From assembly GCA_029204225.1 (NCBI GenBank), contig CM055104.1:54354538-54418537 (forward strand): DNA of 64,000 nt, written 5' to 3'. Numbering within the stretch: position 1 is the stretch's first letter; every line of letters begins with the position of its first letter. Under the pieces are notes generated by a model. It was not told the DNA's origin, made no database searches, and saw only the letters and a program-made list of their open reading frames with translations. The stretch comes from Diphasiastrum complanatum. Taxonomy: Eukaryota > Streptophyta > Lycopodiopsida > Lycopodiales > Lycopodiaceae. Made by a program: the position numbers and the translations under genes. This document shows, one piece after another, positions 1 to 64,000 of this stretch.

Positions 1-476
1 AAGATTTGTAAACTTTAAGAAGCACCTTTGGATCAACACCTTATTCGATTCATTGATGTTTTGGAGTCGAGTCAAGTGGAGGATCAAGCTCAAGACCCGA
101 GGACCCCAAGAAGAACCTTGAGTATCAAAATGGAGCCATTTAGGCTCAATCATATGGATCAAGCAAGGCAAATTGTCTTTGACAACACTATGTATGCATT
201 TAATAGTACAATTTATGTATCTTCAAGTGCACAAAATGCCTTGGAATCCATGGCTTGGCATGATGTATAGTTTTTGAAGTGTGCTACATGTATATAGACA
301 CATTTGTGGAAGATCTTGTAAGAGATCCTTTAAGACGTGGTGAAAGATCCTTCATGGACATCTCTATTGGAGTCTCAAAAGTTCCTTGTTTGTAGCTGGA
401 TTTTTAGACACTTCTAAAAGCATTCATTCATCTAGAAAGAGAGTTGTAAATAGATCAAGCTAAATTTGAGGAGGAG
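1..476 (+). mobile_element. 3' internal end of an LTR retroelement
   Basis: This stretch runs from the window edge to a purine-rich tract (GAGGAGGAG) directly before an LTR start at 477. It holds an open frame (28-270) with no recognisable domain. Similar Lys/Glu-rich, unrecognised coding sequence lies before another LTR at 11644-12900, so it is probably the region between pol and the 3' LTR. The rest of the element lies outside the window. It is a fossil fragment. Confidence 0.5.
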
Positions 477-1176
477 TGTGAAGAATTGCCAGAAATTGGC
501 AAATCTAGCTTGATCAAAAACCATGAAGAATAGTGTAAATTTTGTATATAATTGGGTTACACACATGTATGGCCAAAATGCCACGTGGAAACCCACTCCT
601 AATGTAGGTTAGGTCAAGTCAAGAGAGTTGATCATGTCTATTTTGTGGTCCTACATCTATATAGGACCTACATCTAAGTTTAAGGTGAAAATTTGACCAA
701 CTAGCTACCTACCAAGCATAACTCTAGGATCTAGGCTAGGGTTTCATTTTAGGGAAATAAGGGTGAGTTAACTTTCTTATTACATGCTGGAAATCCACCT
801 AACTTCAAGAAGGAAGTCGAATTTGCTATGTATTCCAAGCTCCCATAGTGAGAAGATAGAAAATTTTTGGAGCTCATTGGCAATCTCAAGCTAGTTCACT
901 ATGTACATTGAGTTTTTGTGATCCAAATGAAACCAGATCAAATTCTACTTGTTTCTCAGGTTGAAGGCCGTACTACGGCCTGTATTACACACATGTGGGC
1001 TCGGATTTCATTGTTTATCAATGTATTTGATTGTTAATGCTTGTTGTTTGTCAAATTGCCAATCTAGATCAACTTTTTTGTGTCTAGTTTTTTAATAGAT
1101 TGTTAAGAAAGCATCCAATCACTCTTGTGGATCTTTTGTAGATCAATTTATGGTCCTAAAGTACAGTACTTTCACA
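477..1176 (+). repeat. LTR of about 700 bp (family A, plus strand)
   Basis: The LTR starts TGTGAAGAATTGCC after a purine tract and ends near TACTTTCACA. A minus-strand relative lies at 5992-6658. Shared stretches include TATTACATGCTGGA, the block around CTAATCTAGATCAA, and the closing TTTATGGTCCT. No primer site follows this copy, which fits a 3' LTR. Bases 1177-1829 hold nothing I recognise. Confidence 0.65.
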
Positions 1177-1829
1177 TCCTTCACTCTCACTTCCGGACAT
1201 CTCCCCTTCCCCTTCCCTGCCGCTTCACCGGCTTCTTCACCCGACCCCTCTTCTACATAAGATGTCGAACTTCTCTACACATCACAACAAATAACAAAAG
1301 TCAATAATCAATAAGTAAAGTAAATGAAACTCATTAACAAGCAATAAAGATTAATAGAAATGATTATTAAATAATAAAAGCAAATGAGACGAATGTAACA
1401 GTAATTTACTATAGGATGAATGCCTTGTTGAACAAGATGGTCCATCGAGGCATTGTAGCCTTGTTGGTACCCAATCTTATATTCGGCATTCATGTATTTT
1501 CTCCCAAAATCTCTTTGCTATACAAACATGAATACAATCATTTAGATACAAAACATGATTAGTAATTAAAAACATTACTAAATAATTATAATAAAGTCAA
1601 ACTAAAAAAGCAAAACTTATAAATTGGGCTTGTAAATTGGATTTTCCACTCGAGCCAAGGTGAGATTGGCCCAAAAGATTGATTCTTGATTTCGTCGTCT
1701 CTTGTTGTTGTTTGAAGCGATTCGGATTCGGATGTTTGGACTTGTGTATTGCCTTTGCCCAGTCTTCCTTTGAAGCCCATCCCGGCCTTTTTTTTTTCAT
1801 TTTTTTACATATCTTCGTAAGGATTGACA

Positions 1830-2207
1830 CATTAGAGGAGTTCTAAATCCAAAAAAGACCCTTTGTAAAGATTCTTTTTATATTTTTTCTCAATTTTTTC
1901 TTACACATGGACCAATCAAAACACCCAAATTTGAAATCTACGTCACGTAACTTTTTGAGTCCACATTTGGATTCCACACTAAAAATGACATAACTTTTTA
2001 GTGGTAAGTCTAAATTTAGCGAAGTTTGGTGCATTGGAAAGCGCTTAACAAGGGCTTTCCAATGATATGTTATATGACATACTTTTGAGCTACGATTAAA
2101 AAGTTATGGCAAGTCAAAAGTATTAGTGCTATAATATTTTAATAATATAAACTACATCTTGCACGAATTCTTAAAGGGTCTTTTTGGAGCTCAAAACTCC
2201 TCTAATG
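1830..2207 (+). mobile_element. MITE-like element, copy 1
   Basis: The ends are inverted: CATTAGAGGAG at 1830 and its complement CTCCTCTAATG at 2197-2207. The inner arms, around AAAAAGACCCTTT, also mirror each other. The interior matches the element at 25873-26245 in inverted orientation, including TTGGAAAGCGC, the block around ATGACATA and CACTAAAAATG. There is no coding capacity. I could not identify a clear target-site duplication. Confidence 0.75.
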
Positions 2208-2330
2208 CTTATGACAAACATGCGTACACATATTCGTCAATGCCCACACCTCCCCACATCTATTTGATTGAGGAAACTCACGATTCAAAAGCGCAAGTAT
2301 CTTATTCTTGTCATCTTGGTTTTGTTGCTC

Positions 2331-2705
2331 CTAAGGAGTGAATAGGTTATGGCCAAAATATTTGAGAGCAAGGTCGTGCATCCTATTGATGATGACTTTG
2401 CCTTTGGTAATCTTGATGATGGAGCCATCATCTTCTAGATTATTAAACAAACTGGATGATTCCTCCGATGGGATATCCATCGAAGGATTACCTCTATTGG
2501 AATCGGGCTCCTCTTTGTAAAGACAAAGATGTTTCAATCTTTGTCTCTCATCAGGAGCTAGCGAACCATAAAAGTCCGCAATCCGATCGGAACCGGATCC
2601 TCCTCTTGCACTAGAAGAAGATCTTGGTCTTCTCCTAGAACCACTACCATTAGAAGACATTGGGTGTGTAAAGAGGGAGAAAAGAGAGAGATAAAAGCTT
2701 AACAA
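2331..2705 (-). CDS. Unrecognised Ser/Arg-rich ORF, possibly transposon-derived
   Basis: A 124-codon minus-strand frame. The N-terminal third is rich in Ser, Arg and Gly (GSGSRRRPRSSSSARGGSGS) and the middle is acidic (SEESSSLFNNLEDDGSI). I recognise no domain. MITE copy 1 lies just beyond its stop codon. Low-complexity composition and lack of conserved motifs mean it may be a remnant or a chance frame. Confidence 0.25.
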   Translation of the reverse strand: MLSFYLSLFSLFTHPMSSNGSGSRRRPRSSSSARGGSGSDRIADFYGSLAPDERQRLKHLCLYKEEPDSNRGNPSMDIPSEESSSLFNNLEDDGSIIKITKGKVIINRMHDLALKYFGHNLFTP

Positions 2706-2784
2706 ATGTAAAGAAAAAAAAAAGAGCTTGAGAAAAAGAGAAAGCTTGAGAAAGAGAGAGCTTAAGCAAAGTAAAATTTCAAAG

Positions 2785-2787
2785 AGT

Positions 2788-2869
<82 letters not shown>
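2785..2869. repeat. Compound (TG)n(AG)n microsatellite
   Basis: About 13 TG units (2787-2811) run straight into about 28 AG units. The same compound repeat, reverse-complemented, occurs at 48120-48231. Confidence 0.97.
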
Positions 2870-2873
<4 letters not shown>

Positions 2874-4050
2874 TTATAATCACTAACACAATGAAAGCAA
2901 TACACTAACACAATGCAAGCAATAACACTATGCAAAAAACTAGTGAAAAAGGCTTTAAAAAATGCCCTATTTAAAGGATTTTCTAGATTCAAGTTTGCGT
3001 GGCACTGCCACGACAATTTTTGCCACGCGTGGCAAAAAAAAAATTATTTTTTAATGTCGGCGTACTCTGATGGACTGGAAGGTTACAAAATGCAGATTTT
3101 TTTGTGCTCACGGCCTGCAAGGTGTCAAAATGTATTTGTGTGCAAAAAAGTATCATTACTTTAGTTATTAAAGAAAAGGGTGAGAATTCACTTACAAAAT
3201 ATAAAATTTAAATGTCTTGTCTCATTCTTACAAGGACAAGTGAAAGAGAGACAAGACATTTGATGTTTTTATTTTAGAAGACAATTTGTAAATTAATAAG
3301 CATTAAATTTAAGTATTTTACAAGATTATCTTAGAACTTATAAAAGAATAAAGAATAGTATGACATGTTTTAAGTTTTTTTAATCTTTTTGATGTTAGTG
3401 GCATGTAAGAAAATTGTCAGACCCGTGCACCCACCCGAGCCCACCCGAGCCCGCGCGCCCACCTAAGTCCGTGGCTTGAAGTAGTCACGACTACCTTTAA
3501 AAAAAATAGCATGACTTCAAAAACTTTCAAAAGCAAAAACTTCAAAAACTACAAAAACTTTCAAAATCTTCAAGCACCAACCTCTAATCATCAAAAGCAT
3601 CAAATGATCTTCAAGATCAAAGCTCCAAGCGGTACAACTAGTGAGGAAATTCTTCTAGAAAGTTAGAAACTACCAGATCTATGTTCTAAAAATAGTCCGA
3701 CAGACTTGCAACTCTTCCTGTAGCTAAAGAACTATTGCATGCCTGATCCATAACATTCCCAATTTGTTTTGAGGCACACACACAAATCCACAAGAAAGAG
3801 TTCTAGGACAGAGGTTCTGGTCCCAGAACGTCCCGATCCGGGACGGATTCTTCCCGGATTGCGTTTGCTGTGTAATAGATCCTAACACCATAGTAGGGCA
3901 AACACTAACTGATCCACCAAACCTTGCCTACTCCTTGATAAGGAGCAAGCCCCTCCTAGCCCAGTGTGAGGCCTAGTTGCATGCATACTGCCAAGTGTCA
4001 GCCATGTGGCACTGACGTGGCCGACTACACGTCAGGACCCAACGTAGGGA
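2870..4050. other. Non-coding stretch with a small hairpin; possible solo LTR
   Basis: There is no supportable gene. A perfect 14-bp inverted repeat (AAATGTCTTGTCTC, 3210-3223 and 3248-3261) encloses a 24-nt loop. A palindrome TTGCCACGCGTGGCAA lies near 3020-3035. From about 3417 (TGTCAGACCC) to 4050 the sequence is GC-richer and could be a solo LTR, but I found no second copy to confirm this. Confidence 0.4.
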
Positions 4051-5076
4051 CCTAGATCCCTAGTGAATGTGGAGACAAAGTCTATTAAATATAGAAAGTT
4101 GTAGATTTCCCACATGATATGTAAAAAATATTGCAATTGGCATGTGATATTATGCATAGTGCTCAGGACAAGGCTAAGCAATATGCCGATTTTCAGAGAT
4201 CTTCCAAAGATTTTTAAAGTTGATGATTGGGTATATCTTAGAAAATCCAAAAGATTCTAGGACTATGCGTACTGGAAAGCATTATAATTTGTCTACTAGA
4301 TATTGTAGATCACTTCACACTATTAAGAAAATTATTTCTTTAGCTTACGAATTTGATTTGAGGACAAGTCGACTGCTCATTCAGTGTTTCATGTAAGCTG
4401 ACATAAACTAAGTTTACATGAAGGTGATATAGTTGGATCTGATGAGGATCTTACCCATTTGGAAGATTTATCACTTAGTGTATCTTTGGAACTTGAAAGA
4501 GTACTCAAGATCATAGGCAAACTTGAATTGAAAAATCATTCTATCTCTGAGTGCTTGATTAGGTGGAAGGGTCGGATTGAGGATGATGATTCGTGGGAAA
4601 GAGTTAAAAGCATAAAGTAGATATGAGCCTAGTTTTCACTTTTGACGACAAATGTGGTTCAAGGGGGGAAGAATGTTATGTCCATGTACCAAAAACTCAT
4701 CAAGATGACACAAAATAAAATTGTTGTCTACAGGTGTGGGCAGTACAACTATTGACTCTCACCAAGTTTGAATCCCAAATATTCAACCTAAAACTTGATT
4801 TGAACTCACCCTCTCAAGACTAGCTTTTTAGCAATGATGGATAGTACTTTGATCAATGATTATTCTCTTGTACTTGGCTCTAATACCATGTTGAAAATAT
4901 ATTACAAAGGACCGTAAATGAGCCTACTTAAAGCTCCAAGAGTGATAGATTGATTGACACACCTATCCAATGCAAAAGTAGTCACCAAATCTTGATCTAG
5001 ATTAGCAAATTAGGATCTTACAACCAAGAGCAATAAAATAGAATGATCAAATATGAAAATATGAAGCCTCCGGTAG
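4051..5076 (+). repeat. Tandem duplication unit 1 (gypsy integrase end plus LTR remains)
   Basis: This unit is repeated at 5160-6178. It contains a broken Ty3/gypsy integrase C-terminus and chromodomain region (to about 4620), related to 39231-39713. A purine tract AAGGGGGGAAG and an LTR start TGTTATGTCC at 4674 follow. The unit then passes into the inner end of a minus-strand family A LTR, with a primer site (complement of TGGTATTAGAGCC) near 4890. It is a fossil with several breaks. Confidence 0.75.
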
Positions 5077-5159
5077 TTTCTAATTGAGTTTGCTTACAGT
5101 AGTAGAAAATATTTTCTACTACATGTTGTAGTTCGTTTATGCTTATGTATAATTTTCAA
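5077..5159 (+). mobile_element. Gypsy integrase remnant upstream of unit 2
   Basis: The words ATTGAGTTTGCTTA and GCTTATGTAT match the gypsy integrase sequence at 39119-39165. They precede the second duplication unit and have no counterpart before unit 1, so the first unit is truncated at its left edge. Confidence 0.55.
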
Positions 5160-6178
5160 CCTAGGTCTCTAGTGAATGTGGAGATGAAGTTTATTAAATC
5201 TAGAACGTTGTAGATTTCCCACATGATATGTAAGAATTGTTGCAATTGGCATGTGATATTATGCGTAGTGCTCAGGACAAAGCTAAGCACTATGTCGATT
5301 TTAAGAGATCTCCCAAAGACTTTTAAAGTTGATGATTGGATATATCTTAGAAAATCCAAAAGATTCTAGGACTGTGTACTGGAAAACATTATAATTTGTC
5401 TACTAGATATTGTAGATCACTTCAGACTATTAAGAAAATTATTTCTTTAGCTTACAAATTTGATTTGAGGACAAGTCAACTGCTCATTCAGTGTTTCATG
5501 TAAGCTGACATAAACTAAGTTTACATGAAGGTGATATAGTTGGATCTGATGAGGATCTTACCCATTTGGAAGATTTATCACTTAGTGTATCTTTGGAACT
5601 TGAAAGAGTACCCAAGATCATAGGTAAGCAATTGAAAAATCATTCTATCTCAGAGTGCTTGATTAGGTGGAAGGGTCGGATTGAGGATGATGATTTGTGG
5701 GAAAGAGTTGAAAGCATAAAGTAGATATGGGCCTAGTTTTCACTTTTGACGACAAACATAGTTCAAGGGGGGAAGAGTGTTATGTCCACGTACCAAAAAA
5801 CTCATCAAGATGACACAAAATAAAATTGTTGTCTACAGGTGTGGGCAGTACAGCTACCGACCCTCACTGAGTTTGAATCCCATCTTCAACCTAAAACTTG
5901 ATTTGAACTCACCCTCTTAAGACTAGCTTTCTAGCAACAATGGATAGTCCTTTGATCAATGATTATCCTCTTGTACTTGGCTCTAATACCATGCTGAAAA
6001 TATAGTACAAAGGACCATAAATGAGCCTACTTAAAGCTCCAAGAGTGATTGATTGATTGACACACCTATCCAATGCAAAACTAGTCACCAAATCTTGATC
6101 TAGATTAGCAAACTAGAATCTTACAACCAAGAGCAATCAAATAGAATGATCAAATATGAAAATCTGAAGCCTCCAGTA
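5160..6178 (+). repeat. Tandem duplication unit 2
   Basis: A close copy of 4051-5076: gypsy integrase end, purine tract, LTR start TGTTATGTCC at 5778, then the inner end of the minus-strand family A LTR. Unlike unit 1 it continues without a break into the full LTR up to 6658, so unit 2 keeps the original right-hand junction. It is a fossil with several breaks. Confidence 0.75.
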
Positions 6179-6658
6179 TGGCCTAGTATCATAGAATTGT
6201 AGTAATCAAGTTTTGAATGCAATACAAACACAAAAACACAAGACAAATAGAGAAGAAGCTCAAGATTGCCAATTTGCTCTAAAACACTCTAAGGAATTAC
6301 TATGAGAGATGGATTGTATATACAAAAAGGCCCTCCCCACCTCAATTTAAGTGAAAATCCAGCATGTAATATGGAAGATCATTGTCCACTTTTGCCCTAA
6401 TTTGTAATCTAACCTAATCCTAGAGTTTTGCCAAGTTGGTGGTTAGGTTGGTTATCCACCTCCATGATTCAAGGAATTTGGTCCTATAATCTAGGAATTA
6501 TGACCAAACAAACCTAACTAACCATATGAATGATATCTAACCTATCTAGGGTAGCCTACACACGTGGGAACATGGAATCACAAATGTGGGACCCACCTAT
6601 GTGCAATCTAGATGGTTTTGATCAAGCTAGTTTTGCCAAATTTTGGCAATTTCTCACA
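5992..6658 (-). repeat. LTR of about 667 bp (family A, minus strand) with primer site
   Basis: On the minus strand it starts TGTGAGAAATTGCC (6658) and ends TTTTCAGCA (5992). The initiator-Met-type primer site TGGTATTAGAGCC follows immediately (5979-5991). This makes it a 5' LTR of a minus-strand element whose interior is mostly gone. It overlaps the end of duplication unit 2. Confidence 0.7.
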
Positions 6659-6663
6659 CTCAA

Positions 6664-6755
6664 AAGGCAATGAGCATATGGTGTGCAAACTCTATAAAGC
6701 ATTGTATGGATTGAAAAAATCACCAAGATCATGGTTTCAGAGAATTAATTCTTTT
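6664..6755 (+). mobile_element. Short copia reverse-transcriptase fragment
   Basis: Plus-strand translation near 6670-6745 reads [18 protein letters not shown], the conserved Ty1/copia RT block. It abuts the family A LTR, which probably inserted into or next to it. It is a fossil fragment. Confidence 0.75.
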
Positions 6756-6799
6756 TAAAATTGTATGTATTTTGTATTTTGTCAATTTCATGTGTACTT

Positions 6800-7387
6800 C
6801 AATAAGATTTAATATTAATTTTGTTCGTATATTACAGATCAAATATCTTTATCACGATCAACCAATGAATATGTCATCTGCTGAAGAAATGTCTCGAAAC
6901 AGGTATTTATATTGTAGTATTTATGAAATAATATGTACTTATGATGTGGACATTAGCATTGTGTGTTGCATATGACATTTTTTTTTTGTGTTAATGCTCA
7001 AAGCACAACACCTCGACGAGATTTTAAAAAATTAAAAACGATGGAAGCTTATCAAAATAGCAAATCACGAAAAAGAGCGCAAATGATTGATCGAGTACTT
7101 AGTGGAGGATCATCGTCATCAAGTTTTGGCACTCGACCTCGACAAAGAACTACGATAATATATATTTGTAATTATTAAAAATTTGAGAACAGATTAATTG
7201 TCATGCAAATCATTTTTTGCATCAACAAGCTAACTAATCTTATGTTTGTTACATGAGGTTAGTATCAAAAAGAGTACGACAAATAGATATATTGTGAGTG
7301 TAAGCAATGCAAAGGATTTAAAATTTGACCAAGGCGAATTGTGGCACAACATTTCTGGAAGTTTCGAAAGCATGTGTATTTCTTAGT
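6800..7387 (+). pseudogene. Unrecognised spliced gene fragment (2-3 candidate exons)
   Basis: An open frame ends in ...AEEMSRN at an AG|GTATTT donor near 6902. A TTAATGCTCAAAG acceptor near 7009 continues it in phase with STTPRRDFKKLKTMEAYQNS and a basic tail. A third possible exon (7259-7384) begins VSIKKSTTNRYIV. The protein is basic and Ser-rich, and I recognise no family. Phase-compatible splice signals are the only reason to list it; a transposon origin is equally possible. Confidence 0.3.
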
Positions 7388-7676
7388 TAAGGAATAGACT
7401 CAGCTCATTAGTGATTGTATCCCAGAGAGCTCAAATGAATAACGAATCATAATGAATCCAATAATAACAACTGAATTGATATTCAGTAGGACTTTGGATA
7501 TCTAGATTTGATTCTAGATTTGTGATCTAAAGTTTTTTTTGTAGTTGAAGATGATTGTCATTTTTGGTATGCGTTCAGTCTTTAATTACCAGTGGTTTAT
7601 AGACCTTAAATCTTGCACTTCAGTTAAAGAATCTTGGTGAAAGTATTCCTAAATCCAGTATTTTCGTAAAGGAAAG

Positions 7677-7845
7677 ATTCTTGGAATGACTCTTACTTTT
7701 CTTGAGTTATGTGGAACATATACTCAAGTTATCCTATAAATGGTTAAATATGGTTTTGGATTCCAGAAAGTTATGATTGACGAATCATACGAATCTAAAT
7801 ATTTATGATTGATGGATCATGAATAGATACTTAATTGTTGTCAGA
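7677..7845. repeat. Dispersed repeat fragment, copy 1
   Basis: Nearly identical to 14034-14192 in the same orientation (shared words GGAATGACTCTTACTTTTC and GATTGACGAATCATACGAAT). It belongs to an unassigned, probably gypsy-related stretch (7500-8350) with no readable domain. Confidence 0.75.
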
Positions 7846-8349
7846 GGATTATAAGGAATTGTAATGATTCTTAAGTGTGATGATTAATTCTTGATCTATT
7901 ATTTGAGTAAGAATTCAAATCAGTGTTTTGAATCTCTCTACTCCTGTATTTTATTTGTTTATTTGAGAACCTATGGATCTAACAGATATTCTCACAAAAT
8001 AAGTATTTTTTTTGTGGAGAATTGAATTTAACTAGTGGATGTTATTCTACTATAGTTTATGGTCTGCAGATGCTTGAGTACAGTTATTCGTTTGATTGGA
8101 TCTCCAGTTATCTTAGGAGACAGACAAGTCTATTAAGATGAGTGAATGTTATTTTTCTTGCATTTGGTGCTAGAAACAGGAGCATTTAACTCAAAAGAGT
8201 ATCTGGGATACTCAGAGTTGAGTTTTAATCATTCTATATCTTAATGATTCTCCTAGAGATTCTAGTTAAATGAATTATCATATCTTGGAATTGGATTCTA
8301 AGGATATTTGTAGTTGAAAACTTATGAATTATCTGCCAGAGTTTTTGAT

Positions 8350-8698
8350 TTTAGATTGTAATTATGATTATTTTATTATTTATTTAACTTTGATCTCTTA
8401 AGTTAGATTATCTTACCCAATGTTTCATGTAAATGCTTTACGTGAAGGTGATGTTACTAACTTATGGTGAATATAACCCAGTTGGGAAATTTATTGCTTA
8501 GTGTACTTTTTCAAACCTGAGTTGTAATCCAGAATAGAGATTAACGATTTGAAATAGGTTTATCTCTGAGTACTTGTTTGATATGAAAGGCAGACTAAGG
8601 ATATTGATTTTCTCGATTAATATTGAAAGTTAAAGGAACTATAATTCTTTTCTGTTTAGAGAGTTTCTAAGGATAGAAACAATTTAAGGAGGGAAGAA
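8350..8698 (+). mobile_element. Decayed gypsy integrase/chromodomain remnant
   Basis: The sequence aligns by eye with 4360-4670 (TTTCATGTAA, GAAGGTGAT, a Leu-rich block, then a purine tract AAGGAGGGAAGAATG). It ends at an LTR start like those of the duplicated gypsy fragments. It is a fossil with many breaks. Confidence 0.6.
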
Positions 8699-9200
8699 TG
8701 TTATGTCCATGGCTAGTAAGTAAGATTCAGTATACTCCTAGTCTTGGATACACGGTACTCTAGTAAATCAAGCTGTTAGTTATGCCACATCATACTGGAT
8801 GTGACCCGAAAGTAACTAATATTCCTGTGAGGTCCAGAACACACTAAATGGAGTTTAGACAAGGTATGAGACAATGTATGCATGTGTAGAGTTATCAATA
8901 GCAATTCTATGAATAGTTGGTCCATGCATAGGACTCTATTCTAGGTGAATCTATGTATAGGGAACTTAGGGCTATGCATGACTATGTGCCCAGGTTGCTT
9001 TTGGCTCTATATATTGAGGCCAAACTCGCCCTACTCCTCATTGTAATCATGGATTCATTGCCAAGGTTTCACTCTACATTCATGCCTCTTGTTCCTTGGC
9101 ATGGGGGTGAAGCTTCTAGAGTTGATTGGTTGCTTCTAGTTGGTTGGGTGGTTGCTCCATAGTGTGTTATCTGGTAAGCAGGATCTTAGGGAGCTTCCCT
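8699..9200 (+). repeat. Gypsy 3' LTR remnant
   Basis: It starts TGTTATGTCCATGG after a purine tract. It carries a TATA-like CTATATAT near 9008, a Cys/Trp-poor spacer with no coding signal, and a CTGGTAAGCAGG segment (near 9170) resembling TTGGTAAGCGC in the LTR at 39790. The right edge is approximate. Confidence 0.5.
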
Positions 9201-9204
9201 TATA

Positions 9205-9730
9205 CAATCAATCAAACCCACCTTGGCTCAAGAAGCATGGGAAAATCTTCAAAAGATATATGAATCCAAGAATACTTCAAGGTTGATATCCTTGAAGAAT
9301 CAAATCCATCAATGTTTTCAAGCTAAAGGAGAGAGTAGACATTCATATGTCTACTCTAAAGGAGATAGTAGACATTCATATGTGTTGAGAGTTAAGGACT
9401 TAAACAAGGAGCTTGCTTACATAGGAAATTTTATTAATTACATGGTTTGAGTGTGTATTCTGCTAACCTAGTGTAAGGCTATGCAATTATGGGCAAGTTG
9501 CCCTCACTTGAAGATCTCCAAGGAGTCCTCATGGCCGAGGAGAGTAGGACAACACACATTGAGTCAAGGATGGAGATGCTCTCTCTCAATGTTGGAGATG
9601 ACAAGGCTCTTTTCATCAAGAGCAAAGGCAAAGGTGCTGCATTCAAGAGGAACCAAGTCAAAAGTGAAGATCAAGAAGGATCTTCAAGTTCATGCTCGTG
9701 CAAGCCAAGGAAGGATAAGTCCGTGCAAAA
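9205..9730 (+). mobile_element. Ty1/copia gag remnant
   Basis: The frame from 9223 reads AQEAWENLQKIYESKNTSRL, the typical copia gag (UBN2-type) motif. A second stretch (9489-9730) continues with gag-like MEMLSLNVGDDKALF and a Lys/Ser-rich end. A 30-bp word around AGTAGACATTCATATGT is tandemly doubled near 9335-9390. It is a fossil with a few breaks; pol is missing here. Confidence 0.7.
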
Positions 9731-10869
9731 AAAAAAAGCACAAAGCGGACGTCGGATTCCGATGGATAATACAGATGTCGGAATCCGACGTCCGTGACCG
9801 AATTCTCAAAGACATGTCATTCTTCTAGGGTTTTCTTACTTTTTATTTTTGCAGGAGATTGTTGGAGATCGGCTTTTGGCTCCATTTGTCTCATTCCAAG
9901 TATGATTCTTTTGTTTTGTTATGTGCAACTAAGATTTCTTTCTTTGTAACTTTTTCTTGTACACTATCTTCCTTATATTGTATATTTTGTGTAGTTAAAC
10001 ACAAATATGTGTCTTAGTGATCATGAGCGAATGAGAGAGGAAGAGAAGGATGTGTTTGAGAGACATGAGAGAGAGAGAGCAAGAAAATATAGATAGAAGA
10101 GTTTTATTTAATATTATGTTCTTTGTAAATTTTAGGGTTTAGATTTAATGTTATGTTCTTTGTGAAATAGTGTGAGACTGAGAGCTCTTGAGGTTTGAAT
10201 GAAAATCATATCCAGCTCCACCATCAAAGATGTAGAGCTACCACTTTTTCTCACTGATTGATCCAGTATGGCTATCTTGTTGCTACTCCTAATCGAGCCA
10301 TAAAGGGTAATCCATCATTGCCTGATACATGTAAAATGAGATATCAGCTAGAGAAAGCTAGTGAAGCGTGTTCGGTATGATGACATTTCTGTTGAAAATC
10401 AAAACTCAAAATGAACTTTGAAGAGTGCCATTGACTCACTATCTCCGTTGGAAGCTTGAGATATCTTGGCTATGGGGTGCTTAGTTATCTTTGCTCTGTG
10501 AGTTAGAACCCAATTTTTCTTGCAAGATATTTGGAGAGCTGGCCTACCATCGTTGCTAGATGAGTGAGCCATCTAACCATTCAATCACATTATAACCATT
10601 GAGGAATTGAACGTTGACTTCCAAAATACTGAAAGATTATTGCTGATTTCCAAAAAAGAGTTGAGAGATGTGATTATTAACATCACTATCTTGAATACAT
10701 CTGACCATCGTTGCTACTACTTTGCAAGCCTTCACTACGCCTATGAGTATTAGATATGAAGGAAAGCCATCACTAAGCTAGTTGTCAGATCAGAGACTCA
10801 ACTAACTGAGCCTTCATGACCATGAAAAGGGAGCTTGCAACTGTTGTCTAAAGCTGCTCTATCAACGAC

Positions 10870-11046
10870 CATTGAGAACTCACTGATTTATTGTCAGTGG
10901 GAGCCCTGATGGCTGTTCTAGTTGAGAGCAGTTCTGTCCTAGCAAAGGACAGAAGCAAAGTGACAAACTTAGTTGAATCAATTGAAGCATTCATGACTAG
11001 CACGTCTTCACTTTCCGGCTACATGCATATGCACTCAGAAATAGGT
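10870..11046 (+). pseudogene. Possible captured host exon inside the CACTA element
   Basis: An open frame reads SVGALMAVLVESSSVLAKDR followed by VTNLVESIEAFM, then ends at a plausible donor (AAATAG|GTATGG). Codon use looks protein-like, unlike the surrounding sequence. I do not recognise the parent gene. Upstream 10200-10870 may hold more decayed coding sequence. Confidence 0.3.
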
Positions 11047-11159
11047 ATGGCTTTATCTATTTCCAGTTTGTTTCATCTATGTCATTTTTTGTAATCATTT
11101 ATTCTTCATATGCAGTTCGAATTCCTGTCGATTGGAGTATGTTTGGTTTTTGCCATGGT

Positions 11160-11575
11160 TTTCTTTTTGCCACGTGGACGTCGATTTCGATGGCCCGCCA
11201 GCCACGGGGACGTCGGAATCGGATTTCGACATCCCGCCGGCCATGGGGACGTCGGAATCGGATTCCGGCGTCCACGTGGCAAGAAAAAAAAAAAGAGAAT
11301 TTTTTTCTTTGTTTTTTTTTTCAATTTTTTTTTCCACGTGGACGTCGGATTCCGACGTTTACGTGGCAGAAAAAAAAACAACTGCCACGTGGACGTCAGA
11401 ATCCGACGTCCACGTGGCCGGGCCGTCGGAATCCGACGTCCATGTGGCATGTTCTTAGGTTCGTTTTTACTGGCCGATTGTCGGTTTGGGCTTGGCATCG
11501 GATTCCGACGGATTTTAAGTGCGACGGATTCCGACGACCTTATAGCGACGCATTTTTCGACGCCCTCGTCGATTC
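11160..11575. repeat. Cluster of GC-rich palindromes (CACTA subterminal repeats)
   Basis: At least five near-palindromic units combine CCACGTGG, GACGTC and GTCGGATTCCGAC. The longest is a 35-bp near-perfect palindrome at about 11383-11417, and another lies at about 11333-11376. Units are separated by A/T runs. Open frames on both strands here are by-products of the palindromes. Confidence 0.85.
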
Positions 11576-11643
11576 AAAAAAAAATTAAAACACAATTTCA
11601 TGTCAGAAATCCCGTCGAAAATCGCTGCAATTCTTGTAGTGTA

Positions 11644-12900
11644 TTCCAAGGAGAGCCACAAGAGCAAATATGGAGCTATCAATGCCCACTTTTGTGGACA
11701 AGGAAAGGCAAGTTGGAGAAGGGGGTGCATTTTGTACTTCATATTCTGAGTCTTGTAATGAAGTCTCTTTGAATTCTAAAGTATGGAGTGAAAGGTGTTT
11801 GTCATATCTACTTACTCATGAGTGTGCTAGAAGTAAGCATGACATTTTCATTCATAAGTTGAAAGAATTTGACTTCATTTTCAAAGAGGCATATTGTGAA
11901 CCTTGTATGAGAATAAGTGAATCATCCTTAAAGGACACTTATATCCATACAAGAGTATTTGGCCTCATTAGTTTTAAGTTCAACAAGTATGTAATGCAAA
12001 TTGCTAGTGGTAAGCAATTGTGGACTAGTAAATTTGGTATAAACAATCTTGGTGATTGTTTTGTTGACTTGAAAGATCATATTGAGAAGGAGAACATCCA
12101 GGTTTGGAGACTTGAAAATAAAGTCCTTGAGAGTCTTGAAGAAGATCATGGTTTGGATCCATGTTTTCATCATCAACACCGACAGGGAGTGAGCATGATG
12201 AAGCAAAAAGACATCAAGGAGGAACCCGAGAAGGAGCACTTGTCTTAAGGCAAAAGAGACCTGAATCTACATCAATATGAAGGTTTTGGTAAAGATAAAG
12301 GAGCAGCAAGGAAGTTTATCCATATCTCCCTTTACTCATCTTATTTTGTGTTTGATGTCATGTATTTGACAAAGCCTTTTGATGACGCTAGTATGAACAT
12401 TGTTTTTCAACCTATATCTTATGATGATGAAATAGTGATCATTACTAGTTTGATTGGAGTTCCAAATATGTTTTCAAAGGCCTCATCTTGTGATCCATTC
12501 ACTCTTGAATTTCCAAGGAATGAAGACCTTCATTGGAAGGATGCCAAGTTGGAGTTCATTGTTTCGGTGGATAAAGTTAAGATAGTGATATCTCAAGCAT
12601 TGGTTGAATGTGCTTCATACAAAAGTTGGATCTTATGGAAAGCTGATATTTTCATGTTTATTTTAAGGAGGAGACTCACATTTTGCAGCCCAAGGTGTTC
12701 ATTCAACAATCTACCAAAGACAAAGCTTGGAACTTGAAGACAATCCTTATTGAGCTCTCACTTCATTTGAGAACTTGGAGCTCAAATCATATTCTTTCTA
12801 TGATGAGTGATCATACTCACTCAACAAAGCAAGAACCTGGAAATTATGTTGTTTTTATCCATGTATAAATTATTGATCCAGGATAGTCTCATCAAGCTAA
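11644..12900 (+). mobile_element. LTR-element region between pol and 3' LTR, unrecognised ORFs
   Basis: Two plus-strand frames (11670-12248, 192 codons; 12348-12737, 129 codons) lie just before an LTR. The first contains KHDIFIHKLKEFDFIFKEAY and an acidic, Lys-rich end (KQKDIKEEPEKEHLS). Neither shows gag, protease, RT or integrase motifs. The position just 5' of the LTR fits an accessory frame as seen in some plant LTR elements. The CACTA element ends directly at its left edge. It is a fossil. Confidence 0.45.
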
Positions 12901-12914
12901 ATTGTGATGAGGAG

Positions 12915-13500
12915 TGTTAAAATTTCACAATTCTAGCTTGACCAATTTTGGTCATATTGCTTGTAAATTGTATTATGGTCATGTCGTGGCTTGTCACACG
13001 TGCCAGATAGCATAGGATATTCTTTTTAAGTCTCATTCCTAACCTAGCATAGGAGCAGCACCTTTGGAATGAGTCCAGATAGTGCTTTGATAGGCTAGAG
13101 AGATTCTAGGAGCTAAAAATAGCATGTTTTTCATTGTTTTGGGATCTCGATATCTTGACCCCTAATTAGGGTGGATCAAGTGGATATTTAGGTTAGATGT
13201 TAGGGTTAGGCTATGATAAATGCATAGAAGCCCTAATATGCTCAGATCCGAGCTCTACATGTATAAATATGTGATGGGATTTCCATCCAATTATGAGCAA
13301 AATTAAGATTTTCCTTCTTGACTAGTTTGAGTCTATGATTTGATTGATGAATGCTATTGGCATATGATTTTTTGTGATGATTGAATGACTTTGGAGTTGT
13401 AGGTATAGAATCAATGCATTGATTAGTAATCTAGCTTCTAGATCTTGTTTGGATCTTAAGTAGGTGCTTTCTCCATCATTTCTAGGATCAAATGGGATTA
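12915..13500 (+). repeat. LTR, plus strand
   Basis: It begins TGTTAAAATTTCACAA after GATGAGGAG. The layout resembles family A (TCTAGCTTGA near the start, TGTAAATTGTAT, a leader-like end), but it is too diverged to call the same family. The right edge near 13500 is a guess. A TATA-like TATAAATAT lies at about 13262. Confidence 0.55.
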
Positions 13501-13823
13501 TTTTGCTGCATTTTTATCAGAGTTGTCCCCCCCGTAACTTAGGAAAAGGTTCACATTACCAGGAACCATCAATGGCTCAGTTTGTTGACCCACCATCTTG
13601 TGATTATTATCAGATGATGCAGTTGGGTATCAAAGGTGTTATCTCCTCAAGTGGTGTTTCAACGTCTAACTCTATATTATGGTCCTGTAGTTCTTTTACT
13701 CCTTCTAACGTTCTAGATTCAGATTCAGTAGAGTTGTCAATGTTCAAATTTTCAACAGATAAGAGAAAATCTTCACCTACTTCAAAATGGGATTTTTGGT
13801 CTATCTCTGCTTGTAATCATTGA
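13464..13823 (+). CDS. Unrecognised ORF, Ser-rich
   Basis: An open frame of about 119 codons. The part from 13570 (MAQFVDPPSCDYYQMMQLG) looks more protein-like than the start. No domain is recognised. It lies between an LTR and a minus-strand gypsy/copia patchwork, so it is probably part of an element. The stretch 13850-14030 may hold a minus-strand RT/RNase H remnant (NWTPECELAF-like), too weak to call. Confidence 0.25.
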   Translation: MLSPSFLGSNGIILLHFYQSCPPRNLGKGSHYQEPSMAQFVDPPSCDYYQMMQLGIKGVISSSGVSTSNSILWSCSSFTPSNVLDSDSVELSMFKFSTDKRKSSPTSKWDFWSISACNH

Positions 13824-14033
13824 GAATCATGTATGACTCTTCTTAAAGTGCGCGGACTAAATGCATCAGTTAATGATAATTCTTTTAATAGCCCTTCCCA
13901 AGGATTATCACTTGGGGTACTTATCTTTTCCGAGTCCAATTTAACTATTAAATATAGCTTGTTGAACTATAGAAAATGCTAATTCACACTCAGGTGTCCA
14001 ATTCACTATAACTCCAGCTTTTACTAGAACATC

Positions 14034-14192
14034 ATTCTTGGAATGACTCTTACTTTTCCTGAGTTATGTGGAACATATACTCAAGTAATCCTATAAATGG
14101 TTAAGTATGGTTTTGGATTCCAGAAAGTTATGATTGACGAATCATACGAATCTAAATATTTATGATTGACGGATCATAAATAGATACTTAAC
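14034..14192. repeat. Dispersed repeat fragment, copy 2
   Basis: Same orientation and near-identical to 7677-7845. It abuts the end of the minus-strand copia remnant at about 14190, which suggests that an insertion or rearrangement boundary lies there. Confidence 0.75.
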
Positions 14193-15590
14193 TTCCTCTA
14201 GTAACTTCTATTCCAAGTATGAACTTAAGAAGTCCTAGATCTACCATCTTGAATTCACTACACAAGGAAACTTGAACAATATTTATGCCTTCACCATCAT
14301 TTCCTGTCAATATGATATCATCAACATAAAGTACTAAAATGATGATCTTTCTATCATTACATTTTGGCTCATAAGAGCTAATCACAAAGCCAAGAGAGTA
14401 GAGAAAATCATGCAACCTAGAGTACCAAGCTCTTGGGGCTTGCTTCAAGCCATATAGGCTCTTCCTTAAGTGGCAAACCTTGTCCTCCTCACCATCCTTG
14501 ATGAAGCCCTTGGATTGCAACATGTATATTTCCTCCTCCAAGTAGCCATTCAAGAAAGCATTTGTCACATCCATTTGATAGAGAAACCACTTGAATTAAG
14601 TAGCAATACAAATGATCAATCTAACAACTTTGCTACAGGAGAAAATGTTTCTTCATAATCTATGCCTTTAGTTTGAAGAAATCCCTTAGCAACGAATCTA
14701 GCTTTGTACTTACTTATAGATCCATCTTGATTGTACTTTAATCTATAGATCCACTTACATGCAAGTGGCTTCTTCCCATATGGAAGGTGTACAAGATTCC
14801 AAGTTTGATTATCTATCAAAGCATCAAACTCAACTTGCATTGGATCTCTCCAAACTTGTGATCTACTTGCATATTCATAACATGATGGCTCTTCAAGCAT
14901 TGTGGTTAGAAAAGAGTAAGAGGTAGAAGGAGATGTTTCTTCCCTTTTCTTTTCTTTCTCAAAGTATGTGAGACTTGAAGGCTCAGCCTTGCTCCTTGTG
15001 GATCTTCTTGGCTCCTTTGGCACTTGATTTTGATCTTCCAAAAGATCATTTTCAAGAGGCTCCTCCTCGAGTGTTGCAAGATCTTCATCACCTAAGAGAT
15101 TAGATGCATTTGGAGACAACTTGTAACTTTGAGATTCATCAAACAAGACATCCTTGCTAGCTTTTACTTTCTTTGAAATAGGATCAAATATCCTATATCC
15201 TTTGCTATTTTCACTATAGACTACAAATATTCCTTTGAAGGAAGTTGCATCTTATTTCTTTCTTGTTTCCAAAGGAATGTGGACATAACATATACATCCA
15301 AACACTTTAAAATCTTTTACATTGGGCTTATTGCCAAACAAAGCTTGAAATGGTGAGATCCCACCAATAGCACTACTAGGAAGCCTATTACATAAGTAAT
15401 TAGCACAAGTTATGGCCTCCTCCCAAAAAGTGATGGGTAGAGATGCATCAAGTCTTAAAGGCTTTGCTCATTCACAAAGACTCCTATTTTTCCTCTTGGC
15501 CACCCCATTTTGTTGGGGGGTGTAAGGACAAGTGAGTTCTCAAATCTTGAAAAAAATTGGAGTCCATCACTGTATAAAGCTTACCAGCTC
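14188..15590 (-). mobile_element. Ty1/copia pol remnant (integrase to RT)
   Basis: On the minus strand, from right to left: an integrase end with TPQQNGVAKRKNR near 15510 and an integrase C-terminal region (15150-15450). A Ser/Glu-rich linker follows, then RT (14616-14850, WKWIYRLK-like; 14188-14574, MDVTNAFLNGYLEEEIYM, LYGLKQAPRAWY and YVDDIILTGND). RNase H and both LTRs are absent. It is a fossil with a few breaks. Confidence 0.9.
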
Positions 15591-15960
15591 CCATTTTCTC
15601 CCATGCGACCTAAGGAGCATAACAATTGTCTATTTTCATTCTTCTCTCATAGCGAGCGACTACTATTCATGGCAGATGACTCTTCCAGTGCAGGTGGCTC
15701 TATCACAACTTAAGTTTTTTTCAGAGATTCCAAGAACATGGCTAGGTACTCGAATAAGTGTTTTTGGAGGACAGAATTTTTAGATTCCATTGAGATGCTT
15801 TAGGCAAATCAGGTAATTTAAGTTGAGAACAAAACGCTATTCTATAACAACTCATTATATCAAATTTTTTTTTTTACAATTTTTAAAATTATATAGACTT
15901 TTTTGGACCATTTAATCAATTCATTTTCTGTATAATAAGTAATGATTCTGTGTGACAAAT

Positions 15961-16522
15961 ACAGATCGATATTGAATATCGATCAACAGTATCATTTGCC
16001 AAATATGGATCCAGTAATCATCGTATCATTTCTAAGAATGATACGACAGATCGATACCGAGTATCGATTTGTGGTATTAATCTCATAAATGATACGACAG
16101 AACGATATCGGGTATCAGTTTGCCATATCAATCGAAGAGTGTGATACCACAGATCGATACCTGGTATCAATTTGGAGTATCAACTTGAGAGATGATACCA
16201 CAAATTGATACCAAGTATCGATCTGCGGTATCAATTTGTTAGATTGATACCGCAGATCGATACCCAGCATCAATCTGCCGCAACAAGCTTACAAATGATA
16301 CATGAGATTTGTTCCGGATAAATAACTCTCGTTACATTTTACTTATTGATACGAAAAATTGATACCGGGTATCGATTTGCGGTATCAAATTGAAAAATTG
16401 TACAAGAGCAATATTCCTCATTACAATCTCCAGTATAATTTGTCAGATTGGTATGATCCGTAGTATGAAACTATCAGAATGATACGACAGATCGATACCT
16501 GGTATCGTTTTGCGGTATCAGT
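15961..16522. repeat. Array of about eight palindromic units, GATACC/GGTATC type
   Basis: Units of about 39 bp begin near 15961, 16039, 16091, 16143, 16195, 16246, 16348 and 16479. Each is an imperfect palindrome: arms GATACCGCAGATCGATACC and its complement around one central base. Spacing is about 50 bp in the tight part, with degenerate spacers. The same unit recurs at 18336-18722. The units lie upstream of and inside the methyltransferase-like gene and nowhere else in the window. Confidence 0.9.
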
Positions 16523-16748
16523 CTAACAAATTTGAATGACAAACTATAGAAAAATAAGTGTTTTAAATGTGAACATTTCTACAATTTTTCATAAAATTGC
16601 TCTATATTTAAAGCAAAAAATGGTTATTATTTATATTTTCATGGCATTTACTCTACTCAATTTAGAGGTTTATGATAAATTGTGCAATTTCTCATGTTTA
16701 TGTTTCTTGTAACAACAAACCCACACAAAAGATTAGATTAAAGTCAGG

Positions 16749-19700
16749 GAAGGATTAGTTACTCCAAAAGTGACGCATAAGAAGCGTAGGATTGGGCTTC
16801 TTGGTGCAGATGGGGACTCGCCATCAAAAGTATCTAGCGTCTGTAATACTATACAGCCAAAAAAAGCAAATCAAGCAGAATCTTCTGAAGAGATTAGTTA
16901 TCACTCATATGAGGCATATCAGTGGGTTGTGACTACAAAAGATGACAAATTGTGCTTGATCATGTCCTGAAATATAGGTGTGGTTCCGTTTGGTGAATCC
17001 AAAATGCTGGGTCAAGTACGTGATATTTACTATGATGGGGAGGACGTCTCGAAAATATTGTTCAAGACTGAGAACAAAGGCTCATTCAAAGAGCTATGTT
17101 TTTGTGAAAGCAATTGCAGCGTTGATAATTGCCTCCCTAAGATCTTAAGCTTGGAGATATCTGAGTGTATAGGGAATGATTCAAATCCGATACTTTTTTT
17201 TGCTAAGTACATGACAAGCAGGCTTTTGCCTCAGTAACTGCTGTAGAAGAGTACATCGTTCAACCATTAGGACATGCATACAACAAGATGTCATGTCTGA
17301 AAGAAAAGGGCCCAATGTCTGCCGATGCTGCAGGGTCAAACCAGGGGACTGATGTGCTTGAACTCCCTAGTGTCGGCCTTGGTGTGGGAGAATTGAACCA
17401 GCAGCAAAACCTGATCCACGAGAAGATCAAGCATGAAAGGTTGGTTAGTCCCAAGACCATGGAGCTGCACATCAAGCAACTGGAGATGCCACCTATTGAT
17501 CCAATGACCAATACAAGACCGCTTGAGGTGAGAGAGCCGCATGAGCTCCATGTTCATAATCTAAAATCGAAGATGATAATCTGTTGGAAAACGTGCTTCC
17601 ATTAATTATAATGTTTGATTCCTCACAATGCAGCAAGAAAGCCTTATTTAAAAGTGGGATGATAAATGAGTATTGATATTTCATTATTGGGGGATGCCAC
17701 TCTGTAGAGACAAGGCGACAACTGGTCCGAGAATATCCGGACTCCCCGTATTTCAAGACCGTCGAATGCAAAATCTACGCAAGATTGACAGAGAGAGAGG
17801 TGAAACTCCTGGCATGGGACCATAACAATGACAATGACTACCGCTCAGGCATGTCATTCGTCCAGAGAATAAGGTATTTCCATAATGAATATCTTGAATT
17901 TCCGAAAACTCATAATCGGGTAGCACCTGAACTGGGAATCCAGTGCTGTAGAGAGATTGCTTAGTATTTGATGAGACGAAAGCCTCTGAAGCCCTGAGAA
18001 AGTATGAGTAGTTGTTCCAGCTTGCATTTAGGACGAGAGCAATATGGAATCTCCAAGATAAAATTTTGTACGTTGTGAAAAAATCGTGAGATGAAAGGCC
18101 AAAGACAAGCAAAAACTAAGGATGACCCCTCTATTGCGCTACGCAAAAAAGATCGTACAACAGACGTCTCAATTAAATTGCTTTCTAGTTATATGAAAAT
18201 CACGGAATGGCGTACAATGCAGAGAAATGAGAAAATTGTGATCTCCATTCTGTCACGGGTGAAATCACTGGACTTGTCCCTGGAAGAGATGGCAAATGAA
18301 TTTGAGCAGTAAGTGTAGAGGTATATTTAACTTAGACACAGATATGATACCGAAAGTCGATACCCTGAAACGATTTGGGGTATCAATCTCATCAAATGAT
18401 CCCTCAGATCGATATCCGATTTTTATTTTTCATGTTTGAATGGATGTTGATACCTCAAATCGATCCTCCGTATTAATCTGAGATATCAATCTCGTCAGTG
18501 ATCTCTCAGATAGATATCGAGTTTCTATTTCTTGTGTTTGAGTGTATGTTGATACCTCAGATCGATACCCGGTATCGATACATAGTATCGGTCGGAGGTA
18601 TCAATGTCATCATATGATCATGCCAATAGAAACTTGATTTTCATCTCCTGTGTTTGAATGGATGTTGATACCTCATATCGATACCCGATATCGATCTTAG
18701 ATATCAAATTGATAGTATCGATGTTTTATTGTTTGAGCATTCTTTGTTTCTTACTTCTTGTGTCGAGTTATTGATATTTGAAATTAAATTTTCTCAATTG
18801 CATATTTTTGTTTTAGGCATAAGATGTATATGAGAATGCAATAGCAGATGATGATTCGACTGAACTGCATTTCTTGGAAGCAAGTCCTTGCAGATTATCC
18901 CCACTCTAGTTCCAAGGAGGCCTTGAAGCAATTCTATATTGCTTTTAAAAATTTTGTGAGTTTGATTATTTTGTTTTTATAAATTGAAGATCATGTTCAT
19001 GGATAATTATGTAGATCTAATTTATACCTGCCAGCTAAGATTGACAAGCTAATCAATGTTTTATATCAAAAATCAAGGGCAATTTCATGTTCTCTTGAGT
19101 TTCCAGTTCTTGGCAATTTTTTGGCTCATATAGATTTGGCCCGGTTAGAGAAGGAGAGAACAAATCTAATGGATGCCAATTTTGCAGTTGATCTTCTCCT
19201 CAGATTATTTTTCTCTCAAAGAGATCCTTTGTGCATTTGGCACTGGCCGTATTCACATGCGATGTGAAGGATATTTTGGATATGGTGCCTAAGAAAGAAT
19301 TCACCCGTGCTATTGCTGATATCCCCTACGGATACAAATTGAAAAGTTCGTCAAATGATGAATCTGCATTTACATATTAGCAAATTTTATAGGTTGTCAG
19401 ATCTTTTAAGGAGTTAACTACTGCATCTTTATGGAGAATACTATTTTTTCATTCCACGAATCAAATTGTTGCAGTTGCCAAGGCCTTAAAGGATGAGACT
19501 CATGGATATGAGGCCATCATTTGGTAGAAAATATGTTAAATAGCAAAATTCTACAATTTTTAATTTATTTATTTTATATTATACTCTATGCTGATCTATT
19601 ATTTTAAGTTTACTCTATTTTTTGTTTTCAAGCACAAAATAAATGTTCGGAATGCACTTGGGGAGCGCCTATTAAGCATCTTTGAGATGATGTCGGTAGA

Positions 19701-20208
19701 CTATTTTTCGTTGTTAGTCGCACGACATTGTCGCAAGGGAAATGCCTCCAATGTGCTCTCTTTTTCTGTTGTTACCCGAAAGCTGCGCTTCACAGATGTT
19801 TTTCAGACTGTGGTTAATCCCTACCTTATTGTGTTGCTGTCATATAAAAATGATTGGATTCTAGACCTTTGTGTTGGTACGGGCACCACTATAGTGTGTG
19901 CTCTGAAAAAAGAATGAAACTGTATTGTTGTGGAGAAAGATGACGTACAGTCGGCATTCATTATTTAACAAGTAGTTTCCATTGACGATCTATCGAATGG
20001 TGATGATGAATTGGGCGCATCTTTCAGCCAGGACAGCAAAAAAGTTCAGGTGACATCTCGAGAGCCACAGCCTCCTCTTAAAGACGAGCTTGGAGATTTT
20101 GCTGATCTCTATGATGAAGAGGTTGCTGGTGGTGATGTGGGTGATGATGGTGATGGGGATGGTCAGCTGCTACCAACTCATATTGATGAGGAGATTTTGA
20201 ATGTATAA
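16749..20208 (+). pseudogene. BAH-like/ParB-like/DNA methyltransferase gene, copy 1
   Basis: A decayed multi-exon gene. First block (16749-17237): a basic start (THKKRRIGLLGADGD), then a BAH-like segment (KMLGQVRDIYYDGEDVSK, FKELCFCESNCSVDN). The ParB-like block (17500-17960) reads LEVREPHELHVHNLKSK, then YFIIGGCHSVETRRQL (the G-G-x-H box of ParB/sulfiredoxin-fold domains) and LTEREVKLLAWDHNNDN. A linker follows (18120-18312). An intron (18313-18816) holds palindromes. The methyltransferase block has a DPPY-type motif IV as DIPYG (19318-19332) and, downstream, the SAM-binding motif I as DLCVGTGTT (19864-19890) followed by a G/E-rich strand. This is the beta-class order (IV before I). An acidic tail ends at 20208. 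DxPY suggests an adenine-type target. Several frame interruptions make an active product doubtful. It could also be a domesticated gene with unrecognised introns. Confidence 0.7.
18336..18722. repeat. Second GATACC/GGTATC palindrome array, inside an intron
   Basis: About five more degenerate units occur here (best at about 18551-18605 and 18665-18715), interspersed with a repeated word around TGTTTGAATGGATGTTGATACC. They fall between the exon ending EEMANEFEQ and the exon starting HKMYMRM. The homologous intron of copy 2 (36381-36480) lacks them. Confidence 0.8.
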
Positions 20209-21374
20209 ACATTCTGAATTTATAATTTGAGATGTTTAAAATTTCCATTGTATTTGTCTTGAGTGTATTTGTGGGATGATGGTATTTAAACTTTTAATTA
20301 TATTAAATTTTAAAAAAATTTACTAAAATATTTCTGTTTTTCTATCAACTTGTGTTCTTTTAATAAGTATAATTTTAGTTTGTTTATATTGTAATAATGA
20401 AAATCATTGATTGTAAAAAAAAAAATCTTGAATTGATTGCAAGTGAATTTAAATTATAGATTTATATTTGATAGAGATTTAATTATTTAAAATTTTAAAG
20501 AAATAAATATTAAATATTTTATTGTTTTCCATTATGTATTGTTGTTGAACATATCTTTTATTTGTTTCTATAATGATTGTTTTAAACTTAATCAAACTGA
20601 ATGATAGTTTTTAGATTGAGTAGAATAAGACTGTGAAAAGACAAATATATTTTCTAATTCTATGTTCACTTAAATTAATATGATTTAGATTTTTTATTAT
20701 ATGTAGGGTTATGATTGCTTAGCATTGAAAGTATAAATTTATGTAGATTTTTGTGAGTTTTTAGTTTTTATAATTGTTTAAATTTATATTGAAAATTTTG
20801 ATTTTGTATTATTTACTCACAATTTTATACATAGTTTGAATTAATTATAATTTATATGTGTTTTTATTTGTTGAATAAAAAATAATGTGCATGTTTTTAA
20901 AACAGACTAGAAAGTGTCAAATTTTACCAAGAATTTTTTGGGTAATCTGCAACATTACTTGGTTGATACGCAATGGTGTTTCTATGTTTGTTCTCTGCTA
21001 TCTATAATTTTAAAAGTTTATTTAGTATAATAACATCTTCAGCATCGCCAGAAAAATAAGGGGGTGGATGAAGCCTTGTCCTCGCTAGTATGCTCAAGAT
21101 ATTTTCATGTTTGAATCTGTACACTTGGGCTGTTGTGTATTCACAAATCATAAACTACAAGATAGAATATTCACGTATTAGTTATGGTAAAAAAATTTAC
21201 AAAAGAAAAAAATTAATCACGATTCCAAAATCAAGAATAAACAGAATAAATTACCTTTGAAATATCAACATTATGTTGAATGTTAAATCACTCAAACAAT
21301 AATTTTGTATTATACAAAGTGTACCACCCACAGCTGAATGAGTCATTTTGTTGGGGTGAGTACAAAAGGGTTTT
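20209..21374. other. AT-rich flank, no gene seen
   Basis: A/T-rich sequence with poly-A and poly-T runs follows the methyltransferase-like gene. I see no conserved coding signal. Confidence 0.6.
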
Positions 21375-22267
21375 GACATTCTGCGAGTAAATTTTTTGCG
21401 AGTTTTGCGAGTTTCTTCCATGACATGCTCCAACAAAATGGTAGCACATGGTGTGCTACTCTTTCTATGCCACTACATGATTTTTAAGAACAAGAATGAT
21501 GGTTTGATGCATAATTAAAAATGTGACTATCCATCAAATTCTAAATAGGTCCATCACAAAATACTTTGTTACTCTATAAATACAAGTTCACTTTTATTAA
21601 AAAAAAATTGTCCTTGAAGTTGTAAAAGTGAGCATGCCGGCGTGCTAGCCTGCAAATTTTTTTATTTAAAAAGCATGCAGCTTTTTTGAAGAACTTTTTG
21701 AAAAAATAGATTTCTTTTTGGATTCGGCTAGCATGCCGGTGTACTAGCCAAGTATATTATAAAATAGAAAGGCTATATTGACACAGTTGAGAACCAAATT
21801 TAGAGTAAAATCATTATTTTGGAATATTTATTTAAACCTCCCAACATAGTAAGTCGACGTGCTAAGTAAAACAACTAAAAAAAAAATTACAGACTTTAAA
21901 GATAGCACGTTGACGTGCTCTATGAAATGAGAAATTTTGCAACCAACCAAGATAGCACGTCGGCGTGCTACATAAAATGAGAAATTTTTTTTGCAGCCAA
22001 CCCAAATAGCATGCCGGGGTGCTATCTAGGTTGGTTGCACAAAGGAAAAAAAAAATTCCGGCGTGAAATCTGTATTGGCTAAAAAAAAATTTAATTTGTA
22101 TTTTTTTTTACTTAGTGGGATCTTTAACTATGTAGCAAACTACATTCTTAATAATAAACATTGAAGTAGTAGCATAAAAAGAGAGGCACACCATGTGCTA
22201 TCTTTTTGTTGGATGATGGCAGGAAAGAAACTCATGAAACTCGCAAAAAATTTACTTGCAAAATGTC
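21375..22267. mobile_element. Foldback-type element with long inverted arms and palindrome array
   Basis: Left arm 21375-21475 (GACATTCTGCGAGTAAATTT..., AGCACATGGTGTGCTACT) and right arm 22160-22267 are inverted copies over about 100 bp. The arms begin GACATT and end with its complement AATGTC. Between them six or seven units based on TAGCAC-GCCGGC-GTGCTA occur (21630-22040), separated by A-rich spacers and words such as AAATGAGAAATTTT. No ORF is visible. It is a non-autonomous DNA element. Confidence 0.75.
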
Positions 22268-22499
22268 TACTGCAAACGTTCAGCACACATGATATTAATA
22301 AAAGAAACCACACAATAAATAGAATACATTAGAATGTTGATGAGATGGACAAAATTTACCTCTAGACTGATGATATCGTATTCTCCTGCCTTGGCATTCT
22401 ATATTGGAATGTATTTACAGATTGTCGGTAGGATCGAGTCAATATCCTTATGCGTATTACTAGCCAAATTCATCTTTACACAAAAAAATGTTTGATTAC

Positions 22500-23270
22500 A
22501 TTATCTACAGATCTCGTGAAAGAGATCGGGTTTAAGCTCTAATGCTCACTGCAAAAGAAAATAGATAGTCCACTAGATATAATTTTGAGAAATATTTTCA
22601 AATTGGAATGCCAATGATAAAGCTATTAACAACAAAAAACATATGAATCATCTTACTTGGTATGATATGGCACAAGAAGGTATTTGATGAGTGATGTGCA
22701 TCCACTAAACAAACACTCTACCAAGGTGTCATTTTCTCCTTAATGAATTGAAGGAAAAAATTGCTGAGAAGTAAGACTTCTCAACATGAATTTCTTGCAA
22801 TGTCAAATTGCAAGAGTTGAACCCCAAACTCTATCACAAGATCATTGATAGATGCATGTCTGATTTTTAGATCTAAACAATCAATAGTCCTAAAATTTAT
22901 GCTAAAATCAAGTTGCTTCAATTTGAAACATAATGGAATTTTTATTTTATCAATAGCATCAGATATGTCATTCTCAAATTTCAGATATTCATTTGAATCT
23001 GTATATGTGCAAAAAAAAAAATAGGAAGAGGAGGAGAAGGTGGAAGAGTAACATCCACATGATTGACTAGATTGTCCAAAATGATTGTAGCTGTATTTAC
23101 AACCGAATCCAGTGCCACATTATCTACATTTTCACTCGAAGGAGAAACTTGGATATTCTTCCTCCTGACTTTCTTCGAGACCCTCTTGGGGGCTGGTTGG
23201 GGCATCCTACCTCGGCCCCCAATGAGGACTTCGTCCCTGATGTTTGAGAGGAGACTATAGTAGGCTCGAC
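22500..23270 (-). pseudogene. Unrecognised minus-strand gene fragment
   Basis: The minus-strand frame 22981-23270 reads MPQPAPKRVSKKVRRKNIQV, then a Ser/Val-rich segment. Farther on (22800-22980) another frame reads LCFKLKQLDFSINFRTIDCL, suggesting a longer decayed or spliced gene. I recognise no domain. It is convergent to the methyltransferase-like copy 1 and lies between the foldback element and telomere-like repeats. It could be a partner gene of the same element, but nothing shows this directly. Confidence 0.3.
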
Positions 23271-23306
23271 AACACCTACTCGGAATCTTGGTAGGGAGTT
23301 ATGTCC

Positions 23307-23333
23307 TAGGGTTTAGGGTTTAGGGTTTAGGGT
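23307..23333 (+). repeat. Short interstitial telomere-type repeat
   Basis: Three and a half TTTAGGG units follow CCTAGGG in tandem. This is the common plant telomere unit; here it is internal, next to copia remains. Confidence 0.9.
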
Positions 23334-23419
23334 CTAAGGGATCAGGTCTGGGTGCAGATGGCTCACTCTTGTGTAATCTAGAGTACCTATCCCTCATCCT
23401 ATATAGGAGTTAATTTTTT

Positions 23420-25260
23420 TTTGGCATTATAGTAACTTGCTTCGATTCTTTTGCTCAACTACACCATTATGTTTTGGAGTGTAGCTGGCTGTGAACTGAT
23501 GGTGCACGCCACATAATGATAGATAGTTCGTCATTTTATTTAATAAGTATTCTCCCCCTGAATCAGACCGTAGGGTATTGGATTTTTGACTAGTTTGGTT
23601 CTAAGCAAATTGCTTGAACTCTTTGAAGTGATTGAATGCTTCTGACTTGTTCTTTATGAACATGATTCTGGTGAATTGGGAGAAGTCATCAATAAATGTG
23701 ATAAAATATAGAGCTTGACCTAAGGAGGGTACGCTCATAGGACCACATAAGTCACTGTGAATCAGTGATAGAATGGACTTAGCTCTCTTGGCTTGTCCTC
23801 CTGGAAATTTTGTTCTAGGTTGTTTCCCTAGTAGACAATTTTCACAAACAGTCTGATTAGCTGTGGTAACAACATCAATATTCTTGATTATATTATTATG
23901 ATGCATGTACAAGATTGACCTCATGTTTAAATGACCTAGCCTTTGATGCCAAACATGAGCATCAGAATTACTCACAGAAAGTAAATGATCCTGACATTCA
24001 AAGAGGATTTCATTGGAATTCCCATCAACAATAGTACATCGACTAGCAGTAAACAAGACTCTATAGCCTTGATTAGTGATCTTGCTAATAGATAATAAGT
24101 TCTTTGTTAACTTGGGTACATAAAGTACACCATCTAACTGTCTAGTGATGTTGTCAGGGAACTGCAGTCGAATGGAGCCTTGGCCTTCAACCTTGTGTGA
24201 ACTTGAGTCACCGAAGAAAATGTACTTTTAATCTGTTGCTATGAAAATAGAAAATAGGTTCCTACATGGTGTCATACGTTGTGAAGCACCTGAATCAAGA
24301 TACCATTGAGAGGCTTCTCTACATTTTTTTGTTGGTCTTGTACCATCAGTACCTTGCATCCTCTTAGAAATTTTTGACAGAGTCAGAACCTTTGTCTTGG
24401 TGTTGCTGCATCTTCTTTCTCACTTCATTGTGCCTGAGGATGTGACAATCCTTAATGTCGTGATTTGATCTTTTGCAATATCTGCAAAAGAGTTTGGTCT
24501 TGGATGGATGTTGCTATCTATATTGTTGTTGTTGTTGTTGTGTTGAATCTAGTTGCTCTATCTTTGTCTTCTTGTCTTTAAAATTCTTCTTCTTGGACTG
24601 ATGCTTATTAGAGTACAGTGTCATTAACTTGGTACTTATTGTCGATAAGCTTTTCCTCCGTACTTCTTACTACAAAAGACTTGTTGTCAGCTTCTGAAGA
24701 GACAGCGCATGAGTATTGCTCAAAAGTAATACTAGATTATCATAGGAGGATGGAAGACTAGCAAGAAGAGACATTGTTGAGTCTTCTTCTAATATAGGAG
24801 AACCTATTGCAGCAAGTTGATTCAGCAACTATTTGAACTCATTTACATGATCACTGACTAGGGTGCCTTCGCTCATGTTGAGTGTGAGGACCTTCTTTCT
24901 CAAGAAGAGACGAGTCGATACATCTGAGGTCTCGTAGATACTTGTTAGGATATCCCACGATTATTTGGAGGTGGTGTTGTTTGATACTTGAGCAATTTGA
25001 TTGTCTTTAAGATTCAAGGATACAACGCCAAGTGCTTTGCCATCCTTTGCTTCCCATGCTGGGAGCAATTCAGTTCTACCGGTCTAGCTATTGAATCGTT
25101 TACGTATACCCATAGCTCCTTCTCGATTAAGATCATCCTCATCTTGAATTTCCACATGTGGAAATCATCTCCGTTGAACTTGTTAATTAGATGGATCTCT
25201 GAGGTTGAACCTTCCATTATAATTGAGGAACAAAGATTACACAAACAAAATATGAACTAG
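23420..25260 (-). mobile_element. Ty1/copia 5' half (gag to integrase)
   Basis: Minus strand. Gag starts at about 25220 (MEGSTSEIHLINKFNGDDFH, then MWKFKMRMIL). A zinc-knuckle zone lies near 24450. Pre-integrase (HVWHQRLGHLNMRSILY) and the integrase start (LIHSDLCGPMSVPS, FITFIDDFSQFTR) lie at 23601-24056. Integrase is cut near 23420; RT and RNase H are absent. A related minus-strand copy is at 40905-42245. It is a fossil with several breaks. Confidence 0.9.
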
Positions 25261-25330
25261 CTCTAGAAAAACAAGAATGTATTAGGTTCCTATATATTTT
25301 GGACTCTAGTAATTCAAAAACACCTCGTTC

Positions 25331-25870
25331 TGATACAAATCTGTTGGCTTGGATGTTGATGCCAACTGATAAAACAGATTCCTATTAAAAGATCTCAGAT
25401 TAGTTGGAGAACGGATATTAATGAGCTACTCTGATGAGAGTATCAGTGTAGATGTCTTAGACAACCGTTCAGATAAATTACGAAAACTACTAGGCGTCTA
25501 AGACAACCATGCAATTCCCTGATCCTGATATTCTGACATAAAAGAATGTAATTACAATTAGGCGTCAAGGACATGCATACATTTCCTTGTCTGTGATATT
25601 GCGGAAGAAGAGTGAGAGTTACTTGACACTCAACAAGAATGTAAGAAAATGAAACAATAATGAATCTGTATATTAGTCTTGTAAAACAACAATTAGACCA
25701 CTTTAAAGGGTCTTTAAGCCAAAGGTGAAGGCCTGTAGTCTGAAAGACACAAGTGAAACGGGCAGAAGGCGGATGACTCGCAGAGGACAACGACAGAAAA
25801 CTGGAATCAGTTTCGGTTAACGCTAATGCATTTCTTTTGATTAGATCTTCTAATTTAATCAGTCCCCTGG
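25331..25870 (-). repeat. 5' LTR of the minus-strand copia, with primer site
   Basis: Just upstream of gag on the minus strand, AGCCAACA closes an LTR near 25341 and is followed by a degenerate primer site (TGTATCAGAAC). Repeated words around CTAAGACAACC and GCGTC occur inside. The outer edge is unclear because MITE copy 2 begins at 25873. Confidence 0.5.
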
Positions 25871-25872
25871 AT

Positions 25873-26245
25873 TGACATTAGAGGATGTTTGAGTTCAAAA
25901 AGGGCCGCATATGAATTCGTGCCAAGATCTCTTTTGCATTTTGTCACTATTTTCAACCAACATCTTTGAATCACTAAAACTTTTTATTAGTAGCTTAGAA
26001 GTATGACATGTAATATGTCATTGGAAAGCGCTCGTCAACGCACAGATTTTCGTCACATTCTGATATGGCAATCAAAAGTTATGCCATTTTTAGTGTAGAC
26101 TCAAAATGTGACTCAAAGAAGTAACGTTATGTTAAAGCCACTATGTCAAGAATCTATTGGGCCACATGTACAAAAGAAGTGAATAAAAAATGAAAAAAGA
26201 ATCTTGACAAAAGGCCCTTTTGTGTTTAAACTTCCTCTAATGTCA
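25873..26245 (-). mobile_element. MITE-like element, copy 2
   Basis: The ends are perfect inverted repeats: TGACATTAGAGG at 25873 and CCTCTAATGTCA at 26234-26245. Inner arms around AAAAGGGCC are also inverted. The whole 373 bp matches 1830-2207 in reverse orientation, with the shared GCGCTTTCCAATG and GGCACGAATTC-like words. There is no ORF. Confidence 0.8.
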
Positions 26246-26299
26246 CATAAAGAGATCAACGAAGGATGCAAATATGATGAAGAAGAAAGTCACGGAAAT

Positions 26300-26694
26300 A
26301 GACAGTCCGAGATAGCTCCAAAGTGAGTTTACAGATTAGCAGTAGGCTAGTCATACTATTCGTGAGAAGAGAACATCTCTCTCGCGCCAACGTGCTGATT
26401 TGGGAAACAGACAGCACTCAGGAATTGTATTGTAAATTCAGTTCTGATAATAGAAGCAATTTTCTCAATGTTCTGTTCAGTGAAGTGTATGATCTGCAAT
26501 ATTGGAATGCATGCTATCAGTAGATAAATTTCCACTGTTGTTTATTTAACATTATCTGCTGTTTACAAGTTCGAATTTTAGATCAGATCTGCAGTAGCTG
26601 ATCTGGAGCTTGGAAGAGAATCAGACCGCAGTCTGTAGCAGCAGCTACTCCTGCCAAGTCGGCTCTATCTGGCCTTCCCTTCATTTCACATTAG
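26300..26694 (+). repeat. Probable 5' LTR end before a primer-site array
   Basis: AT-moderate sequence with no ORF of note, ending TTCACA just before TGGTATCAGAG at 26695. I infer an LTR only from this position; no second copy is in the window. Confidence 0.4.
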
Positions 26695-26885
26695 TGGTAT
26701 CAGAGTGTCTTGACGTCCCCCAGATTTCCCATTGCATCAGTAGTATCAGAGCGTCTTGACATCTCCTTGATTTCCCCACTTTGCATCAGTGGTATCAGAG
26801 CGTCATGACATCCCCCAGATTTCCCATTGCATCAATGGTATCAGAGCGTCTTGACGTCTCCCTGATTTCCCCACTTTGCATCATA
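26695..26885 (+). repeat. Four tandem units carrying a tRNA-Met primer site
   Basis: Units start at 26695, 26741, 26790 and 26836 (46-49 bp apart). Each opens with TGGTATCAGAGC or a one- or two-base variant, followed by GTCTTGACGTC and a GATTTCCC stretch. LTR retroelements normally have one such site. No gag follows; 26886-27160 shows no gene. Confidence 0.85.
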
Positions 26886-27159
26886 TTGGTTGACAAAAGC
26901 ACCTTCCAAAACTTAACAAGCACATGGAAATTTTGATAAATCTAGAACAAAAAAGAATAATAAGTTATAGGAGTAGGTGGAAAGATAAAAGCACATGTGA
27001 ATTCTATTATTTAATTGAAAAATTAGCAAAATCAAAAAGAAAATGAAGACCTTAACAAGCGTAGTTGGCACTTGGAAAGATAAATTTTCAAAAGCAATGG
27101 TGTGGAATTGAATGAACGTGTCACTTATGAGAGTCTATTTAATACGTAACGTAAACGCG

Positions 27160-27720
27160 AAGACTAAATAAAATATGGTAGGATTGCCGTCTGGAGTCTG
27201 GAGCGATCCAGCGCAGGCAACTGCGATGGCTGCGTGAGCTTTCGTCATGCAAGGGGAGTTGAATCTTAGTGGATTATATTGATGCCTGTATTCTGCCCCC
27301 AATCCAATACGGGATCCTGTTTGCATAGTCTTAGCTGGGCCTAAATGTCAAACCTGCAGATGTTTTTTCCCTGGGATAGACAGTATGTTCTGGCTTTGAG
27401 ATCACAGTTGGCTCGCCAGCTCCTTTTAGCTACGTCAACAACAGCTTCTCTTCGTCACTCTTCATTCATAGCTGAGCATCGCTCACGGAAAGGAAGAGGA
27501 TACACTGGCACAGAACCCAGAGATGGGATGTATTGCCCAATATTTGTGAATCGCAGAAGCGGCGAAAAATATTGGTAGCTTCCAGCTTTTCTTTGAGTAA
27601 GTAGGCTGATTAGCTGATCCTACTCCGTTGAGCGGGCAAGGATTTGTATCTGTCTGTCTTGTTGCAGGGGAATTAAGCTGGAGTTTGAAAGCAGTGCGAT
27701 GAAGCCAAACAAGAGCACAG
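27160..27720 (+). promoter_or_regulatory. Promoter and 5' leader of gene A
   Basis: Blocks are conserved with gene B's upstream region: CTAAATAAAATATG (about 27165), GCGCAGGCAACTGCGATGG (27211-27229) and GAGCATCGCT plus ATTGCCCAATATTTGTGAATC in the leader. About 162 bp (27239-27400) separate GCGTGAG from ATCACAG; in gene B these are adjacent, so A carries an insertion here. B's TATA-like TTTTATAACT has no match in A. Confidence 0.6.
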
Positions 27721-28538
27721 ATGAACATTGCATGTCCGAGCAGCAGTCAAGGTAAAGCATGCCGATGGTGGAGCTAGCTAGCTTAACATTCCTATTTCTT
27801 TGATTAAGTATTATTATCTCCACGTTGTATGTTTCCTTTTCTCTTTTTGGTTTTCTACTATACTTTCTCCTGGTTGCAACTGCTCAATAAGCTCACTTGT
27901 AACGTGTAACTAGTTAGTATCACTGTTCTGTTGCTGAAGTACTTGAATTGGAAAATGTGGGTTCACATACACTAATTTTGATTTTGTGAAGCATTTTAGC
28001 ACAGTTTGGTTCAATCGCAAAGCCTATCAGCAAAGCGTCCACTCAAATCCATGTAAAAGCCTTGGATGCCGTCGTCAGTGTCAACTCTTTCTTCACAGTT
28101 GCAGTCTTCCTAGGATTGTCTTTCGATGTCCCCCAAAAGTCAGCAACCCCAGTATCAGCGTGTGTCCCAGGTGCAAACGTAGTTAAGTATCTTCTGGTTT
28201 TTGAGGTGGTGTCTTTCGGCTGCTTTCTATTTTCAAGTCTTATTGCTCAGGGGATGAAGCTTCGTCTCATTTTCTACAATAGTAGTGATCCTCAGGAAGC
28301 ACAAGCAGTCGAAATCAATCAGAAAATTCTAAGATTTGGCATGATTGCTTCTGCCATGGGATCAACAGCAGGCACCTTATTCTTATTACTATCAATGATC
28401 AATATCATCCAGTTGGAGCTTGGCAGTTGGTCTTGTGGAAAATTTTGGCCACAGAGAGCTGCAATTCCTTTAATAGTCTTGGTTGGAAATGGTGGTATTA
28501 TCTTTATATCATCGGTTTTCTATGCAGCTCTTCACTAG
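27721..28538 (+). CDS. Gene A: four-helix plant membrane protein (MEE60-like, tentative)
   Basis: Two exons, 27721-27751 (31 nt) and 28000-28538, with a GT-AG intron of 248 nt (GTAAAGC...CATTTTAG), give 189 residues. I chose this ATG because the exon length and phase exactly match gene B. The N-terminus is soluble (FGSIAKPISKASTQIHVKAL). Four hydrophobic segments follow, at about residues 35-52, 73-95, 119-144 and 164-188; the tail is only an Ala-Leu-His end. There are no catalytic motifs. The layout and words such as ALDAVVSVNSFFTVAVF resemble a plant-only family of small membrane proteins, which I recall as that of Arabidopsis MEE60. That name is from memory and unchecked; the molecular role is unknown. 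The frame is intact. Gene B is its paralogue (about 85% similar by eye). Confidence 0.85.
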
Positions 28539-29740
28539 AAGCAGCCTTCCCACTTTTTAAATTATAAAGCAATTTGATGAGCATTTATACATTGGGCTAA
28601 GTTTAGCAGGGTTTGCTATCACTTGTTGTTGGAAGCATTATATACGTGTAACAATTGTTAGCTGTTAACTAAGAAGACATGGAATTCGTTTTGCATCAAC
28701 TGGCCGCTTATTGCAGTTGTTTAGTAACTAAGTAATACAGCCCCACTTTTAATCTGTTGAGAATTTCAAGCTGAGGTAAAAATTCTTGCTTTTACTTTTC
28801 AAAGAATCTTCTTGATGTGCACATTTTGTAGGAAGAGAAAAGATGCCCATGCCCTAAAATAAAGTGTTAATGTACTCTACTCAAATTGATGATGTTTTAT
28901 CTCAGTATTGAGGAAGGGGTTTTTGAACCCTTTCCATTGGCACAGTTTAAGTGGTCGTATAATTATGGCGAAGCCATTAGGTCAAGCCGTGATTGAACAT
29001 CAGCCTGAACATCATATACAAGTCATGTTGTTTCACGTTAACTAATTAGTGTCGATAGGATCCTCTCCCTTGTCTCTATATGTTTGTTAGCAGATACGAT
29101 GCCCATATCTATTCCTTGTTTTTCTTTAGTAACTTAGCTAGTTTCTTGGCCATCCTTTGCTCACAAGATAATTTTTAGTTATCTTGAATAAAGCTAGTTA
29201 TTGAGAGTGACTGATAATGCTTTATGCAATTAAGATCTCCAAAAAACCTCTTCACTTGTTTTTTGCATAGCATCACCTTCTTTCATACGTCGTTGTACTT
29301 GTGCATTTTCTATTCATCCTCATAACTTGCTGAAATTCTTTTGCTCACCTTTAGGCTCCGATATTCTCCTACATAAGGTGATCTCGAAGAGTTGTCAACA
29401 ATGTGAGTCGAAATCAAAGTTGGTTCTAATTCCTTCTATTTCTGCGCCCTAGTTAATTGAGTTATGACCAACACATTGATGGTATATGGGAGTCCTACGA
29501 GACTGAATAAATTCAGCTATGTGGCAACGTTCTCATGCTCTATATTCTTCCTATGAGGACAACTCATATATGGATAAAAGTTGTCTTTTAGCTCTCTAAG
29601 TGCAGTCCTCTACTTGATGATCATTCCCATAGCCATGACATTTTATTCAAGGTCAGACTCCTGTTTTTCTTAGTTGATTTGCAAAGATCGACACCAAGTC
29701 TCCATTTTATTCATCTAGAAAACATACATCATCTTCTCAT
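28539..29740. other. 3' flank of gene A; no further gene seen
   Basis: It probably contains the 3' UTR of gene A (to roughly 28900; AATAAAG near 28858 could serve as a polyadenylation signal). 29000-29740 is unassigned and may include the decayed 5' part of the following gypsy element. Confidence 0.45.
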
Positions 29741-32700
29741 ATGGTGTCACCATTTCTAGATAACGTTCATAATAGTAGGATGCCGAGTCTTTCTTTTCCA
29801 TACTTTGTTGATGAACTTGAGAGTATGGCTTATCGGAAACCCAAGTCAGTGAAGAAATTGAAGAAAAAATCTAAGTCATCAGTCAGAGATGCCTTCAAAC
29901 AGGGGTTGTGTTTCAATTGTGGCGAGGCGGGCCATCTGGCTAAAGAGTGCCCGTTAAAGAGCAAGTCCTCATCTAATCTTATGACAGTTGATTTGCCAGC
30001 AGGTAAAATGGAAATTGATGTTATTAATAGTACTTGTGAATGTCAATTCAGTACATTGTCTTTTGGTCCTCATAATTTGTTTCGAGTAAGAGGCAAGTTG
30101 TTGGGGAAAGATGTGAATGTATTGCTGGATTCAGGCAGTACTCATAATTTTATTAATTCTCAACTTGTGCAGAGACTCCAGGTGCCTACCAAGCCAAGTG
30201 ACCATCGTTATGTGGTTAAGCTTGCGTCGGGCGTAGATACTAAAGTTTTTGAAGTAATGATTCCGGATTTGGAGCTGGATCTCCAAGGCCATATTGAGAA
30301 GATTAATTTCCATGTTCTAAACCTGGGCCAATCGGACATAATTTTAAGATATGAGTGGTTCTTTAGTAAATCTGATAGTTTGCAAATTGATTTTAAGAAG
30401 CATGAGTTACGATTCATAGATTCTAGTGGTAAAGTTGTATCCATTTTTGGTGATGATACTGGAACTCAGTTTCCAATGGATAGCGGAATTAATAAAGGAA
30501 GCTCACAATTTTGATTGTTACTATCTTGTTTTAAAATCTTGCTTAAGTGGAATTGTTTCTAAGTCTTCACATGAGAATGATAGTACTAAATCAATTATTG
30601 ATAGTAATTTCATTGTGAATGATGAAAATCAGTATGGTAATTTAGATCATGATCATGACGAGAAACAGTTATTAGCAGATTTAAAGCAAAAATTTAGTGA
30701 TGTTTTTCCAAGTGAACTTCCACATGGTCTACCTCCGTCTAGGTCAGTAGATCATAAGATACAATTAATTCCGGGTAGTCAACCTATCTTCCGACAACCG
30801 TATCGGTTTAGTCTGAAGGAAGAGGAGGAAGTGACTCAGCAAATTGAGGAGTATCTCCGAATGGGTCACATTCAACCTAGTAAGTCGCCATGGGGGGTGC
30901 CAGTACTTCTTAAGGATAAGAAAGATGGTACTTTCTGGATGTGCATGGATTACAAGGGGTTGAATAAAGTTACCACTAAGAATAAGTATCCTCTACCTAG
31001 GATGGACGATTTGGTTGATCGTTTGGGTGGAGCTGGATATTTTACTAAAATTGACTTGCAAACTGCTTATCATCAGATTTGAATTCATCCAGGAGATGTG
31101 TCTAAGATAGGTTTTAGGACTAAATTTGGTCATTATGAATTCTTGGTGTTACCGTTTGGGTTAACAAACGCTCCGACCACTTTCCAGCAAATGTTGAACG
31201 ACTTGTTTCGTCCATATATCTGGGAAAGTCTGTTGTAGTGTTTTTAGATGATATACTCATCTATAGTAAAACACTCAAAGAACATAAAAAGCATCTTATG
31301 ACTGTCTTGAGGATTTTGAGACAGGAGAAGCTTTATGCTAAAGAGTCAAAGTGTGAATTCTTCAAAAAGAACTGCTATATCTGGGTCATGTCATATCCTG
31401 GAAGGGAATTATGATAGATCAGAAAAAGATTAAAACAGTTATGGAATGGCCAATTCCTAAAACAATAAGAGAACTTAAATCTTTTTTGGGATTTACTATT
31501 TCTTCCGTAGATTCATCTTGGATTATTCGTTGATTGCTGCACCTCTCAACAATGCGTTGAAGGGGGTAATTACTCGAAAGAGTAGGCCGAGTCCACCTCT
31601 TGTGTGGAATGAGACATTGGATGCAAGTTTTAAAGAACTAATTGTCTCAGCACCAGTATTGATCATAGCAGATCTGGATAAACCTTTTCTGGTTAAAGTG
31701 GATGCTAGTGATTATGCAGTTGGTGCAGTTCTGTTACAAGAGGGGAGGCCAGTTGCTTTTGAGAGTAAGAAGTTGTTTGATGCATAGACTAGATATACAA
31801 CTCAGGAAAAAGAACTGTTTGCGGTGGTGCATGTGTTGAAAACGTGGAGACACTATTTATATGGTAGGCAATTTATAGTGTGCTCAGATCACCAACCATT
31901 AAAGCATTTCTGTAATCAGAAAGACCTTAGGGGTCGAAAGGCTCGATGGGCTGAGCTGATGCAAAAATTCAACTTTGATTTGAGATATATTAAAGGATCG
32001 TCAAATCAAGTGGCAGATGCCTTAAGTCAGATTGTAGAGGTGAATGAGTTGTCATTCACAGAGATCACTACTGATTTCTATCTTTCATTTCGAGGTCATT
32101 ATAAACAAGATTCTCATTTTGGACCTATATGGCAAAGAGTTCTGAATGGCTCTCAATTAGGAACTGATTTGCAAGGTGATCAGTTGGTTGTGAAAGGTAA
32201 GAAGATAGTGAATGATTTTTCCATTCGGAATGAGATATTGTTCCGAAGGAGAAAAGTGTGTGTACCAGGAGTGGATGCATTAAAAAAGAAAATTTTATTT
32301 GAATGTCATGACGCACCTTGTGCTGGGCATCCAGGTGTACATCGTACTCTAGATTTGGTACGAAGGGACTCTTTTTGGCCAAAGTAAAAACCTTTCGTAG
32401 AATCTTATGTGTTGAATTGTGATCAGTGCCAACGAAATAAAGCAGAGCGCTTAAAGGCTGGTGGACTTTTACATCCATTGGATTTCCTTCTAAACGATGG
32501 GATAGTATTTCAATGGACTTTGTAATTGGTTTGTCGAGGACGAATAAACATAATGATGCAATTTGGGTCATAGTTGATCGGTAAACAAAATTGGCTACGT
32601 TTATTCCAGTAAAGACTACAATTAAAGCGTCTAATTTAGCTCAAGTGTTTGTTGAACGTTTGTTCAAGCTATATGGGTTGCCATCTAACATTGTTAGTGA

Positions 32701-32871
32701 TCGAGATCCTAAGTTTACAAGCCGATTTTGGACAACGATGTTTGAAAAGCTTGAGACGTCTTTGAGCATGGGTTCGACTGATCATCCGGAATCCGATGTT
32801 CAGACTGAGAGGACTAATCAGATGATGGAACAAATGCTTTATGCATATGTTTCACTTAGGCAATCTCAGTG
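29741..32871 (+). mobile_element. Ty3/gypsy chromovirus, 5' part (gag to integrase)
   Basis: In order: zinc knuckle CFNCGEAGHLAKEC (about 29909-29950), protease LLDSGSTHNFIN (about 30122-30160) and RT from about 30770 with [10 protein letters not shown] (about 31238-31270). RNase H follows (31518-32030), then integrase with HPGVHRTLDLVRRDSFWPK (about 32325-32387) and the catalytic core to 32871. The integrase is then split by a DNA element and resumes at 39099. No 5' LTR is seen. It is a fossil with a handful of breaks; domains are well preserved, so it is not very old. Confidence 0.95.
32868..32871 (+). repeat. Probable target-site duplication, left copy
   Basis: AGTG here and AGTA at 39095-39098 flank the 6.2-kb element. 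Reading across the insertion gives the expected gypsy integrase order, S-Q before the gap and E-K-Y-L-P after it. Confidence 0.6.
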
Positions 32872-33171
32872 AACACGATGACATTTGTTTTGGGACTTTG
32901 ACCTAAAAAAAAGTAATCTTTTTTGGTGTTTTTTAATGGTCCTAGTTTTAGGCCAAAATCATGGATTTTTTTAATAAATCTTTAAATTTTGTTTTTAAAG
33001 AGGCCAAAAAATGCATATTTAAAATATAGAACTACAAGTTTTTTGTTGCAAACTTCATAAAACCATCATAATTACAAAAGAAATAATAATTCAAGAGAAC
33101 AAATGATTTTTGAAACTCGAAATCCCATTGAAATAAAAAATAACTTAAATTATATTTGCACATTCTTTTAT

Positions 33172-34420
33172 TTAAAGTACATCTTCTAAGGAATTTTCAC
33201 TGATGCCTCTCAATTCAGAACTTGACATATTCTCAACACTCTCATTTTCAGCTGATGAAGTGGAAGACCCGTCTTCTTCATCTGAGTCAATTGGCATGTC
33301 TTCCTCAGAATCCGCATCTGATGTTGACAAAAAACCTTGTAAATCAGCTTTTCTCTGTTGATTATGAGTGGAGGATGATGGTTTTTCAAGTAATCCAAGT
33401 CGTTCTTTCAATATAAATATTGTTGACTTTTGTAGATGATTGGTCATTGTTAATTCGAAATTAAATGCCAAAACATCTACATCCTGTAGATTCAAATCGT
33501 CGACTCTTGGTTGATTTTTTGGCAATCTCTTTCTCTTGCCCTTTGGTTCTACTTGGAACATTTCGAGTTCGTACCTTCCCAAAAAAGCATTCATTGAAGT
33601 GGTGCGCAACCAATGGACACGTAGTACTTTTGTTTGATTGCTATTTTGAATAAACCAAGTACTTTGGCAATCCAAAATGGATGTCCTTCATTGTTTTCTG
33701 AAGCTAGAAGTGCAACAAGGCTTCCAATTTGGATTTCATTCAAATCACCGCGCCATTTCATTTTTGCAACTTTTACACTTTGCCTATTCTTCCTTGAGCC
33801 CACATAAATTTCACGTTCCTCACCTTGCACAAGCTGTAGGAAATCATTATCTCAAAGAAGATCTGAAGGTTCGACAGTCGTAGTTGATGTTCCTAATTTA
33901 TGAGGCCAATGAAATTCATCAGTTGTTGATGTATGTGCGAGATTGAGCAAACTGATTTTTTGTTCCTCAAAAAAGTCCATCCACCAATGCTGATCAAACT
34001 CATCAAAAAAATGATAAGCTACTTGAATACTTGATTCCAAAAAAATGAATGAGCCAAATGGATCAATCTCACGATGTTCTCTTTGCACCTTTTGTTCTTC
34101 TAGCAAGGACTTCAAGGGAGACAACACAACAAGCTTGATTTGAGTCAATGAAATGCTAAGCAAAAATCGAACTCCTTCAAGAGGTAGCCACGAAATTGAA
34201 TTTGAAAATAGTTTGTCCCGTAATAATATAATGTTTGATTCGTTACATTTGATTTTAAACTGGTGCTGAAAGCTAATATCATTAATATTAGCTACGCATC
34301 GCTCTGTTTCGTTGGATGCCTTAACATAATCACGAAAATCATATGTGTGTCTGATTAATGACACGTTTGGGTTTGGCACATACGATTCCTGAACAATGCT
34401 TTGTAGCACTGGTAATGAAA
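33172..34420 (-). pseudogene. Partner gene with a possible chromatin-reader (chromo/BAH/Tudor-like) domain
   Basis: Three overlapping minus-strand frames (33852-34409, 33591-33830, 33172-33675) look like one decayed or spliced gene. The N-terminal part contains WLPLEGVRFLLSISLTQIKL and DPFGSFIFLESSIQVAYHFF, with no known match. The middle reads IQIGSLVALLASENNEGHPF, WIAKVLGL, then KVLRVHWLRTT and GRYELEMF. This is a beta-barrel-like pattern (G-x-L-V-A-L, F-W-x-A-K-V, V-H-W) reminiscent of BAH, Tudor or chromo-type readers. The tail is acidic (SDADSEEDMPIDSDEEDG). It is divergent from the methyltransferase-like gene and shares its upstream gap. A transposase function is not excluded. The product name is inference. 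Confidence 0.45.
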
Positions 34421-34559
34421 AAAGTTTTCAGCATTTTCATTAAGATAGCATTTTGAATTTTCCTAAAAAGTTTGTTTTTTTGCAAATTTTTAATTGTCTT
34501 TGATAATTTTTGAAATGTCGAGGATTTCTTTTAAAATTTCGGGGAAACCTCAAGATATT
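34421..34559. promoter_or_regulatory. Intergenic gap between divergent genes, candidate shared promoter
   Basis: About 140 AT-rich bases separate the two divergently oriented genes of the 6.2-kb element. No clear TATA pair stands out; the assignment rests on gene layout only. Confidence 0.3.
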
Positions 34560-37500
34560 TCGTTAAAAGATAAGAAAAAATTCATGTACTATTTCACCAA
34601 AGGGGTCAACAACACAAAGCTGAGAAGCTTGGCAGAGGAGACTCGCAATTCAAAGTTCAAGGAAGATTGATTGCTGATCAACCAGATGAGGATCAAGAAG
34701 AAGATTTTGTGAATATACTTTTAAAGGAGACAGATAAGTCTCGTTCTATTTTCATTCTGAACGAGACTATGATAAAGATCCGACTTTGTCAGGACGAGGC
34801 ATCAAAGCCTATTTTGATAAAGCTCTAGTTACTTTGGTGAGTAATTATAAAATATATTTTTAATCATGTTTGTTTCATGCCTAGCATAGTTGTTATTAGA
34901 TATAAAATTATTTAAACTTTTAGATTTAAGCTTTTAGTCATTATATTTTAAACTTGATTTTTGTTTCTGTCCAAAACATGAAGCAATGCTTTAAAATGAT
35001 TTTAGCTGCTATAGATGAGGGAAAAGATCCGGTCTATTCATTACGGAGTTCAAAAGATGTATCTATTGGACCTCGCAAGCCCGCTTCTACCACTGCTCAG
35101 GTCACAAAGCCGGCCTCTGAAAATATTGAGGATGAAACCGTAGTCGTCCCTCATCCCAAAGAAAAAAGATCTCATAATATTTCTGAGACTTCGCCCACTA
35201 GACCTAAGTCACGCCCAAAGACCATGGCTACACATTACCATAAGTCCATCTCTTTTGCTGAAAGCAAAAAAGCCGCCACTGAACCATCTTTGTCGCTACC
35301 TGGTGAATCCATCCGCCCATTACTAGACAGCTCCGAACTTGCCAAATTAAGAGAGGATATCCATAAAACAAAAAAATAAAAAAAACAACTTTAATTTTAG
35401 ACATAAATCAGTGTGGTAGGCCACTTGTAGACCCAATAACAGGAGACAGGCCAATGGAAGTTAGAGAGCCTAATGAAACACATGTACATAATTTAAAAAT
35501 AAAATTTAAAGATCATACACAGACCATAGTTACTCTCTTTATTGTTTTGGTTGCTCCCAACGAATGCAACGATGTTGGAAATTTTGATTTTTCTTTATTA
35601 GATTCATATCATTTTTTTGTTCTTGGGTGGATACACAGTTTACAAGCTCAAAAATAATTATCTCAAGAATATCCCCATATCCCAAGCTTTCGAACTGTGA
35701 GTGCCATTGCATTTGCTGGCCCGACAATGGAAGAAGCGAAATTATTGGCTTGGGACCACGATATTGATCAGGACTATCGGATGAAGATGACCGTGATACA
35801 AAGAATTCGTTTTTTTTACAAAGAATACATGAGAGTCTCCAAAGCAGGAGATGTGAATCAACTTGAGCTGAAAGCACTATGTGCTCAAGAGACAGGCCTA
35901 TCTTTTGATTCAAAAAATCCTACGCAGAGCCTTCCTAAATACAATAATTTTTTTCAGCTTATTTTTCGTAGTGGCTAGGTAATTTGTTTGGCTATGCTCG
36001 TCATGGAATGCTCTGGTCATAATATATGTTATAATCTTTTTAAATTATTTTTATCAAACTAAAATTTTGAGCTCAATTTTAATATTGGTTAAATTTTTTA
36101 TCAATTAATTTTTTTTTTAATTTCAAGTGTGGGCCCTCGTTGATAAAATTTTTGATAAGTGAGAAACTTTTCAAATAAAAGACCAACCTGTTCAGGGTGT
36201 CTCGAAGTCCAAAACAAAAATTGTGAACTCAAACTCTGAAGCCAATCCCTACTGAAATGAAAATATCATAGTGGAAGAATATACAAGGGATTAGCTCTTC
36301 AGAGCTAATAATAAATGTTCTTTCAAAATTTGTCGATGGTTTACTTTCTCTGGCAGAAATGAGAAAAGAATTTCAGAGGTATAATCATAATTTAAATATT
36401 TATTTTCATGTACAGATTTTTTAATAAAATGATTTTCATAATTTGGTTGGATTTTTAACAATGATATTTTTTAAATACAGGCACAAATTATTTATGAAAG
36501 TTCAAGAAGTCTTTGTGACAGGGTTAAATTGTCAAGATTTTGATGAGTGTCAGAGGCTTTATCTTCTGAGCAGCCGACATGAAGCCTTGAGTCCATTTTT
36601 TATTTTGTTCAGAGACATGGTATTTATTTCACCCATGCTTAGCATAGGTGCTTATTAAATATTTCTTTTCTATATTCTATGTCTCCTATGCTAAGCATAG
36701 CTTTTTCTTTATTTAATTTTTTTTTTTTTTATAGATTAAGTCTCCTATTCTATTTTACATTTTTTGTCTTCCATGCTAAGCATAGCTTTTTCCTTTTCAG
36801 TCTCCCGAAGATAAAAAAAAACAAAGTCCTTCTAGAGCAATTCAAGAGACATATTCTGAAGGCAAAAGCAGAAAAAAAGGACAGGGAGGGATTGGCACGG
36901 GGTGAGACCATTGAGGAGGAGGATTCATTAGAGACCTATCCTCCCAAAAGTGTCGATGATCAACCATGCTTTTACTCTATTCAGGAGGGTGATTGTAGAG
37001 AAATTTCAAATTTTTTAAGAAAAAGGCCTTATATACTCTGCATCACCGATATACCATATGGATTTCAGATGAAAAAATCATTAAATGATGATACTCCTTT
37101 CAAATTCACTAAAATCCATAGTTTTATGTAGGGCTTAAGTCACAACTTCTCCAATTTTGAGAGTTGTTATTTTTTATTCTTCTTGGCAGTCAGCATCAGT
37201 ACAGAAAGCTCTATTAACTTTCTGTAATGCGAGAATTGAGAATGTTGTGTGGTAAGTTCTTAAGTTCCTGAATTATCAATTCGTATTTTAATTCATAATT
37301 TTATTTTAAAATTAAAATTTTAAATTGATTTTACTTGTAATGTTCCATGTTAGATACAAGCCCAATGTCAAGAACTCGGGAGGAGCTCGACTTTGCAATG
37401 AAATAGAATACATAACCATCGGTTATTATTCTTTAGATGACAAACGTTCGATACTGTATTATAACACTTCCAGACTGACATTTTTTGGAAACTTGTTCCA

Positions 37501-38037
37501 GTATCCAGTTGTGACAAAGAAATTAAAAAATCCAATGACGGATTCCGTGGCTTGTCCCTACCAAAAGCCACAACAATTAATTAATCATTTAATTGATATT
37601 TTTTCTCACCCAGCTGATTGGGTTTTAGATTTATTTATTGATAGCGACACTACAAGCGCATGTGTTGTTGAGAAAGGTTGACATGTTGTAGTAGATTTAG
37701 ATACTAATCTAGTTGATTTTGTAAAAATGAGAATGAAATCTCTTTTGATTTTGCCAGATGAATTATCCGAAGTGAGAAAGAGTTTGGACAACGAGGATAC
37801 AATAATTCCATTGTCCAAGGAACCTCAGCCTCTTGCTAGAGGGAAAATAGGTGACACAAGATAATTTGCTGATGTCCTGGTTCAAGATTACAATGTAGTA
37901 ACTGTAGTCGAGAAAATTGTAGAAGAGGTGCCACTTGATAGTACAATGGCTACTCAAGAAAAAGCAAAAGAAAAAGATATAAATGACATCGATGATTTTT
38001 GGAATAAAAAATTCTCTTTTGTTTTAAAGAATAATTA
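34560..38037 (+). pseudogene. ParB-like/DNA methyltransferase gene, copy 2
   Basis: Multi-exon. The N-terminal exons (34560-34845, 34975-35379) are Lys/Ser/Pro-rich with no domain. ParB-like block: LDINQCGRPLVDPITGDRP, MEVREPNETHVHNLK (35452-35498), YHFFVLGWIHSLQAQK (a degenerate G-x-H box), then MEEAKLLAWDHDIDQDYR. Linker exons: VWALVDKIFDK (36127), the exon ending EMRKEFQR (36380) and HKLFMKVQEVFVTGL (36481). Methyltransferase: FYSIQEGDCREISNFL leads into DIPYG (37048-37062), the usual order before motif IV. A later exon from 37354 holds YQKPQQLINHLIDIFSHPAD, then VLDLFIDSDTT at motif I (37622-37654). The two motif I glycines are replaced by Asp, so SAM binding is probably lost. The tail (SKEPQPLARGKIGDT) parallels copy 1. 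Introns have GT-AG ends. It has a few interruptions. Confidence 0.7.
36625..36810. repeat. Repeated palindrome TATGCTAAGCATA inside an intron of copy 2
   Basis: ATGCTTAGCAT near 36637, and CTATGCTAAGCATAGC-like words near 36688 and 36770 occur in the intron between the HKLFMK exon and the exon beginning near 36830. A weaker CTAGCATAG lies at 34883. They are embedded in T-rich sequence. Confidence 0.7.
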
Positions 38038-38321
38038 AGTTTATATTTTTTGATGTATTGTGTTTTGAATTTCTTTTTATTGATTTAATATTTTTAAATT
38101 TATTTTTTAACAATTTAAAGTTTAAAATTTGGAATATTTTAAAAATCTTAACATTGATGATTATTACCGAAAATTAAAATTGTAATGATTTGTCAAGTTT
38201 ACAATATTTTAATTTTAGATGTGTTTTTATAAGAAATAAAAAAAAAAATTTAGAATTTTTTCAAGGTGATTTAGATATTATCACAAATAATTTAATCTCG
38301 ATTATTGTAAAGCTAAAGAAG

Positions 38322-38606
38322 TAGATGGCGGACGCGGACCCGGGTCCGGACGAGCGTCCGAGTCCGCGTCCAGAAGCGAACGCCTCCGGGTTTTTTTTTT
38401 TATTTGTAGTTTTTTTTAAAAAACTACTAAAAAAAATGGCGTCCGGACCCCCGGACACGTGCGTCCGTACTCGTCCGGATCCCCGAATGCATCTGTTTTT
38501 TTTTTAATTAAAAAAAAAAATTGGACGCATCCAACCCTGCGTCCGGGTTGGAACGCCGGACATGGACGCGGACGCGAGCAATCCGACCCGGACCCTCATC
38601 CTTGTT
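38322..38606. mobile_element. GC-rich foldback/MITE-like insert
   Basis: An island of CG-rich sequence in very AT-rich DNA. The left part has GGACGCGGACCCGGGTCCGG; the right part carries the inverted GGACGCGGACGCGAG and GACCCGGACC words. Two inner palindromes (GTAGTTTTTTTTAAAAAACTAC around 38406-38427; TTTTTTTTTAATTAAAAAAA around 38496-38520) separate the blocks. It is probably nested in the 6.2-kb element. No ORF is credible. Confidence 0.65.
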
Positions 38607-39094
38607 GTAAAGTAGTTTTATTTGTGTTTATTTAATTTTTAAATATATAATAAACTTACGTGGGTGTGAGTAAAGATTTTCAAAATTTTAAAATTTTAAA
38701 AAATATTGATTCAAATTTTTAACATAATTTAAAAAATATTTTTTTCGATACAAGAATTGTAATTTAGAAAACTTTTAAAATTCCAAAAAAAAAATACTAT
38801 AATTTTTGTTTTTAGTAAGTAAAAAATATTTTTTAGGTATTTTAGTTGTTGTGTATCTAATGATTTTACTTTAAATAGTATTATTATTTGATATAAGCTA
38901 ATTTTAAGTTATTTATGAAAATCTATTGACCAAATTTTTGTAGCTTAAATTATTTTCTTGCAAAATACAACATTTTTTTACCATTACAATATATTTATTT
39001 GAAGGATTTAGAATTTGGATACTTTTAAAAAAAATTAATAAATTTAAAAAAAATAGGTCTTCAAATCATTTCTCTTTTTTTTGGTCATCATGTT

Positions 39095-39789
39095 AGTAGG
39101 AGAAGTATCTTCCATTGATTGAGTTTGCTTATCATAGTAGTAAGCATTCGGCGCTTATGTATGATTTCAACCTAGATCTCCGATAACGGTTGAAACTGAG
39201 TCGATTAAAGTTCAGAAAGTAGCAGATTTCTTGTGTGAAATACAAGAAATGTTACAATTAGCACTTGAAAATGTTTTAAGTGCCCAAGATCGGGTAAGAC
39301 ATTTTGCTAATCTGAAAAGATCGCCTCGGGAGTTTCAAGTTGGAGATTGGGTGTATCTTAGAATTCCGAAGGATTCTAAGGTAATGCGCACTGGGAAGCA
39401 TTACAAACTATCTACTAGGTACAGTGGACCTTATAGAATCTTGAAAAAGGTTGGATCTTTAGCTTATCGATTAGAGTTACCAGAGGGAACTAAGGCTCAT
39501 CCTGTGTTTCATGTAAGTCGCCTTAAGATGAGTTTACATGAGAGAGATCATATTGGTTCTGGTAATAATCTAGATTCGTTTGAAGACTTATTTGAGAGAA
39601 TTCCTTTAGAACCTGAAAAGATTCTTGATACAAGATCCAAACGATTGCAAAATTGGGATGTTATTGAGCATCTGGTTCATTGGAAAGGATATTCTAATTA
39701 TGAGGATTCATGAAAACTAGAAAGTAACCTATGGAAGAGTTTCCTGGACTTTGAGTTCTGACGACAGAACTAAAATAAGGGGGGAGGTA
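39095..39789 (+). mobile_element. Gypsy chromovirus continued: integrase end and chromodomain
   Basis: It resumes exactly after the 6.2-kb element. 39231-39713 encodes the integrase C-terminus (FQVGDWVYLRIPKDSK, HPVFHVSRLKMSLHERD) and a chromodomain (VIEHLVHWKGYSNYEDS), which places it among chromoviruses. The polypurine tract AAGGGGGGAGG is at 39777-39787. It is a fossil with few breaks. Confidence 0.95.
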
Positions 39790-40335
39790 TGTTACGGCCC
39801 TAATGTGGGTTTTGTACCGTTGGGGGGCTGCCTTAGACGTAGGGGCCAAGCCTAATTTGGATAATAGCTAAGTAGGACCTTAGGCTATGCCTGCATGCAG
39901 TATAGGCATGTGTGTTGCATCCTAGTATGGGATAGGATGTACATGCACTGTGTCTATGGATGGGTCTTTGCTATTATGAGTGAGGGGTACCTACATGCAG
40001 TGGACATGCATGGGAGTTAGGCATGAGTTGATAGCACGCTTACATGTGGATTCATTGCATGGACAAGCAGGAGAGGGGCTTCTCTCTATATATATCCATT
40101 CTTGTGTCCATTTCATTCATTGAGAGTCTACGGCCGTTATGCTGTCGGATTGGTAAGCGCTTCCTATCATAGAGATTTGCCATACTCCCTAGTGCTCAGG
40201 GGCTAGATCGGATGATCTATGATTGGTTGGGTCGGTTTCGTCCACTGCACTCCCTCATTGTGTTCTTAATGCTCATTCTCTATTGGAGGTCTTGGGGGAC
40301 GTTTTAGTATACCTCTGTCTAGGCTCACTTATACA
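39790..40335 (+). repeat. Gypsy 3' LTR (family B)
   Basis: It starts TGTTACGGCCC after the purine tract. A TATA-like CTCTATATATATCC lies near 40085. A reverse-oriented relative is at 47430-47815, sharing GCATGTGTGTTGCATCCTAG and GTACCTACATGCAGTG. The right edge near 40335 is approximate. Confidence 0.8.
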
Positions 40336-40339
40336 AAAT

Positions 40340-40828
40340 CCTGAAGCACCCTTTAACCCTGACCCTTCCTAAATCTCAACACATGGCCAACTCCATGCAC
40401 AGTCGACACTTGCCACTTGATAGTACCCTGACACATAGGCAAGTGAGTAGACTGACATGCGTCAGTCATCCACTGGACCAAGTGTCCTAGTGAGCATGTG
40501 AAACGTGTCATGTTTGACCCCTCAACCTTGACATGTGTCACTCATTCATTGGACCAAGTGTCCCAGTGAGCATATGACATGTGTCATGTTGACTAGTCAA
40601 ATCTCTGACTTTTTAGGAGGTCAGTCGAGCCACTCCTAATTAATGACCAAGTACTCTATACCCAAGCAACATGCGACTCTAAGACTTGGAAACTTAATCA
40701 ACAGCTTTATTTACATCTTTGTTACAAAGGTCACCACAGGCCGGTGACTTAGCCATTTCTGTATCTACAAGAAATACATCTATAAATAAAAAGCTGTAAC
40801 AACCGAGATAGGGAGTAAAAGCTGTAAC
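40340..40828 (-). repeat. Minus-strand LTR with internal tandem repeat
   Basis: On the minus strand a purine tract (TTTAGGGGGAAAGGGA) precedes TGTTACAGC at about 40828, which fits an LTR start. Inside, a unit of about 80 bp is doubled (about 40455-40534 and 40535-40612; shared ATTGGACCAAGTGTCC-like and GTCATGTT words). Confidence 0.55.
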
Positions 40829-40904
40829 ATCCCTTTCCCCCTAAAGTAACATCGTCCACTATGGCAAAGCTAGGGTACTGTGCACACAGACTGTGCGTGG
40901 TCTC

Positions 40905-42245
40905 CCAAAGTAACACAATAGTTATACTTTAATTCTAATTGTAAGTACATATCCATGACTCAAGATATATAAGTTTCCTTCTCTATGTGCAAAGAGGACT
41001 TCATTGTAGTCCAAAATGGTACATTGTTTTGAATTGAACAAGTCTCTACAGCCATGATCAATAAGGTTTCTGATTGACAATATTTTCTTTGTTAGTCTGG
41101 GTATGTACAATACATCATTAAGCAAAGTTAATTCACCATTTGGAAAGTAGAGGTTTATTGATCATTTGCCTCCAATCTATAATGCACTTGAGTCACTGAA
41201 GTAAACATACTTCGAATGTGTTGGTGTGAGATCTTTGAATAGGAATTTACATGGTGTGATGTCCTGAGAATCTAGATAGCAATCCATGGCATCTATAATG
41301 GGTCCGTTTCATCTTCTTGGGAATTTCTGATAGAGTCAGAGGCTCCTTCTTGGTGATGTCTTCTTCCTTGCTTCATTATGTTTAAGGATCCGACAGTCCT
41401 TGATGTTGTGGTTAGTCCTCTTCCAGTATCTGCAGGAGGATCCTATAGTGAGAGAGAAGCAACATTTTATTGTCTAAATCACAAGGAGTCTTCACTATTA
41501 CATGGCATCTATGGGTTCCTTTCTATTGGAATCTAGTGAAAGACTATTCTGTTTGGAAGGCTAGAATGGAGTCCATTTTGGTCCTCCAAGATGTGATGAA
41601 GATTGTGCTAGGACTTGAGGAGGAGCCTCATCTTGGTAGGTTGTTGTTGTCGACTGATTTGCAGTTGTTGCGGTTGCATTGAATCTGACTGCTCATCAGC
41701 CTTTGTCTTCTTGTCCTTGAAGTTCTTCTTCTTAAAACGTCGCTTATTGGAGTATAGGGCCATTGACTGGGTACTCATCGTAGATAAGCTCTTTCTTTGT
41801 ACTTATTCTTGTAATAAATTTCTTGTTAGCTTCTGTAGAGACAATGTAGGAGTACTGCTCATAAGCAACACCGTATTGTCATAGGAGGAACAAAGATTGG
41901 CTAGAAGAGACATTGTAGAGTTATCTTCTAAAATCGGACGAACGTATAGCAGCAAGTTGATTAAGCAACTGCTTGAACTCGTTCAGATGATCACTAACTG
42001 AGGTTCCTTTGCTCATTTTTAGGGTTTGGACCTTTTTTCTTAGGAAGAGACGAGCCAAAACATTTGACATTTCATAAATGCTTGTCAAAGTATCTCATGC
42101 TTATTTTGAAGTGGTATAGTTTGATACATGAGCTATCTGAGTGTCTTCCAGATTCAAGGATACAATGGCAAGAGCTTTGCCATCATTTGTTTCCCATGCT
42201 AGTAGCATTTCAAGTTCCATCAGTTTGGCTATAAAACCATTGATG
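40905..42245 (-). mobile_element. Ty1/copia remnant related to 23420-25260, with an inserted plus-strand gag piece
   Basis: Minus strand: a protease/pre-integrase zone (40922-41125, VLYIPRLTKKILSIRNLIDH) and gag segments (41300-41460, 41650-42245) that parallel 24360-25100. At about 41462-41640 a plus-strand copia gag piece reads YSVWKARMESILVLQDVMKI, in opposite orientation and so from another element. It is a fossil with several breaks. Confidence 0.75.
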
Positions 42246-42359
42246 TATCCCCATAGCTCCTTTTTATATCTTGATGATATCTTGCAATCTTGTGTGTAGA
42301 ATGCTCATATAACATATTTTGATATTCAATGTATAGATACCTATGCAAGCTAGAAAGGA

Positions 42360-43180
42360 GCTCTCCATTGATTATCCTCATGTATAGTCTTTTAGGCAAG
42401 TTAGTGTCATAGTTTTTGCTGAATTGACAGTTGAGGAAGCCAAGCTGCTTGTTTGGAATTATAATATCGACCAATATTATAGATTAAAGATGACCGTTAT
42501 ACAATGAGTCAGATTTTTTCATAAGGAGTACCTGAGGCTTCACAAAAAAGGAGATAAAACAAACATATAATTGAAGTGTCATTGTGCATAGGAGACAGGG
42601 CTACTATTTGATGAAAAGAATCCAGCCTCCTCACTTACAAAATATGATAATATTTTTCAGTGGGCCTTCTGGAAAGGGCAGGTAATTTATGTTTTGATGA
42701 TTTTTTTTGTTATTTCATGTTTTTAAATCAAAATAAAATCCTTTAACAAAAAATTTTTGTTTCAAATTTGGGACCTTGTCGATAAAATTTTGGACAAATG
42801 GGACAAATTTGAAATAAAGGGACATCTTCCAAAAGGGTCGTCCTCCACAAAAAAAAAATCCACACAATCTACTCTTGCCCCCATCCCCCAAGATATGGGG
42901 ATATTATAGTGGAGGAATATGCAAGGCATCTCATCTATCAGATGTTGTTCTGACTACTAGAGTTGTTGATGGACAACTCAGCGTTGCTGAGACAAGAAAA
43001 GAATTTCAAAGGTGATTTTGATTTTTAATTCATGATTCTTACTTTTAACTCATATGCAAAAGGCTTGAATCTAATCATTGATTTTTTTTCAGACACAAGC
43101 TTTTCATGACAGTGCAAGAGGCCATGGTAAAGAGCCTTAATTGCAAGGATTGGGAGGAATGCCAAAGTCTGTACCAATAG
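42360..43180 (+). pseudogene. ParB-like/DNA methyltransferase gene, copy 3 (partial)
   Basis: Only the middle of the gene survives. 42385-42680 encodes YPHVYSFRQVSVIVF, VEEAKLLVWNYNIDQYYRLK and FDEKNPASSLTKYDNIFQWA, matching copy 2 at 35665-35980 block by block. After an intron, WDLVDKILDKWDKFEIKGH (42773-42830) and SVAETRKEFQR-like sequence follow (to about 43012). Another intron leads to HKLFMTVQEAMVKSLNCKDW (43093-43152). The methyltransferase half is absent. The left edge abuts copia remains and the right edge a CACTA remnant. It has several stops. Exon edges agree with copy 2, supporting the splice assignments there. Confidence 0.75.
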
Positions 43181-43409
43181 TAAAAATATTTTGCAATACT
43201 TCGTCCAAATTTTAAATATTTGCAAAATATACAATCTTGCAAAATAACTAATTCACTTTTGAATCTAGGATTCAAAAATTACTTGAATTTTAGAAAATTA
43301 AAAATTGGGTTTTGTGCCATTTCTCGTTTCATAAGATTTCTTGTTTTTTTCATATGTCCACTATTATATACAATGAACATGCCAATTTTTTGTTTTAATT
43401 GAGATGAAA

Positions 43410-44190
43410 GTCTCTTTTCCACACCATTTCCTTGTGATACGTCACTCTTAACACGTTCATCTTCTTCTTCACACCACATATTTGGACCGTAGGATGCAAC
43501 TACGAGATTATTTCGATGATATAAAACAAAGATTCTTGTACAAGCCAACCTTTTGCAATGCTACCTTATGGCCTTGTCTTTTTCTCACAAAGCTCTCCAA
43601 AACTTTCATAAAACACTCATCTTTATAACATCCATCTCATGTGCACAAGTCCTACAATTGATAATTCTTTGACCAAATGCACTAGAAGATAACTTGTATA
43701 TTCAAAAAGGAAGTTGACAAATCTATTTCCAACAAACATACCATTTTGATCATTTGGATTTTCATGGAATCCAATTCTTTTTTTTTAATTTCTTCTGAGG
43801 AAATTCATTTGCAAGATTGATAACACACTAAGTTGTTTAGCATATGCCATAAAAACATTGAAATAGCACATATTTATACAAGTGTTTAAAAGATTTTACA
43901 AACCTAATCATTAATGATAATCTGTAAAGTGTATTTCATATGTCATCGTTGAAACAACCTCGAATAAAATTAGAAAGTATGAATTGCAACATCTTATGCC
44001 AATCATGCAATTTCAATCCTCTTAATTTACCATCTTTAGTAAATGATCTACATAAAAATTACATATATCATGTTGAAGTTCACATTTGTTTTATTATGTA
44101 CTTAACATGCGAGAGTTGCTATTTTGTAAGAATCCATGGAACACTAGGTAGAATTTCATTTCCACTTTCAGTTCATTGAAGCCAATAGGG
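43410..44190 (-). mobile_element. CACTA transposase (TNP2-type) C-terminal remnant
   Basis: The minus strand reads GKLRGLKLHDWHKMLQFIL near 44030-43960, the conserved K-S-H-D-x-H block of plant CACTA TNP2 proteins. After a gap, RP-GSIAKGWLVQESLFYI near 43580-43520 matches the RPEGSIAEGY-type motif that follows in TNP2. It has many breaks. Confidence 0.65.
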
Positions 44191-44194
44191 TCTT

Positions 44195-46334
44195 TTTAAA
44201 ACGTCCCCCAAGAATGCCGAAGGGATCAAAGTCAAGCACAATCATCAGATCCACAATCGAAGAAGAAGATGTTTTGTAGGTATTGCAAGCATAATAACCA
44301 TGAGATCAAGGATTGCAGAATTCTCCAAGTGAAGAATGCAGCCAAGCAACCTGATCAACAAGCAAACACAGTTTCATCATCTCCCCAAGTCGAAGTGGAC
44401 GAATGCACATTTATGGTTAAAGATCAAAGCGCACTTTTTGAATAATTCATGGTTTCTGGATTATGGAGCAACTCAACATATGACCAATCAACGTGAGATT
44501 TTCAACTCCTACATGCCTTACAACATGAAAAAATTCGTTCATCTTGGTGACAATATTACTCACACTATTGAAGGTGAAGGTACTGTAAGATTGCGATTTC
44601 AGTATATTCAATTCAAACTACTATCAAAGGTTTTATATGTTCCTAAACTCCCTACAAATCTATTATTAGTAAGTAGAATTACAGATTTAGGTCATAAGAG
44701 AGAATTTGAATATGATCAATGCAAAATTATTGATAGGAGTATTAAGATCCTTGCACTCGGCAAGAGGTAGGGTTATTTATATAGATTGGTACATTGTTAT
44801 TATGAGTCTAGTCAAACCTTGAAAACCCCTGTTCTAGTCAATAAAGTATTATTATGGCATCACCGCTTAGGAAACTTGAATTATGCATCTATTTTGGACA
44901 TGTCCAGATAGTCCATGGTTCTTGATCTCGACTATCCTTTTGGTACGGTCAATCTCTCTGTCTTTCATAGCTGCATCTTTGGAAAGTAGGCTAGGATTCC
45001 TCTTAGATCAAACCATAGGCATGCAGCAAAAGATCTGTTAATGTTGTTCATACATATATATGTGGACCTATGCAAACTCCTTCATTGCTAGATGCAAAGT
45101 ATTTCATTACTTTCATTGACGAATTCTCTAGAAGAACAGTTGCTTATTTTATTAAATAGAAATCAAAGGCTTTCATCATATTCAAACAATTCAAAGATCA
45201 GGCTGAGAATCAAACTGACAAAAGAATCAAAGCATTGAGATTAGATAACGGGGGAGAATACATCTCCATCGAATTCAAGAAGTATTTCCTTAACAATGGC
45301 ATTGAGAAACAATACATTATCTCTTATTTGCCTCAATCAAATGGTCTTGCTGAGAGAAAGAACAGAACCTTAGTTGAATCGACAAAGTGCATGTTATCAC
45401 ATGCGACATTTCCAAAGTGCTTCTGGGCTGAAGCTATTTCAACAACAACCTATATTCAGAATAGATGTCCTAATAAAGGTCTCTCAGACAAAACACCATT
45501 CGAAATTTGGACACGTATCAAACCTTCTTTATCAAACTTAGAGACTTTTGGATGTACTGCTTTTGCATAGATTCCTCGTGATCTCAGGAAGAAGCTCAAG
45601 TTAGCCCTCTCACCAATGGAACCATGTCTCAAATTGTTTGAGGAGTAGTGTTGCCAAACAATTCATGAGAAGTAGCAGATGCGTGAGTATCCCTATTATT
45701 CTATTATAGGATCTCTTATGCACACCATGATCTAGACATAGCTTTTGCAGTCAGCTCGCTCAGTCAGTTTATGACTAATCCTGGTATAACACATTGGAAA
45801 GTTCTTATCAGAGTCATGAGATATCTTCGAGATACTATGGACTTTTGCATATGTAATGGAGCAGTTGGCAATGAAAAACTCAATTTACTCAGTGGTTACA
45901 CATATGCAAGTTGGGCATGAGATGTAGACACTCATAAATCTACTTTTAGATTAACATTCTTCCTCAACTTTGGTCCACTTTCCTGGAACAGTCGCAAGCA
46001 ATCTTTGATAGCTCTATCTTCCACTGAATCAGAGTATATCGCAGCCTCTCAAGCTACAAAGGAGGCAATTTGGTTGAGGAATTTACTCTCAGATAATCAA
46101 AGTGCCATCGCTTTATCAGCCAACCCCAGATTTCATTCTAGGAGTAAGCACATTGACCTAATGTATCATTTCGTCAGAAGCAAAGTTCTCAACAAAGAGG
46201 TCAGATTGCAGTACTATAGAATGCAAGATATGACAACAGATATCAAAGCATTAAGTTTGGATACACATAGAAGATTCTGTGTAGAACTAAGTTTGAAGGT
46301 CAAGGCATTCAAGGACTTGGATTAAGGGGGAGTG
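44195..46334 (+). mobile_element. Ty1/copia element, internally deleted
   Basis: Zinc knuckle CRYCKHNNHEIKDC (about 44276-44317), protease WFLDYGATQHMTNQ (about 44452), pre-integrase (44600-44900), integrase (45040-45570, FITFIDEFSRRT, SYLPQSNGLAERKNRTLVES) and RNase H (about 45900-46322, ALSSTESEYIAASQATKEA). Most of RT is missing near 45600-45800. The purine tract AAGGGGGAG precedes the LTR. It is a fossil with several breaks. Confidence 0.9.
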
Positions 46335-47430
46335 TTGGATTATTCTCCTTCGTACTAATCGACTAATCAATTTTTAATCCTCATCCATTGTTTATCCAGT
46401 TCTACGGATTTTCTCGTGTTCTTTTAGTCTGTAAATTCACAAGTGTTTTTACACAGTCTGCAAAAATACACAGAGCTTGACTACAGTGTCGCATTTTCAT
46501 TTTCTCTCACTTCTCATTTTTCGCCTGTCAAGAATCTCGTGTAAAATCACAATGTCGCATTTTTCAGATTTTAGCGACACTGTCGTCTATCAAGATTTGC
46601 GAGCAAATACACAATGTCGCATTTTGACGACACTGTCGCCTGTCAGGATTCCCTAGCAAATATGCAGAGTCACATTTTTTGCTTTTTCCAAAGTACCTCA
46701 AATGTTAAGGAAATGACTCTGGCAAAGTGTGGGGCAACCCTAAAAGAAATTTTAAGGCACTGTTGGGTTTTTCGCAAAATCCCGACACAATCGCCTTTTT
46801 GTAACTGTTTTAGTTCATTTCTACAGAGTGACAGTTATAGTTCATTTATGCAGACAGACTGTTTATGACCAATTTTCACCGCTTATCAGCAATCAATGAC
46901 AAGGAACCGGATGGATGCCAGTGGACACCAGCCAATTGGCAATCACAATTGACGACCTAATTGCTTAGTATATATATAGCTGTTCATATTCATACAATCA
47001 ATCAAGTTATGATCAAGCATTTGAATAGTTAGCTCTCTCTCTCTCTCAAGCCTGCAAGCTTGAACACTCTCGAGCATTCTAGCTCACTTCTTAGAATTGT
47101 TTTAGAGATATTGCGCTACTATTTATCAGCATTGCGCTTAATTTAAACTTTCATTTTAGTTGCTCAGAGATAACATAGAGTATGCGGCTTCGATCCACAA
47201 CTTATTGTACTCATTCACTTCTGTTTCATTTTCATATTGAAACAATACTATCTTTTATTGCGTTCAGTTTCGTCTCAGAATGTATGCGATTCTGTAGTTT
47301 TTCGTGACTAATTATTTGTCTGATAATTCAATGCATTATTGTTTGGTTACATAATCACTATAGTACTGAAGATCTCAAAGTTAGACACTATAAGATCGAA
47401 CGTGATTTTTATCACTATTGTTTTGTTTGA
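46335..47430 (+). repeat. 3' LTR of the preceding copia element
   Basis: It starts TGTTGGATTATTC right after the purine tract. Within 46480-46680 the word AATGTCGCATTTT recurs three or four times with GACACTGTCG. TATA-like AGTATATATATAGC lies near 46969. The right edge is not firmly defined. Confidence 0.65.
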
Positions 47431-47815
47431 AATTGATAGGCGTAATCATGCATTGAGAGAGAAGAAGATAGTTTATTCTGCCATCGACCTATCTTCTGCA
47501 CACCTCTTTCCGACATAGAGTCTATCTCACATGCCCATGCAATGAATCCACATGTAAGCATACTATCAGTCCATAACAAACTCCTATGCATGTTCACTGC
47601 ATGTAGGTACCCTTAACACATAGTAGCTAAGATCCATATAATAGCACAATCCATGTACATCTTATTCCATACTAGGATGCAACACACATGCTAATACCGC
47701 ATGTGAATGTGATCTCATGGTCCTCCTGTGGTCCTACTTGACTACTATATAAATTAGGTCTCCGGTCCCTATGTCCAAGGTACACCACAATGGTCCAAGC
47801 CCCAATTAAGGCCAT
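47430..47815 (-). repeat. Gypsy LTR, family B, minus strand
   Basis: The reverse complement aligns with 39880-40110 (GCATGTGTGTTGCATCCTAG, GGTACCTACATGCAGTG, ATGTGGATTCATTGCATGG). No matching interior follows on either side, so it is probably a solo or truncated LTR. 47816-48118 is unassigned. Confidence 0.75.
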
Positions 47816-48117
47816 GACACTTTTCATGAAGTCACCAAAATTGCAAAAAAATAAATCCATGGATCAGAAACATGGTGAAAATGAAAAATTGTCGTAGCTC
47901 CTCGACAACAATGCCAAAATTGTAGCAGGTTTTCCTATCCACCTTCAAACCTAGATCCTAGCAATGCAAAACATCAAGCGATGAAGATGATTATATCTTG
48001 TCATGTGGAGATTCGTTGCCATGAGAGCGATAACATAGTTCAGAGTCAAGCACATGCTTATGAATCAACATCTAACACTATGATCATATTAACCCTAATC
48101 CACCAAAGATAAAGCTT

Positions 48118-48236
<119 letters not shown>

Positions 48237-48689
48237 TATAACAAAAATCAATCTTAACAATTAACAAATCCAAATAACATCAAGATCTAAATAAAGTATG
48301 AGAGATGGAGCAAGAAAGAAGGGCAATGACATCCAATTCCAAGTTCAATTTGGTAGAGGTTTCACCTGCTTAATTAGAATGAGCATGAAAATGAATTACA
48401 AAGTACCACTATATATAGTTGAGTTTAGGGCTTTGGCCTCAAATCCTATTGGCCAGTTTCTACCTCTCTTATTATTGGAAATTTGAAATTCGGGAGAACA
48501 TTTGTATTCAATAATTCGACTATTAGGCCTTGCGACATTTAAAGGCCTAAAGTCCTTTATTAGCTTTTAACTAATCAAATAACTATGTGATCATCGGGCT
48601 GGACTTACACACGCAGGGTGTCAAATTCCTCTCACTTATTAACTAGGTTTAGGTTTCCTTGGGATCTGCAAGCTCTTCAACACCTTCAT

Positions 48690-49085
48690 TGTATATTAGA
48701 TTGAATGATAAATTGATCATTATTCTTGTTTTGTATGTAGATGATAACATATTGAGTGGCAATGATCTTGATAGAATTAGAGATGTCAAGATTATGTCAT
48801 TAAAAGAGTTTTAAATGGTAGATTTAGGCCTTCTTCGTTTCATTATAGGCATAGAGGTCGCTAGATGGATAAATTTTAGTTTCATTTTTCGATATAAATA
48901 TGCATCTACCATCCTTGAAATATTTGGAATGAAAAGAATATAAAGACATAGATACACCATTGGAATAAAATATAAAGTTTCTATAAGTGATTATGAAAAA
49001 TCCTTCAAGGACATCGCACTATATAGAAAGCTTATAGGTTCCTTGTTCTATCTAACTATATATAGGCTCTATATAGTAGGCAAGA
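48690..49085 (+). mobile_element. Ty1/copia RT fragment
   Basis: The plus-strand frame reads IIILVLYVDDNILSGND (about 48716-48766), then MVDLGLLRFIIGIEVAR and YRKLIGSLFYLT. The order matches copia RT to the RT/RNase H junction. It is a fossil with a few breaks. 49086-49905 shows no gene; 48232-48690 shows none either. Confidence 0.85.
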
Positions 49086-49909
49086 TAAATTTATTGAAGA
49101 ATGTTTTGGCTCGTTTGCCACTGAGAGAACTTGAAGCTCCTTCTCTTGTTCCTCCTTTGTAGGTGCAAATCAAAAGGATCTTTCTTGCTAGGTTCATGTG
49201 CCCTAACACATGATTTTGAGATGTTCTAGATTTCAATGTGGAGATCAACGTGGACTATCTACTCTTTAATTTTTTGCTGCATTTTCATTTCTAATTTGTT
49301 CTCATTTAGAGTAGACCAATTGCATTTGTGGTATTGAAGTAATATTTCCATACTTGTTCTATTTATATTATAATATTTCATGTTTCTTGCTTGGCGGTGA
49401 TGGCGGAATGGAAAGGAACTTGACATTTATGGTACAAAAACAATTTTTTATTTTGTTCATTGAGAGGTTTTGTAGATTCTTTTTTCTATTTTTCATGAAC
49501 AATTTAAGATCTAGATTATTAAGAGAATTTTTAATTATATTTACTTCATAGTGGAGTAGTAATTTCTTTTCTCCTTAGATTTTGTTATTTGGAGTGTTTT
49601 GGAACCAAAACGTCCAATAAATTTGCTTAGGACTAGATCGTATTTCAATCATTTGTATACAGTACACATCACATTGAGTTTTATAGAGTAAATTGATTCT
49701 TTGTTCTTTTTATTTGCTTTGGTTTTTCGTTGAGAAAAAACCACAATAATTCCATGCGCTCACATTGTGTTTAAATTGACAATTGTTGTGGTGTTTACAA
49801 ATAAATTGACTGTGGCACATGGAAATCTATTAGAGCACACTAACTATGTCTTAGAATTTTCCACTATCTATTTCAAGCATTGTTGGCCTCTTCAAAATTT
49901 TCAAACAAC

Positions 49910-50640
49910 CTATTCATGCATGAATCTCATGTTGGGTGTGCGGACCCAATAGAAAAGAAATTTGCAATATATCGCTTTCAAAAATGCCCAATTTTTTTTT
50001 AAAAATAAAATGGGTTTTTTTTTTGGCAATATTGATTGAGAGTGTTGTATGTCAATTGCATCCAGCATCATTTGCAACCACACTGCTTCATTAGCCACCT
50101 TCGATGATGCCACATATTCGGCTTCGCATGACGATTGAGGTACTAGTGTCTGATTTTTGTATGTCCAATTGATTGCTGTTCCGCACACAATTGAACATCC
50201 TCCTGTCACAGACTTGTTGTCATCTTTGTAGCTTGCCCAACTTGCATCACTGTAGTGTTGCAGCTTGAATTCATTTTCTGCTTTGTAGTTCAATCCCATA
50301 CTTTAGGTGCCTTTCAGATATTGCAAAAAAATTCTCTTTGCTATTTGCCAATGTGCCATTCGAGGGTTAGAGGATAATTGACTCAATGCATAGATAGAGA
50401 AGGCCAAGTCGGGTCTGGTACAGATTGTTAAATACATCAAACTACCGATCAAGTTTTGTTGTGGTATACCTTCCATTCTCTATCTCTCCTTGTTTGTCGC
50501 GCTTCGACAATTTTGCTCCAACTATCATTGGTGTGGCTTTTTCTTTGCAGTCCAGCATTCGGTTTTGCTTCAACACCTTTTGGCATATTCTGATTGATCA
50601 GACACATCACTCATCTTCTTTGATCTCTTCTGATCTGTAG
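49910..50640 (-). mobile_element. Ty1/copia RNase H and RT-end fragment
   Basis: The minus strand 49910-50299 encodes RNase H (YSDASWASYKDDNKSVTGG, SSCEAEYVASSKVANEAVW). 50300-50640 holds the preceding RT/RNase H junction. It is a fossil with a few breaks; it is oriented opposite to 48690-49085, so it is a different insertion. Confidence 0.85.
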
Positions 50641-50868
50641 CCCAAGACACTATATCACTTCTCCTAGATTTGTGATTTCATAACTTGTAGTCTGGTTGTG
50701 TAGGAACAAAGTCTAGAGACTTTAGAAGGTTGTCGAGATGCCGCCATGGTGTTATTTGGGGGCAACATTTTCCTGAGCAAACTGCGACAAAATATAAATT
50801 TATGTAATTAGTTATATATACTTTCTCACAACACATGAAATAAAAATAAAACGAGATTAGAGCAATAC

Positions 50869-51240
50869 TTAGTTTGCAAGTTCAAAAGTAGCAAACAAGC
50901 TCGCAACTTTGATATTTGTGCACCCTCGTACAAAAGGATTGGATGCCAAGCCATGCATCATCTTTTCTTCCCTTGCCAATGTGGCCTCAGGTGGGTTTGT
51001 GAAGAATGCATCCATCATGTCATCCATGCCCCCCTCGTGATCATGCGATGTGAATGGCACATCCTCGTGTGTTGTGTCTTCTTGGGACATTTCTTTGTGC
51101 AAGTCCACAGGTGGTGTATGCGAGGAAAGTGGTGGCTCTTGTGCCCTTGCACGTCTAAATCTTGTGAATTTCATGGCAATATTTGCTTGAATTCTTTGAT
51201 AGTCATGTGAGTGTGAGTCATCATCCTATACAATACAAGT
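50869..51240 (-). CDS. Unrecognised exon-like minus-strand ORF
   Basis: An open frame of about 120 codons, with an acceptor-like TATAG before GATGATGACTC at about 51230 and a stop after LFATFELAN at 50869. It is rich in Thr, His and acidic residues (EDTTHEDVPFTSHDHEGGMD, DMMDAFFTNPPE). The Met/Asp-rich segment vaguely recalls the N-terminal part of CACTA transposases, but I cannot confirm this. 51241-52410 contains no recognised gene. Confidence 0.3.
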
Positions 51241-52739
51241 GCAACAACAATCAAGAATAACAGGATATTCCGCCAATCAGAAAGGGCGCCAAACAACATA
51301 CATGGAAAAGGAACGTGCAATCATGTATTTAATTTTAACAATACGAAGAGGTTTGCAAAGTCTAACTCATCGAAGAACCGACCTCCGCCCGCACAAATAA
51401 TGACTCGCTCTCATCTGACCATACATGTGAACATGTGATATAGTGGTACATCGCTCTCGTCGTAGTGCATACTTACATTGTGCATATGGGCATGGTATTC
51501 TCTGGTGTAACCAGGCCTCTGATCCTATATGTGATGGTCATGTTTCATCATTTGAGGATGAGGAACGTGAACTTGACATTTGCATCGGTGCACCTTGCAG
51601 TTGACAATGGATGGAACACAAAATTAGAAATGATTATCAATACATAAAACAAACTAGATAAATGCATTGAGATGAACAAAAGACATGTTTATAATAACTA
51701 AATCTGAGTCTAGTGCAACTAGTCTTTGAAAATTAGCAGTACAGTTGCAAGATCGGATTACGTCTAGATATGCGAAGCATGCCTACGTGCATCATTACAT
51801 GTATAGCCTTGCTCTTCAATTCTCGCCAGTTTTGTTACTATACTATATTGTTGGCTTTCCCGATATCCGTAAATAGGTTCGGACCAGTTTGGTTTCTATA
51901 TTTGGTTCCCAATATATATTATTTTTATTAAAATTAATAAAAAATCATTTCAAAAATGATGATTGCTAAAATAGTCACTTGTTAAAAGCCATTAATGAAT
52001 GTTAGGTTCTGTATAGTGAATTGATTACTCGGGTTATACCCCCCTCTAAGGTTCAAAGGGACCCGACAATTCTCAACTGTGGTCGGTCTTACAAAGGAGC
52101 ATATCCGCCGCTTCTACACATAAGCCAATTTAGGGTAGCCGGTCAAGGTCTTAATTAGAACCGGGTTGATAAGTGAGTTGAGAACCAAAAATAAAAACTC
52201 GTTACCCGACCAACACTGGTCACCCAAGAATAGTGGCTGGATGCCAAATATCTTGATGTTTGGACACTTATGACATCCTTTAACCAGATGATCTTGTGTC
52301 GTCAAGTGCACTATATATTCTTTGACAAGGCTTGGGAGAAGCCGACAATCTTTGAAAATTGTGTGTTTTTGAATGCACCTTGGAACAGGCAAGGAATACT
52401 ATTTCTAATTTAGTCAGGGCCTCGAAATTGCCCTCGGTATACTGAAGATAGTGTGAGGTGTATACCCAGGGTCAGACAGATTCTTGAAAATTTCAAAAAG
52501 ACTAACATTTTTTGTGGCATTTTTGAAGAGAAAAGAGGAGTGGGTGATGGAATCAAGGGATGTACCTGCTGCCTTTGTCCTCTCCCTTGCTTGTTGATCC
52601 TTGGACTCCTTATTCTCCTCACATTTGAGTGCTCTTCTTGCTTCTCTTGCTATTGCTCTTTGTTTTCTCCTCTTGAATTTTGCTTGTTCTTCTTGTTCCT
52701 CTTGCACTTTGCTTGTTGCTCTTGCTCTTCCTCTTAGCT

Positions 52740-53487
52740 TACTGCTTGCAAAATCAAATGTGGGGAGGTCAAGAAAGAAAGGGAATAGTGGAGGATGGAG
52801 GCTTTTTGATTTGTTGGATGCAAGGTAATCTCCTTTATCACTGTCTCTTTCTCTAGCATCATAGTATCCATCTCAATGTGATCTCAGCTTGGTTTTATTG
52901 ACACCATGTTCTCTATGCAGGCTTTCCTCTGATGCGAAGGAGTCGATGGATCCAATTTTTTGAGAAGCAGACAGGTCAGAAAGGCCATCGAAAAGGTCAA
53001 GGTCTATAAATGTAAGGATTACTTTATCTTTCAGGCTCTTCAGGCATCAAGGGAACAGTCAGAACTGACAGCAACTAGCAATTAGATTCAGTGAGCACTA
53101 TAGCACATTTTAAATATATAGAAATTAAAAATTTTTACAAGATATGACAAAACTTGGATAATGTGAGTTCATAAGACTCCACATTGATTTCCAAGATTTC
53201 GTCCATCCAACTATTCCCGAGGGAACTCAAATCCCAATGGTGGCATATTGGCAGTTGGTACAAAAGTTAATGCAGTGGCATATTGGCAGTTGGTACAAAA
53301 GTTAAAGGCCACAACGGATCAACATACCAAAATGCAACAATCCTATACTATTTTTGTCGAAGCCCTCAACCAACATATTGCCAGCCTGGAGGAAAAGTTA
53401 AAGACAACTAGTTCAAAAGCAGAAGATCTATCCATAAAACTGGATCAAAACAGAACTAAAAACGCACATACTGAAGAAAATCCTTGA
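52740..53487 (+). pseudogene. Unrecognised gene fragment with coiled-coil end
   Basis: A frame ending GGWRLFDLLDAR meets a GT donor near 52828. After a CTCTATGCAG acceptor (52920) it continues LSSDAKESMDPIF and a Ser/Arg-rich stretch. 53248-53487 encodes a heptad-like coiled coil (HIASLEEKLKTTSSKAEDLS). A 33-bp word around GGCATATTGGCAGTTGGTAC is tandemly doubled at 53236-53302. One in-frame stop follows MDPIF. It may be a broken host gene; the family is unknown. 52410-52740 has only low-complexity frames. Confidence 0.3.
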
Positions 53488-53814
53488 GTAGAAAGCATAA
53501 CAGAGAGATTAAGAAGGAAGGACAGTTGAAGCCTCTGATTAAGCTCACCATGGCGCTACTTATAGATTTGTGATGCAATTGGAGAATAGTCATGAACACA
53601 ATGAGAGAACTGTAGAGAAGAAGATAAGATGTTGCACCATCGCACCTACCTTTACTTTGCACAATCATGGCATTAACAATTGGACCTCGTTTCTGTCAAC
53701 TCTTCAGCTATAAACCCACCATTGAGAACATATTCTCCCTTTGCAAGTCTTAGGGGAGGATGATGGAATAGTTGCGGATGGAGGAGGAAAAACAGTAGCA
53801 GTAACTGGCCCGAT

Positions 53815-53967
<153 letters not shown>

Positions 53968-54012
53968 TGATACATGGGAGAGAGCCGCGCCTACTTGCTA
54001 CCATAGTCGCGA

Positions 54013-54566
54013 TACATGCAGATATTTAGATAGCATGCAAAGTCTTACTGTATGCATGCAAGCCACATGCAATCAGTGCATGCAACATGCAAAGTAGTTT
54101 CAGTGATCTACACATGTCTAGGCAGTTTTATGAGTTGACATGCAGTACATGCAACATACATGCATGCAGTTACACATATGGATCTCTGGTAGGTCAATTA
54201 GTTCAGTTAAGTGGACTTTCCATGCAACTCCACTGTAGGCATTCGAGTCTCTCTCATGTAGGAAAAACTGGGCATGTTTTGCCACATTGTGATTATTGAG
54301 ATTTTGGTGTTTTGGACTCATTCTCTTTCTACCCGAGTTTTCTATGCTTGATTTTCTCTCTGTACCCAAGAGCAGCCTCTTTTTCCCACACTGAACACTT
54401 AGAATTATTTCTGACATTCATTTCTTATAGTGAAGAGTTAGATTTTTTCATCAGATGCATGCCATTGTGTTCTTGCCTTAGATTTTTCCAGCATACTGTT
54501 CTTTGATCAATCTTGTGCAATCTTGTAGGGTGTGTGGTAAAGTTCACATATGCTCAAAACTTCACA
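54013..54566 (+). repeat. Copia LTR (family C), plus strand, start missing
   Basis: It matches 59532-60105 in inverted orientation almost throughout (both encode the same incidental frame with FYPSFLCLIFSLYPRA). It ends AACTTCACA at 54566. The opposite copy is about 730 bp, so roughly 170 bp of the outer end are missing and the (GA)n tract is there instead. Confidence 0.85.
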
Positions 54567-54578
54567 TGGTATCAGAGC
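54567..54578 (+). other. Primer-binding site of the family C element
   Basis: TGGTATCAGAGC follows the LTR end directly and is the perfect initiator-Met tRNA 3'-end complement used by many plant LTR elements. Leader sequence continues to about 54770, where a LINE begins. Confidence 0.9.
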
Positions 54579-54774
54579 TTCATGCTTTGAAGAGATGAGG
54601 GTCTATACATCAGATCATCAGTGGCTTGCAGGAACTCGGATTTGGGAGAGGGATTCAAACTCGCTGAGAAAAAAGCAATCTGAAGACCATAAGTGGATCA
54701 AATCAAGACTAATCTGATCTAGCGGAGCTCTGTATGGACAGAAAGATCACACGTGTGAAATCAGCCCTCGTTAA

Positions 54775-56972
54775 TCAAAATCAGTGCCAAGGCTCTTGCC
54801 TTACGCTTGTCCCCCTTGCTCCCGTCCGTTCTCTCTCCGTAACAGTTTGGTTTTGTTAAGGGCCGTAATATATGGACTCTATCTTTAACATCTGGACTAT
54901 GAGTGACTCCCTTTCCTCCTCCTCTACTCCCTCTATCATTTTTCGTCTCGACTTGGACAAGGCTTTTGACCGCATTGATTGGGAGCATCTTTTCTGCTAC
55001 TGTCGTGCCCTCTGTATTCCTTCCCCCTTTCTTGCTCTCATTCGGGCTCTTTATCTTTCCTCTTCTTTTGTGCTCCATTTTAACGGTTGCATGTCTGTTC
55101 CCTTTTCTCTTTGCTCGAGGATTCATCAAGGCTGTCCGCTCTCCCCTTTGCTTTTTGCCATTGCCATTGAGCCCTTTTCTTGTGCCCTTTGGGAGGCTAC
55201 CCTTTCTCGCTCTATAGCTCTTGTCCATTCTCCTATCGGCCCTCTCTCGGAGCCTCCTCTTTCTTTTCTCTTTTTTCTGTCATTTCTTTCCACTGTCCTC
55301 AATAAGGGGAAGTCTGAGCTTCATGTCATTGCTCCCTTTCCTCTTCCCTGGGTTATTTCTTTGGGTATTGCTGTTATTCCCCATGGTACTATCACTCGAC
55401 TTTTGGGCATTTGTTTTGGCTTGAACCTTTCTTCTGCTCAACGTTCCTCCTGGTTCCTAGCCTCTTTTACTCATAAACTTTTACCCTGGCACCCCTGCTA
55501 TATGTCCTTTGCCTCCCGGGTCATTGGCTGCCACATCCTTGCTACCTACCCAGTTTTTTTTTTCTCTATCTTTCTTAGTACTAAATCTCTCTTCCTCATT
55601 GTTTCTAAGCTGCTCCGGTGTTTCCTTTGGGCTAACAAATGACCTCTTCTCTTGGTCTATTTGTACGTCCCCTATCTCTGATGGTGGTCTTGGCATTCCT
55701 GATCCCCTGCTTAAGAATGAGTCTCTTGTCTTCTGTCGCTTCTCTACCCTTCCCTCCCCCTCTCAACCTTGGCATTTTCTGCTTCTTTCTTTTTTGTCTA
55801 GGGCTGCTGCGGTTCCTCATCTTCTTCGCCCTTCTCCTTCCTTCTGCCAGCTCCTTGCTTTTGGGGGGTCTTTTCGACTTCGTGGTCCCTTCATTCTAAA
55901 GAACCTCAGCTTGGCCCTTTTGGATCTCTTCTCTCTCTTTCAACGCACTTCTCCTTCTGTTCTTCATATGGCCGATCCGATTTGGACCTCCGCCCTCTTT
56001 GCCTCTGCTGCTGCTCCTCTTTTTGCGGCTCACCCTCGTCTTTCTCTTTCTTTGGCCCAGAAGGGTCTTCTTTCTTTTGGTCAACTGCTTCATGTTCCTC
56101 CCTGCCAGCTTCTTTTGGGCTCTTCCCTTACTCCTAGGGAACGCTCTTTTTCTTCTACCTCCTTCTCTGCTCTTATTTTTTGTCTTAGCTCTGCTCCGTC
56201 CCCTTCCCTTGCTGATTGGGCCCCCTCTCTTGAGCCCTCCCTTTTCAGTTATTCTATGGTCCATTTTCGCCACTACCCTTCTCTTTTCCCCGACTATTTT
56301 AACTCTCTCTGGTCCCTTGTTGATCCCCCTTCTATCTGGCATGCCCGCTTTCGGGCCCTCTGTTTTATTTCGGTCGGCAAACTTCGCTATTTGGCTTACC
56401 ACATTCTTTCCAAGTCCCTCCCTCTCCATGCCAAGTGGCCTTTTGTCATTGACCGTATTTGCCCGGTTTACCAACTGGAGGATGAAACTGTTGAGCACTT
56501 GTTTTTTCACTGTTGCCGCTCCCTATGGACAGATTTCACTCACCTGCCTGGTCAATGGAGAGTTCCACCTATGCTCACTCTGTGCACTGTCTTGCTTGGT
56601 GATTCCCTGATTCAGGACTGTGCTGCACTTACTATTTGGCATGTCTGCAGGCTCTCTATTCTATGGCAGGTTTGGACTTCTCAAAATCATATGGTTTTTG
56701 ATGGTGCGGCTGCTCCTCCTACGGCGGCTCTCCACTTTCGACAGGCTTTACCTTTCTTAGCCATTACCTAGTCGTTAGCTTTATATTTTGAGTATGGATG
56801 GATAGCCTCCCTGCGTGGTGTGCTTGTAGTCCATTTTGTCCTTTTGTTTGTATAGTCCCCCTACTTGGGGTCTGACATTTGCGGCCTTGGGCTGCTGATT
56901 TTATTTTGTACTTGTACATTTGTGAAAATTATACTAGTATCTTTACGTTATGCAAAAAAAGAAAAAAAAAAT
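54775..56972 (+). mobile_element. LINE, 5'-truncated, with poly-A tail
   Basis: 54872-55642 encodes RT: IIFRLDLDKAFDRIDWEHLF and RIHQGCPLSPLLFAIAIEPF. The stretch that should carry the catalytic F/Y-A-D-D box is missing between LSFLFFLSFLST and VLNKGKSELHVI, so RT is inactive. One frame change near 55640 leads to 55650-56771, which contains the reverse-transcriptase zinc-binding domain (ICPVYQLEDETVEHLFFHCC near 56458-56517) and ends FLAIT. A 3' UTR of about 185 bp and an A-rich tail (56955-56972) follow. The endonuclease ORF is absent. The coding strand is unusually rich in C and T. It inserted into the leader of the family C copia element. Target-site duplications were not resolved. Confidence 0.9.
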
Positions 56973-57709
56973 GATTGTTCTAAGTAATATGCTTTTCAGA
57001 TGTAATAAATTTACATAATCACCGCTAGCTTTTAAGTGTTTGTATTCAAGTGATTATTGTGGTATTATCTCATAAAGGCCTTTTCATAATGCTAATATTT
57101 TTGGATTAGCAAAAAAAAATACATCATCAAAAATCATAAAACATTTGCATATAAAAGATAAGAACAATAGTCAAAATTTTGAGTAATAGTTATAAAATGT
57201 GCTCCTTTCTTAATGAATTTTGCTAAGCTCGTCTTTACATTCTTTTCATCTTCATAAACTTGTTAAAATATGACAATATGACATGACAAGCTCTTTGTGG
57301 TACAATACCACATCAATCTTGTTTAGGTATTCTTTATTTAATGAGAATTGTTAGTGCACCATTCAAGTTGGAAACGTGATCGTACATGCAAGGGAAAAGA
57401 GAGCGAAACATGAAATTTTTGCAATTTAAAACTTGCAGAGAAGGTGCATGTAAAGGATCTAGTTTATGTGTAAAGTCTTAAGCAATACAACAAAGCATTT
57501 TCCCTTAACACACCATTAAAATTTAAGGGGTTCATTTTAATGTTCAATTTTGCAAAAACTCCATTGCCCAACATGATCACCATGATTGCCTTTGGAAGGC
57601 AAGGCCAAGAATTTGCAAGTGATCATAGCAACGCTGCTAAAGTTTAACGTGTATATCCTCTTCAAACTGCTTCACTGTAATAATTTGAGAAGTGGGAAGC
57701 TGGCTCCTT
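56973..57709. other. AT-rich stretch, 3' flank of gene B
   Basis: No gene seen. It probably includes the 3' UTR of gene B (minus strand), next to its stop at 57710. Confidence 0.5.
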
Positions 57710-58499
57710 CTAGTGAAGAGCTGCATGGAAAACGGATGATATAAAGATAATACCACCACTTCCAACCAAGACGATTAAGGGAATTACTCCTATTTTTGGC
57801 CAAACACCTCCACAAGACAAACTGCCAAGCTCCAACTGGATGATACTGATCATTGATAACAGTAAGAATAACGTGCCTGCTGCAGATCCCATGGCAGAAG
57901 CAATCATACCAAACCTTAGAAATTTCTGACTGATTTCGACTGCTTGTTCTTCCTGGGGATCATTGCTGTTGTAGAAAATGAGACAAAGCTTCATCCCTTG
58001 AGCAATAAGACTTGAAAATAGGAAGCAGCCGAAAGCCACCACCTCAAAAACAAACAAATACTTAACGGTGTTTTCACCTGGGACACACGCTGCTGGGCTT
58101 GCTGACTTTTGGGGGGCGCTGAAAGATAATCCTATAAAGACTGCAACAGTGAAGAAAGAGTTGACACTGACAACTGCATCCAAGGCTGTTATATGGATTT
58201 GAGTAGCCCCTTTGCTGATAGGCTTTGTGATGGAACCAAACTTTGCTGAAATCCTTCAGAGAAGCAAAATTTGTGTAAGACATTAATGGGTGAACCCGCT
58301 TTGACCAATTCAAGTATTTCACCAACGTCAGAACAGTCATACTAGCTATAAAATTCAGATCAATAAGCAATTGCAACCAGAAGATAGCTTTGTCAAAAAT
58401 CAACAAAAAAAAAGAAAAAATCAAGACGTAGGCATGGAAAGATGCCCACCACCATAAGCATTCTTTACCTTTGCTGCTGCTGGAAGATGAATCGCTCAT
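57710..58499 (-). CDS. Gene B: four-helix plant membrane protein (MEE60-like, tentative)
   Basis: Exon 1 is 58469-58499 (31 nt, MSDSSSSSSK plus one base), the intron is 58246-58468 (GTAAAGAA...GGATTTCAG), and exon 2 is 57710-58245; 188 residues. The splice gives SSSKAKFGSITKPISKGATQ in frame, identical in structure to gene A. Hydrophobic segments lie at about residues 35-52, 72-94, 118-143 and 163-187. An upstream ATG pair (about 58527-58532) is in another frame that soon fails, so the 58499 ATG is preferred. The frame is intact with no lost motif. The role is unknown; it presumably sits in a cell membrane. The adjacent DNA is all mobile elements. Confidence 0.85.
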
Positions 58500-58910
58500 C
58501 TGTGGTTTTGTTTGACATCATTCCGCTGCTTTCAGGCTCCAGCTTAACTCTCCAGCAACAAGAGGAACAAACACGAATCCTCGCCCTCGCCCTCGCCCTC
58601 TCAACGCAGAAAAATCAGCCGATCAGCCTACTTTCTCAAAGCAAAGATGGAAGCTACCAATATTTGAGGCCCTCCTGAGATTCACAAGCATTGGGCAATA
58701 AATTCGATGTTCGAATTTCGTGCCAGGGTATTGTCTTCCTGTTCGTAGCGATGCTCAGGCTTCAGCTAATGAATGAATGACGAAGAGCAGGAGCTGGTGT
58801 AGTTATAAAAGAAACTGTGATCTCACGCATCCATCGGAGTTGCCTGCGCCTCCATCCTACCATTGCTGGGTGGATAGACTTCATATTTTATTTAGTATTA
58901 CGTTGGAAAA
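58500..58910 (-). promoter_or_regulatory. Promoter and 5' leader of gene B
   Basis: On the minus strand: CTAAATAAAATATG (about 58895), GCGCAGGCAACTCCGATGG (about 58835-58853) and TTTTATAACT at 58801-58810 as a TATA candidate. A leader follows that is conserved with gene A (GAGCATCGCT, TATTGCCCAAT, GGTAGCTTCCA). The leader would be roughly 270 nt. GAGGGC is repeated near 58585. 58911-59531 has no gene. Confidence 0.6.
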
Positions 58911-59531
58911 AGGAAATTATGCTATTCCTTCTTTTAATGCCAAATAGAAGAGGCCCATCCAAGGGTGTACATTAACTAAAAGAATGGCATCACACTCTCC
59001 ACTTAATATGCACCTTTAGATGGACACATTTTCCTCACTTGACATTAAATTCATCCTCACGTGCAAAGGGAGGCTTTTGTCACATGCATGAAAGAGACCT
59101 CATAAAGTACAACTTACAATCCATGTTCTTGTCATTCAATTCCACACGAGTGCTTGTGGAAGTTAGTCTTTCCAACTACGCGCAATGCCCAACTTTCTAT
59201 GTGGTCATCTTATTTATTTATTTTAGTACAACCTTAAAGAACAAACAATTACATAATATGCTTGACAAGGTCAAGTTTTTTTAACAAAAAGTTTTCATGT
59301 GGACAATCAATGAAATAAAGTCTAACACTTACCATTACATCTTTCCTATAAGCTTTAATGTGGATAGCCAATATTAGTTGCCACATGGCGAATTAAGTTG
59401 CCCACATGAAAATTTAACCAAATGTGTGACTTTCTAAAAACTTTGAAACAAAATTAACTTGTAAAAAACCAAACCACACTCGGGGATTACACAAGTGGGC
59501 TAAGGCTTTTCTCTATTATCAAGGCCTTGCC

Positions 59532-60261
59532 TGTGAAGTTTTTAGCACGTGTGAACTTCACCACACACCCTACAGGATCTTACTGAGGTGTTGTGATTGC
59601 ACAAGATTGATCAAAGAACAGTATGCTTGAAAAATCTAAGGCAAGAGCACAATGGCATACATCTGATGAAAAAATCTAACTCTTCACTATGAGAAATGAA
59701 TGTCAGAAATAATTCCAAGTGTTCAGTATGGGAAAAAGAGACTGCTCTCGGGTAGAGAGAGAAAATCAAGCATAGAAAACTCGGGTAGAGAGAGAATGAG
59801 TCCAAAACACCAAAATCTCAATAATCACAATGTGGCAAAACATGCCCAACTTTTCCTACATGAGAGAGACTCGAATTCCTACAGTGGAGTTGCATGGAAA
59901 GTCCACTTAACTAAACTAATTCACCTACCAGAGATCCACATGTGTAACTGCATGCATGTATGTTGCATGTACTGCATGTCAACTCATAAAACTACCTAGA
60001 CATGTGTAGATCACTGAAACTACTTTGCATGTTGCATGCACTGATTGCATGTGGCTTGCATGCATACAGTAAGACTTTGCATGCTATCTAAACATCTACA
60101 TGTCATCATAATTGAACCTATCTAACTCAAATCCGAGCTACACTAGAAGGATATGTGCTCAATTCACACTCCTTTTATGTACAACATGAAATTTAGCAGA
60201 AATCACCATGGACATGGCCCCAAACTCGAGATAGGAAGATAATATCTTAATAATCTTCACA
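59532..60261 (-). repeat. 3' LTR of family C copia, minus strand (about 730 bp)
   Basis: On the minus strand it starts TGTGAAGATT after TTTTAAGGAG (60262-60271) and ends AAAACTTCACA at 59532. It is an inverted partner of 54013-54566. The coding body lies immediately upstream on the same strand. A second start-like TGTGAATTGAG occurs about 90 bp in. Confidence 0.85.
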
Positions 60262-60272
60262 CTCCTTAAAAT

Positions 60273-63080
60273 TTATGTTCCTATCAAAATAGATTTTGAA
60301 ATTAGGTCAAGGTTTGACTTCATCTTCATAAAGACATTCTTGAGTAGACGTTTGGTGAGAAGATCTGCAACACAATCTGAAGATGAAACATGCTCCAATG
60401 AGATCTCTCTCCCAATGACTTTTTCTCTTACAAAATAATGAGCCACTTCAATATGCTTGCTCCTTGCATGAAAGACTGGATTATTTGCAAGAGCCTGAGC
60501 AGAAATGTTATCATTCTTGATAATTGGTAAATCTTCATCTGCATAACACTTTAGCTCCAAAAGTAGCCTTTTGATCCATAAAACCCCCTTTGTTGTGATT
60601 GTAAGAGATTTGTATTCAGCTTCACAGGATGATAAGGAAATAGTTGTCTGCTTCTTTGATAGCCAAGAAACCAGATTTCCTCCAAGAAATATAGTGTAAG
60701 CACTTGTGGAAAGGTAGAAGATATATACCTCAAAACTCTTTTAGCCAACTTCCAATGATATAACTTTGGATCCTGCATGTGTTGACTTAGCTTATGAACA
60801 CAAAAGCTTAGATCAGGCCTAGTTACTGTTAACCAAATAAGTGAGCCAATAAGACTCCTATAAAGAGTGATGTCCTCAAAGGATTTTTCATTATCTTTTA
60901 TAGGAACTTTTACAGTGTGCTCCATAGGTGTATCTATGCCTTTACAGTTCTCCATATGGAATTTCCTGAGCATGGAAAGTGCATATCTACTTTGGCTTAT
61001 AAATGCATAACCTTTCCAAAAATCTATTTCAAGGCCTAGAATATAGTGAAGAACTCCTAAGACCTGCATCTTAAACTCAGTACCAAGTTCATGCTTAGTT
61101 TCTTCAACTAACTTCTCATTGTTTCCACAAAGAATGATATCATCTTCATAGATGAGAAGAATAATTACAAAGCTATCTACAAACTTATAATACAAAGAAG
61201 AGTCATATTCACTTAGACAAAATCCGAGTGATATGAGATAGGAATTGAGCCTTGTATACCAAGACCTTGGTGCATGTTTCAGTCCATATAGACTTTTGAA
61301 CAAAGGCAAACTTTTGATTCATCACCTTCTTTCACAAAACCTGGAGGCTGCTCCATATAAATATCCTCCTCAAGGTAACCATTGAGAAATGCATTAGAAA
61401 TATCAAGCTGGAACATACTCCATTTGTGAAAACATGCAAGAGAGATGAGTGTTCGAATTGTTACCATCTTTGCAACTGGTGCAAAGGTGTCTTCATAGTC
61501 AAGACCTTTGATCTGTGAGTAGCCTTTGGCACAAAGTTTTGCTTTATACTTATTGAAAGATCCATCATGATTATACTTGATTTTGAATACCCACTTACAT
61601 CCAATCACATGCATGTTGTTTGGTGGCTCCACAAGCTCCCATGTGTTATTTGATATCAAGGTTTAATTCTTGGGTCATTGCTTCAACCCACTCCTTGGAT
61701 TGAAAAGCTTCTTGGACATCCTTAGGCTCTTCATCTGAAATAAAAAGTGCATGATAGGAAGTTTCACCTTCCACTTGCCTTCCTTCAGCATCATATGTGA
61801 GCCTACTTGGCTTAGATCTTGCTCGTGTAGATCTTCTGGGTGTGGTAGCTTGAATTTGCTCTTCCTCAAGCCTCAGCCTCACCTCTTCTTGAACAACATC
61901 AAGATTGCCTAATGTCTTTTGCACATTCACACAAAGTTGTATATTTTCTCTCAGCAACTCCATTTTACTGAGGAGTATATGAAGAAGAAAACTCTCTTTG
62001 AATATTTTCTCTCTCACAAAAGTCTTTAAACTTATTGGAAGTGTACTCTCCTCCACTATCACTTCTTAAAGCTTTTAACTTGAAAGGAAACTCCTTCTCT
62101 ACATAAGCTTTGAAAGTAAGAAAAACATCATAGACCATGGCTTTTGAAGACAACATATAGATCCAAGAATATCTTGTATAATCATCTACAAAGGAAACAA
62201 AGCAATTCGCTCCTCCTTTGCTCTTAGTTGATGAGAAATGACCATCAGAGTGCACAAGTTCAAAAGGTTGCTTGGTCTTGATACTTGATCTAGGAAAAGG
62301 CCTTCTGTGTGACTTTGCCAGCACACAAGCTTCACAAGGTAGAAGCTCCTTTGATAGTGTCTTTGGTAGACCAACAGCTTTTCCTTCTTTGACCATTGAT
62401 TGCATGGCTTTGAAATTGGGATGACCCAATCTCTTGTGCCACAGATCCTCATGTAGAACCTTGGTCTCATAAGCAATATCTGAAATGTTAGCACTCTCCC
62501 TAGAATCTAGTTTGTACAACTTACCAATTCTAGATCCTCTAGCAATAACTTCATTTTCTCTTGAGATTATACACTTGTCAACTTGAAAATTGACATCCAA
62601 TCCACTATCAAACAACTGTCCTACACTAATGAGATTCTTGGTCAATCTAGGTACATACAGTACATCATGTAAGCAAAAAGATTTTGATGATGATGCATGC
62701 AATGGAATACTTTCTATTCCTTCAATCCTACACTCAACATCATGGTCTAGTGATTATACATATCACAAATGACACAATAACGTGTTCCATTCAAGCATTC
62801 ATTAATGTAATGACCCTCCTTATTGCAATTTTTTTCAAAATCATAGCCCACCCTGCCGGAACTCAATGGTAACCACATCGTCATTTCTGACAGGTGTCTT
62901 TTCTTTGACTTTATTCTTGGTTTTAGGTTTTTTTTTATTTTTTCATCATCGGAAGACGAAGTCTTTGAGTCAAATTGACTAGAACTAGGTGATGCAGAAT
63001 CAAAATGAATCAGGCGAATCACTTCATCTATGATGTTTGTGGTGCTTGCGATACTTATCCAAGTTTCTTCTTCTTCCAAT
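60273..63080 (-). mobile_element. Ty1/copia element (gag end to RNase H)
   Basis: From right to left on the minus strand: gag with a zinc knuckle-like CNKEGHYINEC (about 62830-62800), then protease remains. Pre-integrase and integrase follow (61965-62702: LWHKRLGHPNFKAM, CEACVLAKSHRRPF, FVSFVDDYTRYSWIYM), then a Ser/Arg linker. RT comes next (60700-61659: WKWVFKIKYN-like, MFQLDISNAFLNGYLEEDIY, LYGLKHAPRSWYTRL) and RNase H (60273-60640). The 5' LTR is not seen. It is a fossil with a handful of breaks; its LTR is close to the copy at 54013, suggesting a fairly recent family. Confidence 0.92.
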
Positions 63081-64000
63081 TGTCGAGTTGCCTCGACAAT
63101 TTATTCTAGTCCTTGACCATGCAAGGAGGTAGTACCCCACCTAAGTACTTTGTATAGCCCATGTCAAAAATATTTAACTCGTTTCACATCCGTCAATGGC
63201 TCCTAAGGCAGTTTTTCCAGTACTTTAAATTGTTGGATGCCCTGACCTTGTACCAACCATGCAAGATATGAGTGAAACCATTAGCTCATGAAATATGAGT
63301 AAACTGTACATAAATTTAGAACTAGAGGAAAGTGAGGTCAAATGCCATCAAGCTCTCTAAGTTCATATATACCTGCCAATGGAGCCTAGACTTTGTATGC
63401 CATGGTGTTTCATGTTTCTCTTAACAAAAAACCACATGTTCTACAACACAATTAGAAGTTGACATGTTAAGACAAAGTAGATTACTTGGAAGGGGTCTTT
63501 CAATACATACTTGGAAAGCTTCAAGATCTTAATTTTTGTCAATGCCACAACATAACATTATGAGCACTTGTGAACAAAAACCTTTGCTTGTCATATTTTC
63601 CTGATTTAAATAAGTTTCAAAGTAGTAAAGCCCGAGAATAATTAAGAGTTTCTTGATAACGTCATTGGACTTGTACCAAAAATCATGTTATGTCTTGAAA
63701 TTTCTCACATGACACGAGGCTTAGACCATGCCTTGTATTTGTGTCCAATTACACCACTAGGTGTCGATTGCTTTGTTGAAGTTATAGTGGCTGAAGAGCA
63801 GTTTGAATCCTCTTTATTCATAATATCATTTGTAAGTGTATGGACTTCCTTTCACATAAGATATCCCAAAACCAAACACCATGCTCAAGGATCAAAAGAA
63901 AACAATGGCCAACCTACTTCCCTCATCGATCATTCCTATCTCAACTCAATTTGCAGGTTTTTGTCCTATATCACTACCACACCAATCACTCATAGCGACG
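63081..64000. other. Window end, nothing recognised
   Basis: Possibly the 5' gag/leader part of the minus-strand copia or plain intergenic DNA. No conserved frame, primer site or LTR end could be identified. Confidence 0.4.

Follow-up and report, generated by a model that had tools for sequence, protein, structure and literature searches.

Within the window analysed here, a 64,000-nucleotide stretch of the Diphasiastrum complanatum genome, a 6223-bp DNA transposon at positions 32872-39094 interrupts the integrase of a gypsy element and carries the remains of two divergently oriented genes, one for a ParB-like/DNA-methyltransferase protein and the other for a probable transposase of the Pfam family DUF7869 (PF25273). 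Its features, in window coordinates, are as follows.

32868-32871, left target-site duplication, AGTG
32872-39094, whole transposon copy, with ends common to many genomic copies and 4-bp target duplications
32872-32882, plus strand, left terminal inverted repeat, AACACGATGAC
33172-34427, minus strand, C-terminal remnant of the DUF7869 transposase gene, with an in-frame stop at 33852-33854 and a frameshift near 33600-33690
33425-33765 (approximate), minus strand, predicted BAH-like domain at the C-terminal end of the transposase, placed from residues 681-796 in the model of protein P0010
34421-34433, internal deletion point, where 2.3-3.8 kb of other copies is absent
34515-38035, plus strand, multi-exon ParB-like/DNA-methyltransferase gene with stops and frameshifts, exon limits approximate, drawn from reading frames, Pfam and alignment with other copies
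35379-35921, plus strand, putative ParB-like region, with an in-frame stop at 35655-35657 and GWIH here versus the GGIH signature of other copies
37048-37065, plus strand, methyltransferase motif IV, DIPYGF, intact
37316-37678, plus strand, methyltransferase exon matching N6_N4_Mtase (Pfam PF01555, E 2.4e-9)
37628-37648, plus strand, methyltransferase motif I, DLFIDSD in this copy
38313-38601, nested 289-bp insertion without counterpart in other copies, with a possible TTGTAAAG duplication at its edges
39084-39094, minus strand, right terminal inverted repeat, GTCATCATGTT
39095-39098, right target-site duplication, AGTA, identical to the left AGTG at three of four bases

The element is very probably a dead copy, shortened by an internal deletion, from a cut-and-paste family that carries a DUF7869 transposase gene and, divergent from it, a ParB-like/N6-N4 methyltransferase gene. 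Established at the level of sequence are the family with its ends, the insertion into gypsy, the presence of the methyltransferase and of the DUF7869 gene, and the decay seen in the window copy. Many copies with the same ends occur in the 1.74-Gb host genome; the family includes copies of up to 9.4 kb, and at 6223 bp the window copy is an internally deleted member. When a 541-bp left-end query, whose base 13 is position 32872, was compared with the genome, 32 of 39 other scored matches began at query base 11-13 and the remaining seven at base 3-9; with a right-end query, whose base 535 is position 39094, 29 of 39 other matches stopped at base 535-537, while 10 extended 3-11 bases beyond. Because the matches of other copies start and stop at the same left and right edges, the boundaries are not a matter of chance, and the unrelated edges that the preliminary description had named as grounds for doubt did not appear. 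Its near-identical inverted ends also held up, since 10 of the 11 terminal bases pair; inward of these 11 bp, no clear similarity between the two ends of the window copy was found. Among nine copies with both ends, the target duplications are exact 4-bp repeats in six, agree at three of four bases in two (the window copy included) and at two of four in one. The gypsy integrase frame reaches the left flank as ...LYAYVSLRQSQ and resumes past the right flank as EKYLPLIEFAYHSS..., and the insert is absent at all 40 scored places in gypsy relatives. Those same 40 places reject the idea that the 6.2 kb belonged to gypsy ancestrally and is carried by all its relatives; the gypsy element is older than the transposon inserted in it. 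The element has inverted ends, target duplications of fixed length at independent sites, and a target whose relatives are empty at the corresponding place, the hallmarks of a DNA transposon with terminal inverted repeats (TIRs); the proposal that a plant mobile element entered gypsy and duplicated 4 bp there is borne out. The segment at 38313-38601 is a later nested insertion, since 36 of 39 other right-end matches start exactly at 38602. An Rfam scan of the window at gathering scores gave no match.

The plus-strand gene is solidly identified as encoding an N6/N4-type DNA methyltransferase, as had been proposed: besides the PF01555 match, motif IV (of the DPPY type) precedes motif I (FxGxG), which is the beta-class order. 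Matches to the methyltransferase are numerous in the host genome (at least 140 from 100 scored of 2423 candidates). The enzyme of the window copy is dead, given its stops, its frameshifts and a ruined SAM-binding motif I. Codon positions give signs, in sequence comparisons, of past purifying selection on the ParB-like/methyltransferase gene between some subfamilies, not within the subfamily of the window copy. Of eight pairs tested, all chosen from a longer list, with P values uncorrected for that choice, the five between subfamilies gave 8e-6, 6e-6, 0.0014, 0.019 and 0.047, whereas the three within-subfamily pairs showed no third-position excess (P 0.54-0.72). Likewise, within this subfamily none of five coding stretches had a third-position excess, as in two non-coding controls; this test left out rows covering less than 55 % and rows less than 2 % different from a kept one, which reduced, for instance, methyltransferase exon 2 from 22 to 17 copies and the transposase C-terminus from 31 to 23. 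The neutral pattern within the subfamily, together with the stops, frameshifts or motif changes in many exons of the examined copies, would suit a methyltransferase that was captured once and rides as a passenger without a role in the spread of the transposon. That explanation is nonetheless improbable, as it sits poorly with the between-subfamily excess in both the ParB-like and the methyltransferase parts, with the retention of motif IV DIPY in 18 of 21 entries and of motif I DLFSGSG in 11 of 23 (with some places entered more than once), and with the presence of the same gene pair in transposons of brown algae and, reportedly, of green and red algae (PMC12477816).

The region ahead of the methyltransferase can be called ParB-like weakly. 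Searches of this region against Pfam, PHROGs, NCBIfam and PDB sequences, as well as a first hhalign comparison, gave no match, and its structural model had a pLDDT of 49, with all Foldseek matches at E 6 or worse. The negative sequence and profile searches are what one would expect if the segment were an unrelated stretch outside the ParB/sulfiredoxin fold and the enzyme a plain orphan methyltransferase, a reading to which we give about the same low likelihood as to passenger status. Against it, the alignment with a wider phage ParB profile falls where it should, on the GG-H signature, and scores 23.9 (P 0.0039, probability only 8.6%), a value that none of 60 column shuffles reached (maximum 20.1); of three phage relatives of the methyltransferase, two have a ParB_N match ahead of the enzyme domain, one of these matches falling slightly short of the cut-off; and an Ectocarpus protein of the same layout is named ParB-like by its authors (PMC12477816). 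The ParB-like label of the preliminary description thus survives in weakened form, most searches being negative and the one wider profile comparison favourable. The phage ParB-methyltransferases, exemplified by Streptococcus phage Javan69 and phage IMGVR 517045, resemble the window gene in having N6_N4_Mtase behind an N-terminal ParB_N match, but they are only ~25% identical to it and are single-exon genes without a transposase. A search of genome contigs for prokaryotic relatives of the methyltransferase gave 49 stretches that fitted a pattern, none of them confirmed; viral contigs yielded one locus, a plain methyltransferase (L009) adjoining a DNA-polymerase-like frame.

The minus-strand gene had been described as a separate, reader-like gene in an element with no recognisable transposase. 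It is instead the C-terminal portion, a little less than half, of a DUF7869 transposase, although the reader-like look fits the putative BAH-like domain that structural modelling places at its C-terminus. The window remnant matches PF25273 at E 3e-5 and 24.1 bits (cut-off 26 bits) over profile positions 125-184 of 192, while the transposase of another copy, L042, scores 156 bits and the DUF7869 protein P0001 180 bits; the remnant is 77-86% identical to the L042 transposase and 33% identical to P0001 over 82%, and the host genome has long matches to P0001 at ~41-50% identity. With conserved aspartates and a predicted RNase-H fold that holds three acidic residues in place, as in DDE/D enzymes, the DUF7869 protein is likely a DDD transposase of integrase/mariner-like fold. 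Other family copies retain its catalytic part, whereas the 2.3-3.8 kb deleted here comprised the N-terminal part with all catalytic residues plus the space between the divergent genes, so the window copy could be mobile only in trans. The earlier choice between a novel transposase and supply in trans is therefore divided: the family encodes its own enzyme, and trans supply applies to the window copy. That an unrelated transposase moves the element in trans, with the DUF7869 gene as cargo, is very improbable: the catalytic part is indeed absent from the window copy, and DUF7869 is a family without described function for which a literature search found no mention, but DUF7869 sequence (at least the C-terminal part) occurs in all 20 first-batch copies, the D-D-D residues and predicted fold are those expected of a transposase, DUF7869 copies are numerous in ferns, liverworts and animals, and L042, the one copy checked frame by frame, shows no other transposase, if a copia-like piece that follows its right part is set aside. 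Proteins of the same family occur in Adiantum, Ceratopteris, Riccia, Chara, Mytilus, Branchiostoma, Clytia and others, and an unexplained Pfam family gains a likely role, that of a DDD transposase ending in a BAH-like domain.

By its traits the family is probably Sola-like. The Sola superfamily is described in PMC10741241 as mostly 2-9 kb long, with a DDD transposase, target duplications of 4 bp and inverted ends that vary (the shortest given being 11 bp), and a Physcomitrella Sola1 is tabulated in PMC9033089; the window family, with 11-bp TIRs, shares the 4-bp duplications and the DDD transposase, and differs in its putative BAH-like C-terminal domain, which the available text of these two sources does not mention for Sola. 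Similar in layout, though likened by layout and not by sequence, is Sola1-1_Ec32 of Ectocarpus, which according to PMC12477816 codes for a transposase on one strand and, on the other, for a protein that combines ParB-like with N4C/N6A DNA methyltransferase domains; it is 21.5 kb long and from a brown alga, whereas the window family reaches at most 9.4 kb and is from a land plant. Since that arrangement has been published for Ectocarpus, and a similar one is reported there for green and red algal transposons, the present one is not new in kind, and a land plant joins the brown (by report also green and red) algae as a host of transposons with a divergent ParB-like/methyltransferase gene. Among the literature matches listed for such transposons in plants and other eukaryotes, only PMC12477816 was relevant, and plant cases may already have been published.

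In the proposed mechanism, the DUF7869 transposase would cut at the 11-bp ends and insert with 4-bp staggers, the window copy moving only on the enzyme of other copies. An intact methyltransferase would be guided to the DNA of the transposon by its ParB-like region and there deposit 6mA or 4mC, the mark and its use both being guesses. Such a mark might help the element as a label for its own transposase or as a shield from host silencing by 5mC and heterochromatin, and the BAH-like domain may anchor the transposase at particular chromatin. For such ParB-like/methyltransferase proteins, the Ectocarpus authors suggest binding to, and marking of, the transposon that encodes them (PMC12477816). 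Self-marking is a tentative reading of the methyltransferase, held at somewhat less than even confidence, and self-marking against silencing is our best guess as to its role. The fuller scheme, in which the transposon writes its own non-5mC mark (6mA/4mC) through a ParB-guided methyltransferase of bacterial type, its transposase carries a BAH-like chromatin reader, and the two together bring the element past host silencing, is speculative and rather unlikely; under it, a plant genome would gain an adenine or N4-cytosine mark made by a transposon. The family is a concrete, testable candidate source of 6mA/4mC in a plant. DNA-modification enzymes are also carried by TET/JBP-bearing fungal transposons (PMC12730594) and by DNMT-bearing retrotransposons of dinoflagellates and charophytes (PMC5890265), which, in the accounts available from those sources, involve oxidation or the writing of 5mC as opposed to the 6mA/4mC envisaged here.

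The transposon copy in the window interrupts a gypsy integrase, which reads ...YVSLRQSQ ahead of the insertion and EKYLPLIEFAYHSS... behind it. Ten of the 11 terminal bases pair between its two ends, beyond which the sides are not clearly similar, and it is flanked by AGTG and AGTA. The features discussed are:

16023-16278 and 18381-18566, tandem repeats
17357-20115 (+), diverged ParB-like/methyltransferase relic
27990-28538 (+), open frame, 182 aa
32872-39094, transposon copy, 6223 bp
about 34515 to 38035 (+), methyltransferase gene exons
35379-35921 (+), ParB-like region
36663-36710 and 36748-36795, 48-bp direct repeats
37316-37678 (+), exon matching N6_N4_Mtase
38313-38601, nested insertion, 289 bp
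42343-43016 (+), third ParB-like relic
57710-58255 (-), open frame, 181 aa

The preliminary description had claimed an insertion into gypsy and proposed a search for insert-free gypsy copies. When the two 160-bp flanks and one copy of the duplication were joined and searched in the host genome (1.74 Gb, 5176 contigs), the 40 places scored, out of 3404 candidates, all ran across the joint, aligning over 279-343 bp with 79-89% identity, a 41st row being a second short piece adjoining one of the 40; the scored gypsy relatives thus lack the insert. It had also called for other copies with the same ends and 4-bp duplications, and such copies exist. With a left query of 541 bp, 40 matches were scored out of 1573 candidates; those other than the window, 39 in all, are 93-96% identical, 32 of them starting at query base 11-13 and seven at base 3-9 (base 13 is position 32872). 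A right query likewise gave 40 (of 1096 candidates), the 39 others ending at base 535-537 in 29 and 3-11 bases beyond in 10 (535 is position 39094). Both ends were present in eight of 23 fetched regions of 7-10 kb which, with the window copy, make nine elements of 1488, 5442, 6206, 6223, 7389, 8259, 8794, 9145 and 9353 bp. Six have exact target duplications (TTAA, AGTT, TTTT, TTCC, AACT and TTTA), two match at three of four bases (the window copy and region L018) and one at two of four (region L019); no common sequence is evident among the duplicated sites. The transposon is a repeated, mobile unit. Certain copies are paired, with the same flank or near-same sequence in different places (regions L011 and L026, L031 and L037, L033 and L034, L035 and L036, L038 and L039), and are perhaps assembly duplicates or segmental copies; these duplicate-like pairs inflate raw copy counts.

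The minus-strand gene encodes a DUF7869 protein (PF25273), read as a DDD transposase with a BAH-like C-terminus, an assignment that may be new, DUF7869 not having been found named in the literature searched. The transposase motifs are kept across kingdoms. All three catalytic stretches are covered in 14 of the 23 fetched regions, with the counterparts of D46, D127 and D169 kept in 11 of the 14, one of which (L012) has a stop amid the third stretch. Every one of the 20 regions fetched first has at least some of the C-terminal part, and P0001, a DUF7869 relative, had at least 89 matches in the host genome, from 81 scored of 5261 candidates. In the window copy, only the part behind the catalytic core remains, including the BAH-like region. 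Relative to region L042, a related copy, it is missing L042 1969-4303 (2.3 kb), between window positions 34421 and 34433; 2.3-3.8 kb sits at this point in copies where both sides align, and the deletion junction is common to none of the fetched regions. Since the catalytic stretch is deleted, the window copy has no catalytic transposase; the earlier statement that there is no recognisable standard transposase was wrong, the minus-strand gene being read as what is left of one.

The divergent plus-strand gene has its exons in three frames and is interrupted by several stops and frameshifts. As previously claimed, it is a DNA methyltransferase gene, given its N6_N4_Mtase match (E 2.4e-9) and a motif IV (DIPYGF) ahead of motif I, the beta-class order; from DIPY we would guess the target base to be adenine, not cytosine. 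The sole database matches (E <= 1) of the joined protein, P0002 and P0003, both cover the methyltransferase part, for which profile comparison with three phage methyltransferases gave 98.4% (E 8e-15); ParB_N in these three was above cut-off in one, just below in another and without a match in the last. Motif I is DLFSGSG in 11 of 23 entries compared, with variants in the remainder, and DLFIDSD in the window copy, so that the latter would hardly bind SAM. ParB-like or methyltransferase parts were seen in 14 of the 23 fetched regions, and P0002 had at least 140 host genome matches among the 100 candidates scored, out of 2423. The 48-bp repeats, 83% identical, lie in an intron of this gene and hold a palindrome-like ATGCTAAGCAT, matched in L042 too.

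The ParB-like domain of the preliminary description fared less evenly. The resemblance was seen by eye, better copies carrying the VLGGIHSLQARKQL signature and then an EEAKLLAWDHN stretch. Pfam found ParB in none of the 20 alignment rows, PHROGs, NCBIfam and a PDB sequence search were likewise negative, an initial hhalign comparison came to 0.4%, and the modelled structure was of poor quality (pLDDT 49). Against a wider profile of eight phage ParB-type N-termini (a ninth, without a ParB_N match, being excluded), hhalign brought the GG-H signature into register with the GGH of the phage proteins, and its score of 23.9 (P 0.0039, probability 8.6%) exceeded all 60 column-shuffled controls (best 20.1). 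A ParB-like identity is thereby weakly supported.

Within the subfamily, five coding stretches showed no third-position excess, in singletons or shared changes, and two non-coding controls were alike, so its copies decay neutrally. Eight pairs picked by choice, five between subfamilies and three within, were tested, with P values taken against equal positions. Between some subfamilies an excess was found for the methyltransferase of L042 versus region L013 (52/35/86, P 8e-6) and the ParB-like part of L042 versus the relic at 42 kb (39/15/57, P 6e-6), and a weaker one for the relic at 17 kb (P 0.0014 in the ParB-like part, P 0.019 in the methyltransferase) and the transposase C-terminus versus L013 (P 0.047); other distant pairs had none, e.g. 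ParB-like L017 (71/56/65). By codon position, the ParB-like/methyltransferase gene appears to have been constrained while some subfamilies parted; the sign of constraint on the transposase is weak by this measure, despite its motifs being conserved from one kingdom to another.

Alongside the structure, family, insertion and decay of the transposon, which are matters of observation, a working can be proposed. The DUF7869 transposase would cut at the short ends and insert with a 4-bp stagger, and the window copy would have relied on other copies or already been stuck. If its ParB-like part guides it, the methyltransferase would mark the DNA of the transposon, a mark that might serve transposase preference or protection from silencing. 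Excerpts of the Ectocarpus Sola1 paper (PMC12477816) describe a 1104-aa ParB-like/methyltransferase protein in Sola1-1_Ec32, on the strand opposite the transposase, mention similar proteins in transposons of green and red algae, with Iyer 2011 and the Bostrychia genome as the sources cited, and suggest self-marking. Sola transposons, as excerpted from PMC10741241, have a DDD transposase, duplicate 4 bp of their target and carry inverted ends of 11-1124 bp; most measure 2-9 kb, and they occur in Physcomitrella. The present family fits this description and the Ectocarpus arrangement and so is filed as probably Sola-like, an already-known type, by described features. The abundance of such transposons in a probable land plant may be new; a plant host, probably a land plant, is suggested by the frames of gypsy and copia, the size of the genome and the nearest protein relatives.

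Within the transposon, the nested insertion has about 53% G+C and a possible 8-bp duplication, TTGTAAAG; 36 of the 39 other right-end matches start exactly behind it. The diverged relic (31-38% protein identity) has the motifs GGCH, DIPYGY and, as motif I, DLCVGTG, with tandem repeats nearby and no adjoining DUF7869 match. The third relic, about 64% identical to L042 in DNA, apparently comes from another subfamily. The two open frames, similar, inverted and about 30 kb apart, have the look of membrane proteins and are probably host gene duplicates.
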